Positions 1 to 56,953 of a DNA stretch of 56,953 nt are shown here, piece after piece (the stretch's first letter is position 1; every line of letters starts with the position of its first letter). The translations under genes were made by a program, and so were the position numbers. This DNA comes from Kiloniellales bacterium (GTDB lineage Bacteria; Pseudomonadota; Alphaproteobacteria; Kiloniellales; JAKSDN01), in contig JANQLT010000222.1 in assembly GCA_028280455.1 (NCBI GenBank), forward strand, positions 1-56,953, read 5' to 3'. The notes beneath the pieces were generated by a model. The model saw nothing but the letters and a program-made list of their open reading frames with translations, did no database searches and had not been told where the DNA came from.

Positions 1-66
1 GAGCACCCGGCGCACCATCTCGCCTCGACTGTGAAAGGTCAGGCGGGCATTCTTGTGAACGTTCAC
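1..66 (-). CDS. IS481-family transposase, N-terminal fragment (runs off window)
   Basis: Only 22 codons are visible, from a GTG start at 66: V-N-V-H-K-N-A-R-L-T followed by F-H-S-R and E-M-V-R-R-V-L. The opening N-(V/I)-H-K-N-A-R-L-T is the characteristic start of IS481-family DDE transposases, ahead of their helix-turn-helix. A GGGAGGA ribosome binding site lies 5 bases upstream of the GTG. The DDE catalytic domain is outside the window, so whether the enzyme is intact cannot be judged. Confidence 0.75.
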   Translation of the reverse strand, partial: MNVHKNARLTFHSRGEMVRRVL

Positions 67-148
67 TCGGTCCTCCCTCGGAAGCCTTGGATCGGCAAAC
101 TCAGCTTCCTCGGTCAGGGCCGAGCGGACAACCTGTTGGAAGCTCACA
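1..148 (-). mobile_element. IS481-family insertion sequence, left end (truncated by window edge)
   Basis: Read on the minus strand the element begins at 148 with TGTGAGCTTCCAACAGGTTG, which closely resembles my memory of the Bordetella IS481 terminus (TGTGAAGATTCAATAGGTTG). It is followed by a short leader and the transposase start at 66. Directly outside the end lies CTAG (150-153), the core of the NCTAGN target favoured by IS481. The rest of the element, its other terminus and the duplicated target copy lie outside the window. Assignment rests on the terminus, the target and the first 22 transposase residues together. Confidence 0.75.
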
Positions 149-149
149 T

Positions 150-647
150 CTAGGCCTTCCCGTCCGGCTCTTCCTCATCGGGTTCCAAGGTCCAGATCTT
201 GGCGTGATCCGCGGCGCGGGACGGCGTGATCACCCGATAGCGCTCGACCAGGCCGGCCTCGCCCAGCTCCCGCTCGATCGCCAGGAGCGTATGGACGCCG
301 TGCTCGCACAGGCCGGCGGCGTGGTCGGCCTCGGCCCGGGCCACCGGCAGGGCCGCGGCCAGGTCCGGGGCGCCGTAGGCCTCGACGAAGTGCCGGGCCA
401 GGCGCTCGACCACCTGGAAGAACGCGGCCTCGTCGATCTCGCCGACCTCGACCAGCGAGGACCAGCCGAAGCTCTCGGTGCCGAGCCAGGCGCCGCCGAA
501 GGCGAGGCGGGCCTTGCGGTCGAGCTGCGCCGGGTCGGCGTCGGCGAAGGCGAAGCCGCCGGGCACGGCCCATTCGCCGGCGGCCGCGGCGGTCTCGTAG
601 ATTTCCAGGTCGGAGCTGTCGAGGCGGACGGTGCGGGGAAACTTCAT
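150..647 (-). CDS. DUF6505-like protein
   Basis: A 165-residue soluble, acidic protein with no signal peptide or membrane segment. The N-terminus (MKFPRTVRLDSSDLEIYE, then GEWAVPGGFAF), a central GTESFGWSSLVEV and a C-terminal R-V-I-T-P match my memory of the alphaproteobacterial DUF6505 family, whose function is unknown to me. The stop codon TAG lies inside the CTAG target at which the IS481-type element is inserted; because such insertion duplicates the target, the reading frame and stop were probably preserved. The family assignment is from recall, not a search. Confidence 0.65.
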   Translation of the reverse strand: MKFPRTVRLDSSDLEIYETAAAAGEWAVPGGFAFADADPAQLDRKARLAFGGAWLGTESFGWSSLVEVGEIDEAAFFQVVERLARHFVEAYGAPDLAAALPVARAEADHAAGLCEHGVHTLLAIERELGEAGLVERYRVITPSRAADHAKIWTLEPDEEEPDGKA

Positions 648-759
648 CGGCGAAGTCTAAGGGATCCGCGTCGCCGGTTTCCTATAGTTTCGATTGCGGA
701 ACGACGCGGCGCAGCCGGTGCGTGTGTTGGAGACTCAAACCGCTCTTGAAACGAAAGGC

Positions 760-1479
760 TCAGCGGCGGAAGGCGAGCTTGCGCTCATGCTTCTGCCGGT
801 AGAGCGCCTGGTCGGCGCGGTGCAGGAGGCTGTCGGCGTCGCAGGAGCGGTCGTAGCCGGCGATGCCGAGGCTGGCCGAGACGGGGATCTCGCTGTTGCC
901 CCAAGGGACGACGAGGCTGTCGAGCCGCAGGCTCAGCTCGCGGCCCAGGGCGGTCGCCAGGCCGGGGAAGCTGTTGGTCAGGAGCATGGCGAACTCGTCG
1001 CCGCCGAGCCGGGCGACGGAATCGCTGGTCCGGGCGCGGTCGCGCAGCAGGCCGCCCACCGCCCGCAGCACCGCGTCGCCGGCGGGATGGCCGTAGCCGT
1101 CGTTGATCGCCTTGAAATCGTCCAGATCGCAGATCATGAGCAAGCCTTGTTCGCCCTGCCGCCGCGCCCGCCCGAGGGCCCGATCGAGGTCGGCCTCGAG
1201 GCCGCGGCGGTTCAACAGACCGGTCAACTCGTCGGTATGGCTGAGCGCTTCGAGCTGAATGATCCGTTGCTTCTGGTCGGCGAGCGTCTGCTCGGTGGCG
1301 GCGGCGACGTCGAGCAGGTCCTCCAGCAGGGCCTGCATCGCCGGGTCGCCCTTGCGCTTGCCGCCGCCGGCGAAGCGGCGCAGCCGGCGGGTGACCTCGC
1401 GGAAGGGCGAGTCCGGCTCGAGCGGCGCGGCCTCCTCGACCAGCGAGGCCGCGTCTTGGGGCAAGGGCTGCAAGGACAT
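760..1479 (-). CDS. GGDEF-domain diguanylate cyclase
   Basis: A 239-residue protein predicted to make cyclic di-GMP from two GTP. An N-terminal region of about 60 residues of no recognised type leads into a short coiled-coil stretch (roughly 60-80), then the cyclase domain from HTDELTGLLNRRG. The active-site loop is a canonical GGDEF at 159-163, and an RxxD inhibitory site (RTSD, 150-153) sits five residues before it, so product inhibition is likely. No membrane segment is seen. I chose the ATG at 1479 because the reading frame extending to 1608 has a low-complexity N-terminus unlike the family. It is transcribed away from eipB across a 276-base shared upstream region. Confidence 0.88.
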   Translation of the reverse strand: MSLQPLPQDAASLVEEAAPLEPDSPFREVTRRLRRFAGGGKRKGDPAMQALLEDLLDVAAATEQTLADQKQRIIQLEALSHTDELTGLLNRRGLEADLDRALGRARRQGEQGLLMICDLDDFKAINDGYGHPAGDAVLRAVGGLLRDRARTSDSVARLGGDEFAMLLTNSFPGLATALGRELSLRLDSLVVPWGNSEIPVSASLGIAGYDRSCDADSLLHRADQALYRQKHERKLAFRR

Positions 1480-1755
1480 GGCGGCGGCTCCGGATTCCTC
1501 GGCCGCCCGAACGGCGACGGCCGTCCCGAGTCTCGCAAGAGGCGTGCCACCGCCCCGGCCGGCCGAGAGGCCGGCCACGCTGCTTTGTCGGGATCTCGGC
1601 CTCGGCAAAGCTTGCCGGGCGGAAGGCCTTGCCGGGCCGGTCCGGCGCGCCGGCTATGCCCATGGATGGCCTTGGACAGGCCGCTCCCGGCAGCGATAAT
1701 CGCCGCGCCGGCGGGTCGGGCGGCGCGTCCCTGTCACTCACGAAAGGCGATCTGA
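1480..1755. other. Divergent intergenic region between a diguanylate cyclase gene and eipB
   Basis: 276 bases of GC-rich sequence containing the promoters of both flanking genes by position. I see no RNA gene, repeat or convincing -35/-10 pair in it. Confidence 0.5.
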
Positions 1756-2607
1756 ATGCCCCTTTTTGCGCAGTTCCGGGATCGACATCGCGGCGGCCCG
1801 GCGGCCCCGGCGCTCGTCGTGGCGTTCGCCCTGGCCATCGCCCTGGTCCCGGCCCGGGCCGCCGAGGCGAGCAGCTTCCTGCCGCACCGGGCGATCTACG
1901 CGCTCTCCCTGTCAGACGAGAAGACCGATTTCGGCGCCGTGGTCGACGCCCGCGGCAAGCTGCAGTTCGAATGGGAGGACGTCTGCGACGGCTGGGCCGT
2001 GCGCCAGCGCACGCAGATCATCGTCACCCACAAGGACGACAGCGAGATCGCCTTCGGCTGGACGCTCAACTCCTGGGAATCCAAGGACGGCCTTAGCTAC
2101 CGCTTCTTCATCCGGCGCATGCTGCCCGAAGGCGGCAGCCGCGAGGTACGCGGCTCGGCGACGCTCGAAGCCGAGGGCGGTGCCGGCTCGGCGACCTTCA
2201 CCCTGCCCGAGGAGCGGCAGATCGAGCTGCCGCGCGGCACGATCTTTCCGACCCGCCACAGCGAGCAGGTCGTCGCCGCCGTCGAGAGCGGCGAGACGCC
2301 CTTGTGGCGGGTGGTCTTCGACGGCTCCAGCGATGACGGCCTTTACGGCATCAACGTCGCGCTGGCACGGGACCTGCCGCGCGACACGGAAGCCTCGATC
2401 GACTCGCCGCTGATCCGCGGCCTGCCGTCCTGGCGGGTCGGGCTGGCTTACTTCCACATGGAGAGCGATTCCGCGGCGCCCTCCTTCGAGCAGGACATGC
2501 GGCTCTTCGCCAACGGCGTGGTCGACGAGCTGCTGCTCGACTACGGCGACTTCACGCTCGATGCCGCCCTGGCCGATCTGCAGGAGCTACCGGCGCCGGA
2601 CTGCTGA
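1756..2607 (+). CDS. eipB: EipB-like periplasmic envelope-integrity protein (DUF1849)
   Basis: 283 residues with an N-terminal signal sequence (hydrophobic stretch about 18-35, cleavage near ARA-AEA). The mature start, S-F-L-P-H-R-A-I-Y-A-L-S-L, is the hallmark of the DUF1849/EipB family, which in Brucella maintains the cell envelope and folds as a beta-spiral held by a conserved disulfide. The two cysteines expected for that bond are present: C77 and the last residue, C283. Length matches the family. The end overlaps the convergently transcribed dinB by 21 bases. Confidence 0.85.
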   Translation: MPLFAQFRDRHRGGPAAPALVVAFALAIALVPARAAEASSFLPHRAIYALSLSDEKTDFGAVVDARGKLQFEWEDVCDGWAVRQRTQIIVTHKDDSEIAFGWTLNSWESKDGLSYRFFIRRMLPEGGSREVRGSATLEAEGGAGSATFTLPEERQIELPRGTIFPTRHSEQVVAAVESGETPLWRVVFDGSSDDGLYGINVALARDLPRDTEASIDSPLIRGLPSWRVGLAYFHMESDSAAPSFEQDMRLFANGVVDELLLDYGDFTLDAALADLQELPAPDC

Positions 2608-3873
2608 CGAGGTCGGCTTCAGCGCCCGGCCCTTGAAGATCGCTTCCTTGCCCAGGCGGTCGCGGACCTTGTCGATGGCGGCCTCGACGTCGGCGCGCTT
2701 CTGGCGGTCCGGGTCCAGCAGGTCGGGGCCGTCCGCCTGCTCGCCGGGCCCCAGGTCGCCGGCGCCGATGCCGATCAGCCGGAACTGCCGGCCGTCCGCC
2801 TCCTTCTCGAGCAGGGGCAGGGCGGTGCGGTAGAGGGTCTCGGCCAGGCGGGTCGCCTGATCGAGCTTGCGGCTGCGGGTCAACAGGCGGAAATCCCTGG
2901 TCTTGAGCTTGAGGGTCACGCTGCCGCCGGCCAGGCCGGCCCGCTTGAGCCGGCGCGAGACGCTCTCGCAGAGCGGCCAGAGCCGGGCGCGCAAGGCCGC
3001 CGGATCGGCGATGTCCTCGCCGAAGGTGGTTTCCGAGGAGACCGACTTGGCCTCGCCGCCGGGCTGCACCTTGCGGGAGTCCTGGCCCCGGGCGAAGCGG
3101 TAGAGGCGGCCGCCGATGGCGCCGTAGCGGGCCACCAGCTCGGCCTGCTCGTGGCGCCGCAGCTCGGCGATCGTGGTGATGCCGTCGCGCGCCAGGCTCT
3201 TCCGCAGCGCCTTGCCGACGCCCCAGATCGTCGAGACCGGCCGCGGCGCCAGGAAGTCCTCGGCCTCCGCCCGGCCGATGACGGCGAAGCCGCGGGGCTT
3301 GTCGAGGTCCGAGGCGACCTTGGCCAGGAACTTGTTGTAGCTCAGGCCGATCGAGACGCTGAGCCCCAGCTCCCGCTCGACCCGCAGCGCCAGGCCGGCC
3401 AGGGTCCGGGCGGCCGGGCCGCCGTGCAGGGAGTCGGTGCCGGAGAGGTCGAGGAAGGCCTCGTCGATGGAGATCGGCTCCACCTGCGGCGTCAGCGCTA
3501 GCATCATGTCCCGGATCGCCTTGCCGTCGGCGCTGTACTTGGCCATGTCGGGCCGGATCACCACCGCCTCCGGACAGGCCTTGAGGGCCTTGAACATGGG
3601 CATGGCCGAGTGCACGCCGTGCACCCGGGCGAGGTAGCAGGCCGCCGAGACCACGCCGCGCCGGCCGCCGCCGACGATGACCGGCTTGTCGCGCAGCTCG
3701 GGCCGGTCGCGCTTCTCGACGCTGGCGTAGAAGGCGTCGCAGTCGATGTGGGCAATGGCGAGGTCGGCCAGCTCGCCGTGGTCGACCAGCCTTGGGCCCG
3801 CACAGCTCGGGCAGCGGCCGCTCTCGGGGGCTGCCGGCAGCTCTGTCAGACAGTCGCGGCACAGTGCGCTCAT
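2587..3873 (-). CDS. dinB: DNA polymerase IV (Y-family) with N-terminal zinc ribbon
   Basis: 428-residue translesion polymerase. The palm carries HIDCDAFYASVEKRD and SIDEAFLDLSG, supplying the metal-binding acidic residues. SIGLSYNKFLAKVASDLDKP and the helix-hairpin-helix region (IWGVGKALRKSL) follow, then the little-finger domain. Ahead of the polymerase is a CxxC...CxxC ribbon (C5, C8, C21, C24), found in a subset of alphaproteobacterial DinB proteins and absent from the E. coli enzyme. The ATG at 3873 is chosen because it begins just before the ribbon and is preceded by a G-rich ribosome binding site. Its 3' end overlaps eipB tail to tail. Confidence 0.92.
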   Translation of the reverse strand: MSALCRDCLTELPAAPESGRCPSCAGPRLVDHGELADLAIAHIDCDAFYASVEKRDRPELRDKPVIVGGGRRGVVSAACYLARVHGVHSAMPMFKALKACPEAVVIRPDMAKYSADGKAIRDMMLALTPQVEPISIDEAFLDLSGTDSLHGGPAARTLAGLALRVERELGLSVSIGLSYNKFLAKVASDLDKPRGFAVIGRAEAEDFLAPRPVSTIWGVGKALRKSLARDGITTIAELRRHEQAELVARYGAIGGRLYRFARGQDSRKVQPGGEAKSVSSETTFGEDIADPAALRARLWPLCESVSRRLKRAGLAGGSVTLKLKTRDFRLLTRSRKLDQATRLAETLYRTALPLLEKEADGRQFRLIGIGAGDLGPGEQADGPDLLDPDRQKRADVEAAIDKVRDRLGKEAIFKGRALKPTSSAVRRR

Positions 3874-4192
3874 CGGACCCCCATGGCCCGTTGGCTCCAG
3901 CATAGAGCCAGATCGCCGGGCGAGACCAAGGTCCTTCATTATAAGGCCGGCGCTGCCGTCGGGCTTGCTCGGTGTCAAGGGTGAGGCCTAGCCTCGGCTC
4001 TCCTCGGTCGGCCCCTGCCGGATTTTCTGCCTGCCGGCCAAAATACTAACGAAAAATTAACTCCCGGAGACCCAGGATTAACGTTCTCGGGCGGGGACGG
4101 CCTGTATCGGCCTAGTACCTGGACATAGTCGCCTTGTAGGTGACTCGCTTAGTCCGAGGATGGGGGCCGCAGGCAGCCGGGGAGACTTGAGG
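3874..4192. other. Divergent intergenic region between dinB and divK
   Basis: 319 bases with an AT-rich island at about 4030-4080, unusual for this genome, which carries a CtrA-type box (annotated separately) and an extra TTAAC half-site near 4079. No RNA gene or repeat recognised. By position it should hold the dinB promoter and the divK-pleD promoter. Confidence 0.55.
4046..4061 (+). promoter_or_regulatory. CtrA-type binding box upstream of divK
   Basis: The sequence CTAA-N7-TTAAC matches the CtrA consensus TTAA-N7-TTAAC with a single mismatch. It lies about 130 bases upstream of divK in an AT-rich island. CtrA control of divK is known in Caulobacter; its operation here is inferred. Confidence 0.6.
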
Positions 4193-4585
4193 ATGGCGCA
4201 AGCTATGAGCGTTCAAGACGACGCCAAGACAGTGCTCGTGGTCGAGGACAACGACCTCAACATGAAGCTGTTCCACGACCTGCTCGAGGCGCACGGCTAC
4301 AACATCATTCAGACCCGCGACGGGATGGAAGCGCTGAAGCTGGCCCGGCAGCACCATCCCGATCTGATCCTCATGGACATCCAGCTACCCGAGGTCTCCG
4401 GCCTCGAAGTGACCAAGTGGCTGAAGGAGGACGACAGCCTGCGCAGCATCCCCGTGGTCGCCGTGACGGCCTTCGCCATGAAGGGCGACGAGGAGAAGAT
4501 CCGCGAAGGCGGCTGCGAGGCCTACATCGCCAAGCCGATATCCGTTGCAAGCTTCCTGGAGACCGTCGAGCGATTCCTCGCGTGA
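4193..4585 (+). CDS. divK: DivK-type single-domain response regulator
   Basis: 130-residue receiver domain without an output domain. Acidic pocket VVEDN (E18-D19), phospho-acceptor D62 in [10 protein letters not shown], switch Thr in VAVTAFA, and Lys in IAKPIS are all present. The N-terminal signature [14 protein letters not shown] is diagnostic of DivK, which in Caulobacter shuttles between DivJ and PleC to set cell polarity and division. It starts an apparent operon with pleD 24 bases downstream. I chose the ATG at 4193 because GGGGAG lies eight bases upstream; an ATG at 4205 is possible. A CtrA-like box upstream suggests cell-cycle control. Confidence 0.92.
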
Positions 4586-4609
4586 GTCGACGCAGACGGT
4601 GCCCTTTGA

Positions 4610-6019
4610 ATGACCGCCCGCATTCTTGTCGTCGATGACATTCCGACAAACCTGAAGCTGCTCGAGGCGAAGCTGACGGCGGAGTACTACGACGTCGTCA
4701 CCGCCGAAGACGGCGCGTCGGCTCTCGCACTGGTCGAGAGCAACCCGCCGGACCTGATCCTGCTCGACATCATGATGCCGGGCATGGACGGCTTCGAGGT
4801 CTGCCGCCGGCTCAAGGCCGACGCGCAGACCCGCCACATCCCCGTCGTCATGGTCACCGCCCTCAGCGACGTCACCGACCGGGTCAAGGGCCTGGAATGC
4901 GGCGCCGACGATTTCCTCTCGAAGCCCGTGAACGACGTCGCGCTCTTCGCCCGGGTCAGCTCGCTGGTGCGGCTCAAGCTGATGATGGACGAGCTGCACA
5001 TGCGCCAGGCGGCGGCGGGCGATTCGGCCATGCTGCAGACCGCCGGCGAGTCCGAGGACACTACGGGCGCGCGGATCCTGGTGGTCGAAAGCAACGAGAT
5101 CGTCGCCGAGATGATCGCCGGGCATCTCAAGAGCGAGCACTATCAGGTCGACAAGGTCGGCAACATGGCCGACGGCGGCCAGCTCTGCCGCCAGGGCGAC
5201 TACGAGCTGATCGTCATCGCCCTGGAGATCGCCGGCGCGGACGGGCTGCGGTTCTGCTCGCAGCTACGCTCGCAGGACGTCACCCGGCACCTGCCGATCC
5301 TGCTGGTGCTGAACGAGACCGACCTGTCGCGCCTGGCCAAGGGCCTAGAGCTCGGCGTGACCGACTACCTGATCAAGCCGATCGACCGCAACGAGCTGCT
5401 GGCCCGGGTGCGCACGCAGATCCGCCGGCGCCGCTATCACGACCGGCTGCGCAACCTGTTCCACAAGAGCGTGTCGCTGGCCTACACGGACTCCCTGACC
5501 GGCCTCTACAACCGGCGCTACCTCAACGCCAACCTCGACCGCAAGATCCTGGAGATCGCCGACAGCGCGAAGCCGCTCTCCGTGATCATCCTCGATCTCG
5601 ACTCCTTCAAGGAGGTCAACGACACGCACGGCCACGGCGTGGGCGACGAGGTGCTGGTCGAGCTGGGCCGGCGCTTGAGCAAGGGCGTGCGCGACATCGA
5701 CTTCGTCTCGCGCTACGGCGGCGAGGAGTTCGTCGTGGTGCTGCCCGATGCCTCGACGGAGATCGGCGCCATGGTCGCCGAGCGGCTGCGCCGCTCGATC
5801 GCCGAGGAGCCCATCGAGATCTCCTGCGGGCTGACCTTGAGCCTGACCATCTCGCTGGGCGTGGCCACGGCCTCGAGCCCGATGGAGGAGGCGGAGAGCC
5901 TGATCAAGCGCGCCGACGCGGCGCTGTACGAGGCGAAGAACGCCGGTCGCGATCGGGTGATGGTGGCCGGGGAGAGCGGCTGCTCCGAGGGCTATACCCT
6001 GGCGGCCACCGGGACCTGA
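4610..6019 (+). CDS. pleD: PleD, dual-receiver diguanylate cyclase response regulator
   Basis: 469 residues in the order REC1 (about 1-120, phospho-acceptor D53), a second degenerate adaptor REC (about 150-275), and GGDEF (about 300-455). The active loop is GGEEF, preceded by the RxxD inhibitory site R-D-I-D with the exact five-residue spacing seen in Caulobacter PleD, so allosteric feedback by cyclic di-GMP is expected. Architecture, length and position after divK all fit. In the model organism phosphorylated PleD localises to a pole and makes cyclic di-GMP for the motile-to-sessile change. Confidence 0.94.
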   Translation: MTARILVVDDIPTNLKLLEAKLTAEYYDVVTAEDGASALALVESNPPDLILLDIMMPGMDGFEVCRRLKADAQTRHIPVVMVTALSDVTDRVKGLECGADDFLSKPVNDVALFARVSSLVRLKLMMDELHMRQAAAGDSAMLQTAGESEDTTGARILVVESNEIVAEMIAGHLKSEHYQVDKVGNMADGGQLCRQGDYELIVIALEIAGADGLRFCSQLRSQDVTRHLPILLVLNETDLSRLAKGLELGVTDYLIKPIDRNELLARVRTQIRRRRYHDRLRNLFHKSVSLAYTDSLTGLYNRRYLNANLDRKILEIADSAKPLSVIILDLDSFKEVNDTHGHGVGDEVLVELGRRLSKGVRDIDFVSRYGGEEFVVVLPDASTEIGAMVAERLRRSIAEEPIEISCGLTLSLTISLGVATASSPMEEAESLIKRADAALYEAKNAGRDRVMVAGESGCSEGYTLAATGT

Positions 6020-6052
6020 GGCCCCTCTTCAGGCGCCCGGACGGCGCCCGAC

Positions 6053-6220
6053 CTACTTCAGCTTGGTTTCCTTGAACAGGACGTGCTTGCGCGCGACCGG
6101 ATCGTATTTCTTGAAGGAGAGCTTCTCGGTCTTGGTCCGGGTGTTCTTCTTGGTCACGTAGAAATAGCCGGTACCGGCCGTGCTCTCGAGCTTGATCAAC
6201 TGGGTGGTCGGCTTGGCCAT
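6053..6220 (-). CDS. rpmG: 50S ribosomal protein L33
   Basis: 55 residues beginning [18 protein letters not shown], with F-Y-V-T-K-K-N-T-R and [16 protein letters not shown] following, which is unmistakable L33 of the cysteine-free type (no CxxC zinc motifs). It is a large-subunit protein. It faces pleD tail to tail with 33 bases between stops, the order usual in alphaproteobacteria. Confidence 0.95.
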
Positions 6221-6298
6221 CGTCCTGTCCTCGGGCCCTGAATCGCGCGGGCCCGCACCATAGCCAGCCGCAAGGCCCTGTCAAGCGAGCGCGCTTTG

Positions 6299-6958
6299 CT
6301 AACGCGGGCTTCGATCGGTTTCTTCCGGTAGCGTCTTGGCGGCCGCCTTTGAGTTCTGGCGCTGGGTTGGGACCTCCAGGTTCGGAATCTGACGCTCGCT
6401 CTCGGGAACGTCGTCCGCCCACTCTTTGCCCAGCTTCTCCAGATGCGGAAAGCTTGGTTTTTGGTCTCCGACGAGCACCCTATCCAAGATCTCGATCTGG
6501 CTGTAGGAGCCAACGATCATGTCGGCGGAAGTCAGTTTGATTATCTCTTTGTCGACATAACCCTCGTCGATAGTTGCACAGGCCGCGTCAAAGAAATTCA
6601 AGATACAAATCAAGTCGTGCTCAAAAGAATAGTAGCTGTTCTCGTAGGGGTTCAAATACCCTGCTACGCCTGCTTCCCACCGCCGATAGGAGTTTGTACG
6701 CGCGAGCCTCTCCAGCATCGCTTCGGAGTTCTTGATTTCTCGTGCTAGCTCGAGCGACGCAGCCTTACGATCACGGGCTGCTGCCCTGGACGCGATAATT
6801 CTCGGAATCGACCAAGCCGCGATTGCACCAGCCACGATGGCCAGTGTCCGAACGATATCTAAGAATGTTGAGAGATCGATCAATTCTAAAGCTGCCGCAA
6901 CAAAGCAATCTAGCGTTGCGGCTGAGCGCTCAGTAACTTTTGGGAGTTCGCCATCCAA
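6299..6958 (-). CDS. Membrane-anchored protein, DUF4760-like
   Basis: 219 residues with one N-terminal membrane segment (about 30-55) followed by a basic, Ala-rich helix and a cytoplasmic domain. The segment LICILNFFDAACATIDEGYV resembles the L-N-F-F-(E/D)...G-(I/V)-x-D pattern of DUF4760 proteins; this is recall, not a search. Base composition is clearly more AT-rich than the neighbours and codon choice is less GC-biased, pointing to recent acquisition. Function unknown; single-gene unit. Several in-frame starts exist, and the 6958 start is not strongly supported. Confidence 0.6.
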   Translation of the reverse strand: MDGELPKVTERSAATLDCFVAAALELIDLSTFLDIVRTLAIVAGAIAAWSIPRIIASRAAARDRKAASLELAREIKNSEAMLERLARTNSYRRWEAGVAGYLNPYENSYYSFEHDLICILNFFDAACATIDEGYVDKEIIKLTSADMIVGSYSQIEILDRVLVGDQKPSFPHLEKLGKEWADDVPESERQIPNLEVPTQRQNSKAAAKTLPEETDRSPR

Positions 6959-7224
6959 GGCCGGAGCAGCCTAGAACGGTGCAATACCCCACTGGACGAA
7001 CGGCGCAATCCCTTTGCTCACGCTATGCCCCATTCTCAGTTCTCAAGGTTAACATCTGTATTATTTAATACGCGATATGGTGACGGACGGCAATTAATTC
7101 TGCATTAAGATCATGTCAGAAATATAAGATATTGAAAAATAAGACTTTGCCTTCCCCTCGCTCTCTGTGATTTGGGTGCTGTGTGCTCAAGCAATGGCAT
7201 GGCGGCTGCCGATTCCAACCTTGC
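6959..7224. other. AT-rich intergenic stretch
   Basis: 266 bases with the lowest GC content seen so far in the window (notably 7040-7160). No open frame, tRNA or inverted repeat is evident. It continues the atypical composition of the adjacent DUF4760-like gene and probably entered with it. Confidence 0.5.
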
Positions 7225-7812
7225 TCAGGCGAAGCGCCAGGCCCGGTGGCGCCGCGGGCGCAGACAGCGCTGCGCCAGGGCTTTCTCCAGCACCCGGCGG
7301 GTGACCGAGGGCATGGGCAGGGCGCCGGTCTCGCGAATCGGCACCCAGGCCACGGCCTCGAGCTCGTCCAGGCTGCGCGGCGGGCCCCAGGCCAGGGCGC
7401 CGTCGGCCAGGAAGAAGCGGGCGTGGAAGCGGAGCGGGTAGCTCGAGGGGGTGACGGCGCTGGCCAGCAGCGTGAGGGCATCGAAGGCCGGCGCCAGGCG
7501 CGCCGCGCCGTAGGCCTGCCAGACGCCGGGGCCGGGCCAGGCGGCCGAGGCCCCGGGGCTGCCGATCAGCAGGCCGCTTTCCTCGAAGGTCTCGCGCAGG
7601 GCCGCCCGGGCGAAGCTGGCCAGCCGCCGGCGGCTGGCGCCGTCGAGCCCCGCCGGGGCCGGCCGCAGGCGCTCGGCGAAGCCGCTGGGCCCGAGGTCCT
7701 CCGGCTCCAGGACGCCGCCCGGGAAGACGTAGCGGCCGGGCATGAAGCGGGCCGACTCCGAGCGTCGGCCGAGCAAGACCTCCCGGCCGCGGCCAGCACC
7801 GCGGATCAGCAC
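7225..7812 (-). CDS. Nudix hydrolase
   Basis: About 195 residues. The Nudix box is interrupted by a long insertion: a glycine-rich start (YVFPGGVLEPED) is separated by about 35 residues from the metal-binding helix RAALRETFEESGLL, the arrangement of the larger Nudix proteins related to NUDT19/RppH-like CoA-diphosphatases. The substrate cannot be assigned. The first usable start in frame is GTG at 7812; no ribosome binding site is visible there, and similarity (P-R-D-S-A-S-L-V-L) appears to extend slightly upstream, so the true start may be non-standard. It follows the S41 protease gene by 55 bases. Confidence 0.8.
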   Translation of the reverse strand: MLIRGAGRGREVLLGRRSESARFMPGRYVFPGGVLEPEDLGPSGFAERLRPAPAGLDGASRRRLASFARAALRETFEESGLLIGSPGASAAWPGPGVWQAYGAARLAPAFDALTLLASAVTPSSYPLRFHARFFLADGALAWGPPRSLDELEAVAWVPIRETGALPMPSVTRRVLEKALAQRCLRPRRHRAWRFA

Positions 7813-7867
7813 CAGGCTGGCGGAGTCTCTGGGAGCGACGGGGGAGGGCGGCGACGTAACGGGCGGC

Positions 7868-9502
7868 TTACTGCTGGGCCGCGACAGCGCCCGTGCCGAT
7901 GCCGAGGGAAACCTGATTGCCGGTCTTGCGCGCGGTGTTGTCGTTGCCGCTCATGGCCACGGCATAGAGCTCGGGGTTGCGCAGCAGCTCGACCGAGATG
8001 TCCACGTCGAGGTCGTTGTCGCCCTCGAAGCTCGGGCAGTGGGCGCGAAGCTGCTCGACGCTTGCCTCGTCGTTGGGCGGGATCTCGCGGGTCTGCGCCG
8101 CCCGGTCGATCGGCAGCTCGCCGGTCCGGAGCTGCTCGAGCAGATCCTGAACCGAGCCGGCGCCGTTGCTGGTGCAGATGTCGGGCAGCACGCCGCGGCG
8201 GTTCAGGGCGTAGCCGGTGGGCGCGTGGAAGCGGGCCCAGGTCAGCGTCAGCTCGCCCTCGTTCGGCAGGCGCAGCACGGTCTGCACCGTGCCCTTGCCG
8301 AAGGAGGTGCTGCCGATGACCACCGCCCGGCGCGAGTCCTGCAGGGCCGCGGCGACGATCTCGGAGGCCGAGGCCGAGTTGCTGTTGATCAGCACCACCA
8401 GCGGCAGGTCGTCGGCCATGGTCTCGTTGCTGGCCTCGAAGTACTGGTGGCTGTCGGGATGGCGGCCGTGGGTCGAGACGATGCGGCCGTTGCCGAGGAA
8501 CAGGTCGCTGACGCTGACCGACTGGTCGAGCAGGCCGCCGGGATTGCTCCGCAGGTCGAGCACCAGGCCCTTGATGTCCGGGCCGATGGTCTCGACGGCC
8601 TCGTCGATGCTGGTCCGCAGGGTGCGCGCCGTGTTCTGGTTGAAGCCGGAGATCCGGATGTAGCCGACGTCGCCCTCGGCGCGGAACTTGACCGTTTGCG
8701 GCACGATGTGGGCCCGGGTCACGGTGGTGACCAGGCGTCGCGACTCGGCCTGGCGGTCGATGGTCAGGGTGACCTGGCTGCGCAGCGGCCCGCGCAGGCG
8801 GCGCACCACCTCGCGCTGGCTGAGGCCGTTCACGGTCTCGCCGTCGATCATCACGATGATGTCGCCGTCCAGCAGGCCCGAGGCCTCGGCCGGGGTGTTC
8901 TCCATCACGGAGAGCACCTTGACGCCTTCCTCGATCAGGCTGATGCGCACGCCGATGCCGCCGAAGCCGTCGCGGCTGGCCCGGTTCTCGCGGGCCTCCT
9001 CGCGGCCGGCGTAGCGCGAGAAGCTGTCCAGCTCGGCGGTGATGCCGTCGAAGACCGCCTCGTAGACGTCCTCCGCCCCGGCCTGGGCGAGCTGCACCGA
9101 GTGCTGCCGGCTGACCTTGATGGTCTCGGCCGTCACGTCGGCCCAGGAGTCGGCGTCGCCGCGGCTCGGCAGGGAGAGGTTGCGGGCCGGCTTGCCCTTG
9201 ACCGAGACGGCCAGCAGCTCGCCGCTGCGCTCGATCTTGATGTCGGGGTCGATGGTCGAGAGGTTCTCCATGCCGGCCAGCGCCAGCTCGGCGAGGGAGA
9301 CGTCCTCGATGTAGATGTCCGAGACGTCCTGGTAGCCGGCGGCGAAGAGCCGGACCGCCCGGGCGTCCTGGTAGCCGTCGTTGGTGGCGATGTCGCGGAC
9401 CGCGCAGCCGGTCAGGAGCAGGGCCAGCGACAGCGCGGCCCAGGCCGGAACGCCGCTCCGCCGGATGCGCTTTCTCGCCCGCTCCGGGCTTGCGCCCGGC
9501 AT
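7868..9502 (-). CDS. S41-family C-terminal-processing peptidase, lipoprotein
   Basis: 544 residues from the ATG at 9502 (an upstream TTG at 9520 is an alternative). An N-terminal signal ends in the lipobox L-L-T-G-C (C33), so it should be anchored to a membrane facing the periplasm. A PDZ domain (about 180-260: GGIGVRISLIEEGVKV, then SGLLDGDIIVMIDGE) precedes the protease core, with the catalytic serine in NSASASEIVAAAL (about residue 380) and lysine in SFGKGTVQT (about 403), the Ser-Lys dyad of CtpA/Tsp enzymes. The lipoprotein anchor distinguishes it from the usual alphaproteobacterial CtpA, and its substrate is unknown. Confidence 0.9.
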   Translation of the reverse strand: MPGASPERARKRIRRSGVPAWAALSLALLLTGCAVRDIATNDGYQDARAVRLFAAGYQDVSDIYIEDVSLAELALAGMENLSTIDPDIKIERSGELLAVSVKGKPARNLSLPSRGDADSWADVTAETIKVSRQHSVQLAQAGAEDVYEAVFDGITAELDSFSRYAGREEARENRASRDGFGGIGVRISLIEEGVKVLSVMENTPAEASGLLDGDIIVMIDGETVNGLSQREVVRRLRGPLRSQVTLTIDRQAESRRLVTTVTRAHIVPQTVKFRAEGDVGYIRISGFNQNTARTLRTSIDEAVETIGPDIKGLVLDLRSNPGGLLDQSVSVSDLFLGNGRIVSTHGRHPDSHQYFEASNETMADDLPLVVLINSNSASASEIVAAALQDSRRAVVIGSTSFGKGTVQTVLRLPNEGELTLTWARFHAPTGYALNRRGVLPDICTSNGAGSVQDLLEQLRTGELPIDRAAQTREIPPNDEASVEQLRAHCPSFEGDNDLDVDISVELLRNPELYAVAMSGNDNTARKTGNQVSLGIGTGAVAAQQ

Positions 9503-9667
9503 TTTGCCTAGGTCAGCCAAATCCTTAACCCCGCCCCACCGCGACTAGTCATCCTAGCAGATACCGGGACCGGTTGTGATAGCAATACTCTTTCGCCAGG
9601 GGGGGCCCTCTGGAAGGCACCAGGAAGCCGCCCCGCGCCAGCGAAATCAAGCTGTATCGACAATTCG

Positions 9668-11911
9668 TTAGCGATTTCTTGGCGGTCCCCGGCGGCGGCC
9701 CCCGGCGGCGCCCTTCGAGGAGCCGGTGCCCTCCAGGGACAGGATCAGGCCGCCGGTGATCGGGTTGGCCTCGACCAGGCGGAAATCGCCGCGCTCGCCC
9801 AGGCGGTAGCGCCGGCCCCAGCGGCGGCCGACCAGGGCGTGGGCCTTGGGGTCGTGGTCGTAGTAGTCGTCGGGCAGGCTCGAGACCGGCACCAGGCCGT
9901 CCGCCCCGCTGTCGTCCAGGGTCACGAAGAGGCCGAAGCGGGTGACGCCGCTGACCCGGCCGGTGAAGCGGGCGCCGACCCGGTCGCGCAGGAAGGCGGC
10001 CGAGAAGCGGTCGAGCGTGTTGCGCTCGGCGATCTGGGCCCGGCGCTCGGTCATGGAGATGTGCCGGGCGGTCTCCTCCAAGCCCTCGACGGCGGCCTCG
10101 TCGATCCCGCCGCCGCCGAGCTTGCCGGCGGCGATCAGGGCGCGGTGCACCACCAGGTCGGCATAGCGGCGGATCGGCGAGGTGAAGTGGGCGTAGCGGC
10201 GCAGCGCCAGGCCGTAGTGGCCGATGTTGCGCGGCGCGTAGGCCGCCTGGCTCTGGGCCTGTAGCACCAGGCGCGAGACCATCGCCGCCTCCTCGTGCTC
10301 GGCCGTGCGCGCGAGGATTCGGTTGAAGGCCTCCGGCCGGATGGTCTGGCCGCGCGGCAGCGAGAGGCTCATCGAGCGCAGCACCTGGCGCAAGGCCTCG
10401 AGCTTCTGCGGGTCCGGCACGTCGTGCACCCGGTAGAGGCAGGGCGCGCCCTGCTTCTCCAGGGTCTCGGCCGCCGCCACGTTGGCGGTGATCATGAGCT
10501 CCTCGATCAGCCGATGGCTGTCGAGCCGCTGCCGGGTCTCGATGGCGGCGATCTCGCCGCTCTCGTCGAAGCGGACCTGCCGCTCCGGCAGATCGAGCTC
10601 GAGCACGCCGCGCGCGCTGCGGCCGCGGGCCAGCGCGGCATAGGCGCCGAACAGCGGCTCGATGACGCTCGCCAGAAGGGGCTCTGTCGTCTCGTCGGCA
10701 TCGCCGTCCTGTGCCGCCTGCGCCTGCTCGTAGGTCAGGCGCGCCCGCGAGCGCATCAAGGCGCGGTGGAAGCGGTGGCGCAGCAATTGGCCGTCGGCGT
10801 CGATCCAGAGCTCCGCGGCCAGGCAGGGGCGCGGCTCCTCCGGCTTCAGGGAGCACCAGCCGTTGGACAGCGCCTCCGGCAGCATGGGCACGACGCGGTC
10901 CGGGAAATAGACCGAGTTGCCGCGCTCGCGCGCCGTGGCGTCGAGCGCGCTGCCCGGCGTCACGTAGTGCGCCACGTCGGCGATGGCGACGAACAGGTGC
11001 CAGCCGCCGCGGTTGTCCGGCGCCGGGTCCGGCTCGGCCCAGACCGCGTCGTCGAAGTCGCGGGCATCGGCGCCGTCGATGGTGACCAGATCCATTGCGC
11101 GCAGGTCGAGGCGTCCGTCCGCGTCGGGCTCGGTCACGCCGACGGCCGCCTCCGCTTCGGCCAGGGCCTCGGCCGAGAAGGCGCTCGGGATGTCCTGCTC
11201 GTGGATGGCGATCAGGTTGAGCGCGCGGGTCTGGTCGGCGGGCCCAAGCCGCTCGACCACCCGGACCGGCTGCAGGCCGAGCCGCCGGCGCTCTTGTATC
11301 GGCTCGGCCAGGACCAGGTCGCCGGCCTGCGCGCCCTCGGCATGTTCGCGCCTCAGGACCATCTCGCTCTTCACCCGGCGGTCCGTCGGGCGCAGCCGCC
11401 CGCCCTCGGTCTTCGGGTCGTAGATACCGAGGACGCGCCGGGGCGCACTGCCCAGCACGCGGATCGTCCGGCCCTCGTAGACGCCGGGCTCGATCTCCTG
11501 CAGGCGGACCAGGGCCCGGTCGCCGGCCGCGAGTGCCGGCCGGCCGCGCCGCTCCGGTGCCAGATAGATGGTCGGCGGCGGGCCCTCGCCGCGCCAGGAC
11601 TGCGGCCGGGCCAGCAGCTCGCCGTCGGCGTCGGTGCCGCTGACCTCGACGACCAGGACGCGCGGCAAGGCGTCGCCGCCGCGCGCGTCGCGGCCGATCA
11701 GGCCCTCGCCGCGCAGCTCGCGCAGGCTGTCCTTGAGCCGCGCCCGGGCGCCGCCGCGCAGGCCGAAGGCCCGGGCGATCTCGCGCAGGCCGACCGGCTC
11801 GGGGCTCTCCTCGATAAAGCGAAGGATCTCGTCTCGGCTCGGCAGCGCGGCCCCGGCCTTGGCGGCGGAACGCTCGCGGTCCTTGTCCGAGGTCTTGCGC
11901 GATCGGGCCAA
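9668..11911 (-). CDS. rnr: Ribonuclease R
   Basis: 747-residue 3'-to-5' exoribonuclease that degrades structured RNA. Order: N-terminal winged-helix region (about 25-75), cold-shock/OB domains, the RNB catalytic domain with IDGADARDFDDAV (metal-binding aspartates) and RNIGHYGLALRRYAHFTSPI-type core, and a C-terminal S1 domain (GARFTGRVSGVTRFGLFVTL), ending in a short basic tail. It lies 17 bases after topA in the same direction, suggesting co-transcription, as is common in alphaproteobacteria. Confidence 0.94.
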   Translation of the reverse strand: MARSRKTSDKDRERSAAKAGAALPSRDEILRFIEESPEPVGLREIARAFGLRGGARARLKDSLRELRGEGLIGRDARGGDALPRVLVVEVSGTDADGELLARPQSWRGEGPPPTIYLAPERRGRPALAAGDRALVRLQEIEPGVYEGRTIRVLGSAPRRVLGIYDPKTEGGRLRPTDRRVKSEMVLRREHAEGAQAGDLVLAEPIQERRRLGLQPVRVVERLGPADQTRALNLIAIHEQDIPSAFSAEALAEAEAAVGVTEPDADGRLDLRAMDLVTIDGADARDFDDAVWAEPDPAPDNRGGWHLFVAIADVAHYVTPGSALDATARERGNSVYFPDRVVPMLPEALSNGWCSLKPEEPRPCLAAELWIDADGQLLRHRFHRALMRSRARLTYEQAQAAQDGDADETTEPLLASVIEPLFGAYAALARGRSARGVLELDLPERQVRFDESGEIAAIETRQRLDSHRLIEELMITANVAAAETLEKQGAPCLYRVHDVPDPQKLEALRQVLRSMSLSLPRGQTIRPEAFNRILARTAEHEEAAMVSRLVLQAQSQAAYAPRNIGHYGLALRRYAHFTSPIRRYADLVVHRALIAAGKLGGGGIDEAAVEGLEETARHISMTERRAQIAERNTLDRFSAAFLRDRVGARFTGRVSGVTRFGLFVTLDDSGADGLVPVSSLPDDYYDHDPKAHALVGRRWGRRYRLGERGDFRLVEANPITGGLILSLEGTGSSKGAAGGRRRGPPRNR

Positions 11912-11928
11912 GGACCTCTTTGCGTCCC

Positions 11929-14625
11929 TCAGTGCTCGGCCGGTTCCGGGCTGTCGCCCGCCGCACCGGCTTTCGGCTTGGCCGCCGCCTTCTTGCGCGG
12001 CTTCGCCGCCGTCTTCTTGGCCGACTTCTTGGCGGTCTTCTTCGCCTTCTTCGCCGTGCCGGCTTTCGCCTTGGTGGCCGGCGCCTTGCCGGACTTGGCG
12101 CGTTTCTTCTCGGCCTGCGCCGCCAGCAGCTCGACGGCCTGCTCCAGCGTCATGTCGCCCGGCTCGCGATCCTTCGGCAGGGTGGCGTTGAGGCGGCCGT
12201 GCTTGACGTAGGGGCCGTAGCGGCCCTCGTGCAGGGTGACGGGCTTGCCGTCCGCCGGGTGCTCGCCGATCTTCTTGCCGCTGCTGCCGCGCCGGGCCGG
12301 CGCCTCGGCCAGCAGCACAACGGCGCGGTTGAGGCCGATCGAGAGGACGTCGTCGCCCTCCTTCAGGCCGCAGTAGCGGCCGTCGTGGCGGATGTAGGGA
12401 CCGAAGCGGCCGATGCCGGCGGCGATCACCTTGCCGGTCTCGGGATGCTTGCCGACGTGGCGGGGCAGGGCGAGCAGCGCCAGGGCAAGCTCCAGCGTCA
12501 CCTCGGCCGGCGCATGGCCCTTGGGCAGGCCGACGCGCTTCGGCTTGGCCTCCTCGCTGCCTTCGCCGCGCTGCAGGTAGAGGCCGAAGGGCCCCTTGCG
12601 CAGGGTGATCTCCTCGCCGCTCTCCGGGTCCTTGCCCAGCAGCTTGGGCCGGCTCAGGTCCAGCCCGTTCTCGGCGTCGTCGGCGCCGACCACCGCCAGC
12701 GGCCGGGTGTTGCGGCAGTCCGGATAGTTCGAGCAGCCGATGAAGCCGCCGGTCTTGCCGATGCGGATGCCCAGGCGGCCGGTGCCGCAGGCCGGGCAGC
12801 GCCGCGGGTCGAAGTCCGGCCGCTCGGGATCCTTGGGGAAGAAGTGCGGGCCGAGGTCGTCGTCCAGCGCGTCGATCACCGCGGCGATGCGCAGGCCCTT
12901 GGTCTCCTCGATCAGGGCGTGGAAGGCGTCCCAGAACTGGCGCAGCACCAGCTTCCAGTCCTTGCGGCCGTCGGAGATCTGGTCGAGCTGGGTCTCCAGG
13001 TCGGCGGTGAAGCCGTACTCGACGTAGCGCTCGAAGAAGCTGGTCAAGAAGGCGGTGACCAGGCGGCCGCGGTCCTCCGGGTAGAAGCGGCGCTTCTCCA
13101 GGCGGACATAGTCGCGGTCCTGCAGCACTTGCAGGGTCGAGGCGTAGGTCGAGGGCCGGCCGATGCCGAGCTCCTCCATCTTCTTGACCAGGCTGGCCTC
13201 GCTGTAGCGCGGCGGCGGCTGGGTGAAGTGCTGGTCCGCCGCGACCTTCTTGCGCGCCAGGGACTCCCGCTCGCTGAGCTTCGGCAGGCGCCGCTCGCCG
13301 GTGTCCGGCGCGCCCTCGGCCGGCTGCTCGTCGCGGCCCTCCTGATAGAGCGCCAGGAAGCCGTCGAAGGTGATCACCGAGCCGGTCGCCCGCAGCTTGG
13401 CCGCGGCGCCGTCGACGGCGATGTCGACGCCGACCTGGTCGAGCTCGGCGCTGGCCATCTGGCTGGCCACCATTCGGGTCCAGATCAGCTCGTAGAGCTT
13501 GCGGCCGTCCTCGTCGAGGTGGCGCGCGACGGCATCGGGCCGGCGCTGCGGGTCGGTCGGCCGGATCGCCTCGTGCGCCTCCTGGGCGTTGCGGGCCTTC
13601 GACTTGTAGACTCGCGGGCTGGAGGGCAGGTAGCGGTCGCCGAAGCGCTCGGCGATCATGTCGCGCGCCGAGCCGACCGCCTCGGCCGCGACCTGCACGC
13701 CGTCGGTGCGCATGTAGGTGATCAGGCCGACCGTCTCGCCGTCCAGCTCGACGCCCTCGTAGAGCTTCTGCGCCACGCGCATGGTCCGGGTCGCGCCGAA
13801 GCCGAGCTTGCGCGAGGCTTCCTGCTGCAGGGTCGAGGTGGTGAAGGGCGGCTGCGGGTTGCGCTTGCTCTGCTTGCGCTCGACCCGCTCGACGACGAAG
13901 GCGCCGGCCGCCTCGAGGCGCTGCTTGGCGGCCTCGGCCTTGGCGGCGTCGCCCAGGTCGAAGCGCTCCAGCTTGCGCCCCTCGAGGTGGGTCAGGCGGG
14001 CCTCGAAGAGGGTCTGCTCGCCGTTCGCGAGGGTGACGTCGATGGTCCAGTATTCCTGCGGCCGGAAGACCTCGATCTCGGCCTCGCGCTCGCAGATCAG
14101 ACGAAGCGCGACGGACTGCACGCGGCCGGCCGACTTGCTGCCCGGCAGCTTGCGCCAGAGCACCGGCGACAGGCTGAAGCCGACCAGGTAGTCCAGCGCC
14201 CGGCGGGCCAGGTAGGCCTCGATCAGCGCCTGGTTCAGCTCGCGGGGCTTGCGGAAGGCCTCCAGGACCGCGTCCTTGGTGACCTCGTTGAAGACCACGC
14301 GGCGTACGTCGACGCCCTGCAGCGCCTTGCGCTCGGTCAGCTCCTGGGCGATGTGCCAGGAGATGGCCTCGCCCTCGCGGTCCGGGTCGGTCGCCAGGTA
14401 GAGCGTCTTGGCGTTCCGGGCGGCGTCGGCGATTTCCTTCAGGTGCTTGCTGGCCCGCTCCTGGACGGCCCAGGACATGGCGAAGTCCTCGTCTGGCCGC
14501 ACCGAGCCGTCCTTGGGCGGCAGGTCTCGGACGTGGCCGAACGAGGCGACGACCCTGAAGTCCGGGCCCAGGTACTTATTGATGGTTTTGGCTTTGGCCG
14601 GGGATTCAACGACGACGACGTGCAT
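11929..14625 (-). CDS. topA: DNA topoisomerase I
   Basis: 898 residues. The Toprim domain opens the protein (MHVVVVESPAKAKTINKYLG) with acidic residues D80 and D82 in ATDPDREGEA. The DNA-cleaving tyrosine is Y304 in GLITYMRTDG. A C-terminal four-cysteine zinc finger (CPACGTGRLGIRIG, then CSNYPDC) and further topoisomerase C-terminal repeats follow. The protein ends in a long Lys/Ala-rich tail of about 60 residues, typical of actinobacterial and some alphaproteobacterial TopA, which likely binds DNA. The start at 14625 is chosen because it begins exactly at the Toprim domain. The enzyme relaxes negative supercoils. Confidence 0.95.
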   Translation of the reverse strand: MHVVVVESPAKAKTINKYLGPDFRVVASFGHVRDLPPKDGSVRPDEDFAMSWAVQERASKHLKEIADAARNAKTLYLATDPDREGEAISWHIAQELTERKALQGVDVRRVVFNEVTKDAVLEAFRKPRELNQALIEAYLARRALDYLVGFSLSPVLWRKLPGSKSAGRVQSVALRLICEREAEIEVFRPQEYWTIDVTLANGEQTLFEARLTHLEGRKLERFDLGDAAKAEAAKQRLEAAGAFVVERVERKQSKRNPQPPFTTSTLQQEASRKLGFGATRTMRVAQKLYEGVELDGETVGLITYMRTDGVQVAAEAVGSARDMIAERFGDRYLPSSPRVYKSKARNAQEAHEAIRPTDPQRRPDAVARHLDEDGRKLYELIWTRMVASQMASAELDQVGVDIAVDGAAAKLRATGSVITFDGFLALYQEGRDEQPAEGAPDTGERRLPKLSERESLARKKVAADQHFTQPPPRYSEASLVKKMEELGIGRPSTYASTLQVLQDRDYVRLEKRRFYPEDRGRLVTAFLTSFFERYVEYGFTADLETQLDQISDGRKDWKLVLRQFWDAFHALIEETKGLRIAAVIDALDDDLGPHFFPKDPERPDFDPRRCPACGTGRLGIRIGKTGGFIGCSNYPDCRNTRPLAVVGADDAENGLDLSRPKLLGKDPESGEEITLRKGPFGLYLQRGEGSEEAKPKRVGLPKGHAPAEVTLELALALLALPRHVGKHPETGKVIAAGIGRFGPYIRHDGRYCGLKEGDDVLSIGLNRAVVLLAEAPARRGSSGKKIGEHPADGKPVTLHEGRYGPYVKHGRLNATLPKDREPGDMTLEQAVELLAAQAEKKRAKSGKAPATKAKAGTAKKAKKTAKKSAKKTAAKPRKKAAAKPKAGAAGDSPEPAEH

Positions 14626-14663
14626 GTCCGACTGCCGTGCTCTCCTGGCTCGGGCCCTGGCCT

Positions 14664-15830
14664 CTAGAGCGGCTCCGCCGCCTCGGCCAGGCCAATTTCC
14701 GCCATCCTGAGCGCGACTCGCTGGCCCGGATGGCGTTCGACGCGGCCGGCCAGCTCGAGCTCGAGCAGCGCGGTGCGGACGGCCGCGGGCGACAGATGGC
14801 ACTGCCGAAGCAGTTCGTCAACCAGGACCGGTTCGGCGCCGAGCAGCCCGAGCAGGGCCGTACGTGCCCCTTCGACCTTGGCCGGCGGGGCTTCCGGCGG
14901 CTCGCCGGCCCGCAGCTCGCCTCGGATTTCCGGGGCCTGGACGCGGGCGAAGGGGCTCTCCAGGGCGCGCAGAACGTCCTCGGCGGATTCGACCAGATGG
15001 GCCGCGCCCTCGCGCAGCAGGGCGTTGCAGCCCCGGGCCCGCGGCTCCAGCGGCGAGCCCGGCACGGCGAAAAGCTCGCGGCCCTGCTCGAGCGCCAGGC
15101 GGGCGGTGATCAGCGAGCCCGAGCGCGGCGCCGCCTCGACCACCAGGACGCCGCGGGACAGGCCCGAGATGATCCGGTTGCGGCGCGGAAAGTGCCGGGC
15201 CTGGGGCGTGGTGCCGATCGGCTGCTCGGCGAGGACCAGGCCGCCGGCCCGGATCGCCTCGTAGAGCGCCTGGTTCTCCGGCGGATAGACCACGTCCGGG
15301 CCGCCCGCCAGGACGGCCACGGTGCCGCCCTCGAGCGCGCCTTCGTGGGCCGCGGTGTCGATGCCGCGTGCCAGGCCGGAGGCGACCGCGAAGCCCGCCG
15401 CGCCCAGCTCGGCGGCGAACTGCCGGGCCAGCCGGCGGCCGTTGGCCGAGGCGTTGCGGGCGCCGACGATGGCCAGGGTCGGCCGTGCCAGCAGCGCCGG
15501 GCCGCCCAGCAGGCAGAGCACCGGCGGGGCGTCCTCGACCGCCGCCAGGGCCGGCGGATAGTCCGGCTCCTCCAGGGTCAGCAGGCGGCCGCCGAGGGCC
15601 TCGAGGCGACCGAGCTCGCCGGCTGCCCGGTCCTCGCCGCAGAGCTTGATCGGCCGCCGCCGGCCGCCGCGGCGGGCCAGGCTCGGCAGGGCCTCGAGCG
15701 CCGTCACGGCATCGCCGCAGTGGCTCATGAGCTGGCGGTAGGTGATCGGGCCGACGTTCTCGCTGCGCGCCAGGCGCAGCCGGGCGAGTCGCTCGGCGGG
15801 CGTGATGGTCCCTGGAGTCTCGCCGTTCAC
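14664..15830 (-). CDS. dprA: DNA-processing protein DprA
   Basis: 388 residues, GTG start. An N-terminal SAM-like helical region is followed by the Rossmann-like domain: TLAIVGARNASANGRRLA, GLARGIDTAAHEGAL, GGTVAVLAGGPDVVYPPEN, FPRRNRIISGLSRGVLVVEA and GSLITARLALEQGRELFAVPG (given in part), all diagnostic. A C-terminal winged-helix region completes it. DprA binds incoming single-stranded DNA and loads RecA during transformation, but is widespread in species not known to be competent. It precedes topA by 38 bases. Confidence 0.94.
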   Translation of the reverse strand: MNGETPGTITPAERLARLRLARSENVGPITYRQLMSHCGDAVTALEALPSLARRGGRRRPIKLCGEDRAAGELGRLEALGGRLLTLEEPDYPPALAAVEDAPPVLCLLGGPALLARPTLAIVGARNASANGRRLARQFAAELGAAGFAVASGLARGIDTAAHEGALEGGTVAVLAGGPDVVYPPENQALYEAIRAGGLVLAEQPIGTTPQARHFPRRNRIISGLSRGVLVVEAAPRSGSLITARLALEQGRELFAVPGSPLEPRARGCNALLREGAAHLVESAEDVLRALESPFARVQAPEIRGELRAGEPPEAPPAKVEGARTALLGLLGAEPVLVDELLRQCHLSPAAVRTALLELELAGRVERHPGQRVALRMAEIGLAEAAEPL

Positions 15831-15920
15831 TCTGCTGCCCCTCGCGGAAACGCGAGCGGGCAGGCTATCACCGCAAGGCCGAGAAGTCGCCTGCGCCCGT
15901 CCGGTGGTACTGGGGGCGCG

Positions 15921-16256
15921 TCAGTTCATCATCATCTTCTTTTGCAGATAGAGGTTCATGACTCGCGTGCACGCCTCGTACTTCGCGATGTCCGCCTCGC
16001 CCATCGTGAAGTCCCGGTCCGCCATTGCCTTGCATTCCTTCAGCAGGTCCTGGTCCTTCAGCGACAGCCCGACGTCCTCCTCCATGATCTGGAAGGCGGG
16101 CTTGCAGACCCTGTCGGCCTTCGAGGGGTCTCGCTCGAAGGTCTGGATGCAGGCCTGGATCTGCGCCTCGTCTTTCTTCTTCTTGGCGACGGCGAGGCCG
16201 CTCGACAGGGCCAGGGCGAGGACGGCGGTCGAGAGCAGGGCGCTGAGCCTGGGCAT
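15921..16256 (-). CDS. Small secreted protein with four cysteines
   Basis: 111 residues: a clear signal peptide (MPRLSALLSTAVLALAL..., cleavage after AVA) and an 83-residue, charged, mostly helical mature part. Four cysteines (in QACIQ, RVCKP, KECKA, EACTR) are evenly spaced and could form two periplasmic disulfides. It ends in a run of Lys-Lys-Met-Met-Met-Asn. I recognise no family. It stands alone between dprA and plsY, both on the same strand, with gaps of about 65-90 bases. Confidence 0.75.
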   Translation of the reverse strand: MPRLSALLSTAVLALALSSGLAVAKKKKDEAQIQACIQTFERDPSKADRVCKPAFQIMEEDVGLSLKDQDLLKECKAMADRDFTMGEADIAKYEACTRVMNLYLQKKMMMN

Positions 16257-16323
16257 GACGGGTCTCCCCTCTATGGGTCTCGCGACAGCCTAGCCCCACG
16301 GGCCTGACCAGCGCCTGAACGGC

Positions 16324-16950
16324 TCAAGTGGCCCGCTTGGCGCCGCCGATCTTCGGCTCCTCGCCTTTGACCAGGCGGGAGATGTTGCCGCTATGGCGCA
16401 GCCAGACGAGCACGGCGACGATGGCCGCGAACTGGACGAGCTGTATGTCGCCCAGGGTGAACCAGGCGATAATCGGCGAGCCCGCCAGCGAGGCCAGGGA
16501 GGCCAGCGAGGAGTAGCGGAAGATCCCGGCGACCAGCAGCCAGAGCAGGCAAACGAGAATGCCGATCGGCCAGGCGATGGCCAGCAGGGTGCCGAGCGCG
16601 GTGGCCACGCCCTTGCCGCCCTTGAAGCTCAGCCAGACCGGGAAGAGGTGGCCGAGCAGGGCGCCGAGGCCGGCCATGAGGGCTGTGTCGGGCCCGAAGT
16701 AAGCGGCGATCAGCACCGCGACCGCGCCCTTGGCGCCGTCCAGTAGCAGGGTCGCGGCGGCCAGGTCCTTGCGGCCGCTACGCAGCACGTTGGTGGCGCC
16801 GATGTTGCCGGAGCCGATGGCCCGGATGTCGCCGAGGCCGGCCAGCCGGGTCAGCAGCAGGCCGAAGGGAATCGAGCCCAGCAGGTAGCCGCCCGCGAAG
16901 GCGGCGAGCAGGAAGGGCCAGGAGAACTCCCAGGAGATCGGATCGGGCAT
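16324..16950 (-). CDS. plsY: Glycerol-3-phosphate acyltransferase PlsY
   Basis: 208-residue integral membrane protein with about five hydrophobic segments. The conserved loops are present: [36 protein letters not shown] and [18 protein letters not shown]. It transfers acyl groups from acyl phosphate to glycerol-3-phosphate in the inner membrane, the first step of phospholipid synthesis. It is 53 bases downstream of the pyrC' gene in the same direction. Confidence 0.95.
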
Positions 16951-17003
16951 GGTCGGCCATGCTAAAGCCTGGCGCGGGCAAAGGGAAATCGCCCGCCCCT
17001 GGC

Positions 17004-18308
17004 TCAGGCCTCGAAAATCACCCGGCCGTCGACAACCGTGCGCAGTACCTCGCCCTGCACCGGATGGCCCTCGAAGGGCGAGTTCTTCGACTTGCTGCGG
17101 AAAGCGTCCGGGTCGAGCATCCGCGGCTTGTCGGGATCGAAGAGTATCAGGTCGGCCGGCGCGCCCCTGGCCAGCCGGCCGGCTTCGAGGCCGAGCACCC
17201 GGGCCGGCGCGCAGGTGACGCGGGCCAGCGCGTCGAGCAGGCCGACCGCGCCCTTGTGGGCGAGCTCGAGGGTCAGCGGCAGCAGGCTCTCCAGGCCGAC
17301 CACCCCGAAGTCGGCCATGGCGAAGGGCAGGCGCTTGGAGTCGGCGTCGTGCGGGCTGTGGTCGCTGGCGATCACGTCGATGGTGCCGTCGGCCACGGCC
17401 TCGGCGATCGCCGCGCGGTCGGCTTCGCTGCGCAGCGGCGGCGAGACCTTGGCGAAGGTCCGATAGTCGCCGACCGCGGTCTCGTTGAGGGTGAAGTAGT
17501 GCGGCGCCGTCTCGCAGGTCACCGGCAGGCCGCGGGCCTTGGCGGTGCGGATCGCCTCGACCGACTTGGCGCAGGAGAGATGGGCGGCGTGGTAGCGGCC
17601 GCCGGTCATCTCGACCAGCCGCAGGTCGCGCTCCAGCATCATGACTTCGGCGATGTCGGGGATGCCGGTCAGGCCGAGCCGGGTCGCCAGCTCGCCGGCG
17701 TTCATCACGCCGCTGGCCAGGCTCGGCTCCTCGGGATGCTGGATGATCGGCCGGTCGAAGGTCTTGGCGTAGGACAGGGCGCGGCTCATGACGCTGGCGC
17801 TGGCCACCGCCTTGGTGCCGTCGGTGAAGCCGAGCGCGCCGAACTCGGTCAGCAGGCCGATCTCGATGATCTCCGTGCCTTCGAGCCGGCGGGTCACGCT
17901 GCCGTAGGTGTAGACCTTGACCAGCTTCACCTCGCGGGCGCGCCGGGCGATGTACTCGACGCCGGCCACGTCGTCGACGATCGGCTCCGTGTTCGGCAGG
18001 GCGACCATCGAGGTGACGCCGCCGGCCGCGGCGGCCAGGCTGGCGCTCTCGATGGTCTCCTTGTGCTCCTCGCCCGGCTCGCGGAGCTGCACGCGCATGT
18101 CGACCAGGCCGGGCGCCAGGCAGCGGCCGCCGCAGTCCACGGCCTCGATCCCGTCGGGCAGGCCCTCGGCGAAGAGCTGCGGACCGAAGTCGGCGATGCG
18201 GGTGCCCTCGGTCAGCAGCGCGCCTGCGGCGTCGAGCCTGCTCTCGGGGTCGAGCAGGCGGGCATTGAGGTAGGCGACGCGGCCGTTCGCCTTTGCCGGC
18301 CGCTTCAT
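17004..18308 (-). CDS. Dihydroorotase-like protein lacking the HxH zinc motif (PyrC')
   Basis: 434 residues with the dihydroorotase-type amidohydrolase fold. The first metal motif, which should read D-x-H-x-H-x-R-E-P-G, reads [10 protein letters not shown] here: the two histidines are R72 and Q74. Later landmarks remain ([25 protein letters not shown]). Proteins of this kind (pyrC' of Pseudomonas) are non-catalytic partners that assemble with aspartate carbamoyltransferase. That explains its ATGA overlap with pyrB, and predicts an active dihydroorotase elsewhere in the genome. Databases often label it simply dihydroorotase. Confidence 0.88.
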
Positions 18309-19294
18309 GACGCCGCCGCCCCGACCGGCGCGACGTCGGGCCGCAGGTGGCGCGTCAGGGTGTCGAGGCAGGCCATGCGCACCACCACGCCCATCTCGAC
18401 CTGCTCGCGGATCAGCGAGCGGTCGATGTCGTCGGCGATCTCGCTGTCGATCTCGACGCCCCGGTTCATCGGCCCGGGGTGCATGATCAGGGCGTCGGGC
18501 TTGGCCGCCAGCAGCTTCTCCTTGTCGAGGCCGAAGAAGCGGAAGTACTCGCGGATCGAGGGCACGAAGCTGCCCTGCATGCGCTCGGTCTGCAGGCGCA
18601 GCATCATGACGATGTCGCAGTCCGCCAGGCCCTTGCGCATGTCGAAGTGCGGCTCGACGCCGAGCCGCTCGATGGCCCGCGGCATCAGGGTCGGCGGCGC
18701 GATGGCGCGCACCCGGGCGCCCATGGTGGTCAGCAGGTGGATGTTGGAGCGGGCGACGCGCGAGTGGCTGATGTCGCCGCAGATCGCGATGGTCAGGTCC
18801 TTCAGCGCGCCGCGCCGGCGGATGATGGTCAGGGCGTCGAGCAGGGCCTGGGTCGGGTGCTCGTGGCTGCCGTCGCCGGCGTTGATGACGGCGCAGTCGA
18901 CCTTCTGCGAGAGCAGCGAGACGGCGCCGGAATCGGGATGGCGCACGACCAGCACGTCCGGGTGCATGGCGTTCAGGGTCATGGCCGTGTCGATCAGGGT
19001 CTCGCCCTTTTTGATCGAGGACCAGCCGACCTGCATGTTGATGACGTCGGCGCCGAGCCGCTTGCCGGCCAGCTCGAAGGAGGTCCGGGTGCGGGTCGAG
19101 TTCTCGAAGAAGAGGTTGATGACCGTCCGCCCCTCGAGCAAGGCGCTGCGGCCGCTGCCCCGGTCGTTGCGGTCGGCGTAGTCCTGGGAGAGGCTCAGGA
19201 GGAATCCGATTTCGAGCGGTGAAAGGCCTTCGATTCCAAGCAGATGACGATGCGGGAAGCCGAAGGCGCCGGACTGTTCCCCATTGGCGCTCAT
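18305..19294 (-). CDS. pyrB: Aspartate carbamoyltransferase catalytic subunit
   Basis: 329 residues. The carbamoyl-phosphate loop is [12 protein letters not shown] (S66-T71), with [25 protein letters not shown] and [12 protein letters not shown] also diagnostic. It catalyses the committed step of pyrimidine synthesis. The gene overlaps the following dihydroorotase-like gene by four bases, consistent with a stoichiometric complex. A 14-bp tandem repeat lies 27 bases upstream of the start, in the probable leader. Confidence 0.95.
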
Positions 19295-19320
19295 TAAAGC
19301 CGGACTATGTCAGCGCGCCC

Positions 19321-19362
19321 GGAGTCCCGCAAGGGGAGTCCCGCAAGGGGTGTCCCGCTGGA
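19321..19362. repeat. 14-bp tandem repeat, three units, in the pyrB upstream region
   Basis: GGAGTCCCGCAAGG occurs twice in perfect tandem (19321-19334, 19335-19348), followed by a diverged third unit GGTGTCCCGCTGGA. It lies in the 207-base region between the divergent pyrB and 19502 genes, 27 bases before the pyrB start. No pyrimidine-regulated attenuator was recognised. Confidence 0.85.
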
Positions 19363-19501
19363 GCATCGAAAACCTGGAGATGAACCGGCCATGAAGGCCC
19401 CGGTCAGGCCCTGTTCAGGTGACGCCGCTAGGGTGCGCAGCCATCTACCCAGGGAACGGTCCCGACGGTAGGCTGGGCGGCCGGAAGAGGGGAGTGACCA
19501 G

Positions 19502-20071
19502 ATGACGCGAAGCACGGCATGGCTGGCCTTGGTGGCCGCTACGGCCTTCATCGTGCCGGCGACCGGCGCGACGGCCGATGACCCGGTCAAGATCGAGGGT
19601 CTCGATCTCGGCATCAAGTGGACGCTCGACTACAGGCGACATCTCTCGATCTGTCACTCCTTCATCGACAACTACGACAAGAAGCACGGCAAGGCGCCCA
19701 AGCAGGGCGAGGAGCCAGACCGGAAGAAACAGGAGGCCGCAACCAAGGACCTCAAGAAGGTCGAGGACTGTCTCGGCGAGGCCGCGGGCAAGGGCGAGAA
19801 GGCCGGCAAGAAGCTGGAGGAGATCGGGGACCAGGTCCAACAGGCGGGCGGCCAGAACGCGGTCGACCGGAAGGATTGGAAAGCCGCCCAAGACGCCGCG
19901 AAGGACTATGCCGATGGGAACGATGAAGCCGAGCAGATCGAAGGCTTCTACAAGCAGAAGATCAATGACGGCTTGATTCTGTCGCCAGGCGTGATCTGGA
20001 TCACGGAGCCCTACACGGACGGCAAGAACGGCGTGTTCGTCGGAGCCTTGAGAACCAAATTCAGGTTCTGA
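19502..20071 (+). CDS. Secreted lysine-rich protein of unknown function
   Basis: 189 residues with a signal peptide (cleavage near GATA-DD). The mature protein is strongly charged, with a Lys-rich middle (about 55-125) predicted helical, perhaps coiled-coil, and a C-terminal beta-like end (GVFVGALRTKFRF). Two cysteines (in SICHSF and VEDCLGE) could form one disulfide. The terminal aromatic F recalls outer-membrane-directed C-termini but this is weak. A good ribosome binding site (AGAGGGGAG) precedes the ATG. No family recognised; it faces the next gene tail to tail. Confidence 0.75.
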   Translation: MTRSTAWLALVAATAFIVPATGATADDPVKIEGLDLGIKWTLDYRRHLSICHSFIDNYDKKHGKAPKQGEEPDRKKQEAATKDLKKVEDCLGEAAGKGEKAGKKLEEIGDQVQQAGGQNAVDRKDWKAAQDAAKDYADGNDEAEQIEGFYKQKINDGLILSPGVIWITEPYTDGKNGVFVGALRTKFRF

Positions 20072-20081
20072 CGGCGCGGTC

Positions 20082-21323
20082 TCAGATCGCGCCTGAGTCG
20101 CGCAGGGCGGCGATCTCCTCCGCCTCCATCCCCAGCAGCTCCCGCAACACGGCTTCGCTGTCCGCGCCCATCTTCGGCGGCGCGTGGCGGTAGTCGACCG
20201 GCGTCTCGGAGAGCTTGATCGGGTTGCCGATCAGATTGACCCGGCCGCCGGCGGCGCCCTCGTAGGGCATGGACTGCTTCATGCCGCGCTCCAGCACCTG
20301 CGGGTCGGCGAAGACCTGGGACAGCTCGTTGACCGGGCCGGCCGGCACGCCGATGGCGCTCAGGCCCTCGACCCAGTCGGCGACGGGCTTCTTACGGGTC
20401 AGGTCGGGCAGCAGGGCGTAGAGCGCCTCGCGGTTGCGCACGCGCTGGGCATTGGTCGCGAAGCGCGGGTCGTCGGCCAGGGCGGCGTCGCCGGCGAAGT
20501 CGCAGAAGCGGCGGAACTGGGCATCGTTGCCGGCGGCCAGGATGAAGTGGCCGTCGGCGGCCGGCAGGGTCTTGTAGGGCACGATGTTGGGATGCTCGTT
20601 GCCGACCCGCTTCGGCAGCTTGCCCGAGGTCAGGTAGTTCAGGCCCTCGTAAGTCAGCCAGGCGACCTGGGTGTCGAGCAGCGCCAGGTCGATCCACTGG
20701 CCGCGTCCCGTCTGCGTGCGGTGGTGCAGGGCGGCGAGGATCGCGCTGGCGGCGTACATGCCGCACATGATGTCGGCGATGCCGATGCCGACCTTGATCG
20801 GCTCGCCCTCGGGCTCGCCGGTCAGGCTCATGATGCCGCCCATGCCCTGGGCCAGGTAGTCGTAGCCGGCGCGTGGCGCGTAGGGGCCGGTCTGGCCGAA
20901 GCCGGTGATCGAGCAGTAGATCAGCCCCGGATGGTCGTCCTTCAGGTCGTCGTAGGCCAGGCCGTACTTGGCCAGGCCGCCGGTCTTGAAGTTCTCGACC
21001 AGGATGTCGCACTTGGCGATCAACCTGCGCGCCAGCGCCTGGCCCTCGGGCTTGGCGATGTCGAGGGTGACGGAGCGCTTGTTGCGGTTGGAGGAGAGGT
21101 AGTAGGCGCTCTCGCCGGTCTCCGCGCCGGTCTCGTCGGTGACGAAGGGCGGGCCCCACTTGCGCGTGTCGTCGCCCTTGCCGGGCTGCTCGATCTTGAT
21201 CACCTCGGCGCCGAGGTCGCCGAGCAACTGCGTCGCCGTCGGCCCGGCGAGGATCCGCGTCAGGTCGAAGACCCTGAGGCCCGCCAGAGGGCCGCTGGGC
21301 TTGCTGTCGACGGTGTCGGTCAT
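20082..21323 (-). CDS. CaiB/BaiF-family (class III) CoA-transferase
   Basis: 413 residues. The start PLAGLRVFDLTRILAGPTAT, then LGDLGAEVIKIEQPGKGDDTR, KCDILVENFKTGGLAKYGL and GYDYLAQGMGGIMSLTGEPE (each given in part), are standard for formyl-CoA transferase relatives. The enzyme moves CoA between carboxylic acids through acyl-aspartyl intermediates; the actual acids cannot be told from sequence. There is no acyl-CoA dehydrogenase, racemase or decarboxylase neighbour to narrow the substrate. It appears monocistronic. Confidence 0.88.
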   Translation of the reverse strand: MTDTVDSKPSGPLAGLRVFDLTRILAGPTATQLLGDLGAEVIKIEQPGKGDDTRKWGPPFVTDETGAETGESAYYLSSNRNKRSVTLDIAKPEGQALARRLIAKCDILVENFKTGGLAKYGLAYDDLKDDHPGLIYCSITGFGQTGPYAPRAGYDYLAQGMGGIMSLTGEPEGEPIKVGIGIADIMCGMYAASAILAALHHRTQTGRGQWIDLALLDTQVAWLTYEGLNYLTSGKLPKRVGNEHPNIVPYKTLPAADGHFILAAGNDAQFRRFCDFAGDAALADDPRFATNAQRVRNREALYALLPDLTRKKPVADWVEGLSAIGVPAGPVNELSQVFADPQVLERGMKQSMPYEGAAGGRVNLIGNPIKLSETPVDYRHAPPKMGADSEAVLRELLGMEAEEIAALRDSGAI

Positions 21324-21386
21324 GGCTGTCTCCCGCGGCCGGGCTTATAGAGGCGCCCGAATGCGGCAGCAAGCCGCGTCGCCGGG

Positions 21387-21497
21387 CTAGGCGGGCAGGC
21401 GCAAGACCAGCCAGACGATCAGCCAGATGTAGAGCGGCGCCGGCACCGCGAGCCAGATGAAGGCGGTCGCCAGGCGGCGATAGAAACGGGGTGTCAT
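21387..21497 (-). CDS. 36-residue membrane microprotein
   Basis: A 37-codon frame beginning M-T-P-R-F-Y-R-R-L-A and consisting almost wholly of one hydrophobic segment (about 9-33, W/L/I/V-rich), ending R-L-P-A. GAGGG sits nine bases upstream of the ATG. It begins 16 bases after the stop of the 81-residue membrane protein, on the same strand, so the two are probably co-translated. Single-span proteins of this size are often accessory subunits of membrane complexes; no specific partner can be named. Confidence 0.6.
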   Translation of the reverse strand: MTPRFYRRLATAFIWLAVPAPLYIWLIVWLVLRLPA

Positions 21498-21513
21498 GGT
21501 CTCGGTCCCTCGC

Positions 21514-21759
21514 TCACAGCGGCAGGTCCAGACCGAGCCCGAAAGCCAGGTTCACGCTGGCCGCCGTCAGGTAGCCGGCGAGCAGGCTCAAGCCGACCCA
21601 TTGCGCCAGGCGGGCCTGCCGGACGAAGACCCGGCCGGCCGGATCGGCGCTCGGCGCGCTTGACGAGCTCGGCGTCCGAACGAGCTGCCGCACCAGGCTC
21701 AGATAGACCGCGAGCCACAGAACTGCGGCCGCCTCGGCGATCAGGATGACGAGTCCCAT
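21514..21759 (-). CDS. 81-residue membrane protein with two spans
   Basis: The frame starting at 21759 (MGLVILIAEAAAVLWLAVYL) has a strong ribosome binding site, AAAGGAG, eight bases upstream. It encodes two hydrophobic segments (about 3-20 and 52-75) joined by a Ser/Pro-rich, positively charged loop (RTPSSSSAPSADPAGR). The longer reading frame to 21855 adds a low-complexity N-terminus and is less likely. First gene of a two-gene unit with the 36-residue protein. No family recognised. Confidence 0.65.
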   Translation of the reverse strand: MGLVILIAEAAAVLWLAVYLSLVRQLVRTPSSSSAPSADPAGRVFVRQARLAQWVGLSLLAGYLTAASVNLAFGLGLDLPL

Positions 21760-21892
21760 GTCACGGCTCCTTTCGAGAGACTCCGGCCTCGGTCTTTCGA
21801 TGTCAGCGTTGCCGGGCCTCGGCACAAGCCGACGGCTCGGGGACATGGCTGTCATGCGTCGCTTGAAAAGGAAGACGGCGATGCCCGTCCGG

Positions 21893-22381
21893 TCAGGGAC
21901 CCTTGGCGGCTCGCTGCGCCAGCGCGTCGAGCGCGCCTTGCAGGATGAAGCCGGCGGCCATCTTGTCGACCACCTGGCCCCGGCGCTTGCGGGTCATGTC
22001 GGCCTCGTCGATCAGCATCCGCTCGACGGCGTTGGTCGAGAGGCGCTCGTCCCAGAAGGCGATGGGCAGCGCCAGGCCGGCGGTCTCGACCAGGTTGCGG
22101 GCGAAGTCGCGCACCGACTGGCAGCGCGGCCCCTCGCTGCCGTCCATGTTGACCGGCAGGCCGACCACCAGGGCGCCGACCGCGCGCTCGGCGCAGATCC
22201 GCTTCAAGGCCTCGGCGTCGTGCGTGAACTTGCGCCGCGCGATGGTCTCCAGGGGCGAGGCGATGGTCAGCCCGCTGTCCGAGATCGCCAGGCCGATGGT
22301 CTTGGCGCCGACGTCGAGGCCGAGCAGGCGCTGGCCGCTTTCCAGGCTCTGGCGAAGGTCGTCGAGCGCTGTCGCGATCAC
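21893..22381 (-). CDS. ruvX: Putative pre-16S rRNA nuclease / Holliday junction resolvase YqgF
   Basis: 162 residues with the RNase-H-like fold of the YqgF family: LLGLDVGAKTIGLAISD, ALVVGLPVNMDGSEGPRC, PIAFWDERLSTNAVERML and KRRGQVVDKMAAGFILQGAL (each partial) carry the acidic catalytic positions. YqgF is essential in E. coli for 16S rRNA 5' maturation. The GTG start overlaps the vapC stop (GTGA), so translation is probably coupled to that gene, an unusual arrangement for a housekeeping nuclease. Confidence 0.92.
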   Translation of the reverse strand: MIATALDDLRQSLESGQRLLGLDVGAKTIGLAISDSGLTIASPLETIARRKFTHDAEALKRICAERAVGALVVGLPVNMDGSEGPRCQSVRDFARNLVETAGLALPIAFWDERLSTNAVERMLIDEADMTRKRRGQVVDKMAAGFILQGALDALAQRAAKGP

Positions 22382-22841
22382 GCAGGGAGTGCCTTGAGAT
22401 GGCCCCGTCGCGCGAAGGCGAGAATCTCGCGGTCGCGCGTCATCATGGCGAGCCCCTCCAACCGGGCGGTCGCGACCAGGAGCCGGTCCACCGGGTCGCC
22501 CGGCAAACCGTCGGGCAGCTCGTTGGCCTCGATGGCAATCCCTGCCGTCACGGGATTGAGCCGGACGCCCGGTTTCGTCAGCACCACTTCCAACCACTGT
22601 CTGGTCGGTTGCGGCAATGAGATGCGCCCTTTGCTCACCAGAAGGGAGATCTCCCAGATGGTCATCACGGAGACGAAGAGCTGGCGCGCGCGCCCCGCCG
22701 TCCGGATCGTTCTCAAGACGTCCTCGGACAGCTTGATCGGCTGTGATACCGCCCACAAGAGGATATGCGTGTCGAGCAGGATGTCGCCCGGAGGAACGTC
22801 GAAGCCGACCCGCGATTCGGCTAGAGCGTTTTCCGATCGGA
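22378..22841 (-). CDS. PIN-domain toxin VapC, solitary, with doubtful 5' end
   Basis: The PIN fold is complete: ILLDTHILLWAVS (first Asp), VMTIWEISLLVSKGRI (Glu), GDPVDRLLVATARLEG (Asp) and MMTRDREILAF (Asp). These proteins are Mg-dependent RNases, normally neutralised by a VapB antitoxin encoded just upstream. No antitoxin is present. The upstream 130 bases are a palindromic repeat, and no ATG, GTG or TTG precedes the PIN domain outside it, the first in-frame start (TTG, 22875) being inside the hairpin. The boundary given is therefore arbitrary, placed where the repeat's inner arm ends. The gene may be 5'-truncated. Its stop overlaps the ruvX start. Confidence 0.75.
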
Positions 22842-22949
22842 CGGCACCGGCCCCCTCCCCCTCCCGGCCACCCAATAGGATACTGCCGTGGGTGGCCGGG
22901 AGGGGGGGCGGGCCGGTGCCGTAATGCCGCGTGGCGGAAAACGCGCTAA
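22821..22949. repeat. Palindromic (MITE-like) repeat between vapC and the deacylase
   Basis: Inner arms 22841-22873 and 22890-22922 are 33-base inverted copies with two mismatches around a 16-base loop. An outer pair, AGAGCGTTTTCCG (22823-22835) and its near-complement at 22935-22947, flanks them. The outer AGCGTTTTCCG motif recurs in many alphaproteobacterial dispersed repeats. The element reaches into the stop codon of the deacylase gene on one side and the 5' end of vapC on the other. Confidence 0.88.
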
Positions 22950-24544
22950 CCCGAGAGCCGCAGCACCCTGCCCGGGTTGGCGTCGAGCCGGGCGCCGTCC
23001 TGGACGACCGGCCGGCCGTTGACCAGCACGTGGGCGATGCCCGTGGCGTAGCGCCGTGGCGCCTCGATGGTGCAGCGGCTGGCGATGCGCTCGGCCTCGA
23101 AGACGACGATGTCGGCCTGCATGCCGACGGCGAGGCTGCCGCGGTCCTTCAAGCCGAGCCGAGCGGCCGGCACGGCGGTCACCTTGCGGATGCCCTCGGC
23201 CAGGCTCAGCAGGGCCTCGTCGCGCACGTAGGTGCCGAGGAAGCGCGCGGCCCAGCCGTAGCCGCTCAGCGAGCCGATCTGCTCCTCCAGCGCGCCGTAG
23301 GGCGCCAAGGCCAGGGTGTCGGAGATCACCGCGCAGTCCGGCTGCTGCAGGCAGAGCCGGATGTCGGCTTCTGAGAAGCTGCGCGAGGTCCAGAGAAGCT
23401 GGTGCAGCCCCTCGCCCTCCTCGCGCAGCAGGTCGAGGGCCGCGTCGTAGGGATCGACACCGCGGTCGCGGCCGATCTCCTCGAAGGTGGCGCCGACCAG
23501 GTGCGGGTTCTCGTCGGAGCGCAGCAGGCGGATCTCGTGCCAGTGACCGGCGGAGACGATGCGCCACATGGGATCGGGGTTCTGCTTCATGCGCGCGCGC
23601 TGCTTCGGATCGGCCAGGCGATCGAGCAGCGCCTCGGGCCCGCCCTGCAGCGCCCAGGGCGGCAGGATCGCCGAGACGCGGGTGTGGGACCAGTCGTGCG
23701 GGATGACGTCGAAGGCGCAGTCGAGCCCGTGGCGCCCGGCCAGCGCGATCATCTCCAGCGTGTGCTCCATGGCGTAGTCCGGCGCGCCGAACTTCGGCTG
23801 GATATGCGAGATCTGCAGCCGCGCCCCGGCCGCCCGGGCCGTGCTGATCGCCTCGCCGAAGCCGATGTCGTAGTAGATGTCGCGGTTGCGGACGTGGGTC
23901 GCGTAGAGGCCGTCGCGGCGGGCGGCGACCTCGACCAGGGGCACCAGGTGCTCGACCTTCGAGAGCCGGCCCGGCCAGTATTCGAGCCCGCTGCTGAGCC
24001 CGGCGGCGCCCTGCTCGAAGGCCTCCTCGACCAGGCGCTCCATCTGCGCCAGCTCCTCGGGCTCGGGCGCGCGCAGGGCATCGCCCATCACCGCCTGCTG
24101 CACAGTGCCCTGGCCGACGAAGGCGGCGACGTTGACCCCGAGCGGCGTCGCCTCCAGGCGCTTGAGATAGTCGCCGAAGGAGCGCCAGCCGAGGCAGATA
24201 TGGCCGGCCATGTAGCCGACGCCGTTCTTCTCGATGTCCGCGTCGCAGTTGACCGGCGCGCAGCTTATGCCGCACTGGCCGACGACCTCGGTGGTGACGC
24301 CCTGGTGCACCTGGCTCTCGGCATGGCCGTTGACCAGCAGCGTGAAGTCGGAGTGGGTATGCAGGTCGATGAAGCCGGGCGCCACGGCCAGGCCGGCGAC
24401 GTCGAGGCGCCGCTCGGCCTCCGCCGCCCCGAGGTCGCCGATCGCCGTGATGCGGCCGCCCGCGATGCCGACGTCGGCGACGACGGGATCCGCCCCCGTG
24501 CCGTCGTAGATCGTCCCGCCTTCGAGCAAACAGTCGAACGTCAT
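22946..24544 (-). CDS. N-acyl-D-amino-acid deacylase (D-aminoacylase)
   Basis: 532-residue amidohydrolase-superfamily enzyme that releases D-amino acids from N-acylated forms. Metal-site residues match D-aminoacylase: H62 and H64 in DLHTHSD, C91 in VVGQCGIS, His in YATHVRNRD and in LQISHIQPKF, and the catalytic Asp in AVISDTLALAP. The C-terminus has the usual GSLAVGMQADIVVFE beta-sandwich. It lies 28 bases after a TRAP transporter permease in the same direction, suggesting uptake and hydrolysis of the same compound. Other members of this family act on dihydropyrimidines or N-acyl-D-Glu/Asp, so exact specificity is open. Confidence 0.86.
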   Translation of the reverse strand: MTFDCLLEGGTIYDGTGADPVVADVGIAGGRITAIGDLGAAEAERRLDVAGLAVAPGFIDLHTHSDFTLLVNGHAESQVHQGVTTEVVGQCGISCAPVNCDADIEKNGVGYMAGHICLGWRSFGDYLKRLEATPLGVNVAAFVGQGTVQQAVMGDALRAPEPEELAQMERLVEEAFEQGAAGLSSGLEYWPGRLSKVEHLVPLVEVAARRDGLYATHVRNRDIYYDIGFGEAISTARAAGARLQISHIQPKFGAPDYAMEHTLEMIALAGRHGLDCAFDVIPHDWSHTRVSAILPPWALQGGPEALLDRLADPKQRARMKQNPDPMWRIVSAGHWHEIRLLRSDENPHLVGATFEEIGRDRGVDPYDAALDLLREEGEGLHQLLWTSRSFSEADIRLCLQQPDCAVISDTLALAPYGALEEQIGSLSGYGWAARFLGTYVRDEALLSLAEGIRKVTAVPAARLGLKDRGSLAVGMQADIVVFEAERIASRCTIEAPRRYATGIAHVLVNGRPVVQDGARLDANPGRVLRLSG

Positions 24545-24572
24545 GGCATTCGCAACCTTCCGCAGACCGTCG

Positions 24573-25865
24573 CTAGGACAGGCTGACGCCGTAGAACCAG
24601 TTGGGCAGGAAGAGCGTCGCCTCCGGATAGAGGATCAGGAACATGAGGCCGACGATGTAGGCGAAGATGAAGGGGACGGCGCCGACCGAGACGTCCTCGA
24701 TCGTGATGCCGGTGATCTTGGCGGCGATGTTGAGGTTGGCCCCCAGCGGCGGCGTCAGGAAGCCGATCTCGCAGGTCATGACGGTGAAGATGCCGAACAG
24801 CACGGGGTCGACGCCGAGCGCCTCGACCACGGGCAGGAAGACCGCGGTGAAGAGGATGATCTGCGCCAGGGACTCCATGAAGGTGCCGACGAAGATGTAG
24901 AACAGGCCGATCAGCATCATCACCAGGATGGGGTCGGTGGTGATGGCGGTGATCATGCGCTCCATCTCGCTCGGCACGTCGTAGAAGGCGGTGAGCTGGC
25001 CGAAGGCGAGCGTCGGCGTCAGCAGGATCAGCAGGCCGCCGATCAGGGCCGTGAAGCGCAGGGCCTCCAGCACCTTGGCGAAGGTCAGCTCGCGATAGAG
25101 GAAGAGCCCGACGAAGAGCGCGTAGAAGACGGCGACGCCGGCCGCCTCGGTCGGCGTGAAGATGCCGCCGTAGATGCCGCCGAGGATCAGCAGCGGCGCG
25201 CCGAGCGCCCACTTGCCTTCCCAGACAGCGGTGCGGAAGGCGCGCCAGTTGAAGGCGGCGCCGCTGCCGCCGAAGCCCTTGTGGCGGGCGACCAGGTAGG
25301 CGACCAGGATCAGCACGACGGTGACGAAGAGCCCCGGCACGATGCCCGCCAGGAACAGCCGCGGGATCGAGGTCTCGGAGACCAGGCCGTAGATGATCAG
25401 CAGGTTGCTCGGCGGGATGACGCTGCCCAGCGCGCCGCCCGAAGCCGCGACGGCGGCGGCGAAGCGGGCCGAGTAGCCCTCCTCGCGCATGGCCGGGATG
25501 GTCACGCTGCCGATCGCGGCCGTGGTCGCCGGCCCGGAGCCGGAGAGCGCAGCGAAGAGCATGCAGGCGACCACGGTGACCAGCCCCAGGCTGCCGCGAT
25601 AGCTGCCGACCAGGCTGCGCGCCACGTCGATCAGGCGCGTGGCCATGCCGCCGACCTCCATCAGCCGGCCGGCCAGCACGAAGAGCGGGATGGTCAGCAG
25701 CGGAAAGGGCTGCAGGGAGGTGAAGGCCGTCTGCGACAGCAGGGTCATCGGGATGTCGATGAGGATCAGGGCCAGCGCCGTCGAGAGGCCGACGGCGGCG
25801 AACAGCGGCACGCCGATCGCCGTCAGGACGACGAAGACGATGATGACGATGGAGATGTCGCTCAC
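24573..25865 (-). CDS. dctM: TRAP transporter large permease (DctM type)
   Basis: 430 residues with about 12 hydrophobic segments. PLFVLAGRLMEVGGMA, FAALSGSGPATTAAIGSVTI and GGALGSVIPPSNLLIIYG (partial quotes) are conserved in the ion-coupled membrane subunit of TRAP transporters. GTG start overlapping the small permease stop (GTGA), so the two are translationally coupled. It drives substrate uptake using a sodium or proton gradient. Confidence 0.93.
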   Translation of the reverse strand: MSDISIVIIVFVVLTAIGVPLFAAVGLSTALALILIDIPMTLLSQTAFTSLQPFPLLTIPLFVLAGRLMEVGGMATRLIDVARSLVGSYRGSLGLVTVVACMLFAALSGSGPATTAAIGSVTIPAMREEGYSARFAAAVAASGGALGSVIPPSNLLIIYGLVSETSIPRLFLAGIVPGLFVTVVLILVAYLVARHKGFGGSGAAFNWRAFRTAVWEGKWALGAPLLILGGIYGGIFTPTEAAGVAVFYALFVGLFLYRELTFAKVLEALRFTALIGGLLILLTPTLAFGQLTAFYDVPSEMERMITAITTDPILVMMLIGLFYIFVGTFMESLAQIILFTAVFLPVVEALGVDPVLFGIFTVMTCEIGFLTPPLGANLNIAAKITGITIEDVSVGAVPFIFAYIVGLMFLILYPEATLFLPNWFYGVSLS

Positions 25866-26413
25866 GGCTTCTCGAGCTCCAGAAGCTCTTCTTCCTGGAA
25901 CTCAGGCGGCTTGCCGGGGATGTCCTTGCGCCCGCCCCGCCACCAGTTGACGTAGATCTGGATCAGGCGAACGGTGATCAGCGCATAGCCGATGACGATG
26001 ATCGACTGAGGCCAGAACTGATCGATGCCCATGGCCGGAGAGATCGAGGTGCGGGTCCAAAGCAGCTCGACGTACTCCAGGCCGAACCAGACCATCAGCA
26101 GGTTGAAGAGCATCCAGCAGGCATCGGCGAGCAGCACCAGCGGCAACTGCAGGACCTTCGGCAGGGCGAAGACGCCGACCAGGATGCGGATGTGGAAGCG
26201 CTCGCGCACGCCGAGCGCGGCGCCCATGTAGACCGCCCAGGCCATGCACATGCCGGCCAGCTCTTCGGTCCAGGTCAGGGCCGTGCCGAAGCCGTAGCGC
26301 AGCACCACCTGGAGGAAGACGCAGACCGCGATCAGGGCCAGGCAGGCGCTGGCGATCGTCTCCTCGAAGTGACGCTCGAGGTAGCGCCAAATCTGGCCGA
26401 GGCTCACAGACAT
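25862..26413 (-). CDS. dctQ: TRAP transporter small permease (DctQ type)
   Basis: 183 residues with four hydrophobic segments and the DctQ landmarks RYGFGTALTWTEELAGMCMAW and GAALGVRERFHIRI (in part). It stabilises the large permease. The C-terminal tail is acidic (PEFQEEELLELEKP). The gene follows the binding-protein gene after a 109-base gap that carries a strong stem-loop. Confidence 0.92.
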   Translation of the reverse strand: MSVSLGQIWRYLERHFEETIASACLALIAVCVFLQVVLRYGFGTALTWTEELAGMCMAWAVYMGAALGVRERFHIRILVGVFALPKVLQLPLVLLADACWMLFNLLMVWFGLEYVELLWTRTSISPAMGIDQFWPQSIIVIGYALITVRLIQIYVNWWRGGRKDIPGKPPEFQEEELLELEKP

Positions 26414-26487
26414 GCCCGATCACTCCGCTTCCGCCACCGCAGCCGACAGCGGCTTCGGCTCGCCCGTCGCCGGCGACGGGGGCCGGG

Positions 26488-26514
26488 GGGCGCGCTCCCT
26501 TGCGGAACGCGCCC
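26488..26514 (-). promoter_or_regulatory. Intercistronic stem-loop between dctP and dctQ
   Basis: Arms GGGCGCG (26488-26494) and CGCGCCC (26508-26514) continue, after one C-A mismatch, into TCC/GGA around a five-base loop. There is no T-run, so it is not a simple terminator. Stem-loops after binding-protein genes commonly protect the upstream message and lower expression of the permease genes; that role here is inferred. Confidence 0.6.
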
Positions 26515-26522
26515 TCGAGGCG

Positions 26523-27536
26523 TCACTCGGCCGCGGCCTGGATCTTGGCCAGAAGCTCGGTGAACTTCGGGCCGCCCTCGGCGGCGAACTTGGCCTGCAC
26601 GGTCTTGGCCGCCTCGATGAAGGCCGCGCGGTCCGGCTGCGTCGCGGTCATGCCGCCATCCTTGGTCAGCCAGTCGCGGACCTCGGCGATGCGCTTGGTG
26701 ACGATCTCGGTCTGATGCTCGCCCGCCTCCTTGGCGGCCCGCAGGACCACGGCGCGCTGCTCGTCGCTCAGCTTGTTCATGAAGCGGTCGCTGGCGAAGA
26801 CCGGCGAGACGCTGGTGAAGTGCTCGAGGATCACCAAATGCTCGGCGAACTCGTAGAACTTCATGTCCTTGATCACGGTCGTGCCGTTGTCGCCGCCGTC
26901 GATCGTGCGAGTCTGCAGGGCGGTCGGCGTGTCGGACCAGGCCAGCGGCACCGGCTCGGCGCCGAAGGCGTCGAAGGTGGCGATCATGACCTGGTTCTTC
27001 GGCACCCGCAGCTTCAGCCCGGCCATGTCGGCCATGGTCTTGATCGGCTTCTTGGAATTGAACATGTCGCGATAGGCGGGCGCGCCGAAGGTCAGCAGGT
27101 GCACGCCGGTGTCGGCCAGGATCGTCTCGCGGATCTCGTCGCCCACCGGGCCCTGCGTCACCTTCTGCAGGTGCTCCTTGTTCTGGAAGATGTAGGGCAG
27201 GACGAAGACGTTCATCAGCGGCCAGTGCGGCGAGACGTTGTTCTGGGTGATGAAGTAGCCGTCGACCGTGCCGAGCTGCAGCGCCTTGAAGGCGTCGTCC
27301 TCGGTGCCGATCTGCGCGCAGCAGCGCAGCTTCACCTCGATCGAGCCGCCGCTGTAGTCCTCCGCCAGCTCCTTGAACTTCTTGGCCAGCACGCCGTAGT
27401 CGGAATCGAGCGGCGTGGCCCAGCCCAGGTTCATGACCACCTTGTCGTCCGCCGTCGCGGGCCCGGCCCAAGCCAGGGCCATCAGCGCAGCGGAGAAGAC
27501 CGCCGCCAGACGCTTCGTCATTGAGGATGCCGTCAT
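26523..27536 (-). CDS. dctP: TRAP transporter substrate-binding protein (DctP type)
   Basis: 337 residues with a signal peptide (cleavage near ATA-DD), periplasmic. The sequence PKNQVMIATFDAFGAEPVPL contains the family's substrate-carboxylate-binding region, although the usual Arg in the R-x-P motif is placed as KLRVPKN. The start is supported by GGGAGGG just upstream. An unusual Cys-Cys pair (KLRCCAQIG) follows strand beta-2. First gene of the dctP-dctQ-dctM-deacylase operon; divergent from a LysR gene. Ligand probably an N-acylated or D-amino acid, by context only. Confidence 0.9.
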   Translation of the reverse strand: MTASSMTKRLAAVFSAALMALAWAGPATADDKVVMNLGWATPLDSDYGVLAKKFKELAEDYSGGSIEVKLRCCAQIGTEDDAFKALQLGTVDGYFITQNNVSPHWPLMNVFVLPYIFQNKEHLQKVTQGPVGDEIRETILADTGVHLLTFGAPAYRDMFNSKKPIKTMADMAGLKLRVPKNQVMIATFDAFGAEPVPLAWSDTPTALQTRTIDGGDNGTTVIKDMKFYEFAEHLVILEHFTSVSPVFASDRFMNKLSDEQRAVVLRAAKEAGEHQTEIVTKRIAEVRDWLTKDGGMTATQPDRAAFIEAAKTVQAKFAAEGGPKFTELLAKIQAAAE

Positions 27537-27711
27537 CTGTCCCTCCCGATTGGACCTCGGAGTGGCGGTCTCGGCGCGCCAAGCGCCGCTCCGGGCGAAA
27601 CTCTTGCTTAGCCGCCGTCGAAGGGGCGGCCCGGAAAGGATAGAGAGGCCTTCCGGCCTGATCTAATATCAATAGATGCTTTAGTGATAACGAACTGATA
27701 TCACTAGACCG
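27537..27711. promoter_or_regulatory. Divergent dctP/lysR control region with dyad
   Basis: 175 bases between divergent genes. It contains AGTGATA (27683-27689) and TATCACT (27699-27705), a perfect seven-base inverted repeat with a nine-base spacer, of the T-N11-A type bound by LysR proteins. It lies six bases before the regulator's ATG, in a locally AT-rich stretch. A second AT-rich block TCTAATATCAATAGA precedes it. Confidence 0.6.
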
Positions 27712-28626
27712 ATGACGTCACAGACCTGCGATCTCCGCCAGATGCGCTACTTCGTCGCCGTCGCCGAGGCGCTGTCGTTCCGGCGCGCGGCCGAGCAGCT
27801 CAACGTGGCGCAGCCGGCCCTGAGCCGGACGATCCGCCAGCTCGAGCAGAGCCTCGAGGTGCGGCTGCTGGAGCGCAACAACCGCTGGGTCGAGCTGACC
27901 GAGGTCGGCAGCGTCTTCCTCGAGGGCTGCCGCGCGACCCTCTCCGCCGCCGACAAGACGATCAAGGACACGCTGCGGGCGCGGGCCGGCGAGATCGGCC
28001 ACCTGGTGATCGGCTACACCGACTTCGCGATCAGCGGCGTCCTGCCGGAGCTGATCCAGGTCTTCCGCTCGCGCTATCCCGAGGTGACCGTCGAGCTGGT
28101 CCACATGGTGACTTTCGTGCAGTTGGAGGCCCTGGCCGCCGGCGACATCCACGTCGGCGCCATGACCGGCCCCCTGGCCGAGCCCGGCCTGCGGCACGTC
28201 ACCCTGCAGAACGACCGCCTGGTGGCTATCCTGCCGCGCGGTCATCCGCTGGCGAAGCTGAAGGCGATCCCCCTGGCCAAGCTCGCCGGCGAGCCCTTCG
28301 TGACCGGTCAGGCGGCCTACTGGCGGCACTACCTGACCCACATGATGTCGGTCTGCCAGAGTGCCGGCTTCCGGCCGCGTATCGTCGAGGAGGCCTACAA
28401 CAGCGAAGGCATCTTCGGCCTGGTCGCCGCCAACATGGGCCTGACCCTGCACGTCGAGGCCGCCCGCAACTACTACCGCCGCGGCCTGGCGATCCGGCCC
28501 CTGGAAGGCACCGACTACCGCGTGCCCACCGTCGCCGCCTGGAACGCCGACGACGCCTCGGCCCCGCTGCAGATTTTCATCGCCTTCGTCGAAGAGTGGC
28601 TGGAGACCCACGACGCCGAAGGCTAG
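27712..28626 (+). CDS. LysR-family transcriptional regulator
   Basis: 304 residues. The N-terminal winged helix-turn-helix is clear (LRQMRYFVAVAEALSFRRAA, LNVAQPALSRTIRQLEQSL, partial), followed by the periplasmic-binding-like effector domain. It is divergent from the TRAP/deacylase operon and most likely controls it in response to the transported compound. A dyad immediately upstream of its own start suggests negative autoregulation. No ribosome binding site is obvious, so an alternative start cannot be excluded. Confidence 0.92.
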   Translation: MTSQTCDLRQMRYFVAVAEALSFRRAAEQLNVAQPALSRTIRQLEQSLEVRLLERNNRWVELTEVGSVFLEGCRATLSAADKTIKDTLRARAGEIGHLVIGYTDFAISGVLPELIQVFRSRYPEVTVELVHMVTFVQLEALAAGDIHVGAMTGPLAEPGLRHVTLQNDRLVAILPRGHPLAKLKAIPLAKLAGEPFVTGQAAYWRHYLTHMMSVCQSAGFRPRIVEEAYNSEGIFGLVAANMGLTLHVEAARNYYRRGLAIRPLEGTDYRVPTVAAWNADDASAPLQIFIAFVEEWLETHDAEG

Positions 28627-28648
28627 TCACCTAGCTTGTCCCACAACT

Positions 28649-29042
28649 CGTCATGCTCGGGCTTGACCCACCTGCGGGCCGAAGCCCTTCGGCGGGCGAA
28701 GGCCCGAGCATCCATGCTTCAGGTGGCAGGGCCGGAGACCGAACGAGCTGGCGCCCGAGCCAGCGGATCGATGGACCCTCGGGTCAAGCCCGAGGGTGAC
28801 AACGGCGAGAACGGCGTTCTGGAGAGCTACCACGCCGAGGGTTAGGCAGCCAACTTCCAGCCACCAAACGTCATGCTCGGGCTTGACCCACCTGCGGGCC
28901 GAAGCCCTTCGGCGGGCGAAGGCCCGAGCATCCATGCTTCAGGTAGCACCATCGGCGCCTATCAAGTCCTACATCTGAGCCGGCCGATGGATGGACCCGC
29001 GGGTCAAGCCCGAGGGTGACAAAGAAGAGAATGGCGTCCTGT
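28649..29042. repeat. Tandem pair of composite palindromic repeats
   Basis: A 76-base block at 28649-28724 recurs without change at 28869-28944, a period of 220 bases. Each block contains nested hairpins (GCCCTTCGGCGGGCGAAGGC and ATGCTCGGGC...GCCCGAGCAT). Each is followed by a second shared segment, GGGTCAAGCCCGAGGGTGAC (28780-28800 and about 29000-29020). The whole 489-base interval between lysR and the methionine synthase gene holds these repeats and no credible gene; short frames inside it are translations of the repeat. Confidence 0.9.
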
Positions 29043-29115
29043 TGCCGGCAACTGGGCCAAGACCCGTCCGGCAGCGCGATGGACTCGTCCAGGGGCTGGT
29101 CGCAGCGCTGCCAGC

Positions 29116-30138
29116 TCATCGGGCGAGCTTGCCGCGCACCAGCGCGGCCCCCTCGGCCAGGGCCTTCAGCTTGCCGGCGGCGACGGCCCGCGGCATCGGC
29201 GCCATGCCGCAGTTGGTGCAGGGCAGGAGCCGCTCCGGATCGACGTAGTCCATGGCGGCGGTGATGGTCGCCGCGACCTTCTCCGGGCTCTCGACCGCGT
29301 TGTCGGCGACGTTGATGGCGCCGACCATGACCGCCTTGTCCTTGAGCAGGCCGATCAGCTCCAGGGGCACGTGGGAATCGGCGCATTCGAGGGAGATCTG
29401 GTCGATGCGGCTGTCGTTGAGCGCCGGGAAGATCTCCTCGTACTGGCGCCACTCGCCGCCGAGGCTCTCCTTCCACTGGATATTGGCCTCGATGCCGTAG
29501 CCGTAGCAGATGTGCACGGCGGTGGTGCAGTCGAGTCCCTCGATGGCCTTGTGCAAGGCGGCGATGCCCCAGTCCTTGACGTCCTTCATGAAGACGTTGA
29601 AGGCGGGCTCGTCGAACTGGATCAGGTCGACGCCCAGGGCCGCCAGCTCGCGGGCCTCCTGGTTCAGGATCTCGGCGAAGGCCATGGCCATGTCGGGTCG
29701 GGCGCCGTAGTGCGCATCGGCGATGGTGTCGCAGATGGTCATCGGCCCCGGCAGGGTGAACTTGAGGCGCTGCTTGGTATGGGCCCTGGTGAAGCGGACC
29801 TCCGCGCCATGCACCGGGCCCCGGCGTCGCACCGGCGCGGTGACGGTCGGCACCTCGACGACATAGCGGTCGTCGCGAATGCCCATCTTGGTCTTCTTCT
29901 GCCAGTCGATGCCCTCGATCGACTCGAGAAAGCCGTGCACGAAGTGGACGCGGAACTGCTCGCCGTTGCTGACCACGTCGATGCCGGCATCTTCCTGCTC
30001 CTTGAGCCAGAGCAGGGCGGCGTCGCGCTTGGCCTCTTCGAGCGCCGCGCCCTCGAGTTGCCAAGCCGCCCAGAGGGTCTCCGGCTCGGCGAGCCAGGCT
30101 GGTTTCGGCAGACTGCCGGCAATCGTGGTCTCCAACAT
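29116..30138 (-). CDS. Cobalamin-independent methionine synthase, core-MetE type
   Basis: 340 residues corresponding to the catalytic C-terminal barrel of MetE, without the MetE N-terminal half. Zinc ligands are all identifiable: H209 and C211 in VHICYGYG, E251 in ISLECADS, C310 in CTNCGMAPM. QFDEPAF also fits. Short proteins of this kind (core methionine synthases, Mes family) can use methylcobalamin-type or other methyl donors rather than methyltetrahydrofolate-triglutamate; the donor here is unknown. The start at 30138 follows GGGGAAGG and begins with the family's ETTIAGSLPKP. No adjacent methionine genes. Confidence 0.82.
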   Translation of the reverse strand: MLETTIAGSLPKPAWLAEPETLWAAWQLEGAALEEAKRDAALLWLKEQEDAGIDVVSNGEQFRVHFVHGFLESIEGIDWQKKTKMGIRDDRYVVEVPTVTAPVRRRGPVHGAEVRFTRAHTKQRLKFTLPGPMTICDTIADAHYGARPDMAMAFAEILNQEARELAALGVDLIQFDEPAFNVFMKDVKDWGIAALHKAIEGLDCTTAVHICYGYGIEANIQWKESLGGEWRQYEEIFPALNDSRIDQISLECADSHVPLELIGLLKDKAVMVGAINVADNAVESPEKVAATITAAMDYVDPERLLPCTNCGMAPMPRAVAAGKLKALAEGAALVRGKLAR

Positions 30139-30621
30139 GCCCTTCCCCCGAGCGGCCGCGACTCGTGACGGCATCATAGTGGGCCGGTGAAGGGCTGCCA
30201 GTGCGCAGAGCTGTCCGTTGCTTCGGCGCCAACACCCGCCCAAGAATAGTTGACAATTTAGTAGGGAAATTCGACAACGGCGAAACGCGCCGCTCCCGCA
30301 GGTCATCTTGAACTCGCCCAATTGATATTTTCTCTTTGAAACAGGGATTTAAGGAGCCTGTTCGGGATAACCCGAGGCAAGTCGATGCGCCGGCTCGACT
30401 CTCCGGCTGCAAATAAATGGCAAAAGCCTTAGTAATTTTCTAGGATTGGCTGAAACTGCGTACAATCAAATACTGACCAACGGTGTTATTCGTTCGTGAC
30501 AGTTTGTTGATTATTTCAACGAATTATGCGCTATTGTCCGGCGATATAGTACCGGAGCACTCAGTCGTTCCTGTAGTCGCCTCCTCGGTGGCGCTCCCCC
30601 CGTCCAAGACAACCGGCTGGA
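30139..30621. other. Long AT-enriched intergenic region between divergent genes
   Basis: 483 bases, markedly richer in A+T from about 30240 to 30560. I see no gene. A TTGACA at 30250 lacks a good partner -10. An imperfect dyad TTGTTGA-N5-TCAACGA (30504-30522) lies about 100 bases before the FixJ-like gene and could be an operator. I found no SAM-riboswitch-like structure upstream of the methionine synthase. Confidence 0.45.
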
Positions 30622-31239
30622 ATGGCACTGGAACCGATTGTCTTCATCGTCGACGACGACGAGGCCCTTCGCGAAACCCTGACGCGGCTCGTGGAGTCGG
30701 TCGGGCTCTCGGCACGCACCTTCGACTCCGCGACGAGCTTCCTGGAGGTCTACGAACCGCAGCAGCCGGGCTGTCTCGTGCTGGATGTGCGTATGCGCGG
30801 CATGAGCGGTCTCGACCTTCTGTCGACTCTACGGGCCCGCGATAGCGCGCTGCCGGTGATCATGATGAGCGCCTACGGCGACGTCGCGACGGCGGTACGC
30901 GCCATGAAGGCCGGGGCCCTGGACTTCGTCGAGAAGCCGTTCAGCAACCAGGCCATGCTCGAGCTGATCCAGCAGAGCCTCAAGGCCGATAGCCAGGCCA
31001 GAGAGTCGCGGCGCGTCCGGGACGAGCTCGCGAAGCGCCACGACGACCTGACCGGCCGGGAGCGCGAGGTGATGGCCCTGGTGGTCTCGGGCGCCAGCAA
31101 CAAGGAGATCTCCAGCAAGCTGGGCATCTCGCCCAAGACCGTCGAGGCGCACAGGGCGCGAGTCATGCGGAAGATGGACGCCCGATCCCTGGCCGATCTC
31201 GTGCGCATGGGCGGCATCATCCTGTCGCCGGCGCCTTGA
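30622..31239 (+). CDS. FixJ-family response regulator
   Basis: 205 residues: receiver domain (about 5-120; acidic D11-D12-D13, phospho-acceptor D55 in VLDVRMRGMSG, Lys in VEKPF) and a LuxR-type helix-turn-helix (about 140-200: LTGREREVMALVVSG, then KLGISPKTVEAHRARVMRKM). This is the FixJ/TodT/NodW architecture of sigma-70-dependent activators. No FixL-like kinase is adjacent in an operon; the nearest kinase is the PAS protein about 180 bases downstream. The signal is unknown. Confidence 0.9.
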   Translation: MALEPIVFIVDDDEALRETLTRLVESVGLSARTFDSATSFLEVYEPQQPGCLVLDVRMRGMSGLDLLSTLRARDSALPVIMMSAYGDVATAVRAMKAGALDFVEKPFSNQAMLELIQQSLKADSQARESRRVRDELAKRHDDLTGREREVMALVVSGASNKEISSKLGISPKTVEAHRARVMRKMDARSLADLVRMGGIILSPAP

Positions 31240-31419
31240 GGCGCGCGCCGCCGAGCGGGCCCGCTCCCTGCCCCTGGCCATAGCTTGCCGCCCTCCCGGT
31301 TTTCTGGCATAAGCCATTTTACCTATCTGCGAGCGTTTCGTTCCTGAGTGCCCGATCAGGGCCGATTGGTCTCACCGATGGCCGTCTTCGCTCGGCGGTC
31401 GGACTGGAGCCAGCAGACA

Positions 31420-32586
31420 ATGGGACTGGAAGCGCGATCCGAGATCCAAGACCAGCGAGCGCCTCCGGCGAACGCGACGGCCTTGCCGGCTTTGCTCGGC
31501 AACCTGGTCGAGAGCCTCTGCGGCCAGTCCTCGATCCTGGATCGAGACGGTCGCATCGTTCTGGTCAACCAGGATTGGCGCGACTTCGCGGCGCGGAACG
31601 ACTATCCGGACGGCGGCCACGGTCTCGGCGCCGACTATCTCGACGTCTGCGCGACCGCCGAGGGTGAAGGCGCCGAGGATGCGCGAGCGTTGCTCGAGGG
31701 ACTGCGTCAGATCTACGGCAAGGAACGGGACGTCTTCATCCACGCCTACCCCTGTCACTCGCCAGTCAAGAACCGCTGGTTCCAGTGTCAGGCCCGGCGC
31801 CTGCTGCTGGGAGCCGGCGAAGAGGACTTCGTCGTGCTGGTCCAGCATGTCGACATCTCCGACAAGGTCGAGCAGTTGAACGACCGCACGCGCGCGCTGG
31901 AAATGGCCAACGACGCCATGCAGCAGTTCGTCTACGTCGTGTCTCACGACCTGCGCGAGCCGTTGCGCGCGATCGTCGGCTTCAGCAACCTGACGATGGC
32001 CCGCTTCGCCGAGCTGCTGCCGGCGAAGGGTCGCGAATACCTGACCCACATCGAGCAAGGCGGCGGGCGGATGTCGTCGCTCCTCGATGGCTTGATGGGC
32101 TACGTGCGGGCCACCGAGGTGCAAGAGGCGCCGCGCCCCTTCGACCTGAACCACCTCTTTGCCAACGTCTGCGAGGAGCTGAGCGGCGCGATCATCAAGT
32201 CCGGCGCCGAGGTGACCGCGGAGCCGCTCCCCGAGGTGGTCGGCCATCCCGAGCTGATCCGCCAGGTCCTGAAGAACCTGATCGAGAACGCGCTGAAGTA
32301 CCGCAGCGATCAGCCGCCGCGCATCCGGGTTTCGGCGCTCGAAGAGCCGGGGGCATGGACGATCTCGGTCCAGGACAACGGGATCGGCATCGAGCCGGGC
32401 CACGCGAAGAACATCTTCAGGATCTTCCAGCGGCTGCATCGGCGCGACGACATTCCCGGCATCGGGATCGGCTTGGCGATCTGCCGCAAGATCGTCGAGA
32501 TCCATGGCGGCCGAATCTGGCTGGATGGCGCCGTGAAGAGCGGCACGCGCTTCTGCTTCAGCCTGCCGAGGAAACCAGGTCCCTAA
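31420..32586 (+). CDS. PAS-domain sensor histidine kinase
   Basis: 388 residues from the ATG at 31420, which has GGAG ten bases upstream; starts at 31348 (GTG) and 31378 are alternatives. No membrane segment. A PAS-like region (about 20-140) precedes a HisKA domain with the phospho-acceptor His in YVVSHDLREPLRAIVGF and an HATPase domain with N (NLIENALKY), G1 (DNGIGI) and G2 (GIGIGLAICRKIV) boxes. The HisKA type resembles phytochrome-associated kinases. It is followed after two bases by a single-domain regulator. Confidence 0.9.
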   Translation: MGLEARSEIQDQRAPPANATALPALLGNLVESLCGQSSILDRDGRIVLVNQDWRDFAARNDYPDGGHGLGADYLDVCATAEGEGAEDARALLEGLRQIYGKERDVFIHAYPCHSPVKNRWFQCQARRLLLGAGEEDFVVLVQHVDISDKVEQLNDRTRALEMANDAMQQFVYVVSHDLREPLRAIVGFSNLTMARFAELLPAKGREYLTHIEQGGGRMSSLLDGLMGYVRATEVQEAPRPFDLNHLFANVCEELSGAIIKSGAEVTAEPLPEVVGHPELIRQVLKNLIENALKYRSDQPPRIRVSALEEPGAWTISVQDNGIGIEPGHAKNIFRIFQRLHRRDDIPGIGIGLAICRKIVEIHGGRIWLDGAVKSGTRFCFSLPRKPGP

Positions 32587-32588
32587 GG

Positions 32589-33017
32589 ATGCGCCCGATC
32601 GAAGTTCTCCTGGTCGAGGACAGCCCGACCGACATCGCCTTGACGCGTGAAGGCATGGAGGTCGCCAAGTTCGCCAACCGGCTCACCGTGGTCGAGGACG
32701 GGGCCGACGCCCTGGACTATCTGAATGGACATGGCGCCTTCGGCGACCGGCGGCTGCCCGACCTGATCCTCCTGGACCTCAACATCCCGAAGGTGTCCGG
32801 CTTCGACGTCCTGAAGCACATCAAGGAGTCCGAGCAGCTTCGGCAGATCCCCGTCGTGGTGCTGACATCATCGAAAGACGAGCAAGACGTCGCGCGGGCC
32901 TACCGCGAGTTCGCCAACTGCTTCATCTCGAAGCCCGTCGATTTCGGCAAGTTCGCCGACATCGTCCGCGCCATCGACAGTTTCTGGTTCAGCATCGTCG
33001 CGCTGCCCAGCCGTTGA
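32589..33017 (+). CDS. Single-domain response regulator, Rcp1-like
   Basis: 142 residues, receiver only. Acidic pair in LLVEDSPTD (E10-D11), phospho-acceptor D63 in LILLDLNIPKVSG, Thr in VVLTSSKDEQDV, Lys in FISKPVDF. The long beta4-loop with SSKDE and the C-terminal extension SIDSFWFSIV match the Rcp1 group that partners phytochrome-type kinases. Start lies two bases after the kinase stop, so it is the probable phosphate acceptor of that kinase. Confidence 0.9.
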   Translation: MRPIEVLLVEDSPTDIALTREGMEVAKFANRLTVVEDGADALDYLNGHGAFGDRRLPDLILLDLNIPKVSGFDVLKHIKESEQLRQIPVVVLTSSKDEQDVARAYREFANCFISKPVDFGKFADIVRAIDSFWFSIVALPSR

Positions 33018-33030
33018 CGCGGCCCGGCTC

Positions 33031-34227
33031 TCAGCTCCGCAGCAGGAACTCGCGGCCGACCTTGACCCGCGACACCCCGGCGTATTCCACCACATCGGCC
33101 GTGGCATAGGTCTCCGGCCAGTTCTCCGGCAGGTAGGAGCCGGTGCCGATGACGTCGACCGGTGCCTTGGCTTCCGACATCAGCTTGCACTTGGCCGGGC
33201 CGAACCCGGATGAGGCGACGATCTTGACGCCGTGAAAGCCCTCGCGGTTGAGCGCGTCGCGCAGATGCCAGATGGCCGCGGCCGAGACGCCCGGCCCGAC
33301 CAGGTAGCGCAGCTCCTCGTCGCTGCGGTAGCCGCGCACCGCCTCGGGCACGTGGCGCTCGAGCGCGGCATAGGAGGCCGGCGGGTCGAGGCCCTCGACG
33401 AAGCGGCCGCCCGGCGTGTCGAGGCGCAGCGAAAGCTGTCCCTCGGCGGCGCGGCGCGGGAAGCGCCGGCAGACCGTCAAGCCGTCGGTGACCTCGCGGG
33501 CGAAGTAGTCGACCAGCACCGTCATCGGCTCTTTCGGGTAGGCCTCGTCGAACATCTCGGCGGCGCGCAGGGTCGAGCCGGCATAGCCGATGAAGGCATG
33601 CGGCATGGTGCCGAGGCCGCCTTCGCGGCCGAAGAAGTGCGCCGTGGCGTCGGTCGCGTTGCCGACGAAGCCCACCGCGCCGACCTTGCGCTTGGCCCGA
33701 TCCGAGCCGACCGCGGCACCGTAGGCCATCAGCTCGGCCATCTCGGTGCCGGCGCAGTGCCGCGCATCCATGGCGAGGAAAGCCACGTCCGGCAGGTCGG
33801 CGCACATGGTGTAGGCGTTGTAGGCGGCGACGCAGGGCGGCCCGAGCTTCATCAGGAACAGCGTCTCGAGCTCGCTCAAGGTGGCCAGGGAGCCCGTCAA
33901 GTACATGATCGGCTCGCCGGCACCGACCCACTTGCCTTCCGGATAGCGCAGCTCGACGCCGATCTCGGTGCCGCTCTCCTCGGCGACCGCGCGCAGCCAG
34001 TCGAGCGCGACGCGGGGCGCGGAGATCACCGGTCGGCGCAGGAAGGCGGCGTAGGTCGCCTCGACGTCGCCGAAGTGGCGCACCGCCGCGGCGGTCCGTC
34101 GGAAATAGTGGTCCGTCCAAGCGGCAACGTCGCGGGCCCGCGGCCAATGCTCCCGCGAGGGGCCATGTGGCTTCAGGGCTTCGGCGAGCGCCACGCGCTC
34201 CTCGGTCTTGCGATCGTCCGCCGCCAT
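33031..34227 (-). CDS. pncB: Nicotinate phosphoribosyltransferase family protein
   Basis: 398 residues. Family landmarks include VELRYPEGKWVGAGEPIMYL, LATLSELETLFLMKLG, AMDARHCAGTEMAELMAYG and TGSYLPENWPETYATAD (partial). The enzyme makes nicotinate mononucleotide from nicotinate and PRPP, salvaging NAD. Starts with ATG at 34227; it lies 40 bases downstream of the DAHP synthase gene on the same strand. The alphaproteobacterial branch is divergent from E. coli PncB, so substrate specificity is inferred. Confidence 0.82.
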   Translation of the reverse strand: MAADDRKTEERVALAEALKPHGPSREHWPRARDVAAWTDHYFRRTAAAVRHFGDVEATYAAFLRRPVISAPRVALDWLRAVAEESGTEIGVELRYPEGKWVGAGEPIMYLTGSLATLSELETLFLMKLGPPCVAAYNAYTMCADLPDVAFLAMDARHCAGTEMAELMAYGAAVGSDRAKRKVGAVGFVGNATDATAHFFGREGGLGTMPHAFIGYAGSTLRAAEMFDEAYPKEPMTVLVDYFAREVTDGLTVCRRFPRRAAEGQLSLRLDTPGGRFVEGLDPPASYAALERHVPEAVRGYRSDEELRYLVGPGVSAAAIWHLRDALNREGFHGVKIVASSGFGPAKCKLMSEAKAPVDVIGTGSYLPENWPETYATADVVEYAGVSRVKVGREFLLRS

Positions 34228-34267
34228 GGTCTGCGCTCCTCGAGCCGGACCCGGATTTGAGCCGCCG

Positions 34268-35659
34268 TTACGAGGCCGCGGCGAAGCGGCCGATCCCGCC
34301 GTTCCGGGCCACCCGCTCGTCCTTGAGCTGCTCGGCGATCAGGAAAGCCAGCTCCAGCGCCTGGCTGGCGTTCAGCCTGGGATCGCAGTGCGTATGGTAG
34401 CGGTCGCCCAAGCGGGTCTCGTCGATCGCCTGCGCGCCGCCGATGCACTCGGTCACGTCCTGGCCGGTCATCTCGATGTGAACGCCGCCGGCGTGCGTGC
34501 CTTCGGCGCGGTGGACGGCGAAGAAGTTGCGGACCTCGGCGAGGATCCGGTCGAAGGGCCGGGTCTTGTAGCCCGTCGAGGACTTGATCGTGTTGCCGTG
34601 CATCGGGTCGCAGGACCAGACGACCTTGAGGCCCTCGCGCTTGACGGCCCGCACCAGGGGCGGCAGGCCGGTCTCGACGCCGTCGGCGCCCATGCGGCTG
34701 ATCAGCGTCAGGCGGCCCGGCAGGTTCTCCGGGTTGAGCGTCTCGATCAGCCGCAGCATGTCGTCGACCTCGAGGCTCGGCCCGCACTTGAAGCCGATGG
34801 GGTTCTGCACCCCGCGCAGGAACTCGACATGCGCACCGTCGATCTGGCGGGTGCGGTCGCCGATCCAGAGCAGATGCGCGGAGCAGTCGTACCACTCGCC
34901 GGTCAGGCTATCGACGCGGGTCAGCGGCTCCTCGTAGTGCAGCAGGAGCGCTTCGTGCGAGGTGTAGAAATCCGTCTCGCGGAGCTGCGGGATCTTGTCC
35001 GGCGAGAGGCCGCAGGCCCGCATGAAGTTCAGGCATTCGTCGATGCGGCCGGCCAGCTCCTCGTAGCGGGCCCCCTGGGCGCCGTCGAAGGCGAACTCCA
35101 GGTTCCACTGATGCACTTTCTCCAGGTTGGCGAAGCCGCCCTGGGCGAAGGCGCGCAGCAGGTTCAGGGTCGCGGCCGCCTGGTAGTAGGCGCGCACCAG
35201 GCGCCCCGGATCGGGCACCCGGGCCGCCTCTTCGAAGTCGATGGCATTGATGATGTCGCCGCGGTAGCTCGGCAGCTCGACGCCATCCTGGGTCTCGGTC
35301 GGCGCCGAGCGGGGCTTGGCGAACTGACCGGCCATGCGGCCCACCTTGACCACCGGACAGGCGGCGCCGAAGGTCAGCACGATCGCCATCTGCAGCAGGA
35401 CCTTGAAGGTGTCCCGGATGTTGTTGGGGTGGAACTCGGCGAAGGATTCCGCACAGTCGCCGCCCTGCAGCAGGAAGGCCCTGCCTTCGGCCACCTGGCC
35501 TAGCTGCTCCTTCAGGCGGCGCGCCTCGCCGGCGAAGACCAGCGGCGGCGCCTCGGCCAAGGTCCGCTCGGCGGCGGCCAAGTCCTGCTCGTTCTCGTAG
35601 GTCGGCAACTGCCGGATCGGCAGCTCCCGCCAGCCCCCAGGGCTCCACTGCGCACTCAT
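34268..35659 (-). CDS. 3-deoxy-7-phosphoheptulonate synthase, class II
   Basis: 463 residues, typical of the plant-like class II DAHP synthases. Metal and substrate residues are recognisable: C69 in [11 protein letters not shown], and later [35 protein letters not shown] and [18 protein letters not shown] (partial). It condenses phosphoenolpyruvate with erythrose-4-phosphate, opening the shikimate pathway. Start is supported by the family N-terminus W-S-P-G-G-W-R. Confidence 0.94.
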
Positions 35660-35886
35660 GGCTTTCCTCGTTCTCGATCTGTCCTGCGCGGCGCCAGGTT
35701 GTAGCGCCGCCGCGCCGGTATTTCCAGGCGCAATCCCCCAGCGTCACCCGATTGTAGCGCGGCCGGGCCGCCACGGGCCGGGAAGCGGCACGGCCCGCGG
35801 GCGCCGCGCCCTGCCGCGTTTCACTATTTCTTCAGGCCGATGAGTAACACTCTGTATGACTTAAGATATATTTACCTGAGCGGAAG
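35660..35886. other. Divergent intergenic region with near-CtrA motif
   Basis: 227 bases between the DAHP synthase gene and the GGDEF-EAL gene. GC-rich at the left, AT-rich at 35820-35880. TTAA-N7-TTAC at 35861-35875 is one base short of a CtrA box and lies 11 bases before the ATG, so it could only act as a blocking site; this may be chance. Confidence 0.4.
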
Positions 35887-37566
35887 ATGCCCGAGAAGAG
35901 CGACGATCGAGGGTCCGTGACACAGGCCCAGTCCCGGAGGGTCGGCATCGACTTGGCGATCGCCGCGGCCCTCACCTTCGGATCCTTCATAGCCTGCGCC
36001 ACGACGGACGCCTTCGAGACCTTCCAGGAAGTCAGCCGCGACTACGAGTACCTGGAGCTGGACGAGGCCCTGATCGCCCTGCTCTCGCTCGGCCTGGGCG
36101 CCATCTTCTTCGCCCTGCGCCGCCTGCAGGACCAGCGCCGCGAGATGGTCAGCCGCATCGACGCCGAGGCCCGCTCGGCCCGCCTGGCCATGCACGACGA
36201 CCTGACCGGCCTGCCCAACCGCCGTCTGTTCCGCGACCGGCTCCGCACCGCCATCGAGCGCGTCTCGCGCTACGACGAGATGATCGCCGTCATGGTCCTG
36301 GACATCGACCGCTTCAAGCCGGTCAACGACCTGCATGGCCATGGCGCCGGCGACCGGCTCCTGGTCACGATCTCGGAGCGCTTCACGCGCGTGCTGCGCA
36401 AGCACGATACCCTGGCGCGGGTCGGCGGCGACGAGTTCACCATCTGCCAAGTGGCCTTGGGGTCTCGAAGCGATGCCGTCTCGGTGGCCGAGCGGCTGGT
36501 GAAGGCGCTCGAGGGACCGATCGAGATCGACGGCAAGTCGCTGATCGTCGGCGTCAGCATCGGCGTCTGCCTCGGCAACGCGGAGATTCGCGATCCCAAC
36601 GAGCTGATCCGCCGGGCCAGCGTCGCCCTGCGCAAGGCCAAGAAGCGGAGCGGCTCCGGCTACTACTTCTACGACCAGCAGCTGGACGTCTCGCTGGCGC
36701 TGCGGGCGACTCTCGAGCGCGAGCTGCGGGGTGCCATCGAAGCCGCCGAGATCGTGCCGCACTATCAGCCGATCATCGATCTCGCCAGCGGCAAGATCAT
36801 CTGCTTCGAGGCCCTCGCGCGCTGGCACAGCGCGACCCGCGGCTTCGTCTCGCCGGAGGACTTCATAGCGGTGGCCGAGGACAGCAACCAGATCATGGAG
36901 CTGTCGGAGCTGATGCTCCGCCAGGCCTGCCGCGACGCCAAGAGCTGGCCCGAGGACATCCTGCTCTCGATCAACATCTCGCCGCTGCAGTTCCGGGACA
37001 ATCGGCTGGACGAGGAGATCCTCGCGATCCTCGACTCCGAGGGCTTCCCGCCGGAGCGCCTGGAGGTGGAGGTCACCGAGAACGCCCTGGTCGAGGACCC
37101 GGACCTGGCCGACCGGATCCTCATGAGCCTCAAGGCCCGGGGCGTGCGGACCTCGCTGGACGACTTCGGCACGGGCCATTCGAGCCTGGTCCGGCTGCGC
37201 GACCTGGCCTTCGACAAGATCAAGATCGACCGATCCTTCGTCTCCGACCTGACCGGCAACAGCCAGAACGCGGCGATCGTCGAGGCCGTGCTGGCGATGG
37301 GCAACAGCCTCGGGCTGCCGACGGCGGCGGAGGGCATCGAGGACGACACCCACCTCGAGACCCTGCGGGAGAAGGGCTGCGTGCTCGGCCAGGGCTACCA
37401 CTTCAGCCGCCCGGTGCCGGCCGCGGACGTCGGCCGCCTGATCACCGAGATTCCCGAAAAGCTCCGGAAGGCCGCCCGGGACAAGGCGGCAGGGGACGAG
37501 ACCGGGGGGACCAAAGCCGAGCAATCCCCGCCCGGGGCCAAGCCCGACAAGCCGCAGGCGGCCTGA
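35887..37566 (+). CDS. Membrane GGDEF-EAL cyclic-di-GMP protein
   Basis: 559 residues with two N-terminal membrane segments (about 20-38 and 61-78) enclosing a short outside loop, then GGDEF (motif 180-184, RxxD site RKHD 171-174) and EAL (motif 308-310; DDFGTG 425-430; AAEGIED near 480). Both catalytic motifs are intact, so synthesis and hydrolysis are both possible and the net direction cannot be told. The tail (about 530-559) is Lys/Pro/Ala-rich and disordered. Single gene, no partner sensor. Confidence 0.92.
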   Translation: MPEKSDDRGSVTQAQSRRVGIDLAIAAALTFGSFIACATTDAFETFQEVSRDYEYLELDEALIALLSLGLGAIFFALRRLQDQRREMVSRIDAEARSARLAMHDDLTGLPNRRLFRDRLRTAIERVSRYDEMIAVMVLDIDRFKPVNDLHGHGAGDRLLVTISERFTRVLRKHDTLARVGGDEFTICQVALGSRSDAVSVAERLVKALEGPIEIDGKSLIVGVSIGVCLGNAEIRDPNELIRRASVALRKAKKRSGSGYYFYDQQLDVSLALRATLERELRGAIEAAEIVPHYQPIIDLASGKIICFEALARWHSATRGFVSPEDFIAVAEDSNQIMELSELMLRQACRDAKSWPEDILLSINISPLQFRDNRLDEEILAILDSEGFPPERLEVEVTENALVEDPDLADRILMSLKARGVRTSLDDFGTGHSSLVRLRDLAFDKIKIDRSFVSDLTGNSQNAAIVEAVLAMGNSLGLPTAAEGIEDDTHLETLREKGCVLGQGYHFSRPVPAADVGRLITEIPEKLRKAARDKAAGDETGGTKAEQSPPGAKPDKPQAA

Positions 37567-37640
37567 GCCGGAAGCGGGATCGACCTTAAGCAGTAGGTCG
37601 TCTAACCTGCAGCGAGTACGTCGGACGGGGGGGCCCGGAC

Positions 37641-39023
37641 ATGCAGATGGACCGGCGGGGGCTGGCGCTGAGCACAACGAGCGCTTCGGCCGCGACCGCT
37701 TACAACAGGGCCATAGACCGCTACTTCGAGTACCGCCTCGACACCCTGAAGCACGTCAAGGCGGCGCTGGAGGCGGATCCCGACTTCGTCATGGCGCACT
37801 GCCTGAAGGGCTACCTCTTCATGCTGTTCGCCAGCACGGCCGTGCTCGACAAGGCACAGGCCGCGCACGACACCTGCAGGGCGCGCCTGGAGGCGGCCAA
37901 TGCCCGCGAGGCCACCCACGTCGAGGCCCTCGGCGCCTGGATCGGCGGCGACGTCGAGCGCACGCTGCAGATCTGGGACCGCATCGTCGTCGAGCATCCG
38001 CTCGACCTGCTGGCCGTTCGCCTGCAGCATTTCGCGCTCTTCTGGCTCGGCCGCTCGCACGCGCTCTGCGGCTCGGTGGCGCGCGTCGTCTCGGCCTGGG
38101 ACGAGAGCCTGCCCGGCTACGGCAACGTGCTCGGCATGCTGGCCTTCGGTCTGGAGGAATGCGGCGAGTATGCCGCCGCGGAAGCCCATGGCCGGCGCGC
38201 CATGGCCGACAACGCCGAGGACCTCTGGGCCCTGCACGCCGTCGCCCACGTGCTGGAGATGCAGGGCCGCCGGCGCGAGGGCCTGATCTGGCTGGAGTAC
38301 CCGGCCGACCAGTGGGACGACCGCAATCCCTTCCGCGGCCATCTCTGGTGGCACCGGGCGCTCTTCGCCTTGGAGCTGGGTCAGTACGACCAGGTCCTGG
38401 CGCTCTACGACCGCTCGGTGCAGAGCGACGACTTCCAGTTCTATCTCGATGTCCAGAACGCCGCCTCGCTGCTGCTGCGCTTGGAGTTCCAGGGCCGGGA
38501 CGTGGCCGAGCGCTGGAAGCCGCTGGCCGAGCACGCCGAGGCGGCGCTCGACGATCACGTGCTCTACTTCACCGACCTGCACAACGTCATGGCCCTGGCG
38601 CGCGACGGCCGCGGCGAGGCGGCCGAGCGCCTGCTGGCCTCGCTCCGGCGCCAGGCCGCGCAGCGCGGCGGCGAGGCGCCCGAGACCGTGGCGCGGATCA
38701 TCGAGCCGGCGGCGCGCGCCCTCCTGGCCCATGCCGAGGGCCGGCACGCCGCCGCCGTCGAGCTGCTGCTGCCGATCCGCTACCGCCTGGCGCCGATGGG
38801 CGCCTCCCATGCCCAGCGCGACATCTTCGCCCAGCTCCTGCTCGAGTGCGCCATCGAGAGCGAGCAGTGGAGCCTGGCGCGCAGCCTGGTCGGCGAGCGC
38901 CTGACCTGGGGCAAGGACGGCATGGGCACCTGGCTGAAGTTCGCCCAGGTGCTCGACGGCCTCGGCGACGGCGCCGGCGCCAGCAACGCCCGCACCCGCG
39001 CCGCGGAGATCGCCACGGCTTAG
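37641..39023 (+). CDS. TTC38-like tetratricopeptide-repeat protein
   Basis: 460 residues, almost entirely helical TPR-like repeats with no signal peptide. Features shared with the TTC38 family, which spans bacteria to animals, are the N-terminal YNRAIDRYFEYR, DFVMAHCLKGYLFML, LPGYGNVLGMLAFGLEECG (partial), DLWALHAVAHVLEMQGR and HLWWHRALFALELG. Function is unknown; TPR scaffolds bind other proteins. The start ATG at 37641 lies 74 bases after the GGDEF-EAL gene on the same strand. Confidence 0.85.
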   Translation: MQMDRRGLALSTTSASAATAYNRAIDRYFEYRLDTLKHVKAALEADPDFVMAHCLKGYLFMLFASTAVLDKAQAAHDTCRARLEAANAREATHVEALGAWIGGDVERTLQIWDRIVVEHPLDLLAVRLQHFALFWLGRSHALCGSVARVVSAWDESLPGYGNVLGMLAFGLEECGEYAAAEAHGRRAMADNAEDLWALHAVAHVLEMQGRRREGLIWLEYPADQWDDRNPFRGHLWWHRALFALELGQYDQVLALYDRSVQSDDFQFYLDVQNAASLLLRLEFQGRDVAERWKPLAEHAEAALDDHVLYFTDLHNVMALARDGRGEAAERLLASLRRQAAQRGGEAPETVARIIEPAARALLAHAEGRHAAAVELLLPIRYRLAPMGASHAQRDIFAQLLLECAIESEQWSLARSLVGERLTWGKDGMGTWLKFAQVLDGLGDGAGASNARTRAAEIATA

Positions 39024-39075
39024 GGCATTGCTTGCTTGCGCGGACTCGGCAGCATTGCAGTCGCCGTCGACATGG

Positions 39076-39228
39076 AAACGAACCGCCCCCTCACCCAGCT
39101 CCGGCTAGGCTCGGCTTCGCCTCACCAAGCCTGCGCATCCCTCTCCCCCGTCGGGGGAGAGGGCTGTGGAGGCTTAGCGAAGCCGGAGGCTGAGCTTAGC
39201 CGGAGCTGGGTGAGGGGGCGGTTCGTTT
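39076..39228. repeat. Palindromic repeat, family B, long copy
   Basis: Arms 39076-39107 and 39197-39228 are 32-base perfect inverted copies. Between them sits a second perfect hairpin, CCCTCTCCCCC (39139-39149) with GGGGGAGAGGG (39153-39163), three-base loop. The repeat fills most of the 238-base gap between the TPR gene and the DUF2461 gene, which converge on it. A shorter relative lies at 47520-47613. Confidence 0.92.
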
Positions 39229-39261
39229 TCGGCCGTCGATGCCGCCTAAGCCAGTAGTGCT

Positions 39262-39957
39262 CTAGAACTCAGCCCCCACCGCCGCCGTCAGGAAGCGCAT
39301 CGTCGGCGCGGCGGCCTTGAAGGTCGTCTCGACCTCTTTGACGAAGCTCTTGTCTTGGGCCGCGGCCGGCGCGACCTCGCGCATCAGGAAGAAGGTCTGG
39401 CGCTTGATGTCCTCGATGTACGGGTGCTCGGGGTCGAAGCCGCGCGGCGGGCGGGTCAGGCCGTCGCCGTGGATGCCGCCGAACAGGCTCCGGACCTTGC
39501 GGTCCTCGATCAGCTTGCCCCAGTCCTTCGGCTTGTCGGCGATGGCCTCGCGGATCTTCTTCAGCTCCGGGCTCGGCGGCTTCCAGATGCCGCCGCCGAA
39601 CAGCACCTTGTCCGGCTGCAGGTGGACGTAGAAGCCGGGCGCGTGGGCGTCCTTGCCGCGCTCGTGGCGGAACTGGCAGGCGCCGTGCTCCTTGTAGGGC
39701 TTGCCGCCCCGAGCGAAGCGCATGTCGCGGTAGATCCGGAAGATCGAGCCGCCCCGGGGCCGCGGGTCGGCCACGTAGTGCGGCGAGATCTTGGCCAGGC
39801 GCGGCGCCATGGCCGAGACGAAGGCCGAGAGCGGCAGCAGCACCTCGCGCTCGTAGCGCGCCTTGTTGGCCTGGAACCACTCGCGGCTGTTGTCCGCGAT
39901 CAGCTCCTCGAAGAAGCGGAAGAAGGCGGGCGAGAAGCCCTCGAAATCGTCGCTCAT
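39262..39957 (-). CDS. DUF2461 (TIGR02453) family protein
   Basis: 231 residues, soluble. The family pattern is plain: FFEELIADNSREWFQANKAR, RIYRDMRFARGGKPYKEH (each partial), FRHERGKDAHAPGFYVHLQPD, and GGGIWKPPSPELKKIREAI. The biochemical role of the family is unknown. The ATG at 39957 matches the family start (F-x-G-F-S-P). It begins 13 bases after the stop of the dimethylformamidase-like gene, so the two are probably in one operon. Confidence 0.88.
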   Translation of the reverse strand: MSDDFEGFSPAFFRFFEELIADNSREWFQANKARYEREVLLPLSAFVSAMAPRLAKISPHYVADPRPRGGSIFRIYRDMRFARGGKPYKEHGACQFRHERGKDAHAPGFYVHLQPDKVLFGGGIWKPPSPELKKIREAIADKPKDWGKLIEDRKVRSLFGGIHGDGLTRPPRGFDPEHPYIEDIKRQTFFLMREVAPAAAQDKSFVKEVETTFKAAAPTMRFLTAAVGAEF

Positions 39958-39970
39958 GCGCACCCCCGGA

Positions 39971-41593
39971 TCAGGCCTGGAGGAAGCGGTCGAGCACGTT
40001 GCGGGTGATGCGCTCGACCGTGACGTCGCGGGCCTTGAGGCCCGCCACCCATTCGCAGGTGCCCGCATGCACGACCTCGCCGGCGCCTCGCCGGAAGACG
40101 ACGAGCATGCCGGAGCCCCGCGACACCCGGTCCAGCGTCTCGGGTGTCACCTCACCGTAAAGCACCTGCGCCTTGAAGTGGGCATCCATGTTGCCGATGA
40201 AGAGATCGGTGCCGGGGTTGCCGTGGTCCGCCTCGCCGGTGACCGCCAGGCCCATGGCCAGGATCTCCAGGCCCTCGGGCTCGCCGTCGGCGCCGGTCGG
40301 ATGGGGCAGGCCCTCGCGGACCACGTAGTCCAGGCCGTCGACCTCGTAGCCGAAGATCCGCGCCGCGCCGCCGAAGACATCGCCGTAGTAGAGGTCCGTG
40401 CCGGCGAAGAGCCAATGGTCGGGCCGGTAGACGGTGAAGCCGCCGGGCCCGCGCGGCACGCAGCCGCCCCAGCCGGCGTAGACGCCGCGCAGCGCCGTCA
40501 GGCCGAAGGTCGCGGCGCCCGGCCGGCCGACCGGCTCGGCCTCCCAGCAGCTCGTGGTCAGGTGCCGCTGCTCCGTGTCGCGCAGGGGGTCTTCGGCCTC
40601 CGCCCGGTACTTGTAGCAGACCTGCCGGCGGCCTTCGTCTTCCAGGCGGATCTGCCAGAGGAAGTTGCCGGCGAAGCGGGCGACCCGGCCGCCGCCCTCG
40701 ACGTAGCGGTCGACCGCGTCGCGCATCGGCCAGGACCAGTATTCGTCGTGGCCGACGAAGATCACGCCCTTGGTGCCCGCGAGCAGCTCGGGCCGGTAGT
40801 GCAGGTCGTGCTGGCTGATCAGGTCGACCCGGTAGCCGGCCGCCTCGGCCCAGCGCAGGAAGTGCCGGTCGTAGCTGGCCCAGCCGGCCGAGGCGTACTT
40901 CTTGCTGAAGCCGTTGGCGTAGGCCCATTCCATGTGCGGGTAGCGCGGCGCGGCGCCGATCGGCGGCGGCGTCTGCAGCGCGACCCGCGGCGCGCCCTCG
41001 GGCAGCCAGGCGAAGCCGCGGCTCATCGGCCGCTCGGTGCTGACGACGGGCGCGAAGTCCCGACCTTCGGGACCGCTGGTGCCCTCGTAGTGGTTGGAGC
41101 CGCCCCAGTCGTTGTAGGCGGTCCAGGTGCAGCTCGAGGCGACCATCAGCAGCGGCGCCCGCGGACCCGTCGCGGCCGGCCGGACGACGAAGACATGCTG
41201 CTGAACGGCCTCGGCGCCGCTGTCGTCGCCCGTGCGCACTGTCGCCAGGTAGCCGCCCGACCGCCAGTCGGCCGGCACGGTTAGCTCGAAGGCGACCGGC
41301 CAGCCGCAGCCGACGACCGAGCAGTCGGCCGGCGTCGGATGCCAAGCGGCGCTCAGCCCTCGCCGCTCGAAGACGGTCTCGAGAGTCGCGCCGTCGCGCT
41401 GGATCTTCAGGTCGAAGCGCGGCGCCGCGCTGCTGACATGCAGCCGGATCGTCTCGCCCGGGGCGTAGGACAGGCGGTCGCTATAGCACCAGATCTCCGG
41501 GCCCTCGGGATCGACGCTCGGCCGCTCGTAGAAGTTCTCGTGGATGGCCGAGGGCCAAGGCGATCGGGTGCTGGCGCCGCGTCTGGGATGCAT
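39971..41593 (-). CDS. N,N-dimethylformamidase large-subunit-like protein
   Basis: 540 residues. The N-terminal beta-rich region (CYSDRLSYAPGETIRLHVSS) resembles the galactose-binding/beta-sandwich part, and the C-terminal two-thirds (SSCTWTAYNDWGGSNHYEGT, VIFVGHDEYWSWPMRDAVDR, RVARFAGNFLWQIRLEDEG, partial) the core of the dimethylformamidase beta-subunit family, which holds an iron centre and hydrolyses small amides. No small alpha subunit gene is adjacent, so it may be a monomeric relative with a different substrate. It sits between a phosphonate-monoester-hydrolase-like gene (88 bases upstream) and DUF2461. Confidence 0.78.
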   Translation of the reverse strand: MHPRRGASTRSPWPSAIHENFYERPSVDPEGPEIWCYSDRLSYAPGETIRLHVSSAAPRFDLKIQRDGATLETVFERRGLSAAWHPTPADCSVVGCGWPVAFELTVPADWRSGGYLATVRTGDDSGAEAVQQHVFVVRPAATGPRAPLLMVASSCTWTAYNDWGGSNHYEGTSGPEGRDFAPVVSTERPMSRGFAWLPEGAPRVALQTPPPIGAAPRYPHMEWAYANGFSKKYASAGWASYDRHFLRWAEAAGYRVDLISQHDLHYRPELLAGTKGVIFVGHDEYWSWPMRDAVDRYVEGGGRVARFAGNFLWQIRLEDEGRRQVCYKYRAEAEDPLRDTEQRHLTTSCWEAEPVGRPGAATFGLTALRGVYAGWGGCVPRGPGGFTVYRPDHWLFAGTDLYYGDVFGGAARIFGYEVDGLDYVVREGLPHPTGADGEPEGLEILAMGLAVTGEADHGNPGTDLFIGNMDAHFKAQVLYGEVTPETLDRVSRGSGMLVVFRRGAGEVVHAGTCEWVAGLKARDVTVERITRNVLDRFLQA

Positions 41594-41681
41594 GACGGGT
41601 CCGGGGAAAGCTCGGGGCGGGCCGTGACTCTCCCCCCGGAACGGCCGCCCTGTCGAGGGCTTTTCGCCGCTCCGGCGACGA

Positions 41682-43229
41682 TCAGGCGATGGCCCGCAGG
41701 CCCTTGCTGGTGACCAGGTGGTGGGTCAGCACCTTCTCCTCGTGAGTCATGCGCCAGGACAGCATCTTCTGGGCACAGTCCAGCAGGATGTCCCGGTGGC
41801 CCGGGTCGCCCGCCAGGTCGCGCATCTCGTCCGGGTCCTCCTGCAGGTCGAAGAGCAGCGGCGGCAGCGCGGCGAAGTGGACGTACTTGTAGCGCTCGCC
41901 GCGCAGGACGTTCAGCACGCAGTCCTCCCGCCCCAAATCGAAGCCGGCGGCGCGCAGCTCCTCGAGCCGGTCGCGGAAATCGAACTGCCAGTGGGCCTCC
42001 CGGCGCCAGCCGCCCGGCGACTCGCCGTGGCAGAAGGGCAGCAGCGAGCGCCCGTCGCACTGCGCCGGCACCTCGAGCCCGAGCCAGTCGAGGATCGTCG
42101 GCATGATGTCGACCGCCTCGGTAAAGGCCTCGACATGACGGCCCCGCCCGGCCTTGGCCTCGCGGCGCGGGTCGCAGACGATCAGCGGGATGTGGAAGGA
42201 CTGCTCGAAGTAGCCGTACTTGGCGAACAGCCAGTGGTCGCCGAGCTGCTCGCCGTGGTCGGTGGTGAAGACGATCATGGTCGTGTCGAGCTGGTCCAGC
42301 TCTTCGAGGCGGGCGACCAGCCGGCCGAAGTGATGGTCGATCTCGCTCTGCATGGCGTAGTAGGTGGCGCGGACCTGGCGCAGGTGGGCGTCGCTCAGCT
42401 TGACCATGTCGCGCGGGTTCTGGCCGATGGTCGGCGGCGTGCAGATCTGGTTGTAGATGTACCAGTCGAGCCAGGGGTGCTGCGCGCCCTCCTCCGCCGG
42501 GCTCGGCGCGCGGCGCGGCGGCGGCACCTCGTCGGGGTCGTAGAGCGTGTGATAGGGCTCGGGCACGATGAAGGGCGGATGCGGCGCCAGGTAGGAGATG
42601 TGCATGAACCAGGGCGTGTCGCCGCGCACCGACATGTAGCGGAGCGCCTCGTCGGTCAGGAAGGCCGCGTTGCTGTGCTCGGCCTTGTAGACCGCCGGCG
42701 CGAAGGTCGAGCCGCGCTCCTCGGCGCCGGGGAAGTCCGGCTTGGGCAGGAAGACCTCGTCGCCGTCGATCGGCACGTCGTAGCCCAAGGCCCTGAGGTA
42801 GGCGATCCAGGGCCGCTGCTCCCCGTCGAGATGGACCAGCGGGGTCATGCCCGGGAGGATCCCCTCGTAGCTGCGCAGGGCCGGATCGCCCGGGTGGTGC
42901 AGGCGCGGGTCGGGCGTGGCGTCGGTGTAGCCGAGCAGCACCGGGTCGTAGCCGGCCTTGCGGGCCTCCATGGCGACGTTGCTGTGCCGGGCGTCCAGCG
43001 GCGTGCCGTTCACCACGCAGCGGTGGTTGTGCTGGTAGAGGCCGGTGTAGAGGCTGGCCCGGCCCGGCGCGCAGGGCGTCGCCTGGGTGTAGTGCGCCGT
43101 GAAGAGCGTGCCCCGCTCGACCAGGCGGTCCAGGTTCGGCGTCTTGAGGCAGGGGTGGCCGAGCGCCGAGAGGCAATCGGCGCGCCACTGGTCAGCGGTG
43201 ATGAACAGGACGTTCGCGGGTTTGGTCAC
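41682..43229 (-). CDS. Sulfatase-superfamily hydrolase, phosphonate monoester hydrolase-like
   Basis: 515 residues. The formylglycine motif C-x-P-x-R is present as CAPGR (C53-R57), so Cys53 should be converted to formylglycine by a maturase. The metal site includes TADQWRAD and TDHGEQLGDH. The whole length, including LYQHNHRCVVNGTPLDARH, YDPVLLGYTDATPDPR, HFAALPPLLFDLQEDP and AQKMLSWRMTHEEKVLTHH, closely follows rhizobial and Burkholderia phosphonate monoester hydrolases, which also cleave sulfate and phosphate esters. No signal peptide, so cytoplasmic. First gene of the cluster with the amidase-like gene and DUF2461. Confidence 0.87.
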   Translation of the reverse strand: MTKPANVLFITADQWRADCLSALGHPCLKTPNLDRLVERGTLFTAHYTQATPCAPGRASLYTGLYQHNHRCVVNGTPLDARHSNVAMEARKAGYDPVLLGYTDATPDPRLHHPGDPALRSYEGILPGMTPLVHLDGEQRPWIAYLRALGYDVPIDGDEVFLPKPDFPGAEERGSTFAPAVYKAEHSNAAFLTDEALRYMSVRGDTPWFMHISYLAPHPPFIVPEPYHTLYDPDEVPPPRRAPSPAEEGAQHPWLDWYIYNQICTPPTIGQNPRDMVKLSDAHLRQVRATYYAMQSEIDHHFGRLVARLEELDQLDTTMIVFTTDHGEQLGDHWLFAKYGYFEQSFHIPLIVCDPRREAKAGRGRHVEAFTEAVDIMPTILDWLGLEVPAQCDGRSLLPFCHGESPGGWRREAHWQFDFRDRLEELRAAGFDLGREDCVLNVLRGERYKYVHFAALPPLLFDLQEDPDEMRDLAGDPGHRDILLDCAQKMLSWRMTHEEKVLTHHLVTSKGLRAIA

Positions 43230-43373
43230 GGCCCCCTCCCTTGTCTGCCCGGGCGGCGCCCGAAGCAGCGCACAACTGCAGGATCAGACGTCTCCTAGCA
43301 ACCAACTATTGCAGAGAAAAGGAGCCGGACCGCAGGCACCCGGCCCCGCGATCCGGCGAGGCCGTCCCGCGCG

Positions 43374-43763
43374 TCAGGCCGAGGCGCCGGCGCGCGCCGA
43401 GTCGGCGGGCTCGATGGGAATCTGCAGGCCGAGATAGTTGACGATCACGCCGTCGTCGTCGAACAGGGGCCGAAGCCTGAGGCGGTTCCAGAAGGGCGCG
43501 GCCTGCTTCGTGTAATTGAGCAGCTCGACCTCGATCCACTCGCCGCGGCGGATCGCCTCGCTGACGGCCCGCACGGTCTCGCGGTCGGTCCCCGGGCCCT
43601 GCAGGAAGCGGCAGTTCCGGCCGAGCACCTCCTCCTGCCGGTAGCCGGTCAGCCGCAGGAAGGCCTCGTTGGCGAAGACGATGGGATTGTCGGCCCGTTG
43701 CGCGTCGGTGATGAGGAGCGAGTAGTCTTGCGCATCGCCGAGGTGATCGCCCGCAATCATCAT
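43374..43763 (-). CDS. Short LOV-domain photoreceptor
   Basis: 129 residues consisting of one PAS/LOV domain and a short tail. The flavin-adduct motif is canonical: GRNCRFLQG with C51. Other LOV positions agree: NPIVFANEAFLRLTGY, ELLNYTKQAAPFWNRLRLRP and VNYLGLQ. No kinase, cyclase or DNA-binding output is fused, as in the short LOV proteins of Pseudomonas and Rhodobacter. The ATG at 43763 is preceded by GGGAGC; the longer frame to 43910 adds unrelated sequence. Single gene; the partner that reads the light signal is not adjacent. Confidence 0.88.
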   Translation of the reverse strand: MMIAGDHLGDAQDYSLLITDAQRADNPIVFANEAFLRLTGYRQEEVLGRNCRFLQGPGTDRETVRAVSEAIRRGEWIEVELLNYTKQAAPFWNRLRLRPLFDDDGVIVNYLGLQIPIEPADSARAGASA

Positions 43764-44035
43764 CCCGAAGCTCCCAAGTGCTGCATCGCCATTGATCAAA
43801 CAACCCTTGATGGTCCCAAGTCTAAGTCGCGCACGTAAGGAGACAAGCCAGCGTTGCCGACTATTCGATCGCGCTAGATCGCACTTACAGACGCTTTGTG
43901 ACATACGCAATCTCGGATCGGTGCGATCAGCGCCCCAACTCTACTCGGCCGCCGATCGTGCTCACGCTTCCGTGATCCGCTGCCTTGCCTTAGCTTAGGC
44001 CGGGTCTCTAGTTCGCCCGACGTAAGGGTCCCCCC

Positions 44036-44863
44036 ATGAGCCAGCCACATGCCGTGCCAGCGACGCCGACGAGCGGCCCGACCACGCGGCGCCTGGCGCC
44101 CCATCTCGGGGCCGAGCTCTCCGGCCTCCGGCTCGGCGCCGATCCGGGCGCGGAGAGGCTCGGCATCCTGCGTGACGCCCTGCGGGACCACCTGGTTCTG
44201 TTGCTGCCCGACCAGGCCCTGACGGCGGCCGCGCTGCGGGACTTCGTCGGCCATTTCGGGCCCCTGTTCCGGCACCACGACGACGAGGGCGTGATCCACG
44301 CCGACGGCCTGCCCGAGGTGCTGGAGATGCGCAAGGAGCCGGACGGCGCCAGGCTGTTCGGCGGCAGCGACTGGCACGCCGACGTCACCTTCCGCAAGCC
44401 GGCCGGCTACCTCTCCGTTCTGCACGCCCTGATCCTGCCGCCCCTCGGCGGCGACACGGCCTTCGCCAGCACGATCGCCGCCTTCCAGGCCCTGAGCCCC
44501 GGCCTGCAGGACCTGCTGCGCGGCCTCCAGGCGGTGCACAGCTACGACGGCCCGGGCCGGCCCGACCACCCGACGCAGACGGCGCTGCATCCCGTGGTGC
44601 GGCGCCATCCCGAGAGCGGCGCCGAGGGCCTCTACCTGAACCGCATGTTCGCCACCCGCTTCGTCGGCATGACCGAGGCGGAGAGCCGGCCGCTGATCGA
44701 CTTCCTCGACGGCCACATGAGCCGGCCGGAGTTCGGCTGCCGCGTCTCCTGGCGGCCGGGCCAGGTCGTGATGTGGGACAACCGCTTCACCCTGCACTAC
44801 CCGATCAACGACTTCACCGGCCACCGCCGCCTGCTGATCCGCTGCACCGCGCTGGAGGCCTGA
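44036..44863 (+). CDS. TauD/TfdA-family 2-oxoglutarate/Fe(II) dioxygenase
   Basis: 275 residues. The iron triad is H114 and D116 in SDWHADVTF and H254 in FTLHYPIND; the oxoglutarate arginine lies in HRRLLIRC. PLGGDTAFAST and RMFATRFVGMTEAES also fit. The family hydroxylates sulfonates, aryloxy-acids and related compounds, releasing sulfite or phenol-type products; the substrate here is unknown. The stop overlaps the start of a short-chain dehydrogenase (TGATG), implying sequential steps. Confidence 0.88.
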   Translation: MSQPHAVPATPTSGPTTRRLAPHLGAELSGLRLGADPGAERLGILRDALRDHLVLLLPDQALTAAALRDFVGHFGPLFRHHDDEGVIHADGLPEVLEMRKEPDGARLFGGSDWHADVTFRKPAGYLSVLHALILPPLGGDTAFASTIAAFQALSPGLQDLLRGLQAVHSYDGPGRPDHPTQTALHPVVRRHPESGAEGLYLNRMFATRFVGMTEAESRPLIDFLDGHMSRPEFGCRVSWRPGQVVMWDNRFTLHYPINDFTGHRRLLIRCTALEA

Positions 44864-45636
44864 TGGCGGCGGCCGGCGAAGCGAGAGACGGCGCCCTGCA
44901 GGACCGGGTCGCGATCGTCACCGGCGGCGCCAGCGGGATCGGCCAGGCGATCTGCCGCGCCTTCGCCCGCGAGGGCGCCAAGGTCGCCGTGCTGGATCTC
45001 GACGCGGAGGGCGCCGGCGCGACGGCACAGGAGATCGGCGGCCGGGCCTTCGCCCTCGACGTCTCGGACTCCGCCGCCTGCAAGGCGGCCGTCGACGCGG
45101 CGGCGGCGACGCTGGGGCCGCCGCGCGCCCTGGTCTGCTGCGCCGCCGTGTTTCCGGCGCGCCAGCCGCTGGCGGATCTCGACGAGGCGGTCTGGGACCG
45201 AGCGCTCCAAGTCAACATCGGCGGCCACTTCACCATGTGCAAGCACGTCATCCCGCACATGCGGGCGGCCGGCGGCGGCGCCATCGTGCATGTCTCCTCG
45301 CAGATGGCGGTGGTCGCGAACCGCGGCCAAGCGGCCTACTGCGCGACCAAGGGCGCGCTGACCATGCTGTCGCGCGGCATCGCCTTGGACTACGCCGAGG
45401 ACGGCATCCGCTCCAACACCCTGCGCCCGGGCGGTATCGCCACCGAGGGCATGGCCGAGGTCTTCGGCGGCGACATGGCGCGGGCCGAGCGCGAATGGGG
45501 CGCCAAGATGCACCCGCTCGGCCGGCTCGGCCGCGTCGAGGAAGTCGCCGAGGCCGCCGTCTACCTGGCCAGCGACCGCTCCAGCTTCGTCACCGGCGCC
45601 GACCTCACCGTCGACGGCGGCTACTCGATCTGGTAG
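44863..45636 (+). CDS. Short-chain dehydrogenase/reductase
   Basis: 257 residues. Cofactor loop TGGASGIG (20-27), acidic D45 after beta-2 (VLDLD) favouring NAD, and the catalytic S146, Y159 and K163 in VHVSSQMAVVANRGQAAYCATKG (partial). The usual NNAG motif is C-C-A-A (92-95), a noteworthy deviation. PGG/DGGYSIW at the C-terminus is standard. ATG overlaps the dioxygenase stop, so it likely oxidises or reduces the product of that enzyme. Confidence 0.9.
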   Translation: MAAAGEARDGALQDRVAIVTGGASGIGQAICRAFAREGAKVAVLDLDAEGAGATAQEIGGRAFALDVSDSAACKAAVDAAAATLGPPRALVCCAAVFPARQPLADLDEAVWDRALQVNIGGHFTMCKHVIPHMRAAGGGAIVHVSSQMAVVANRGQAAYCATKGALTMLSRGIALDYAEDGIRSNTLRPGGIATEGMAEVFGGDMARAEREWGAKMHPLGRLGRVEEVAEAAVYLASDRSSFVTGADLTVDGGYSIW

Positions 45637-45776
45637 CGGCGCGGCACAATCCTGCCACCGGTCGGCGAATAGCCGACGACAGCCGAGCGGGCGCGCAGTA
45701 CGATCCAAGCGCGCGTTTCGATTTTGACGGCGGTGATCGCGGCCCGCGACCCCGAGCAGAGCATCGGAGGAGAGAC

Positions 45777-46019
45777 ATGCCCTTCGCCAAGATCACCGTG
45801 ACCAAGCCCCTCAACCGGCTGATCTACATAAACGGCGGCTACGAACAGTCTGCCGGGAACTCATCGACCACGACCTTCCGCGTACCGAGCGGCGGTCACG
45901 TGTTCGAGACCCTCGACGGCGACGATGCCGTCGACTTCCGAAAGGCGTTTCGGGTGCGCCGCAATGAGAGGAAGAAGTCGATCGAGCTGGATCGAGTCGA
46001 TCCGCCGGAGCCGATCTGA
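45777..46019 (+). CDS. 80-residue protein of unknown function
   Basis: A frame with a strong ribosome binding site (GGAGGAG, 5 bases from the ATG). No signal peptide or hydrophobic segment. The first 50 residues look beta-rich (KITVTKPLNRLIYINGGYEQ), the tail is basic then acidic. GGHVFETLDGDD is a distinctive centre. It precedes the patatin-like lipoprotein gene by 11 bases on the same strand, so the pair is probably an operon. No family recognised. Confidence 0.65.
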   Translation: MPFAKITVTKPLNRLIYINGGYEQSAGNSSTTTFRVPSGGHVFETLDGDDAVDFRKAFRVRRNERKKSIELDRVDPPEPI

Positions 46020-46030
46020 GCGAGGCCGCC

Positions 46031-47491
46031 ATGTCGCTATCTCGCGCCGTCACCTGGCCGGCCATCGCCCTCCTGTTCGCCGCCCTTGCCGCCTGCGCCT
46101 ACCCCACGCGAAACCAGGAAGTGGCGAGCATCGACCATCGCCAGGGCTATCGCTGGAACAACCTCGATCAGAACCCGCTCGAAGACACGCTCGTTGTCGT
46201 CACCGCCTCGGGCGGCGGCACCCGCGCGACGGCACTGGCACTCTCGGTGCTCAAGGGACTCCATGCCACAAGGCTGCCGAACGGCCGGAGCCTGGCCCAA
46301 GAGGTCGACGTCATCTCCTCGGTCTCCGGCGGCAGCGTGACGGCAGGCTACTTCGCCCTCGAAGGCCCGAGAGGCTTCGACAGCCTGGAGGAGGACTTCA
46401 TTCGCCAAGACGGCATGGAGGCCCTTCTGGTCGCGGGCCTCAATCCCTATGGACTCGCCAAGCTGGCGACCGACGGCACCGAGCGCATCGACCTCCTGAT
46501 CGACTACCTCGACGAACAGCTCTTCGACGGTGCCACATACCAGACCCTCCTGGACAATAGAAAGCAGCCCTATCTCCTGCTGAACGCCGCGGACATGGTC
46601 GAGGGCGTGCCCTTCTCCTTCACCCAGCGCAAGTTCGACCTGCTCTGCAGCGACCTGGCGAAGTTCCCACTGGCCACCGCCGTCGCCGCGTCGGCGGCTT
46701 TCCCTGTCGCGCTATCGCCGGTGACTCTCACCAACCACCAGCCCTGCGCAGCCATCGAGAACACGCCGAGGTGGCCGCCGCGTTGGGTCACGGTGAGCCT
46801 CGATCCGCCCGACGAGGATCCCTTCGCCCAGCCCAGCATCTGGTACGACAACCCGCAACGCACCAGCCACGCCCGTACGGAAAACGCCTACGCCCGGACC
46901 GGCAAGGCGCCCGAAGCCGAACAGAAGCAATACGTTCATCTGCTCGACGGCGGCATCGCCGACAACCTCGGCGTTTTCGAGCCCTATCGCATGCTCGCGA
47001 CTGGCGACAGCGATCCATCCTTCCTGAATCAAATGAGCAACGGCCAGATCACCAAGCTGGTCTTCATCGTGGTCAACGCCCGCTCCTTCGCCGATTCGAA
47101 TCTCGATCGCTCTCGCGCCACGCCCGGCTTCCTCGACATGCTCATGGCCTCCATCAGCGCGCCGATCGACCGGACCACGGCCGGCACCGCCGACCAGCTC
47201 CGCGAGCTGCTGTTCACGGCTTTTGAGAGCCTCGAGCTCAATGAAGTCGTGGAAAACACCGCGCTGATCCAGGTCGACTTCGACGCCATCGCCGACAGGG
47301 CCTGCCGGCGCAAGTTCCAGAGCATCGCGACGAGCTGGACTTTGAAGGACGAGGAGATCGATGGCCTGCTTCAGGTCGGCGGCGCGCTCCTGGCCAACGA
47401 CCCGGACTTCAAGGCGCTTCTGCGGATCACCGGCGCCGCCGCGCCGGCCCTGCCGAGCCTGCGCGAGGTCTGCGGCGCGCTGAGCTTCTAA
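46031..47491 (+). CDS. Patatin-like phospholipase lipoprotein
   Basis: 486 residues. Signal sequence with lipobox L-A-A-C (C22), so anchored in a membrane. The patatin catalytic elements are present: oxyanion GGGTR (61-65), nucleophile S99 in SSVSGGS (the usual GxSxG has Ser for the first Gly), and D306-G-G in HLLDGGIADN. Membrane-bound patatins act on phospholipids and some are host-directed. Six or more cysteines occur in the mature part. Second gene after the 80-residue frame. Confidence 0.85.
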   Translation: MSLSRAVTWPAIALLFAALAACAYPTRNQEVASIDHRQGYRWNNLDQNPLEDTLVVVTASGGGTRATALALSVLKGLHATRLPNGRSLAQEVDVISSVSGGSVTAGYFALEGPRGFDSLEEDFIRQDGMEALLVAGLNPYGLAKLATDGTERIDLLIDYLDEQLFDGATYQTLLDNRKQPYLLLNAADMVEGVPFSFTQRKFDLLCSDLAKFPLATAVAASAAFPVALSPVTLTNHQPCAAIENTPRWPPRWVTVSLDPPDEDPFAQPSIWYDNPQRTSHARTENAYARTGKAPEAEQKQYVHLLDGGIADNLGVFEPYRMLATGDSDPSFLNQMSNGQITKLVFIVVNARSFADSNLDRSRATPGFLDMLMASISAPIDRTTAGTADQLRELLFTAFESLELNEVVENTALIQVDFDAIADRACRRKFQSIATSWTLKDEEIDGLLQVGGALLANDPDFKALLRITGAAAPALPSLREVCGALSF

Positions 47492-47519
47492 CCGCGGGAC
47501 GGCGCCCGGCGCTATAGGC

Positions 47520-47613
47520 AAACGAGCTGCCCCCTCACCCAGCTCCGGCTAAGCGCAGGCTTGGTGAGGCGCAGCCGAGCCTAGCCGGAGCCGGGTGAGG
47601 GGGCAGCTCGTTT
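47520..47613. repeat. Palindromic repeat, family B, short copy
   Basis: Arms 47520-47551 and 47582-47613 are 32-base inverted copies with one mismatch. The arm shares CCCCCTCACCCAGCTCCGGC with the long copy at 39076, and the right half matches the reverse complement of that copy's left half. The central CCCTCTCCCCC hairpin is absent. It occupies half of the 191-base gap between convergent genes. Confidence 0.92.
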
Positions 47614-47682
47614 AACTCCAAGCAGCGGGCCGGCGATGGCATCCAGTCCGGTAGCGCTGTCGTCGCGACGGAGCGCCCCGGC

Positions 47683-49062
47683 CTACTCCGCCGCCTTCTG
47701 CTCAGGCTCGGGGATCGGCTCGCGCATGGTGACGAACTCCTCGGCCGCCGTCGGGTGAATGCCGACGGTGGCGTCGAAGTCGGCCTTTGTGGCGCCGGCC
47801 TTGATGGCCACCGCCATGCCCTGGACGATCTCCGGCGCGTCGAGCCCGACCATGTGCAGGCCGACGACCTTCTGGGTCGCCCGCTCGACGATCATCTTCA
47901 TCATGGTCTTCTCGTCGCGCCCCGAGAGCGTGTGCTTCATCGGCCGGAAGGTCGAGCGGTAGACGTCGACGGCGCCGTGCTTGTCGCGCGCCGCCTGCTC
48001 GCTCAAGCCCACGGTCGAGACCGGCGGCTGGCTGAAGACGGCGGAGGGCACGTTGCCGTGGTCCATGGCCCGCGGCCGGCCGCGATAGACCGTGTCGACG
48101 AAGGCCATGGCCTCCTCGATGGCCACCGGCGTCAGGGCGATGCGGTCGGTGACGTCGCCGAGCGCGTAGATGTGCGGCTGGTTGCTGCGGGAGTAGGCAT
48201 CGACCTTGACCGCGCCCTTGGCGGTCAGCTCGACCTCGGCGGCGTCGAGCCCGAGGTTGGCGACGTTGGGCCTGCGCCCGGTGGCCGCCAGGACCGCGTC
48301 GGCCTCGAGCGACGAGCCGTCGGACAGCTTGATGTGCAGGCCGTCCGGCGCCTGCTCGATGCGGTCGATGATGGTCTCGACGCGGAGGTCGATGCCCTTC
48401 TTGACGATCTCGCCGGCCAGGGCGTTGCGGACGTCCTCGTCGAAGCCGCGCAGGATCTGCGGCCCGCGATAGAGCTGGGTCACCGCCGAGCCGAGGCCGT
48501 TGAAGACTCCGGCGAACTCGACGGCGATGTAGCCGCCGCCGCAGACCACGACGCGCCGCGGCAGCTCGGCCAGGTGGAAGACCTCGTTGGAGGAGATCGC
48601 CAGGTCCCAGCCATGGCCGTCGGGCGGAAAGACCGGCGAGCCGCCGGTGGCGATCAGCACGGTCTCGGCCGTGTGGCGCCGGCCCTCGATCTCGACCGTA
48701 TGGGGATCGCAGAAGCGGGCATGGCCCTTGTGGATGGTCACGCCGGCCTTGCTCAGCAGGTCTTCGTAGACCCGCTCGAGGCGGTTTATCTCCTTGTCCT
48801 TGGCGGCGATCAGCGCCGGCCAGTCGTGCGACGAGTCCCCAACGCTCCAGCCGAAGCCGGCGGCGTCCTCGAAGTCCTCGTGGAAGTGGCTGGCGTAGAC
48901 CAGCAGCTTCTTGGGCACGCAGCCGCGGATCACGCAGGTGCCGCCGTAGCGGTATTCCTCGGCGATCGCCACGCGGGCCCCGGTGCCGGCCGCCATCCGC
49001 GCCGCCCGGACACCGCCCGAGCCGCCGCCGATGACATAGAGATCGAAGTCGTATGTGGTCAT
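47683..49062 (-). CDS. gor: Glutathione-disulfide reductase
   Basis: 459 residues. FAD motif VIGGGSGGVRAARMAA, redox-active cysteines C43 and C48 in GGTCVIRGCVPKK, NADPH domain VVCGGGYIAVEFAG, and the C-terminal catalytic His in GIHPTAAEE. The set matches bacterial and plant glutathione reductases. It keeps glutathione reduced in the cytoplasm. The ATG at 49062 begins directly before the FAD domain. An odd GSAVTQLYRG replaces the usual NADP-selecting arginine region only slightly. Confidence 0.92.
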   Translation of the reverse strand: MTTYDFDLYVIGGGSGGVRAARMAAGTGARVAIAEEYRYGGTCVIRGCVPKKLLVYASHFHEDFEDAAGFGWSVGDSSHDWPALIAAKDKEINRLERVYEDLLSKAGVTIHKGHARFCDPHTVEIEGRRHTAETVLIATGGSPVFPPDGHGWDLAISSNEVFHLAELPRRVVVCGGGYIAVEFAGVFNGLGSAVTQLYRGPQILRGFDEDVRNALAGEIVKKGIDLRVETIIDRIEQAPDGLHIKLSDGSSLEADAVLAATGRRPNVANLGLDAAEVELTAKGAVKVDAYSRSNQPHIYALGDVTDRIALTPVAIEEAMAFVDTVYRGRPRAMDHGNVPSAVFSQPPVSTVGLSEQAARDKHGAVDVYRSTFRPMKHTLSGRDEKTMMKMIVERATQKVVGLHMVGLDAPEIVQGMAVAIKAGATKADFDATVGIHPTAAEEFVTMREPIPEPEQKAAE

Positions 49063-49128
49063 GGGACACCGCCTTCCGCTTGCCGCCCCGTCGTCCCAGC
49101 ATGACCGACGGGAACGGATTGCCAAGCC

Positions 49129-50577
49129 TCAATCGCTGCGCGCGACGCGCCGCGCGAAGGCGGCCTGAAAGGCGGCCCAGCGGCGCCAGAGCAGGAGCAG
49201 GAGCACGGCGGCTTGGACCGAGCCGCCGATCAGCGCCACGGTCGGCAGGTCGCGGAAGGCCGCCAGGGTTTGATTGCCCGGTGCCGCCCAGTCGCCGATG
49301 TCCAGCATGACCGCGGTCAAGCCCAGATCGACGAAGCCGCTGGTCAGGCCGCTCCAGGGCGGCCCGAGGGTGCCCAGCAGGATTCCCGGCGCGATGGCGT
49401 GGAGCAGCAGGAGATAGATCGCCGCGGCCATGTCGCCGCGCCCGAGCCGGCCGCCGATGTTGAGCAGCAACACGATGGCGACGTCGCGCAGCATGAAGGC
49501 GACGATCGCGAGGATGGCCAGGGCGCTCTGGGTCTTGTCGGGCCCGCTGGCCGTTTCCGGCCGGGTGGTGAGCGCGGCGGTCAGGGCGAAGCCGACGGTC
49601 AGCGATATGGCCAGGGCGATCGCCCAGTGCGGCAAGAGGTGGATGGCCCGGCCCCAGGCTCCGGTGCGCAGCGCCAGGCTCAGGGCCCGCCACTGCACCG
49701 GCTGCTTGGGAAAGATGAACAGGGCGAGATAGGCCAGGAGCAGGCCGACGACGAAGGGCAGCGTCAGGTTGCCGGCCAAGCTCTCGCCGCAGCGCCGGCA
49801 GAGATGCGGCAGGAAGCCCTGCAGGTAGACCATCAGGAAGATCGTGAAGGCCGGCCAGGCCCAAGGCCTCTGCCGGACCTGCAGCTCCGCCTGCATCAGG
49901 CGGCCCGCGGCCAGGTAGGACCAGCCAAGGAAGATCGCTAGCGAGACGATGAAGAAGAGCCGCGGCTCGAAGGTCATGCCGTACCAGCCGCCGGCGCCCC
50001 AGACCTCGACCTTGGCGAAGGCGAGGTCGCCCCAGAGGAACAGCGCCAGCAGGCCGGCCAGCAGGCCGAAGACCTGCGGCGTCACGACCGCGCCGCGGCC
50101 CGGCGACGCGGTCCGCCTCAGCCACAGAAGGCTGACCGCGAGGGTCACGGACTGCGCCAGCAGGCCGATCATGACGACGACGGCGAGCTCGCTGACGAGC
50201 TGGCCGCCATGGCCCCGGGCGATCGAGGCGAGCGCATAGACCAGCAGGCAGATCAGCGCGCCCAGCCAGGCGAAGACCGTGCTGCCGAGCAGCTTGGCCC
50301 AGGTCATCGACCAGGGACGGATCGACGACATGCGCTGCCAGTCCCAGGTCGCGTCGCGAAGCTCGCCGACCACCGAGGCACCGGCCAGGCGACAGCCCCA
50401 AAGCAGGGTGCCGAGGTAGAACAGGATCAGCGCAGTCGAGGTGACGTTGCGCAGCGGCTCCTCGCTGGTCAGCCAGGTCAGCCAGAAGATCGCCGCCAGG
50501 ACCAAGGGCAGGGCGATGAGACGCTGGGTCGACAGCTCGAGCCAGAGATAGCGGCGGAACTCCGGGTTAAGCCGCAT
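49129..50577 (-). CDS. ABC transporter permease (multi-span)
   Basis: 482 residues with about 12 hydrophobic segments and no other recognisable domain. It begins N-P-E-F-R-R-Y-L-W-L-E and overlaps the ATPase gene by 11 bases (ATPase stop TAA at 50567), so the two are translationally coupled. Two cysteine pairs occur in one loop (LCRRCGES). No substrate-binding protein is present, which favours an exporter. The substrate is unknown. ATG at 50577 chosen; the longer frame reaches into the ATPase gene. Confidence 0.78.
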   Translation of the reverse strand: MRLNPEFRRYLWLELSTQRLIALPLVLAAIFWLTWLTSEEPLRNVTSTALILFYLGTLLWGCRLAGASVVGELRDATWDWQRMSSIRPWSMTWAKLLGSTVFAWLGALICLLVYALASIARGHGGQLVSELAVVVMIGLLAQSVTLAVSLLWLRRTASPGRGAVVTPQVFGLLAGLLALFLWGDLAFAKVEVWGAGGWYGMTFEPRLFFIVSLAIFLGWSYLAAGRLMQAELQVRQRPWAWPAFTIFLMVYLQGFLPHLCRRCGESLAGNLTLPFVVGLLLAYLALFIFPKQPVQWRALSLALRTGAWGRAIHLLPHWAIALAISLTVGFALTAALTTRPETASGPDKTQSALAILAIVAFMLRDVAIVLLLNIGGRLGRGDMAAAIYLLLLHAIAPGILLGTLGPPWSGLTSGFVDLGLTAVMLDIGDWAAPGNQTLAAFRDLPTVALIGGSVQAAVLLLLLWRRWAAFQAAFARRVARSD

Positions 50578-51511
50578 CGTCGCCGGCCTCCGGGCCTTGG
50601 GCGCGGACATGGGCGAGATAGGCGTCCTGCAGGTCCGCCCGCTCGACGGTGAAGCCGCAGACCGGCAAGCCGGCCTCGACCAGTCGGCCGAGCAGCGCGC
50701 GCCGCGCCTCGGCGGCTTCCGGCGTCAGCAGGCGGGCGCCGCGCGCCGAGACGCTCAGCACCGTGATCCCCTCGAGACCGCGCAGCAGCCCATCGAGATC
50801 CGGCCGCTCTTCGGAGAGCTCGAGGACCACCGCGATCTGCGCCGCCTCGTCGCCGTCGCCCGCCACCGAGCCGTGGTGCCGCAGGCGGCCGCCCTCGATG
50901 ATCATCAGGTCGCTGCAGTAGTCGCGCAGCTCGGCCAGGATGTGCGAGGAGACGATCAGGGTCATGCCCTCGTCGCGCAGCTCCAGCAGCAGGCTCGAGA
51001 GGCTCTGCCGCGCTTCCGGGTCGAGGCCCGAGGCCGGCTCGTCGAGCAGCACCAGGCGCGGCGCGTGCAGGATCGCCTGGGCGATGGCCAGGCGCTGGCG
51101 CAGGCCGCGGGACAGGGCCCCCGCCTTCTGCGCCATGCGGTCGGCGATGCCGCAGCGGGCCGCGGCCCGCTCGACCAGCGCCGCCTGCTCCCGGGGCGCG
51201 ACGCCCTGGGCCGCGGCCCGGTGCCGCAGGCACTGCGCGACGGTGAGCTCGTCGTAGAGACCGAAGAAATCCGAGAGATAGCCCATGGCCCGGTGCGCCG
51301 CACGCGGGTCTTCGTGGACGTCCTCGCCGTCCAGCAGGACCCGCCCGGCGATCGGCTCGGCCAGGGCGGCGATGCAGCGCAGCAAGGTGGTCTTGCCGGC
51401 GCCGTTCGGCCCGACCAGGGCGGTGATGCTGTGCGGCGCGATCGTAAAGCCGACGTCGTCCAGCGCCCGCGTGCCGGGATAGTCGAAGGAGAGGGACTCG
51501 ACGGTCAGCAT
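50567..51511 (-). CDS. ABC transporter ATP-binding protein
   Basis: 314 residues. Walker A GPNGAGKTT (34-42), signature LSRGLRQRLAIAQAI, Walker B LVLLDEPASGLDPEA, followed by a C-terminal domain of about 90 residues of the CcmA/DrrA exporter type. It energises the adjacent polytopic permease. Belongs to the group used for drug, lipid or polysaccharide export or for membrane-complex assembly. First gene of the pair. Confidence 0.92.
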   Translation of the reverse strand: MLTVESLSFDYPGTRALDDVGFTIAPHSITALVGPNGAGKTTLLRCIAALAEPIAGRVLLDGEDVHEDPRAAHRAMGYLSDFFGLYDELTVAQCLRHRAAAQGVAPREQAALVERAAARCGIADRMAQKAGALSRGLRQRLAIAQAILHAPRLVLLDEPASGLDPEARQSLSSLLLELRDEGMTLIVSSHILAELRDYCSDLMIIEGGRLRHHGSVAGDGDEAAQIAVVLELSEERPDLDGLLRGLEGITVLSVSARGARLLTPEAAEARRALLGRLVEAGLPVCGFTVERADLQDAYLAHVRAQGPEAGDDAA

Positions 51512-51612
51512 AGGGGGGCGAGCTTAGTCCAGGCGGCCCGGCGGCGACAGCGGCTCCGGCGGCTCATGCCGGTGAGAAACGCTCCTGGCGAAGGCGTGAA
51601 GCTGGCTGCGGC

Positions 51613-51960
51613 TCAGTCCGCCGCCGTCCACTCGGCATGGGTCATCGGACGCACGCTGACCTCGCCGTCGGTGATCTTGATCTTGCGGCACTCCTGCGGG
51701 GTGAAGAGCTTGATGCCGATGCGCGGCGGGTCGCTGTAGACCCGCATCTTGACGCCGTGTGTCTCGGTGCCGAAGCGGCCTCGGAGCTTCTCCATCTCCG
51801 TGTCGAGGTGGGCCAGGTTCTCGGATGCCTCGTTGATGATGAAGTAGAACAGGCCGCTGTTGAAGAAGGACTTGTCGCCGAAGGGCGGCAGGTACTGCGC
51901 CCGAAAGACGTGTTCCATGGTGTCGAGGAACTGCTGATCCGTCATCTCCGAAGCGTCCAT
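51613..51960 (-). CDS. 115-residue cytoplasmic protein of unknown function
   Basis: Start ATG at 51960 with GGGAGG upstream. No signal peptide or hydrophobic segment. A helical N-terminus (TDQQFLDTMEHVFRAQYLPP) is followed by an Arg/Lys-rich beta-like region (GVKMRVYSDPPRIGIKLFTP) and a short EVSVRPMTHAEWT end. No family recognised. It is 101 bases from the ABC ATPase gene on the same strand. Confidence 0.65.
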   Translation of the reverse strand: MDASEMTDQQFLDTMEHVFRAQYLPPFGDKSFFNSGLFYFIINEASENLAHLDTEMEKLRGRFGTETHGVKMRVYSDPPRIGIKLFTPQECRKIKITDGEVSVRPMTHAEWTAAD

Positions 51961-52070
51961 CGCGGCCTCCCCTGCCCCTGATGTCAACGACGCCTGATGA
52001 TAGATGAATGCTGCAGATTTGCGACAGCCCTCGCCGGGGCCCGCCCGGCCGCCCGGCCTCCTTCAGAATC

Positions 52071-52145
52071 GATCGGGGCGCCTCGGCGGACCCGGCCGCG
52101 ACGGCCCTCGGCCGTCGCCCCTCGTCCCCAGGCGCCCCGTCGATC
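52071..52145. repeat. Nested GC-rich inverted repeat downstream of the 59-aa gene
   Basis: Outer arms GATCGGGGCGCCT (52071-52083) and AGGCGCCCCGTCGATC (52130-52145) enclose an inner perfect stem GCGACGGCC (52098-52106) / GGCCGTCGC (52110-52118) with a three-base loop. It lies just past the stop of the 59-residue gene, at the end facing the 115-residue gene. No U-run on either strand, so a classical terminator is not indicated. Confidence 0.8.
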
Positions 52146-52163
52146 GGGCAAATCGAGCGGCGC

Positions 52164-52343
52164 TTAGTGGAGCGCAGATCGCGGGAAGCTCGAGCGGCTC
52201 ACCAAGCCTTCGCTCGGGTTGCGACGCTGCAGGCTGCGGGCATAGGCGGCCCACTCCTCCGCCGAGTGCTTGGGCGGTGCTTGATCGATCGCCCGCATCG
52301 TATTGCGCCAGACGCTATTCCAAAAGACCATCAGGATATCCAT
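52164..52343 (-). CDS. 59-residue protein of unknown function
   Basis: MDILMVFWNSVWRNTMRAID then QAPPKHSAEEWAAYARSLQ and an Arg/Ser-rich end. It has a textbook ribosome binding site (AAGGAG, 8 bases before ATG), which is the main support. The first 16 residues are amphipathic with Trp, Phe and Val, possibly membrane-associating. It is divergent from an XRE regulator across a region with two matched operator dyads, so it is probably controlled by that regulator. Could be an antitoxin-like or stress peptide; nothing in the sequence decides. Confidence 0.6.
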   Translation of the reverse strand: MDILMVFWNSVWRNTMRAIDQAPPKHSAEEWAAYARSLQRRNPSEGLVSRSSFPRSALH

Positions 52344-52431
52344 TGTCCCACTCCTTTCCTGGCTGGAGGGACAACTCCACAGCGCAACTACGCGACTCGA
52401 TCAGTTGCACATGAGCATGACGTGAATCTGG

Positions 52432-52476
52432 GCGCACCTTGTGCGCATTGCAAGGAAAAAAGCGCACTGAGTGCGT
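52432..52476. promoter_or_regulatory. Paired operator dyads between the 59-aa gene and the XRE gene
   Basis: Two matching inverted repeats: GCGCAC-CTT-GTGCGC (52432-52446) and GCGCAC-TGA-GTGCGT (52462-52476). Their centres are 30 bases apart, about three helical turns, on the same face of the DNA. This is the layout of a repressor with two co-operative sites, most simply the XRE protein itself. Confidence 0.7.
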
Positions 52477-52533
52477 TTCATTTGTTAATCTGGTTGCAGG
52501 TGGTTTGGCTGGAGATCGACGGACAGCACCGAA

Positions 52534-52857
52534 ATGAGTAACAAAATCAAGAAGAAAGCGGAATCTAAGAAGATCTCCGTCATGGCCCCGGAGGCCTTCC
52601 GGGCCTGGCGGAAGTCGCTGCGACTGTCGCAAAAGGAGGCCGCCGCGGCACTCGGTCTCAAGCGGCGAATAGTCCAGTACTACGAAAAAGGCGAGCGCGA
52701 CGGGGTCCGAATCGAGGTGCCGCGCACGGTTCGCCTGGCCTGCTTCGCGCTGAGCCAGGGGGTTAAGGACTACCCCGGCCCCGCGCCCCAAGCCAGGGCG
52801 TCCGACAAGGAACCGCCCGAGTCCAAAAGCGACGAGCCGGCGGCTGCCGCAGAGTAG
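52534..52857 (+). CDS. XRE-family helix-turn-helix regulator
   Basis: 107 residues: a very basic N-terminus (NKIKKKAESKKIS), an XRE helix-turn-helix (about 18-75: AFRAWRKSLRLSQKEAAAAL, then GLKRRIVQYYEKGERDG), and an acidic, Pro-rich tail. Related short regulators are common in alphaproteobacteria. It is divergent from the 59-residue gene and probably binds the two dyads between them. Confidence 0.85.
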   Translation: MSNKIKKKAESKKISVMAPEAFRAWRKSLRLSQKEAAAALGLKRRIVQYYEKGERDGVRIEVPRTVRLACFALSQGVKDYPGPAPQARASDKEPPESKSDEPAAAAE

Positions 52858-52950
52858 CCGGCCAACTGTCCCTCTCCGACACCCACAGCTTGACGATAGG
52901 CCACCCAGCGATCGTCCCCGCTGGGCCTGGAATGCAAGATTGGTTGCTCG

Positions 52951-53457
52951 CTAGCGCGTGCCCGCCGTTCGAATCCTGCGGAGAATTTCATGCAGGCCTT
53001 TGCTGCCAAGCAACAGCCAGAGGCCGGCGACAATCTGCAGGATCATCGGCCCAAAGTTACCCCATGAGATCGACGCAAAAGACACGTCCGACCCTTGGGC
53101 CGTCGCCGAGAGGCTCATGAAGCCGAGCCAGCCCGTCGTATTCGATAGGCCAATCACCAGGAAATAGAGGCCTAGGGTGGCGAAGAGAACACGCTGCAGG
53201 TCTTCGAGGTCCCACTGCGTCGGTTGCTGTTCACGGGTCGCGGCTGGCAGGAGGAGGCGCGCGATAGCCAAGGGCGCGAACAACAGACCTGCGCCCAAGA
53301 GGAGCCAAAAGAGCTGAATGCCTCCGAACCCAAGCAGCTGATGGGCCGGCCAGTGAGCGAGCGTGTCGAGAAATCTGAACGTTGTCGACAGAGTCTTCAC
53401 GACGATGCACAGACCGGCGAGGCGCAACAGGACGCCGACCGCGGCTTCGTTGGTCAT
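52951..53457 (-). CDS. Small integral membrane protein
   Basis: 168 residues with four hydrophobic segments (about 8-28, 40-65, 87-108, 130-150) and basic loops, ending IRRIRTAGTR. The ATG at 53457 is chosen over TTG at 53463 because GGAG lies eight bases ahead. No family recognised. It is convergent with the XRE gene and 52 bases upstream of the start region of no other gene; the MDR oxidoreductase follows on the same strand upstream. Confidence 0.65.
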   Translation of the reverse strand: MTNEAAVGVLLRLAGLCIVVKTLSTTFRFLDTLAHWPAHQLLGFGGIQLFWLLLGAGLLFAPLAIARLLLPAATREQQPTQWDLEDLQRVLFATLGLYFLVIGLSNTTGWLGFMSLSATAQGSDVSFASISWGNFGPMILQIVAGLWLLLGSKGLHEILRRIRTAGTR

Positions 53458-53509
53458 GGCCAAACTCCATTCATCTCGAGCAAGACCTTAGGGCAGGCCT
53501 CCGCTGCGT

Positions 53510-54556
53510 TCAGACCCCCGCCGGCTCCTCGCCGACGCGGACCAGCATCTTGCCGGTGTTCTCGCCCGCGAGCAGGCGCACCAGGGCCTCGGGCGCGGCT
53601 TCCAGGCCGTTGGTCACGTCCTCGCGGTAGGCCAGCTTGCCCTCGCGCAGCCAGCCCGCCATGGCGGCGACCGCGTCGGCCGCGCGGTCCATGTGGTCGA
53701 GCACCAGGAAGCCCTCCATCCGGGCGCGCTTGACCAGCAGTTGGCGGTTCGGGCGCGGGCCCATGGCCGGTGGGTCGTTGGCGGTGGCACCGCCGGGGTC
53801 GATGGCCATGGTGCCGCAGACGACGACGCGGGCCCGCACCGCCAGGTGCTCCATGACGGCGTCCGAGATCGCCCCGCCGGTGTTGTCGAAATAGACGTCG
53901 ATGCCGTCCGGTGCCGCCGCGCCGATGGCGGCCGAGAGGTCGCCGGCGGTCTTGTAGTTGAGCGCCGCGTCGTAGCCGTAGAGGCTGGTGCAGTCCCGGA
54001 CCTTGTCGTCCGATCCCGTCAACCCAAGCGTGCGGCAGCCGAGCGCCTTGGCGATCTGCCCGACGGCCGAGCCGACCGCGCCGGCCGCCGTGGAGACCGC
54101 GACGGTCTCGCCCGCCTTCGGCCGGCCGACCTCGGTCAGGCCGAGGTAGGCGGTGATGCCGGTCAGCCCGAGCAGGTGCAGCGCCGTGGTGATCGGCGCC
54201 GCCTCGGGGTCGAGCTTGCGGTCGATGTCGCTGCCGTCCGAGACCGCCCACTCGCGCCAGCCCTGGCGGCCGGCGACGATCTCGCCGACCGCGTAGTCCG
54301 GATGCTCCGAGGCGGCGACCTCGGAGACCGTGAAGCCCGGCATGACGGCGCCGAGAGGCACCGGGTCGCGGTAGTTCGGCGCATCGGCGATCCAGCCGCG
54401 CATGGCCGGCTCCAGCGACAGGAACAGCACCCGGAGCAGGACCTCGCCCTCGCCCGGCGTCGGCACCGGCACCTCGACCCGCTCGAAGAGATCGCTGGTG
54501 ACCCGGCCCTGCGGGCGGGTCTTGAGGAGGATCTCGTGGTTGGTGTTGTTGGTCAT
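53510..54556 (-). CDS. Zinc-independent MDR-family NADPH oxidoreductase (CurA/PTGR-like)
   Basis: 348 residues. Core features: LSLEPAMRGWI, PLGAVMPGFTVSEVAAS, ITAYLGLTEVGRPKAGETV, AAGAVGSAVGQIAKALGCR (partial) and DVYFDNTGG, which define the quinone-oxidoreductase-like branch that lacks catalytic zinc. These enzymes reduce the double bond of alkenals and similar compounds. The frame extends to 54622 but that first part (MDPRVKPEGD) is translated repeat sequence, so the ATG at 54556 is used. Confidence 0.88.
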   Translation of the reverse strand: MTNNTNHEILLKTRPQGRVTSDLFERVEVPVPTPGEGEVLLRVLFLSLEPAMRGWIADAPNYRDPVPLGAVMPGFTVSEVAASEHPDYAVGEIVAGRQGWREWAVSDGSDIDRKLDPEAAPITTALHLLGLTGITAYLGLTEVGRPKAGETVAVSTAAGAVGSAVGQIAKALGCRTLGLTGSDDKVRDCTSLYGYDAALNYKTAGDLSAAIGAAAPDGIDVYFDNTGGAISDAVMEHLAVRARVVVCGTMAIDPGGATANDPPAMGPRPNRQLLVKRARMEGFLVLDHMDRAADAVAAMAGWLREGKLAYREDVTNGLEAAPEALVRLLAGENTGKMLVRVGEEPAGV

Positions 54557-54592
54557 GACGCTTCGCTCCAAGTCTCGACCTAAGTTCCTCTG

Positions 54593-54684
54593 GTCACCCT
54601 CGGGCTTGACCCGAGGGTCCATCTCTCGGCTCGCAATACCGTGCGACCCGATGAATGGATGCTCGGGTCAAGCCCGAGCATGAC
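54593..54684. repeat. Palindromic repeat, family C relative
   Basis: Two hairpins of the kind seen at 28.6-29.0 kb: CCCTCGGGCTTGACCCGAGGG and GCTCGGGTCAAGCCCGAGC, facing each other across 45 bases, bounded by GTCA and TGAC. It occupies the gap between two genes on the same strand. Confidence 0.85.
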
Positions 54685-54712
54685 TTGGGAGAAGCGGCCA
54701 GACGACGTCGCC

Positions 54713-56203
54713 TCACACCCCGCCCATGCAGAGGTATTTGACCTCGAGGAAGTCGTCCATGCCGTACTTCGAGCCTTCGCGGCCCATGCCGGACTCCTTG
54801 ACGCCGCCGAAGGGCGCGACCTCGGTGGAGATGATGCCGGTGTTGATGCCGATGATGCCGGCCTCCAGGCCCTCGCCGACCCGCCAGACGCGGCCGAGGT
54901 CGCGGGCGTAGAAGTAGGAGGCCAGGCCGAACTCGGTGTCGTTGGCCAGCGCGATGCCCTCTTCTTCGCTGCCGAAGCGGAACAGCGGCGCCACCGGGCC
55001 GAAGGTCTCCTCGCGGGTCACCTTCATCTGCGTGGTGACGTTGGCGATCACGGTCGGCTCGTAGAAGGTGCCGCCCAGCGCGTGGGGCTTGCCGCCGATC
55101 ATCACGCTGGCGCCCTTGGAGACGGCGTCGCTGACGTGCTCCTCGACCTTCTCCAGGGCCTGGCGGTCGATCAGCGGCCCCTGGTTGACGCCGTCCTCGA
55201 TGCCCGGGCCGACCTTCAGGCCCTTGACCGCCGCAGCCAGCTTCTCGGCGAAGGCGTCGTAGACGCCGTCCTGCACCAGCAGGCGGTTGGCGCAGACGCA
55301 GGTCTGCCCGGTGTTGCGGAACTTCGACATCATCGCCCCCTCGACCGCGGCGTCGAGATCGGCGTCGTCGGACACCAGGAAGGGCGCGTTGCCGCCGAGC
55401 TCCATGGAGACCTTCTTCACCGTCTCGGCGCACTGCTTCATGAGCACCTTGCCGACCTCGGTGGAGCCGGTGAAGGAGAGCTTGCGGACGATGGGGTTGC
55501 CGGTCAGCTCGCCGCCGATGGCGCCGGAGGAGCCGGTCACCACGTTGAGGATGCCGGCCGGCAGGCCCGCCCGGTCGGCCAGCTCGGCCAGGGCATAGGC
55601 CGAATAGGGCGTCGAGGTGGCCGGCTTGACCACCACGGGGCAGCCGGCCGCCAGGGCCGGAGCGCACTTGCGGGTGATCATGGCGTTGGGGAAGTTCCAG
55701 GGCGTGATCGCCGCCACCACGCCGATCGGCTGCTTGATGACCACGATGCGCTTGTCGGGCTGGTGCTGCGGGATGGTGTCGCCGTAGACCCGCTTGGCCT
55801 CCTCAGCGAACCACTCGACGAAGCTGGCGCCATAGACGATCTCGCCGCGGGATTCGGCCAGCGGCTTGCCCTGCTCCATGGTCATGAGGATGGCGAGATC
55901 CTCCTGATTGGCCATGATCAGGTCGTACCAGGTGCGCAGGATGTTGGCCCGCTCCTTGCCGGTCTTGGCGCGCCAATCGCCCCAGGCCCGGTTGGCCGCC
56001 TCGATGGCGCGCCGGGTCTCGGCCGCGCCCATCTTGGGCACCGTGCCCAGCACCGAGCCGTCGGCCGGGTTAGTCACCTCGATGGTCTCGCCGCTGTCGG
56101 CGTCGATCCAGGCGCCGTCGACATAGGCTTGCTGGCGAAACAGGCTCATATCTGAGAGCCGCGGCGCGCCGTCGCCGGCGACCGCGTGAACGTCTGCGGA
56201 CAT
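54713..56203 (-). CDS. gabD: NAD(P)-dependent succinate-semialdehyde dehydrogenase
   Basis: 496 residues of the aldehyde dehydrogenase superfamily. Catalytic C302 in NTGQTCVCANR, general base E268 in SMELGGNAPF, and cofactor site FTGSTEVGK. The CVC sequence, with a second cysteine two residues after the catalytic one, and GREGSKYGMDDFLEVKY are typical of succinate-semialdehyde dehydrogenases. The start is supported by AAGGAGG eight bases upstream. Divergent from an agmatinase-family gene, suggesting the end of a GABA route. Confidence 0.9.
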   Translation of the reverse strand: MSADVHAVAGDGAPRLSDMSLFRQQAYVDGAWIDADSGETIEVTNPADGSVLGTVPKMGAAETRRAIEAANRAWGDWRAKTGKERANILRTWYDLIMANQEDLAILMTMEQGKPLAESRGEIVYGASFVEWFAEEAKRVYGDTIPQHQPDKRIVVIKQPIGVVAAITPWNFPNAMITRKCAPALAAGCPVVVKPATSTPYSAYALAELADRAGLPAGILNVVTGSSGAIGGELTGNPIVRKLSFTGSTEVGKVLMKQCAETVKKVSMELGGNAPFLVSDDADLDAAVEGAMMSKFRNTGQTCVCANRLLVQDGVYDAFAEKLAAAVKGLKVGPGIEDGVNQGPLIDRQALEKVEEHVSDAVSKGASVMIGGKPHALGGTFYEPTVIANVTTQMKVTREETFGPVAPLFRFGSEEEGIALANDTEFGLASYFYARDLGRVWRVGEGLEAGIIGINTGIISTEVAPFGGVKESGMGREGSKYGMDDFLEVKYLCMGGV

Positions 56204-56418
56204 GGATAAACCCTCCTTAACCGCTTCCTAAACCGGATTATTATGGATGTGGTCTTGGCGGCACTATATCGCCCGGCCCCCCGGTAGGAAAAGGGGGTGT
56301 CAGACAAGATCGCCGGCCAGGTCTTCGATGCTCAGTTCGACGATCCATAAACCAAGGCCCCCGGGCCCACGGCCATACTGCAAGCGGGCGATTTCGGACG
56401 GCGGGAGGCAAAAAAACC

Positions 56419-56953
56419 ATGACCGGCAGCTTCGAAGAGCGGCGCGACCGCCTGGACATGCCCTTCGTCGGCATCCCCTCCTTCCTGCGGGCGCCGATCT
56501 GCGGCGATCTCGATAAGCTGGACGCCGAGATCGCCGTCATGGGCGTGCCGGCCGACGAGGGCTCGCCCTTCATGCCGGGCTCGCGCTTCGCGCCGCGGGC
56601 CATCCGCGAGCATTCCCTGCGCTTCGCCCACGGCGGCTCCGGCGGCTACTACTGCCCGGAGACCGACGCCGAATACCTGGTCCACGAGATGGAGAACGAC
56701 TGCATCGCCGACTGCGGCGACGCCGACGTGCTGCCGACCAACGTGGAGCGCACCTTCGACAACGTCACCGCCATGACCCGGGCGATCCTCGACAAGGGTG
56801 CGATGCCGGTGGTGCTGGGCGGCGACCACGGCATCACCTATCCGGTGGTGCGGGCCTACGACACGCCGATCCACGTCATTCACTTCGACGCCCACCTAGA
56901 CTACGCGCCCTTCATCCACGACCTGCGCTTCACCAACGCCCACGCCTTCCGCC
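56419..56953 (+). CDS. Agmatinase/guanidino-acid ureohydrolase, N-terminal part (cut by window edge)
   Basis: 178 codons are visible. Manganese-site elements of the ureohydrolase family are present: H137 in LGGDHGITYP and D157, H159, D161 in HFDAHLDY. GSRFAPRAIREHSLRFA is also characteristic. The family includes agmatinase, guanidinobutyrase and guanidinopropionase; which one cannot be told from this part. GGGAGG lies ten bases before the ATG. The adjacent succinate-semialdehyde dehydrogenase gene favours guanidinobutyrase, which releases GABA. The stop is outside the window. Confidence 0.85.
   Translation, partial: MTGSFEERRDRLDMPFVGIPSFLRAPICGDLDKLDAEIAVMGVPADEGSPFMPGSRFAPRAIREHSLRFAHGGSGGYYCPETDAEYLVHEMENDCIADCGDADVLPTNVERTFDNVTAMTRAILDKGAMPVVLGGDHGITYPVVRAYDTPIHVIHFDAHLDYAPFIHDLRFTNAHAFR

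Follow-up and report, generated by a model that had tools for sequence, protein, structure and literature searches.

A probable Aca1-like repressor switch beside divergent small-protein genes in Alphaproteobacteria

What is the role of a short palindrome that is repeated between a small gene and an XRE-family regulator? The question is raised by one locus in a stretch of 56,953 nucleotides from a Kiloniellales bacterium (the whole stretch that was analysed is referred to here as the window). The first-pass annotation had described a 59-residue frame, an XRE gene and two dyads with centres 30 bases apart, and both the sequence and the open reading frame list agree with it on all of these; the frame and the XRE gene are divergent and both dyads lie between them (Table 1). 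The ribosome binding site that it gave to the small gene is likewise present, reading GGAAAGGAGT followed by six bases and then ATG. Our reading, which we consider probable on the strength of sequence comparisons, is that this is a chromosomal switch in which an Aca1-like repressor silences the divergent small gene.

Just past the small gene, at 52070–52150, a long imperfect GC-rich inverted repeat can be read from the sequence, possibly a terminator or attenuator. A 114-codon frame (51613–51957), also on the minus strand, follows the small gene and is without significant match in Pfam or NCBIfam.

Table 1. Features of the switch locus, in window coordinates
Feature	Position	Strand	Basis or remark
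Family A small-protein gene, 59 aa	52164..52343	minus	Start codon 52343–52341, stop 52166–52164; open reading frame
Shine-Dalgarno of small gene, GGAAAGGAG	52351..52359	minus	Read from sequence
Weak -10-like element CAGATT, small-gene promoter	52425..52430	minus	L036 has TATATT there
Dyad 1, GCGCACCTTGTGCGC, GCGCAC-CTT-GTGCGC	52432..52446		Within promoter spacer
-35-like element TTGCAA, small-gene promoter	52448..52453	minus	17 nt from -10; read from sequence
Dyad 2, GCGCACTGAGTGCGT, GCGCAC-TGA-GTGCGT	52462..52476		XRE side, 30 bp from dyad 1
Putative XRE-family repressor, 107 aa, HTH_3, Aca1-like	52534..52857	plus	Pfam and profile match

Dyads 1 and 2 are the only exact matches to the dyad in the whole window. 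When one mismatch is allowed, seven strand matches are found against 3.57 expected, and because nine of 100 shuffled sequences also reach seven, one dyad by itself says little. In the 5.94-Mb genome to which the window belongs, the paired pattern is found a single time and its reversed control never, so the pair is not due to chance. The exact full dyad, GCGCAC-N3-GTGCGC, is found at two places in this genome, one being the present locus and the other the inside of an aldehyde-dehydrogenase-like frame (named by eye). A genome-wide regulon was considered and rejected, exact single dyads being few: beside the two places in the window's own genome, ten other genomes have from one to seven each, counts that include each locus's own dyads and that compare with matches of the reversed control in four of the ten. 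Six single-dyad places distant from the XRE gene were examined; four are inside long frames (L029, L123, L126 and L130), and two (L129 and L131) may lie between genes. A search of L029 for relatives of the XRE protein or of the small protein found none. A dedicated local operator is preferred to a genome-wide regulon, with a few extra targets possible.

Recurrence of the dyads beside related regulators was computed in several samples. Of 58 genomes, comprising the window's own and its relatives, four (G000, G007, G014 and G036) have the strict dyad pair, always beside the XRE gene. Among 289 genomes drawn from across the class, five have it, adjoining an XRE relative in four; in the fifth (G160) there is no XRE relative within the 1759 bases examined. 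The XRE protein is matched at E ≤0.001 in 16 of the 58 genomes, and each of the 13 strong ones (E ≤2.5e-26) is preceded within 1000 nt by one or more dyads with two mismatches or fewer. In L013 and L017 a frame on the strand of the XRE gene separates that gene from the dyads, which lie ∼740 nt upstream; no comparable dyad pair accompanies the weaker matches L018–L020, L022 and L023, or L021. A scan of genome contigs for XRE relatives, of which the best 80 of 212 were used, showed, in 39 of the 80, a dyad with no more than one mismatch in the 500 nt upstream; in 21 an exact dyad is present, and the 500 nt downstream contain none in any of the 80.

The loci from the 58 genomes were pooled with those from the contig scan and seven same-genome repeats were removed, leaving 90 distinct loci that are not independent, since several are close relatives. 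At 47 of these 90 a dyad with at most one mismatch lies within 500 nt upstream of the XRE match; control 500-nt pieces taken elsewhere in the same loci contain a dyad in 5 of 908. Six of the 47 dyad loci have one dyad, 24 have two and 17 have three (two or three in 41 of 47), and the spacing of successive dyads is 30–34 bp in 45 of 58 cases, about three helical turns. When palindromes were counted without reference to the motif, CGCAC-N3-GTGCG proved to be the commonest upstream, being present at 42 of 89 loci; downstream it did not rank within the first 12.

The first-pass annotation's expectation that dyads would be found upstream of XRE relatives thus holds for these 47 loci and fails for the remaining 43, where the 500 nt upstream contain no dyad even if one mismatch is allowed; the observation itself stands. 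The titles of 24 of the 43 are Parvularculaceae, Parvularcula or Marinicaulis. Both Caenispirillum loci have dyad variants with two mismatches, and several Parvularculaceae loci keep one degenerate site near the start of the XRE gene. In all three Parvularculaceae-type loci tested with Rfam (L030, L071 and L090), the XRE relative is divergent from a tmRNA gene and ∼60–100 nt from it, the tmRNA being at about 3517–3940 on the minus strand and the XRE match at 4001. Beyond the tmRNA, many loci of this type have a frame that by eye resembles the ClpXP adaptor SspB.

Where the dyads fall relative to promoter elements was also computed. Reading towards the small gene, many loci have a TTGAAA, TTGCAA or TTGACA hexamer, then the central dyad, with a TATAAT-like hexamer directly after it. 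These were scored as -35 and -10 matches out of 12, with spacers of 15–19 nt and no choice by eye, and compared with 200 shuffles of the flanks. Of the 47 dyad loci, 33 reach at least 8/12 towards the small gene and 14 towards the XRE gene, the shuffled flanks giving a mean of 6.8 loci and a maximum of 15; at 9/12 the corresponding numbers are 19 and 4, with a shuffled mean of 1.2 (maximum 4). The other 14 of the 47 loci score below 8 towards the small gene. In the window the promoter TTGCAA-N17-CAGATT scores 7/12; its -10 is poor, and the placement of the dyad in the spacer holds. The window's own switch, with this poor -10 and two dyads (L036 also has two, and many relatives have three), is comparatively weak.

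These scores bear on an alternative in which the XRE protein activates the small gene, or represses only itself while the small gene is a passive neighbour. Some dyads are indeed on the XRE side, a degenerate match near the XRE start persists at several loci that lack a full dyad, and the distant dyads of L013 and L017, with a same-strand frame before the XRE gene, could be taken in the same way. The promoter elements around the dyad, however, face the small gene more often than the XRE gene, and an activator would not normally occupy a -35/-10 spacer. We think this alternative improbable, and continue with repression of the small gene as the preferred reading.

As a direct query the 59-residue protein gives matches in four of the 58 genomes, and its profile in four of the 289 genomes of the class draw; a match of this profile in G161, with a stop codon and no XRE relative, is probably spurious. 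An iterated profile run on the collected loci finds its family, here called family A, in divergent orientation to the XRE gene at several of them, with the members in L036, L097, L049, L055 and L031 placed by eye after weak or misplaced profile matches and that in L114 by eye only. The closest relative of the window protein is in L036, from a Minwuiaceae MAG, and is 46% identical. A second family, C, of 51 to 92 residues, occupies the same position in 22 of the 47 dyad loci. Its carriers include Tistlia consotensis, Novispirillum itersonii and Thalassobaculum litoreum, all of which are in culture. The others are classified as family A (13 loci), as family B, in which a Lys/Ala-rich gene comes first (four), or as having no assigned family (eight), and six of these eight have at least one other small frame there with a loose ribosome-binding match. 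Relatives of the 59-residue frame thus keep its place in a minority of loci, with family C there in others; like the expectation about the dyads, conservation of the frame holds in part, and the observation is not refuted.

In L008, L010, L006 and L011 the first gene under the dyads encodes a Lys/Ala-rich coiled-coil protein, whose tail may resemble histone H1, AlgP or PhaF; in G007 and G014 the gene behind it belongs to family A. Two tandem family A-like frames are seen on the small-gene side of L112 (about 1497–2025, the same DNA as L049), the nearer one by eye only. Other neighbours were compared as clusters of frames of at least 70 codons in the flanks of 39 dyad loci. Leaving aside the XRE gene with its antisense frame, and family C, no cluster occurs in more than seven loci, and among frames of this size no further neighbour is therefore common to many loci.

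In all 12 pairs of small frames compared, nonsynonymous change falls below synonymous change (pN/pS 0.05–0.56, the weakest, 0.56, being the window against L036), and for this reason the frames look like proteins under selection. Searches of Pfam, NCBIfam, PHROGs and PADLOC gave the small protein of the window no significant match to any family, and none of the 13 family A members has a Pfam match at E 0.1. For family C, three Pfam families each have a single match among the 17 members (E 0.019 to 0.1), none of them significant, and NCBIfam gives one match at 0.096 among the 17. The family A model has two helices and is of low confidence (pLDDT 71.3, pTM 0.30). The family C model has a pLDDT of 93.8, and a fold search with it against PDB and BFVD found nothing at E 0.001; a second search gave one entry, with Z 2.2.

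Families A, B and C are mixed on a tree of 39 repressors, with at least eight changes compared with a shuffled mean of 14.6. Repeated swapping of partners among the three families is not proven, since the well-supported branches force few changes, one for C and two each for A and B.

The recurrence and spacing of the dyads, their place within the promoter and the selection on the small frames together lend good support to the first-pass description of a compact switch-like module. Its further suggestion, that the module might be toxin-antitoxin-like, fares badly. The 59-residue peptide would then be the toxin, and the XRE protein both antitoxin and repressor; XRE antitoxins with palindromic operators are common, and the XRE protein does have weak matches to antitoxins of the MqsA and HipB types. 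These fall far short of the antitoxin cut-offs, however, with 28 bits against 61.8 for TIGR03830 (MqsA) and 17.2 against 71.65 for TIGR03070. The genes are divergent and are not co-transcribed as one operon, the small protein of the window has no significant family match, and related repressors adjoin at least three types of small protein. The window XRE protein also matched no plasmid records, and two phage records at ∼40% identity. A toxin-antitoxin module is, in our judgement, decidedly improbable.

The repressor matches Pfam HTH_3 (E 1.1e-6), and a profile of 11 orthologues searched against solved structures matches NE0471 (E 5.6e-7) and the Aca1 chains 7c0g, 7fa3 and 7vjn (E 1.4e-4 to 1.9e-4). 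The Aca1 match is limited to the helix-turn-helix (HTH) region, in which 20 of 55 aligned residues are identical with the window protein. In PMC9410881, the gel-shift probe for Aca1 contains GGCAC-ACT-GTGCC and GGCAC-AAT-GTGCC, 25 bp apart, and the core GCAC-N3-GTGC is thus common to these sites and the window dyads. The same paper gives V17, R30, Q33, Y34 and R39 as the DNA-reading residues of Aca2. Arg45, Gln48 and Tyr49 of the repressor, invariant in all 11 sequences, have the spacing of Aca2 R30, Q33 and Y34; the position matching R39 is a glutamate, which makes the correspondence with Aca2 only suggestive. In acr-aca operons, as described in PMC9410906, one inverted repeat is always within the predicted core promoter and several families have a second one up- or downstream, most promoters having one repeat only; 386 (15%) of 2599 Aca-like homologues are associated with Acrs. 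The prevalence of single repeats there, the restriction of the Aca1 match to the HTH region, and the fact that promoter palindromes are bound by many HTH repressors weigh against our reading.

Recurrence, spacing, promoter placement and family relationship are results of computation, and from them we infer how binding, repression, cooperativity, autoregulation, a trigger and any action of the small protein might fit together. Each 15-bp dyad would be bound by an XRE dimer through its HTH. At the central dyad, which would fill the -35/-10 spacer of the divergent small gene, bound repressor would exclude RNA polymerase, and the small protein would therefore normally be silent. Dyads 30–33 bp away, on the same face of the DNA, would add cooperative binding, and the dyad on the XRE side probably represses the XRE gene too. 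The small protein would be made once the repressor falls, for example by dilution, degradation or inactivation by a signal. Our confidence in this mechanism is slightly lowered by the fact that direct searches find the 59-residue family in few genomes.

Cas1 was found in six of 14 carrier genomes searched, the window's own included, and not in the other eight, some of which are incomplete; anti-CRISPR activity as a general function of the small proteins is disfavoured on this account. A host-side counter-measure, in which a chromosomal Aca homologue represses incoming acr operons, would suit the Aca1-like protein, the operator core, the Cas1 of the window's own genome and the suggestion, in PMC9410881, that bacteria may carry Aca-like proteins for this, but the repressor has a target of its own adjacent and Cas1 was not found in those eight genomes, making this highly improbable.

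A viral origin was also rejected: seven XRE relatives are in viral contigs, and in the stretches examined none of them has a GCGCAC dyad, even with one mismatch allowed; the paired dyads present in stretches of two viral contigs have no XRE relative in those stretches. In one viral contig (L139:2700–3216) two CGCAC-N3-GTGCG sites 33 bp apart lie in a promoter-like region, the second followed by TATAAA; beyond them come a 30-codon TTG-start frame, seen by eye, and then, on the same strand, the gene of a distant XRE relative, an arrangement like that of acr-aca. Viral sequence at L143:10–117 and L145:11166–11315 has several copies of GCGCACCCAGTGCGC, mostly in 31-bp steps, with no XRE relative in the stretch examined.

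Among the papers listed by literature searches, and judged from titles and the beginnings of abstracts, none appears to describe this switch. The main text of PMC10688885 has neither GTGC nor GCAC, its motifs being in a figure, and no such operator was found in the part of PMC11999139 consulted. Through the analysis, an orphan regulator found in many Alphaproteobacteria is connected with a precise operator and with small proteins of two families or more, which have no significant Pfam match. The findings also suggest that control of the acr-aca type extends beyond mobile elements, and the locus makes testable what Aca-like homologues without Acr association regulate. A broader reading is that several alphaproteobacterial lineages have a chromosomal counterpart of acr-aca, with one conserved Aca1-like repressor and operator grammar and different small proteins swapped in; these would then be inhibitors, domesticated or ancestral, that act on mobile elements, phages or defence systems and are kept silent until needed. 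We offer this as speculation and hold it to be rather unlikely.

Among known systems, the MqsA- and HipB-type XRE antitoxins share a weak HTH similarity with the repressor, but the scores are far under the curated cut-offs, no partner toxin is recognised and the gene order is divergent. Of the solved structures, NE0471 (PDB 2auw) is the one that the HTH domain matches best in the profile search; it differs in being a protein of 170 residues, matched at residues 88–140 only, and is described in the PDB as a hypothetical protein. Another close parallel is with Aca1 and the acr-aca operons, from which the locus differs in several ways. There, aca is downstream of acr in one operon, whereas here the genes are divergent, both in the window and in family A or C loci; those systems belong to phages and mobile elements, and these loci to chromosomal contigs. 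The small proteins here are not recognised as anti-CRISPRs and several types are linked, the sites are mostly 30–34 bp rather than 25 bp apart, and the sequence relationship is distant and confined to the HTH. Because of the operon order, and any association with an anti-CRISPR gene being conjectural, we do not file the locus as an Aca. What the two have in common is a small HTH repressor, related to the Aca family here by a distant HTH-only match; inverted repeats with the core GCAC-N3-GTGC; and a repeat that lies within the core promoter of a gene for a small protein (in 33 of 47 dyad loci it separates the -35 from the -10 of the target gene), accompanied by neighbouring repeats. In these respects the locus appears to work like an Aca1-type repressor switch.
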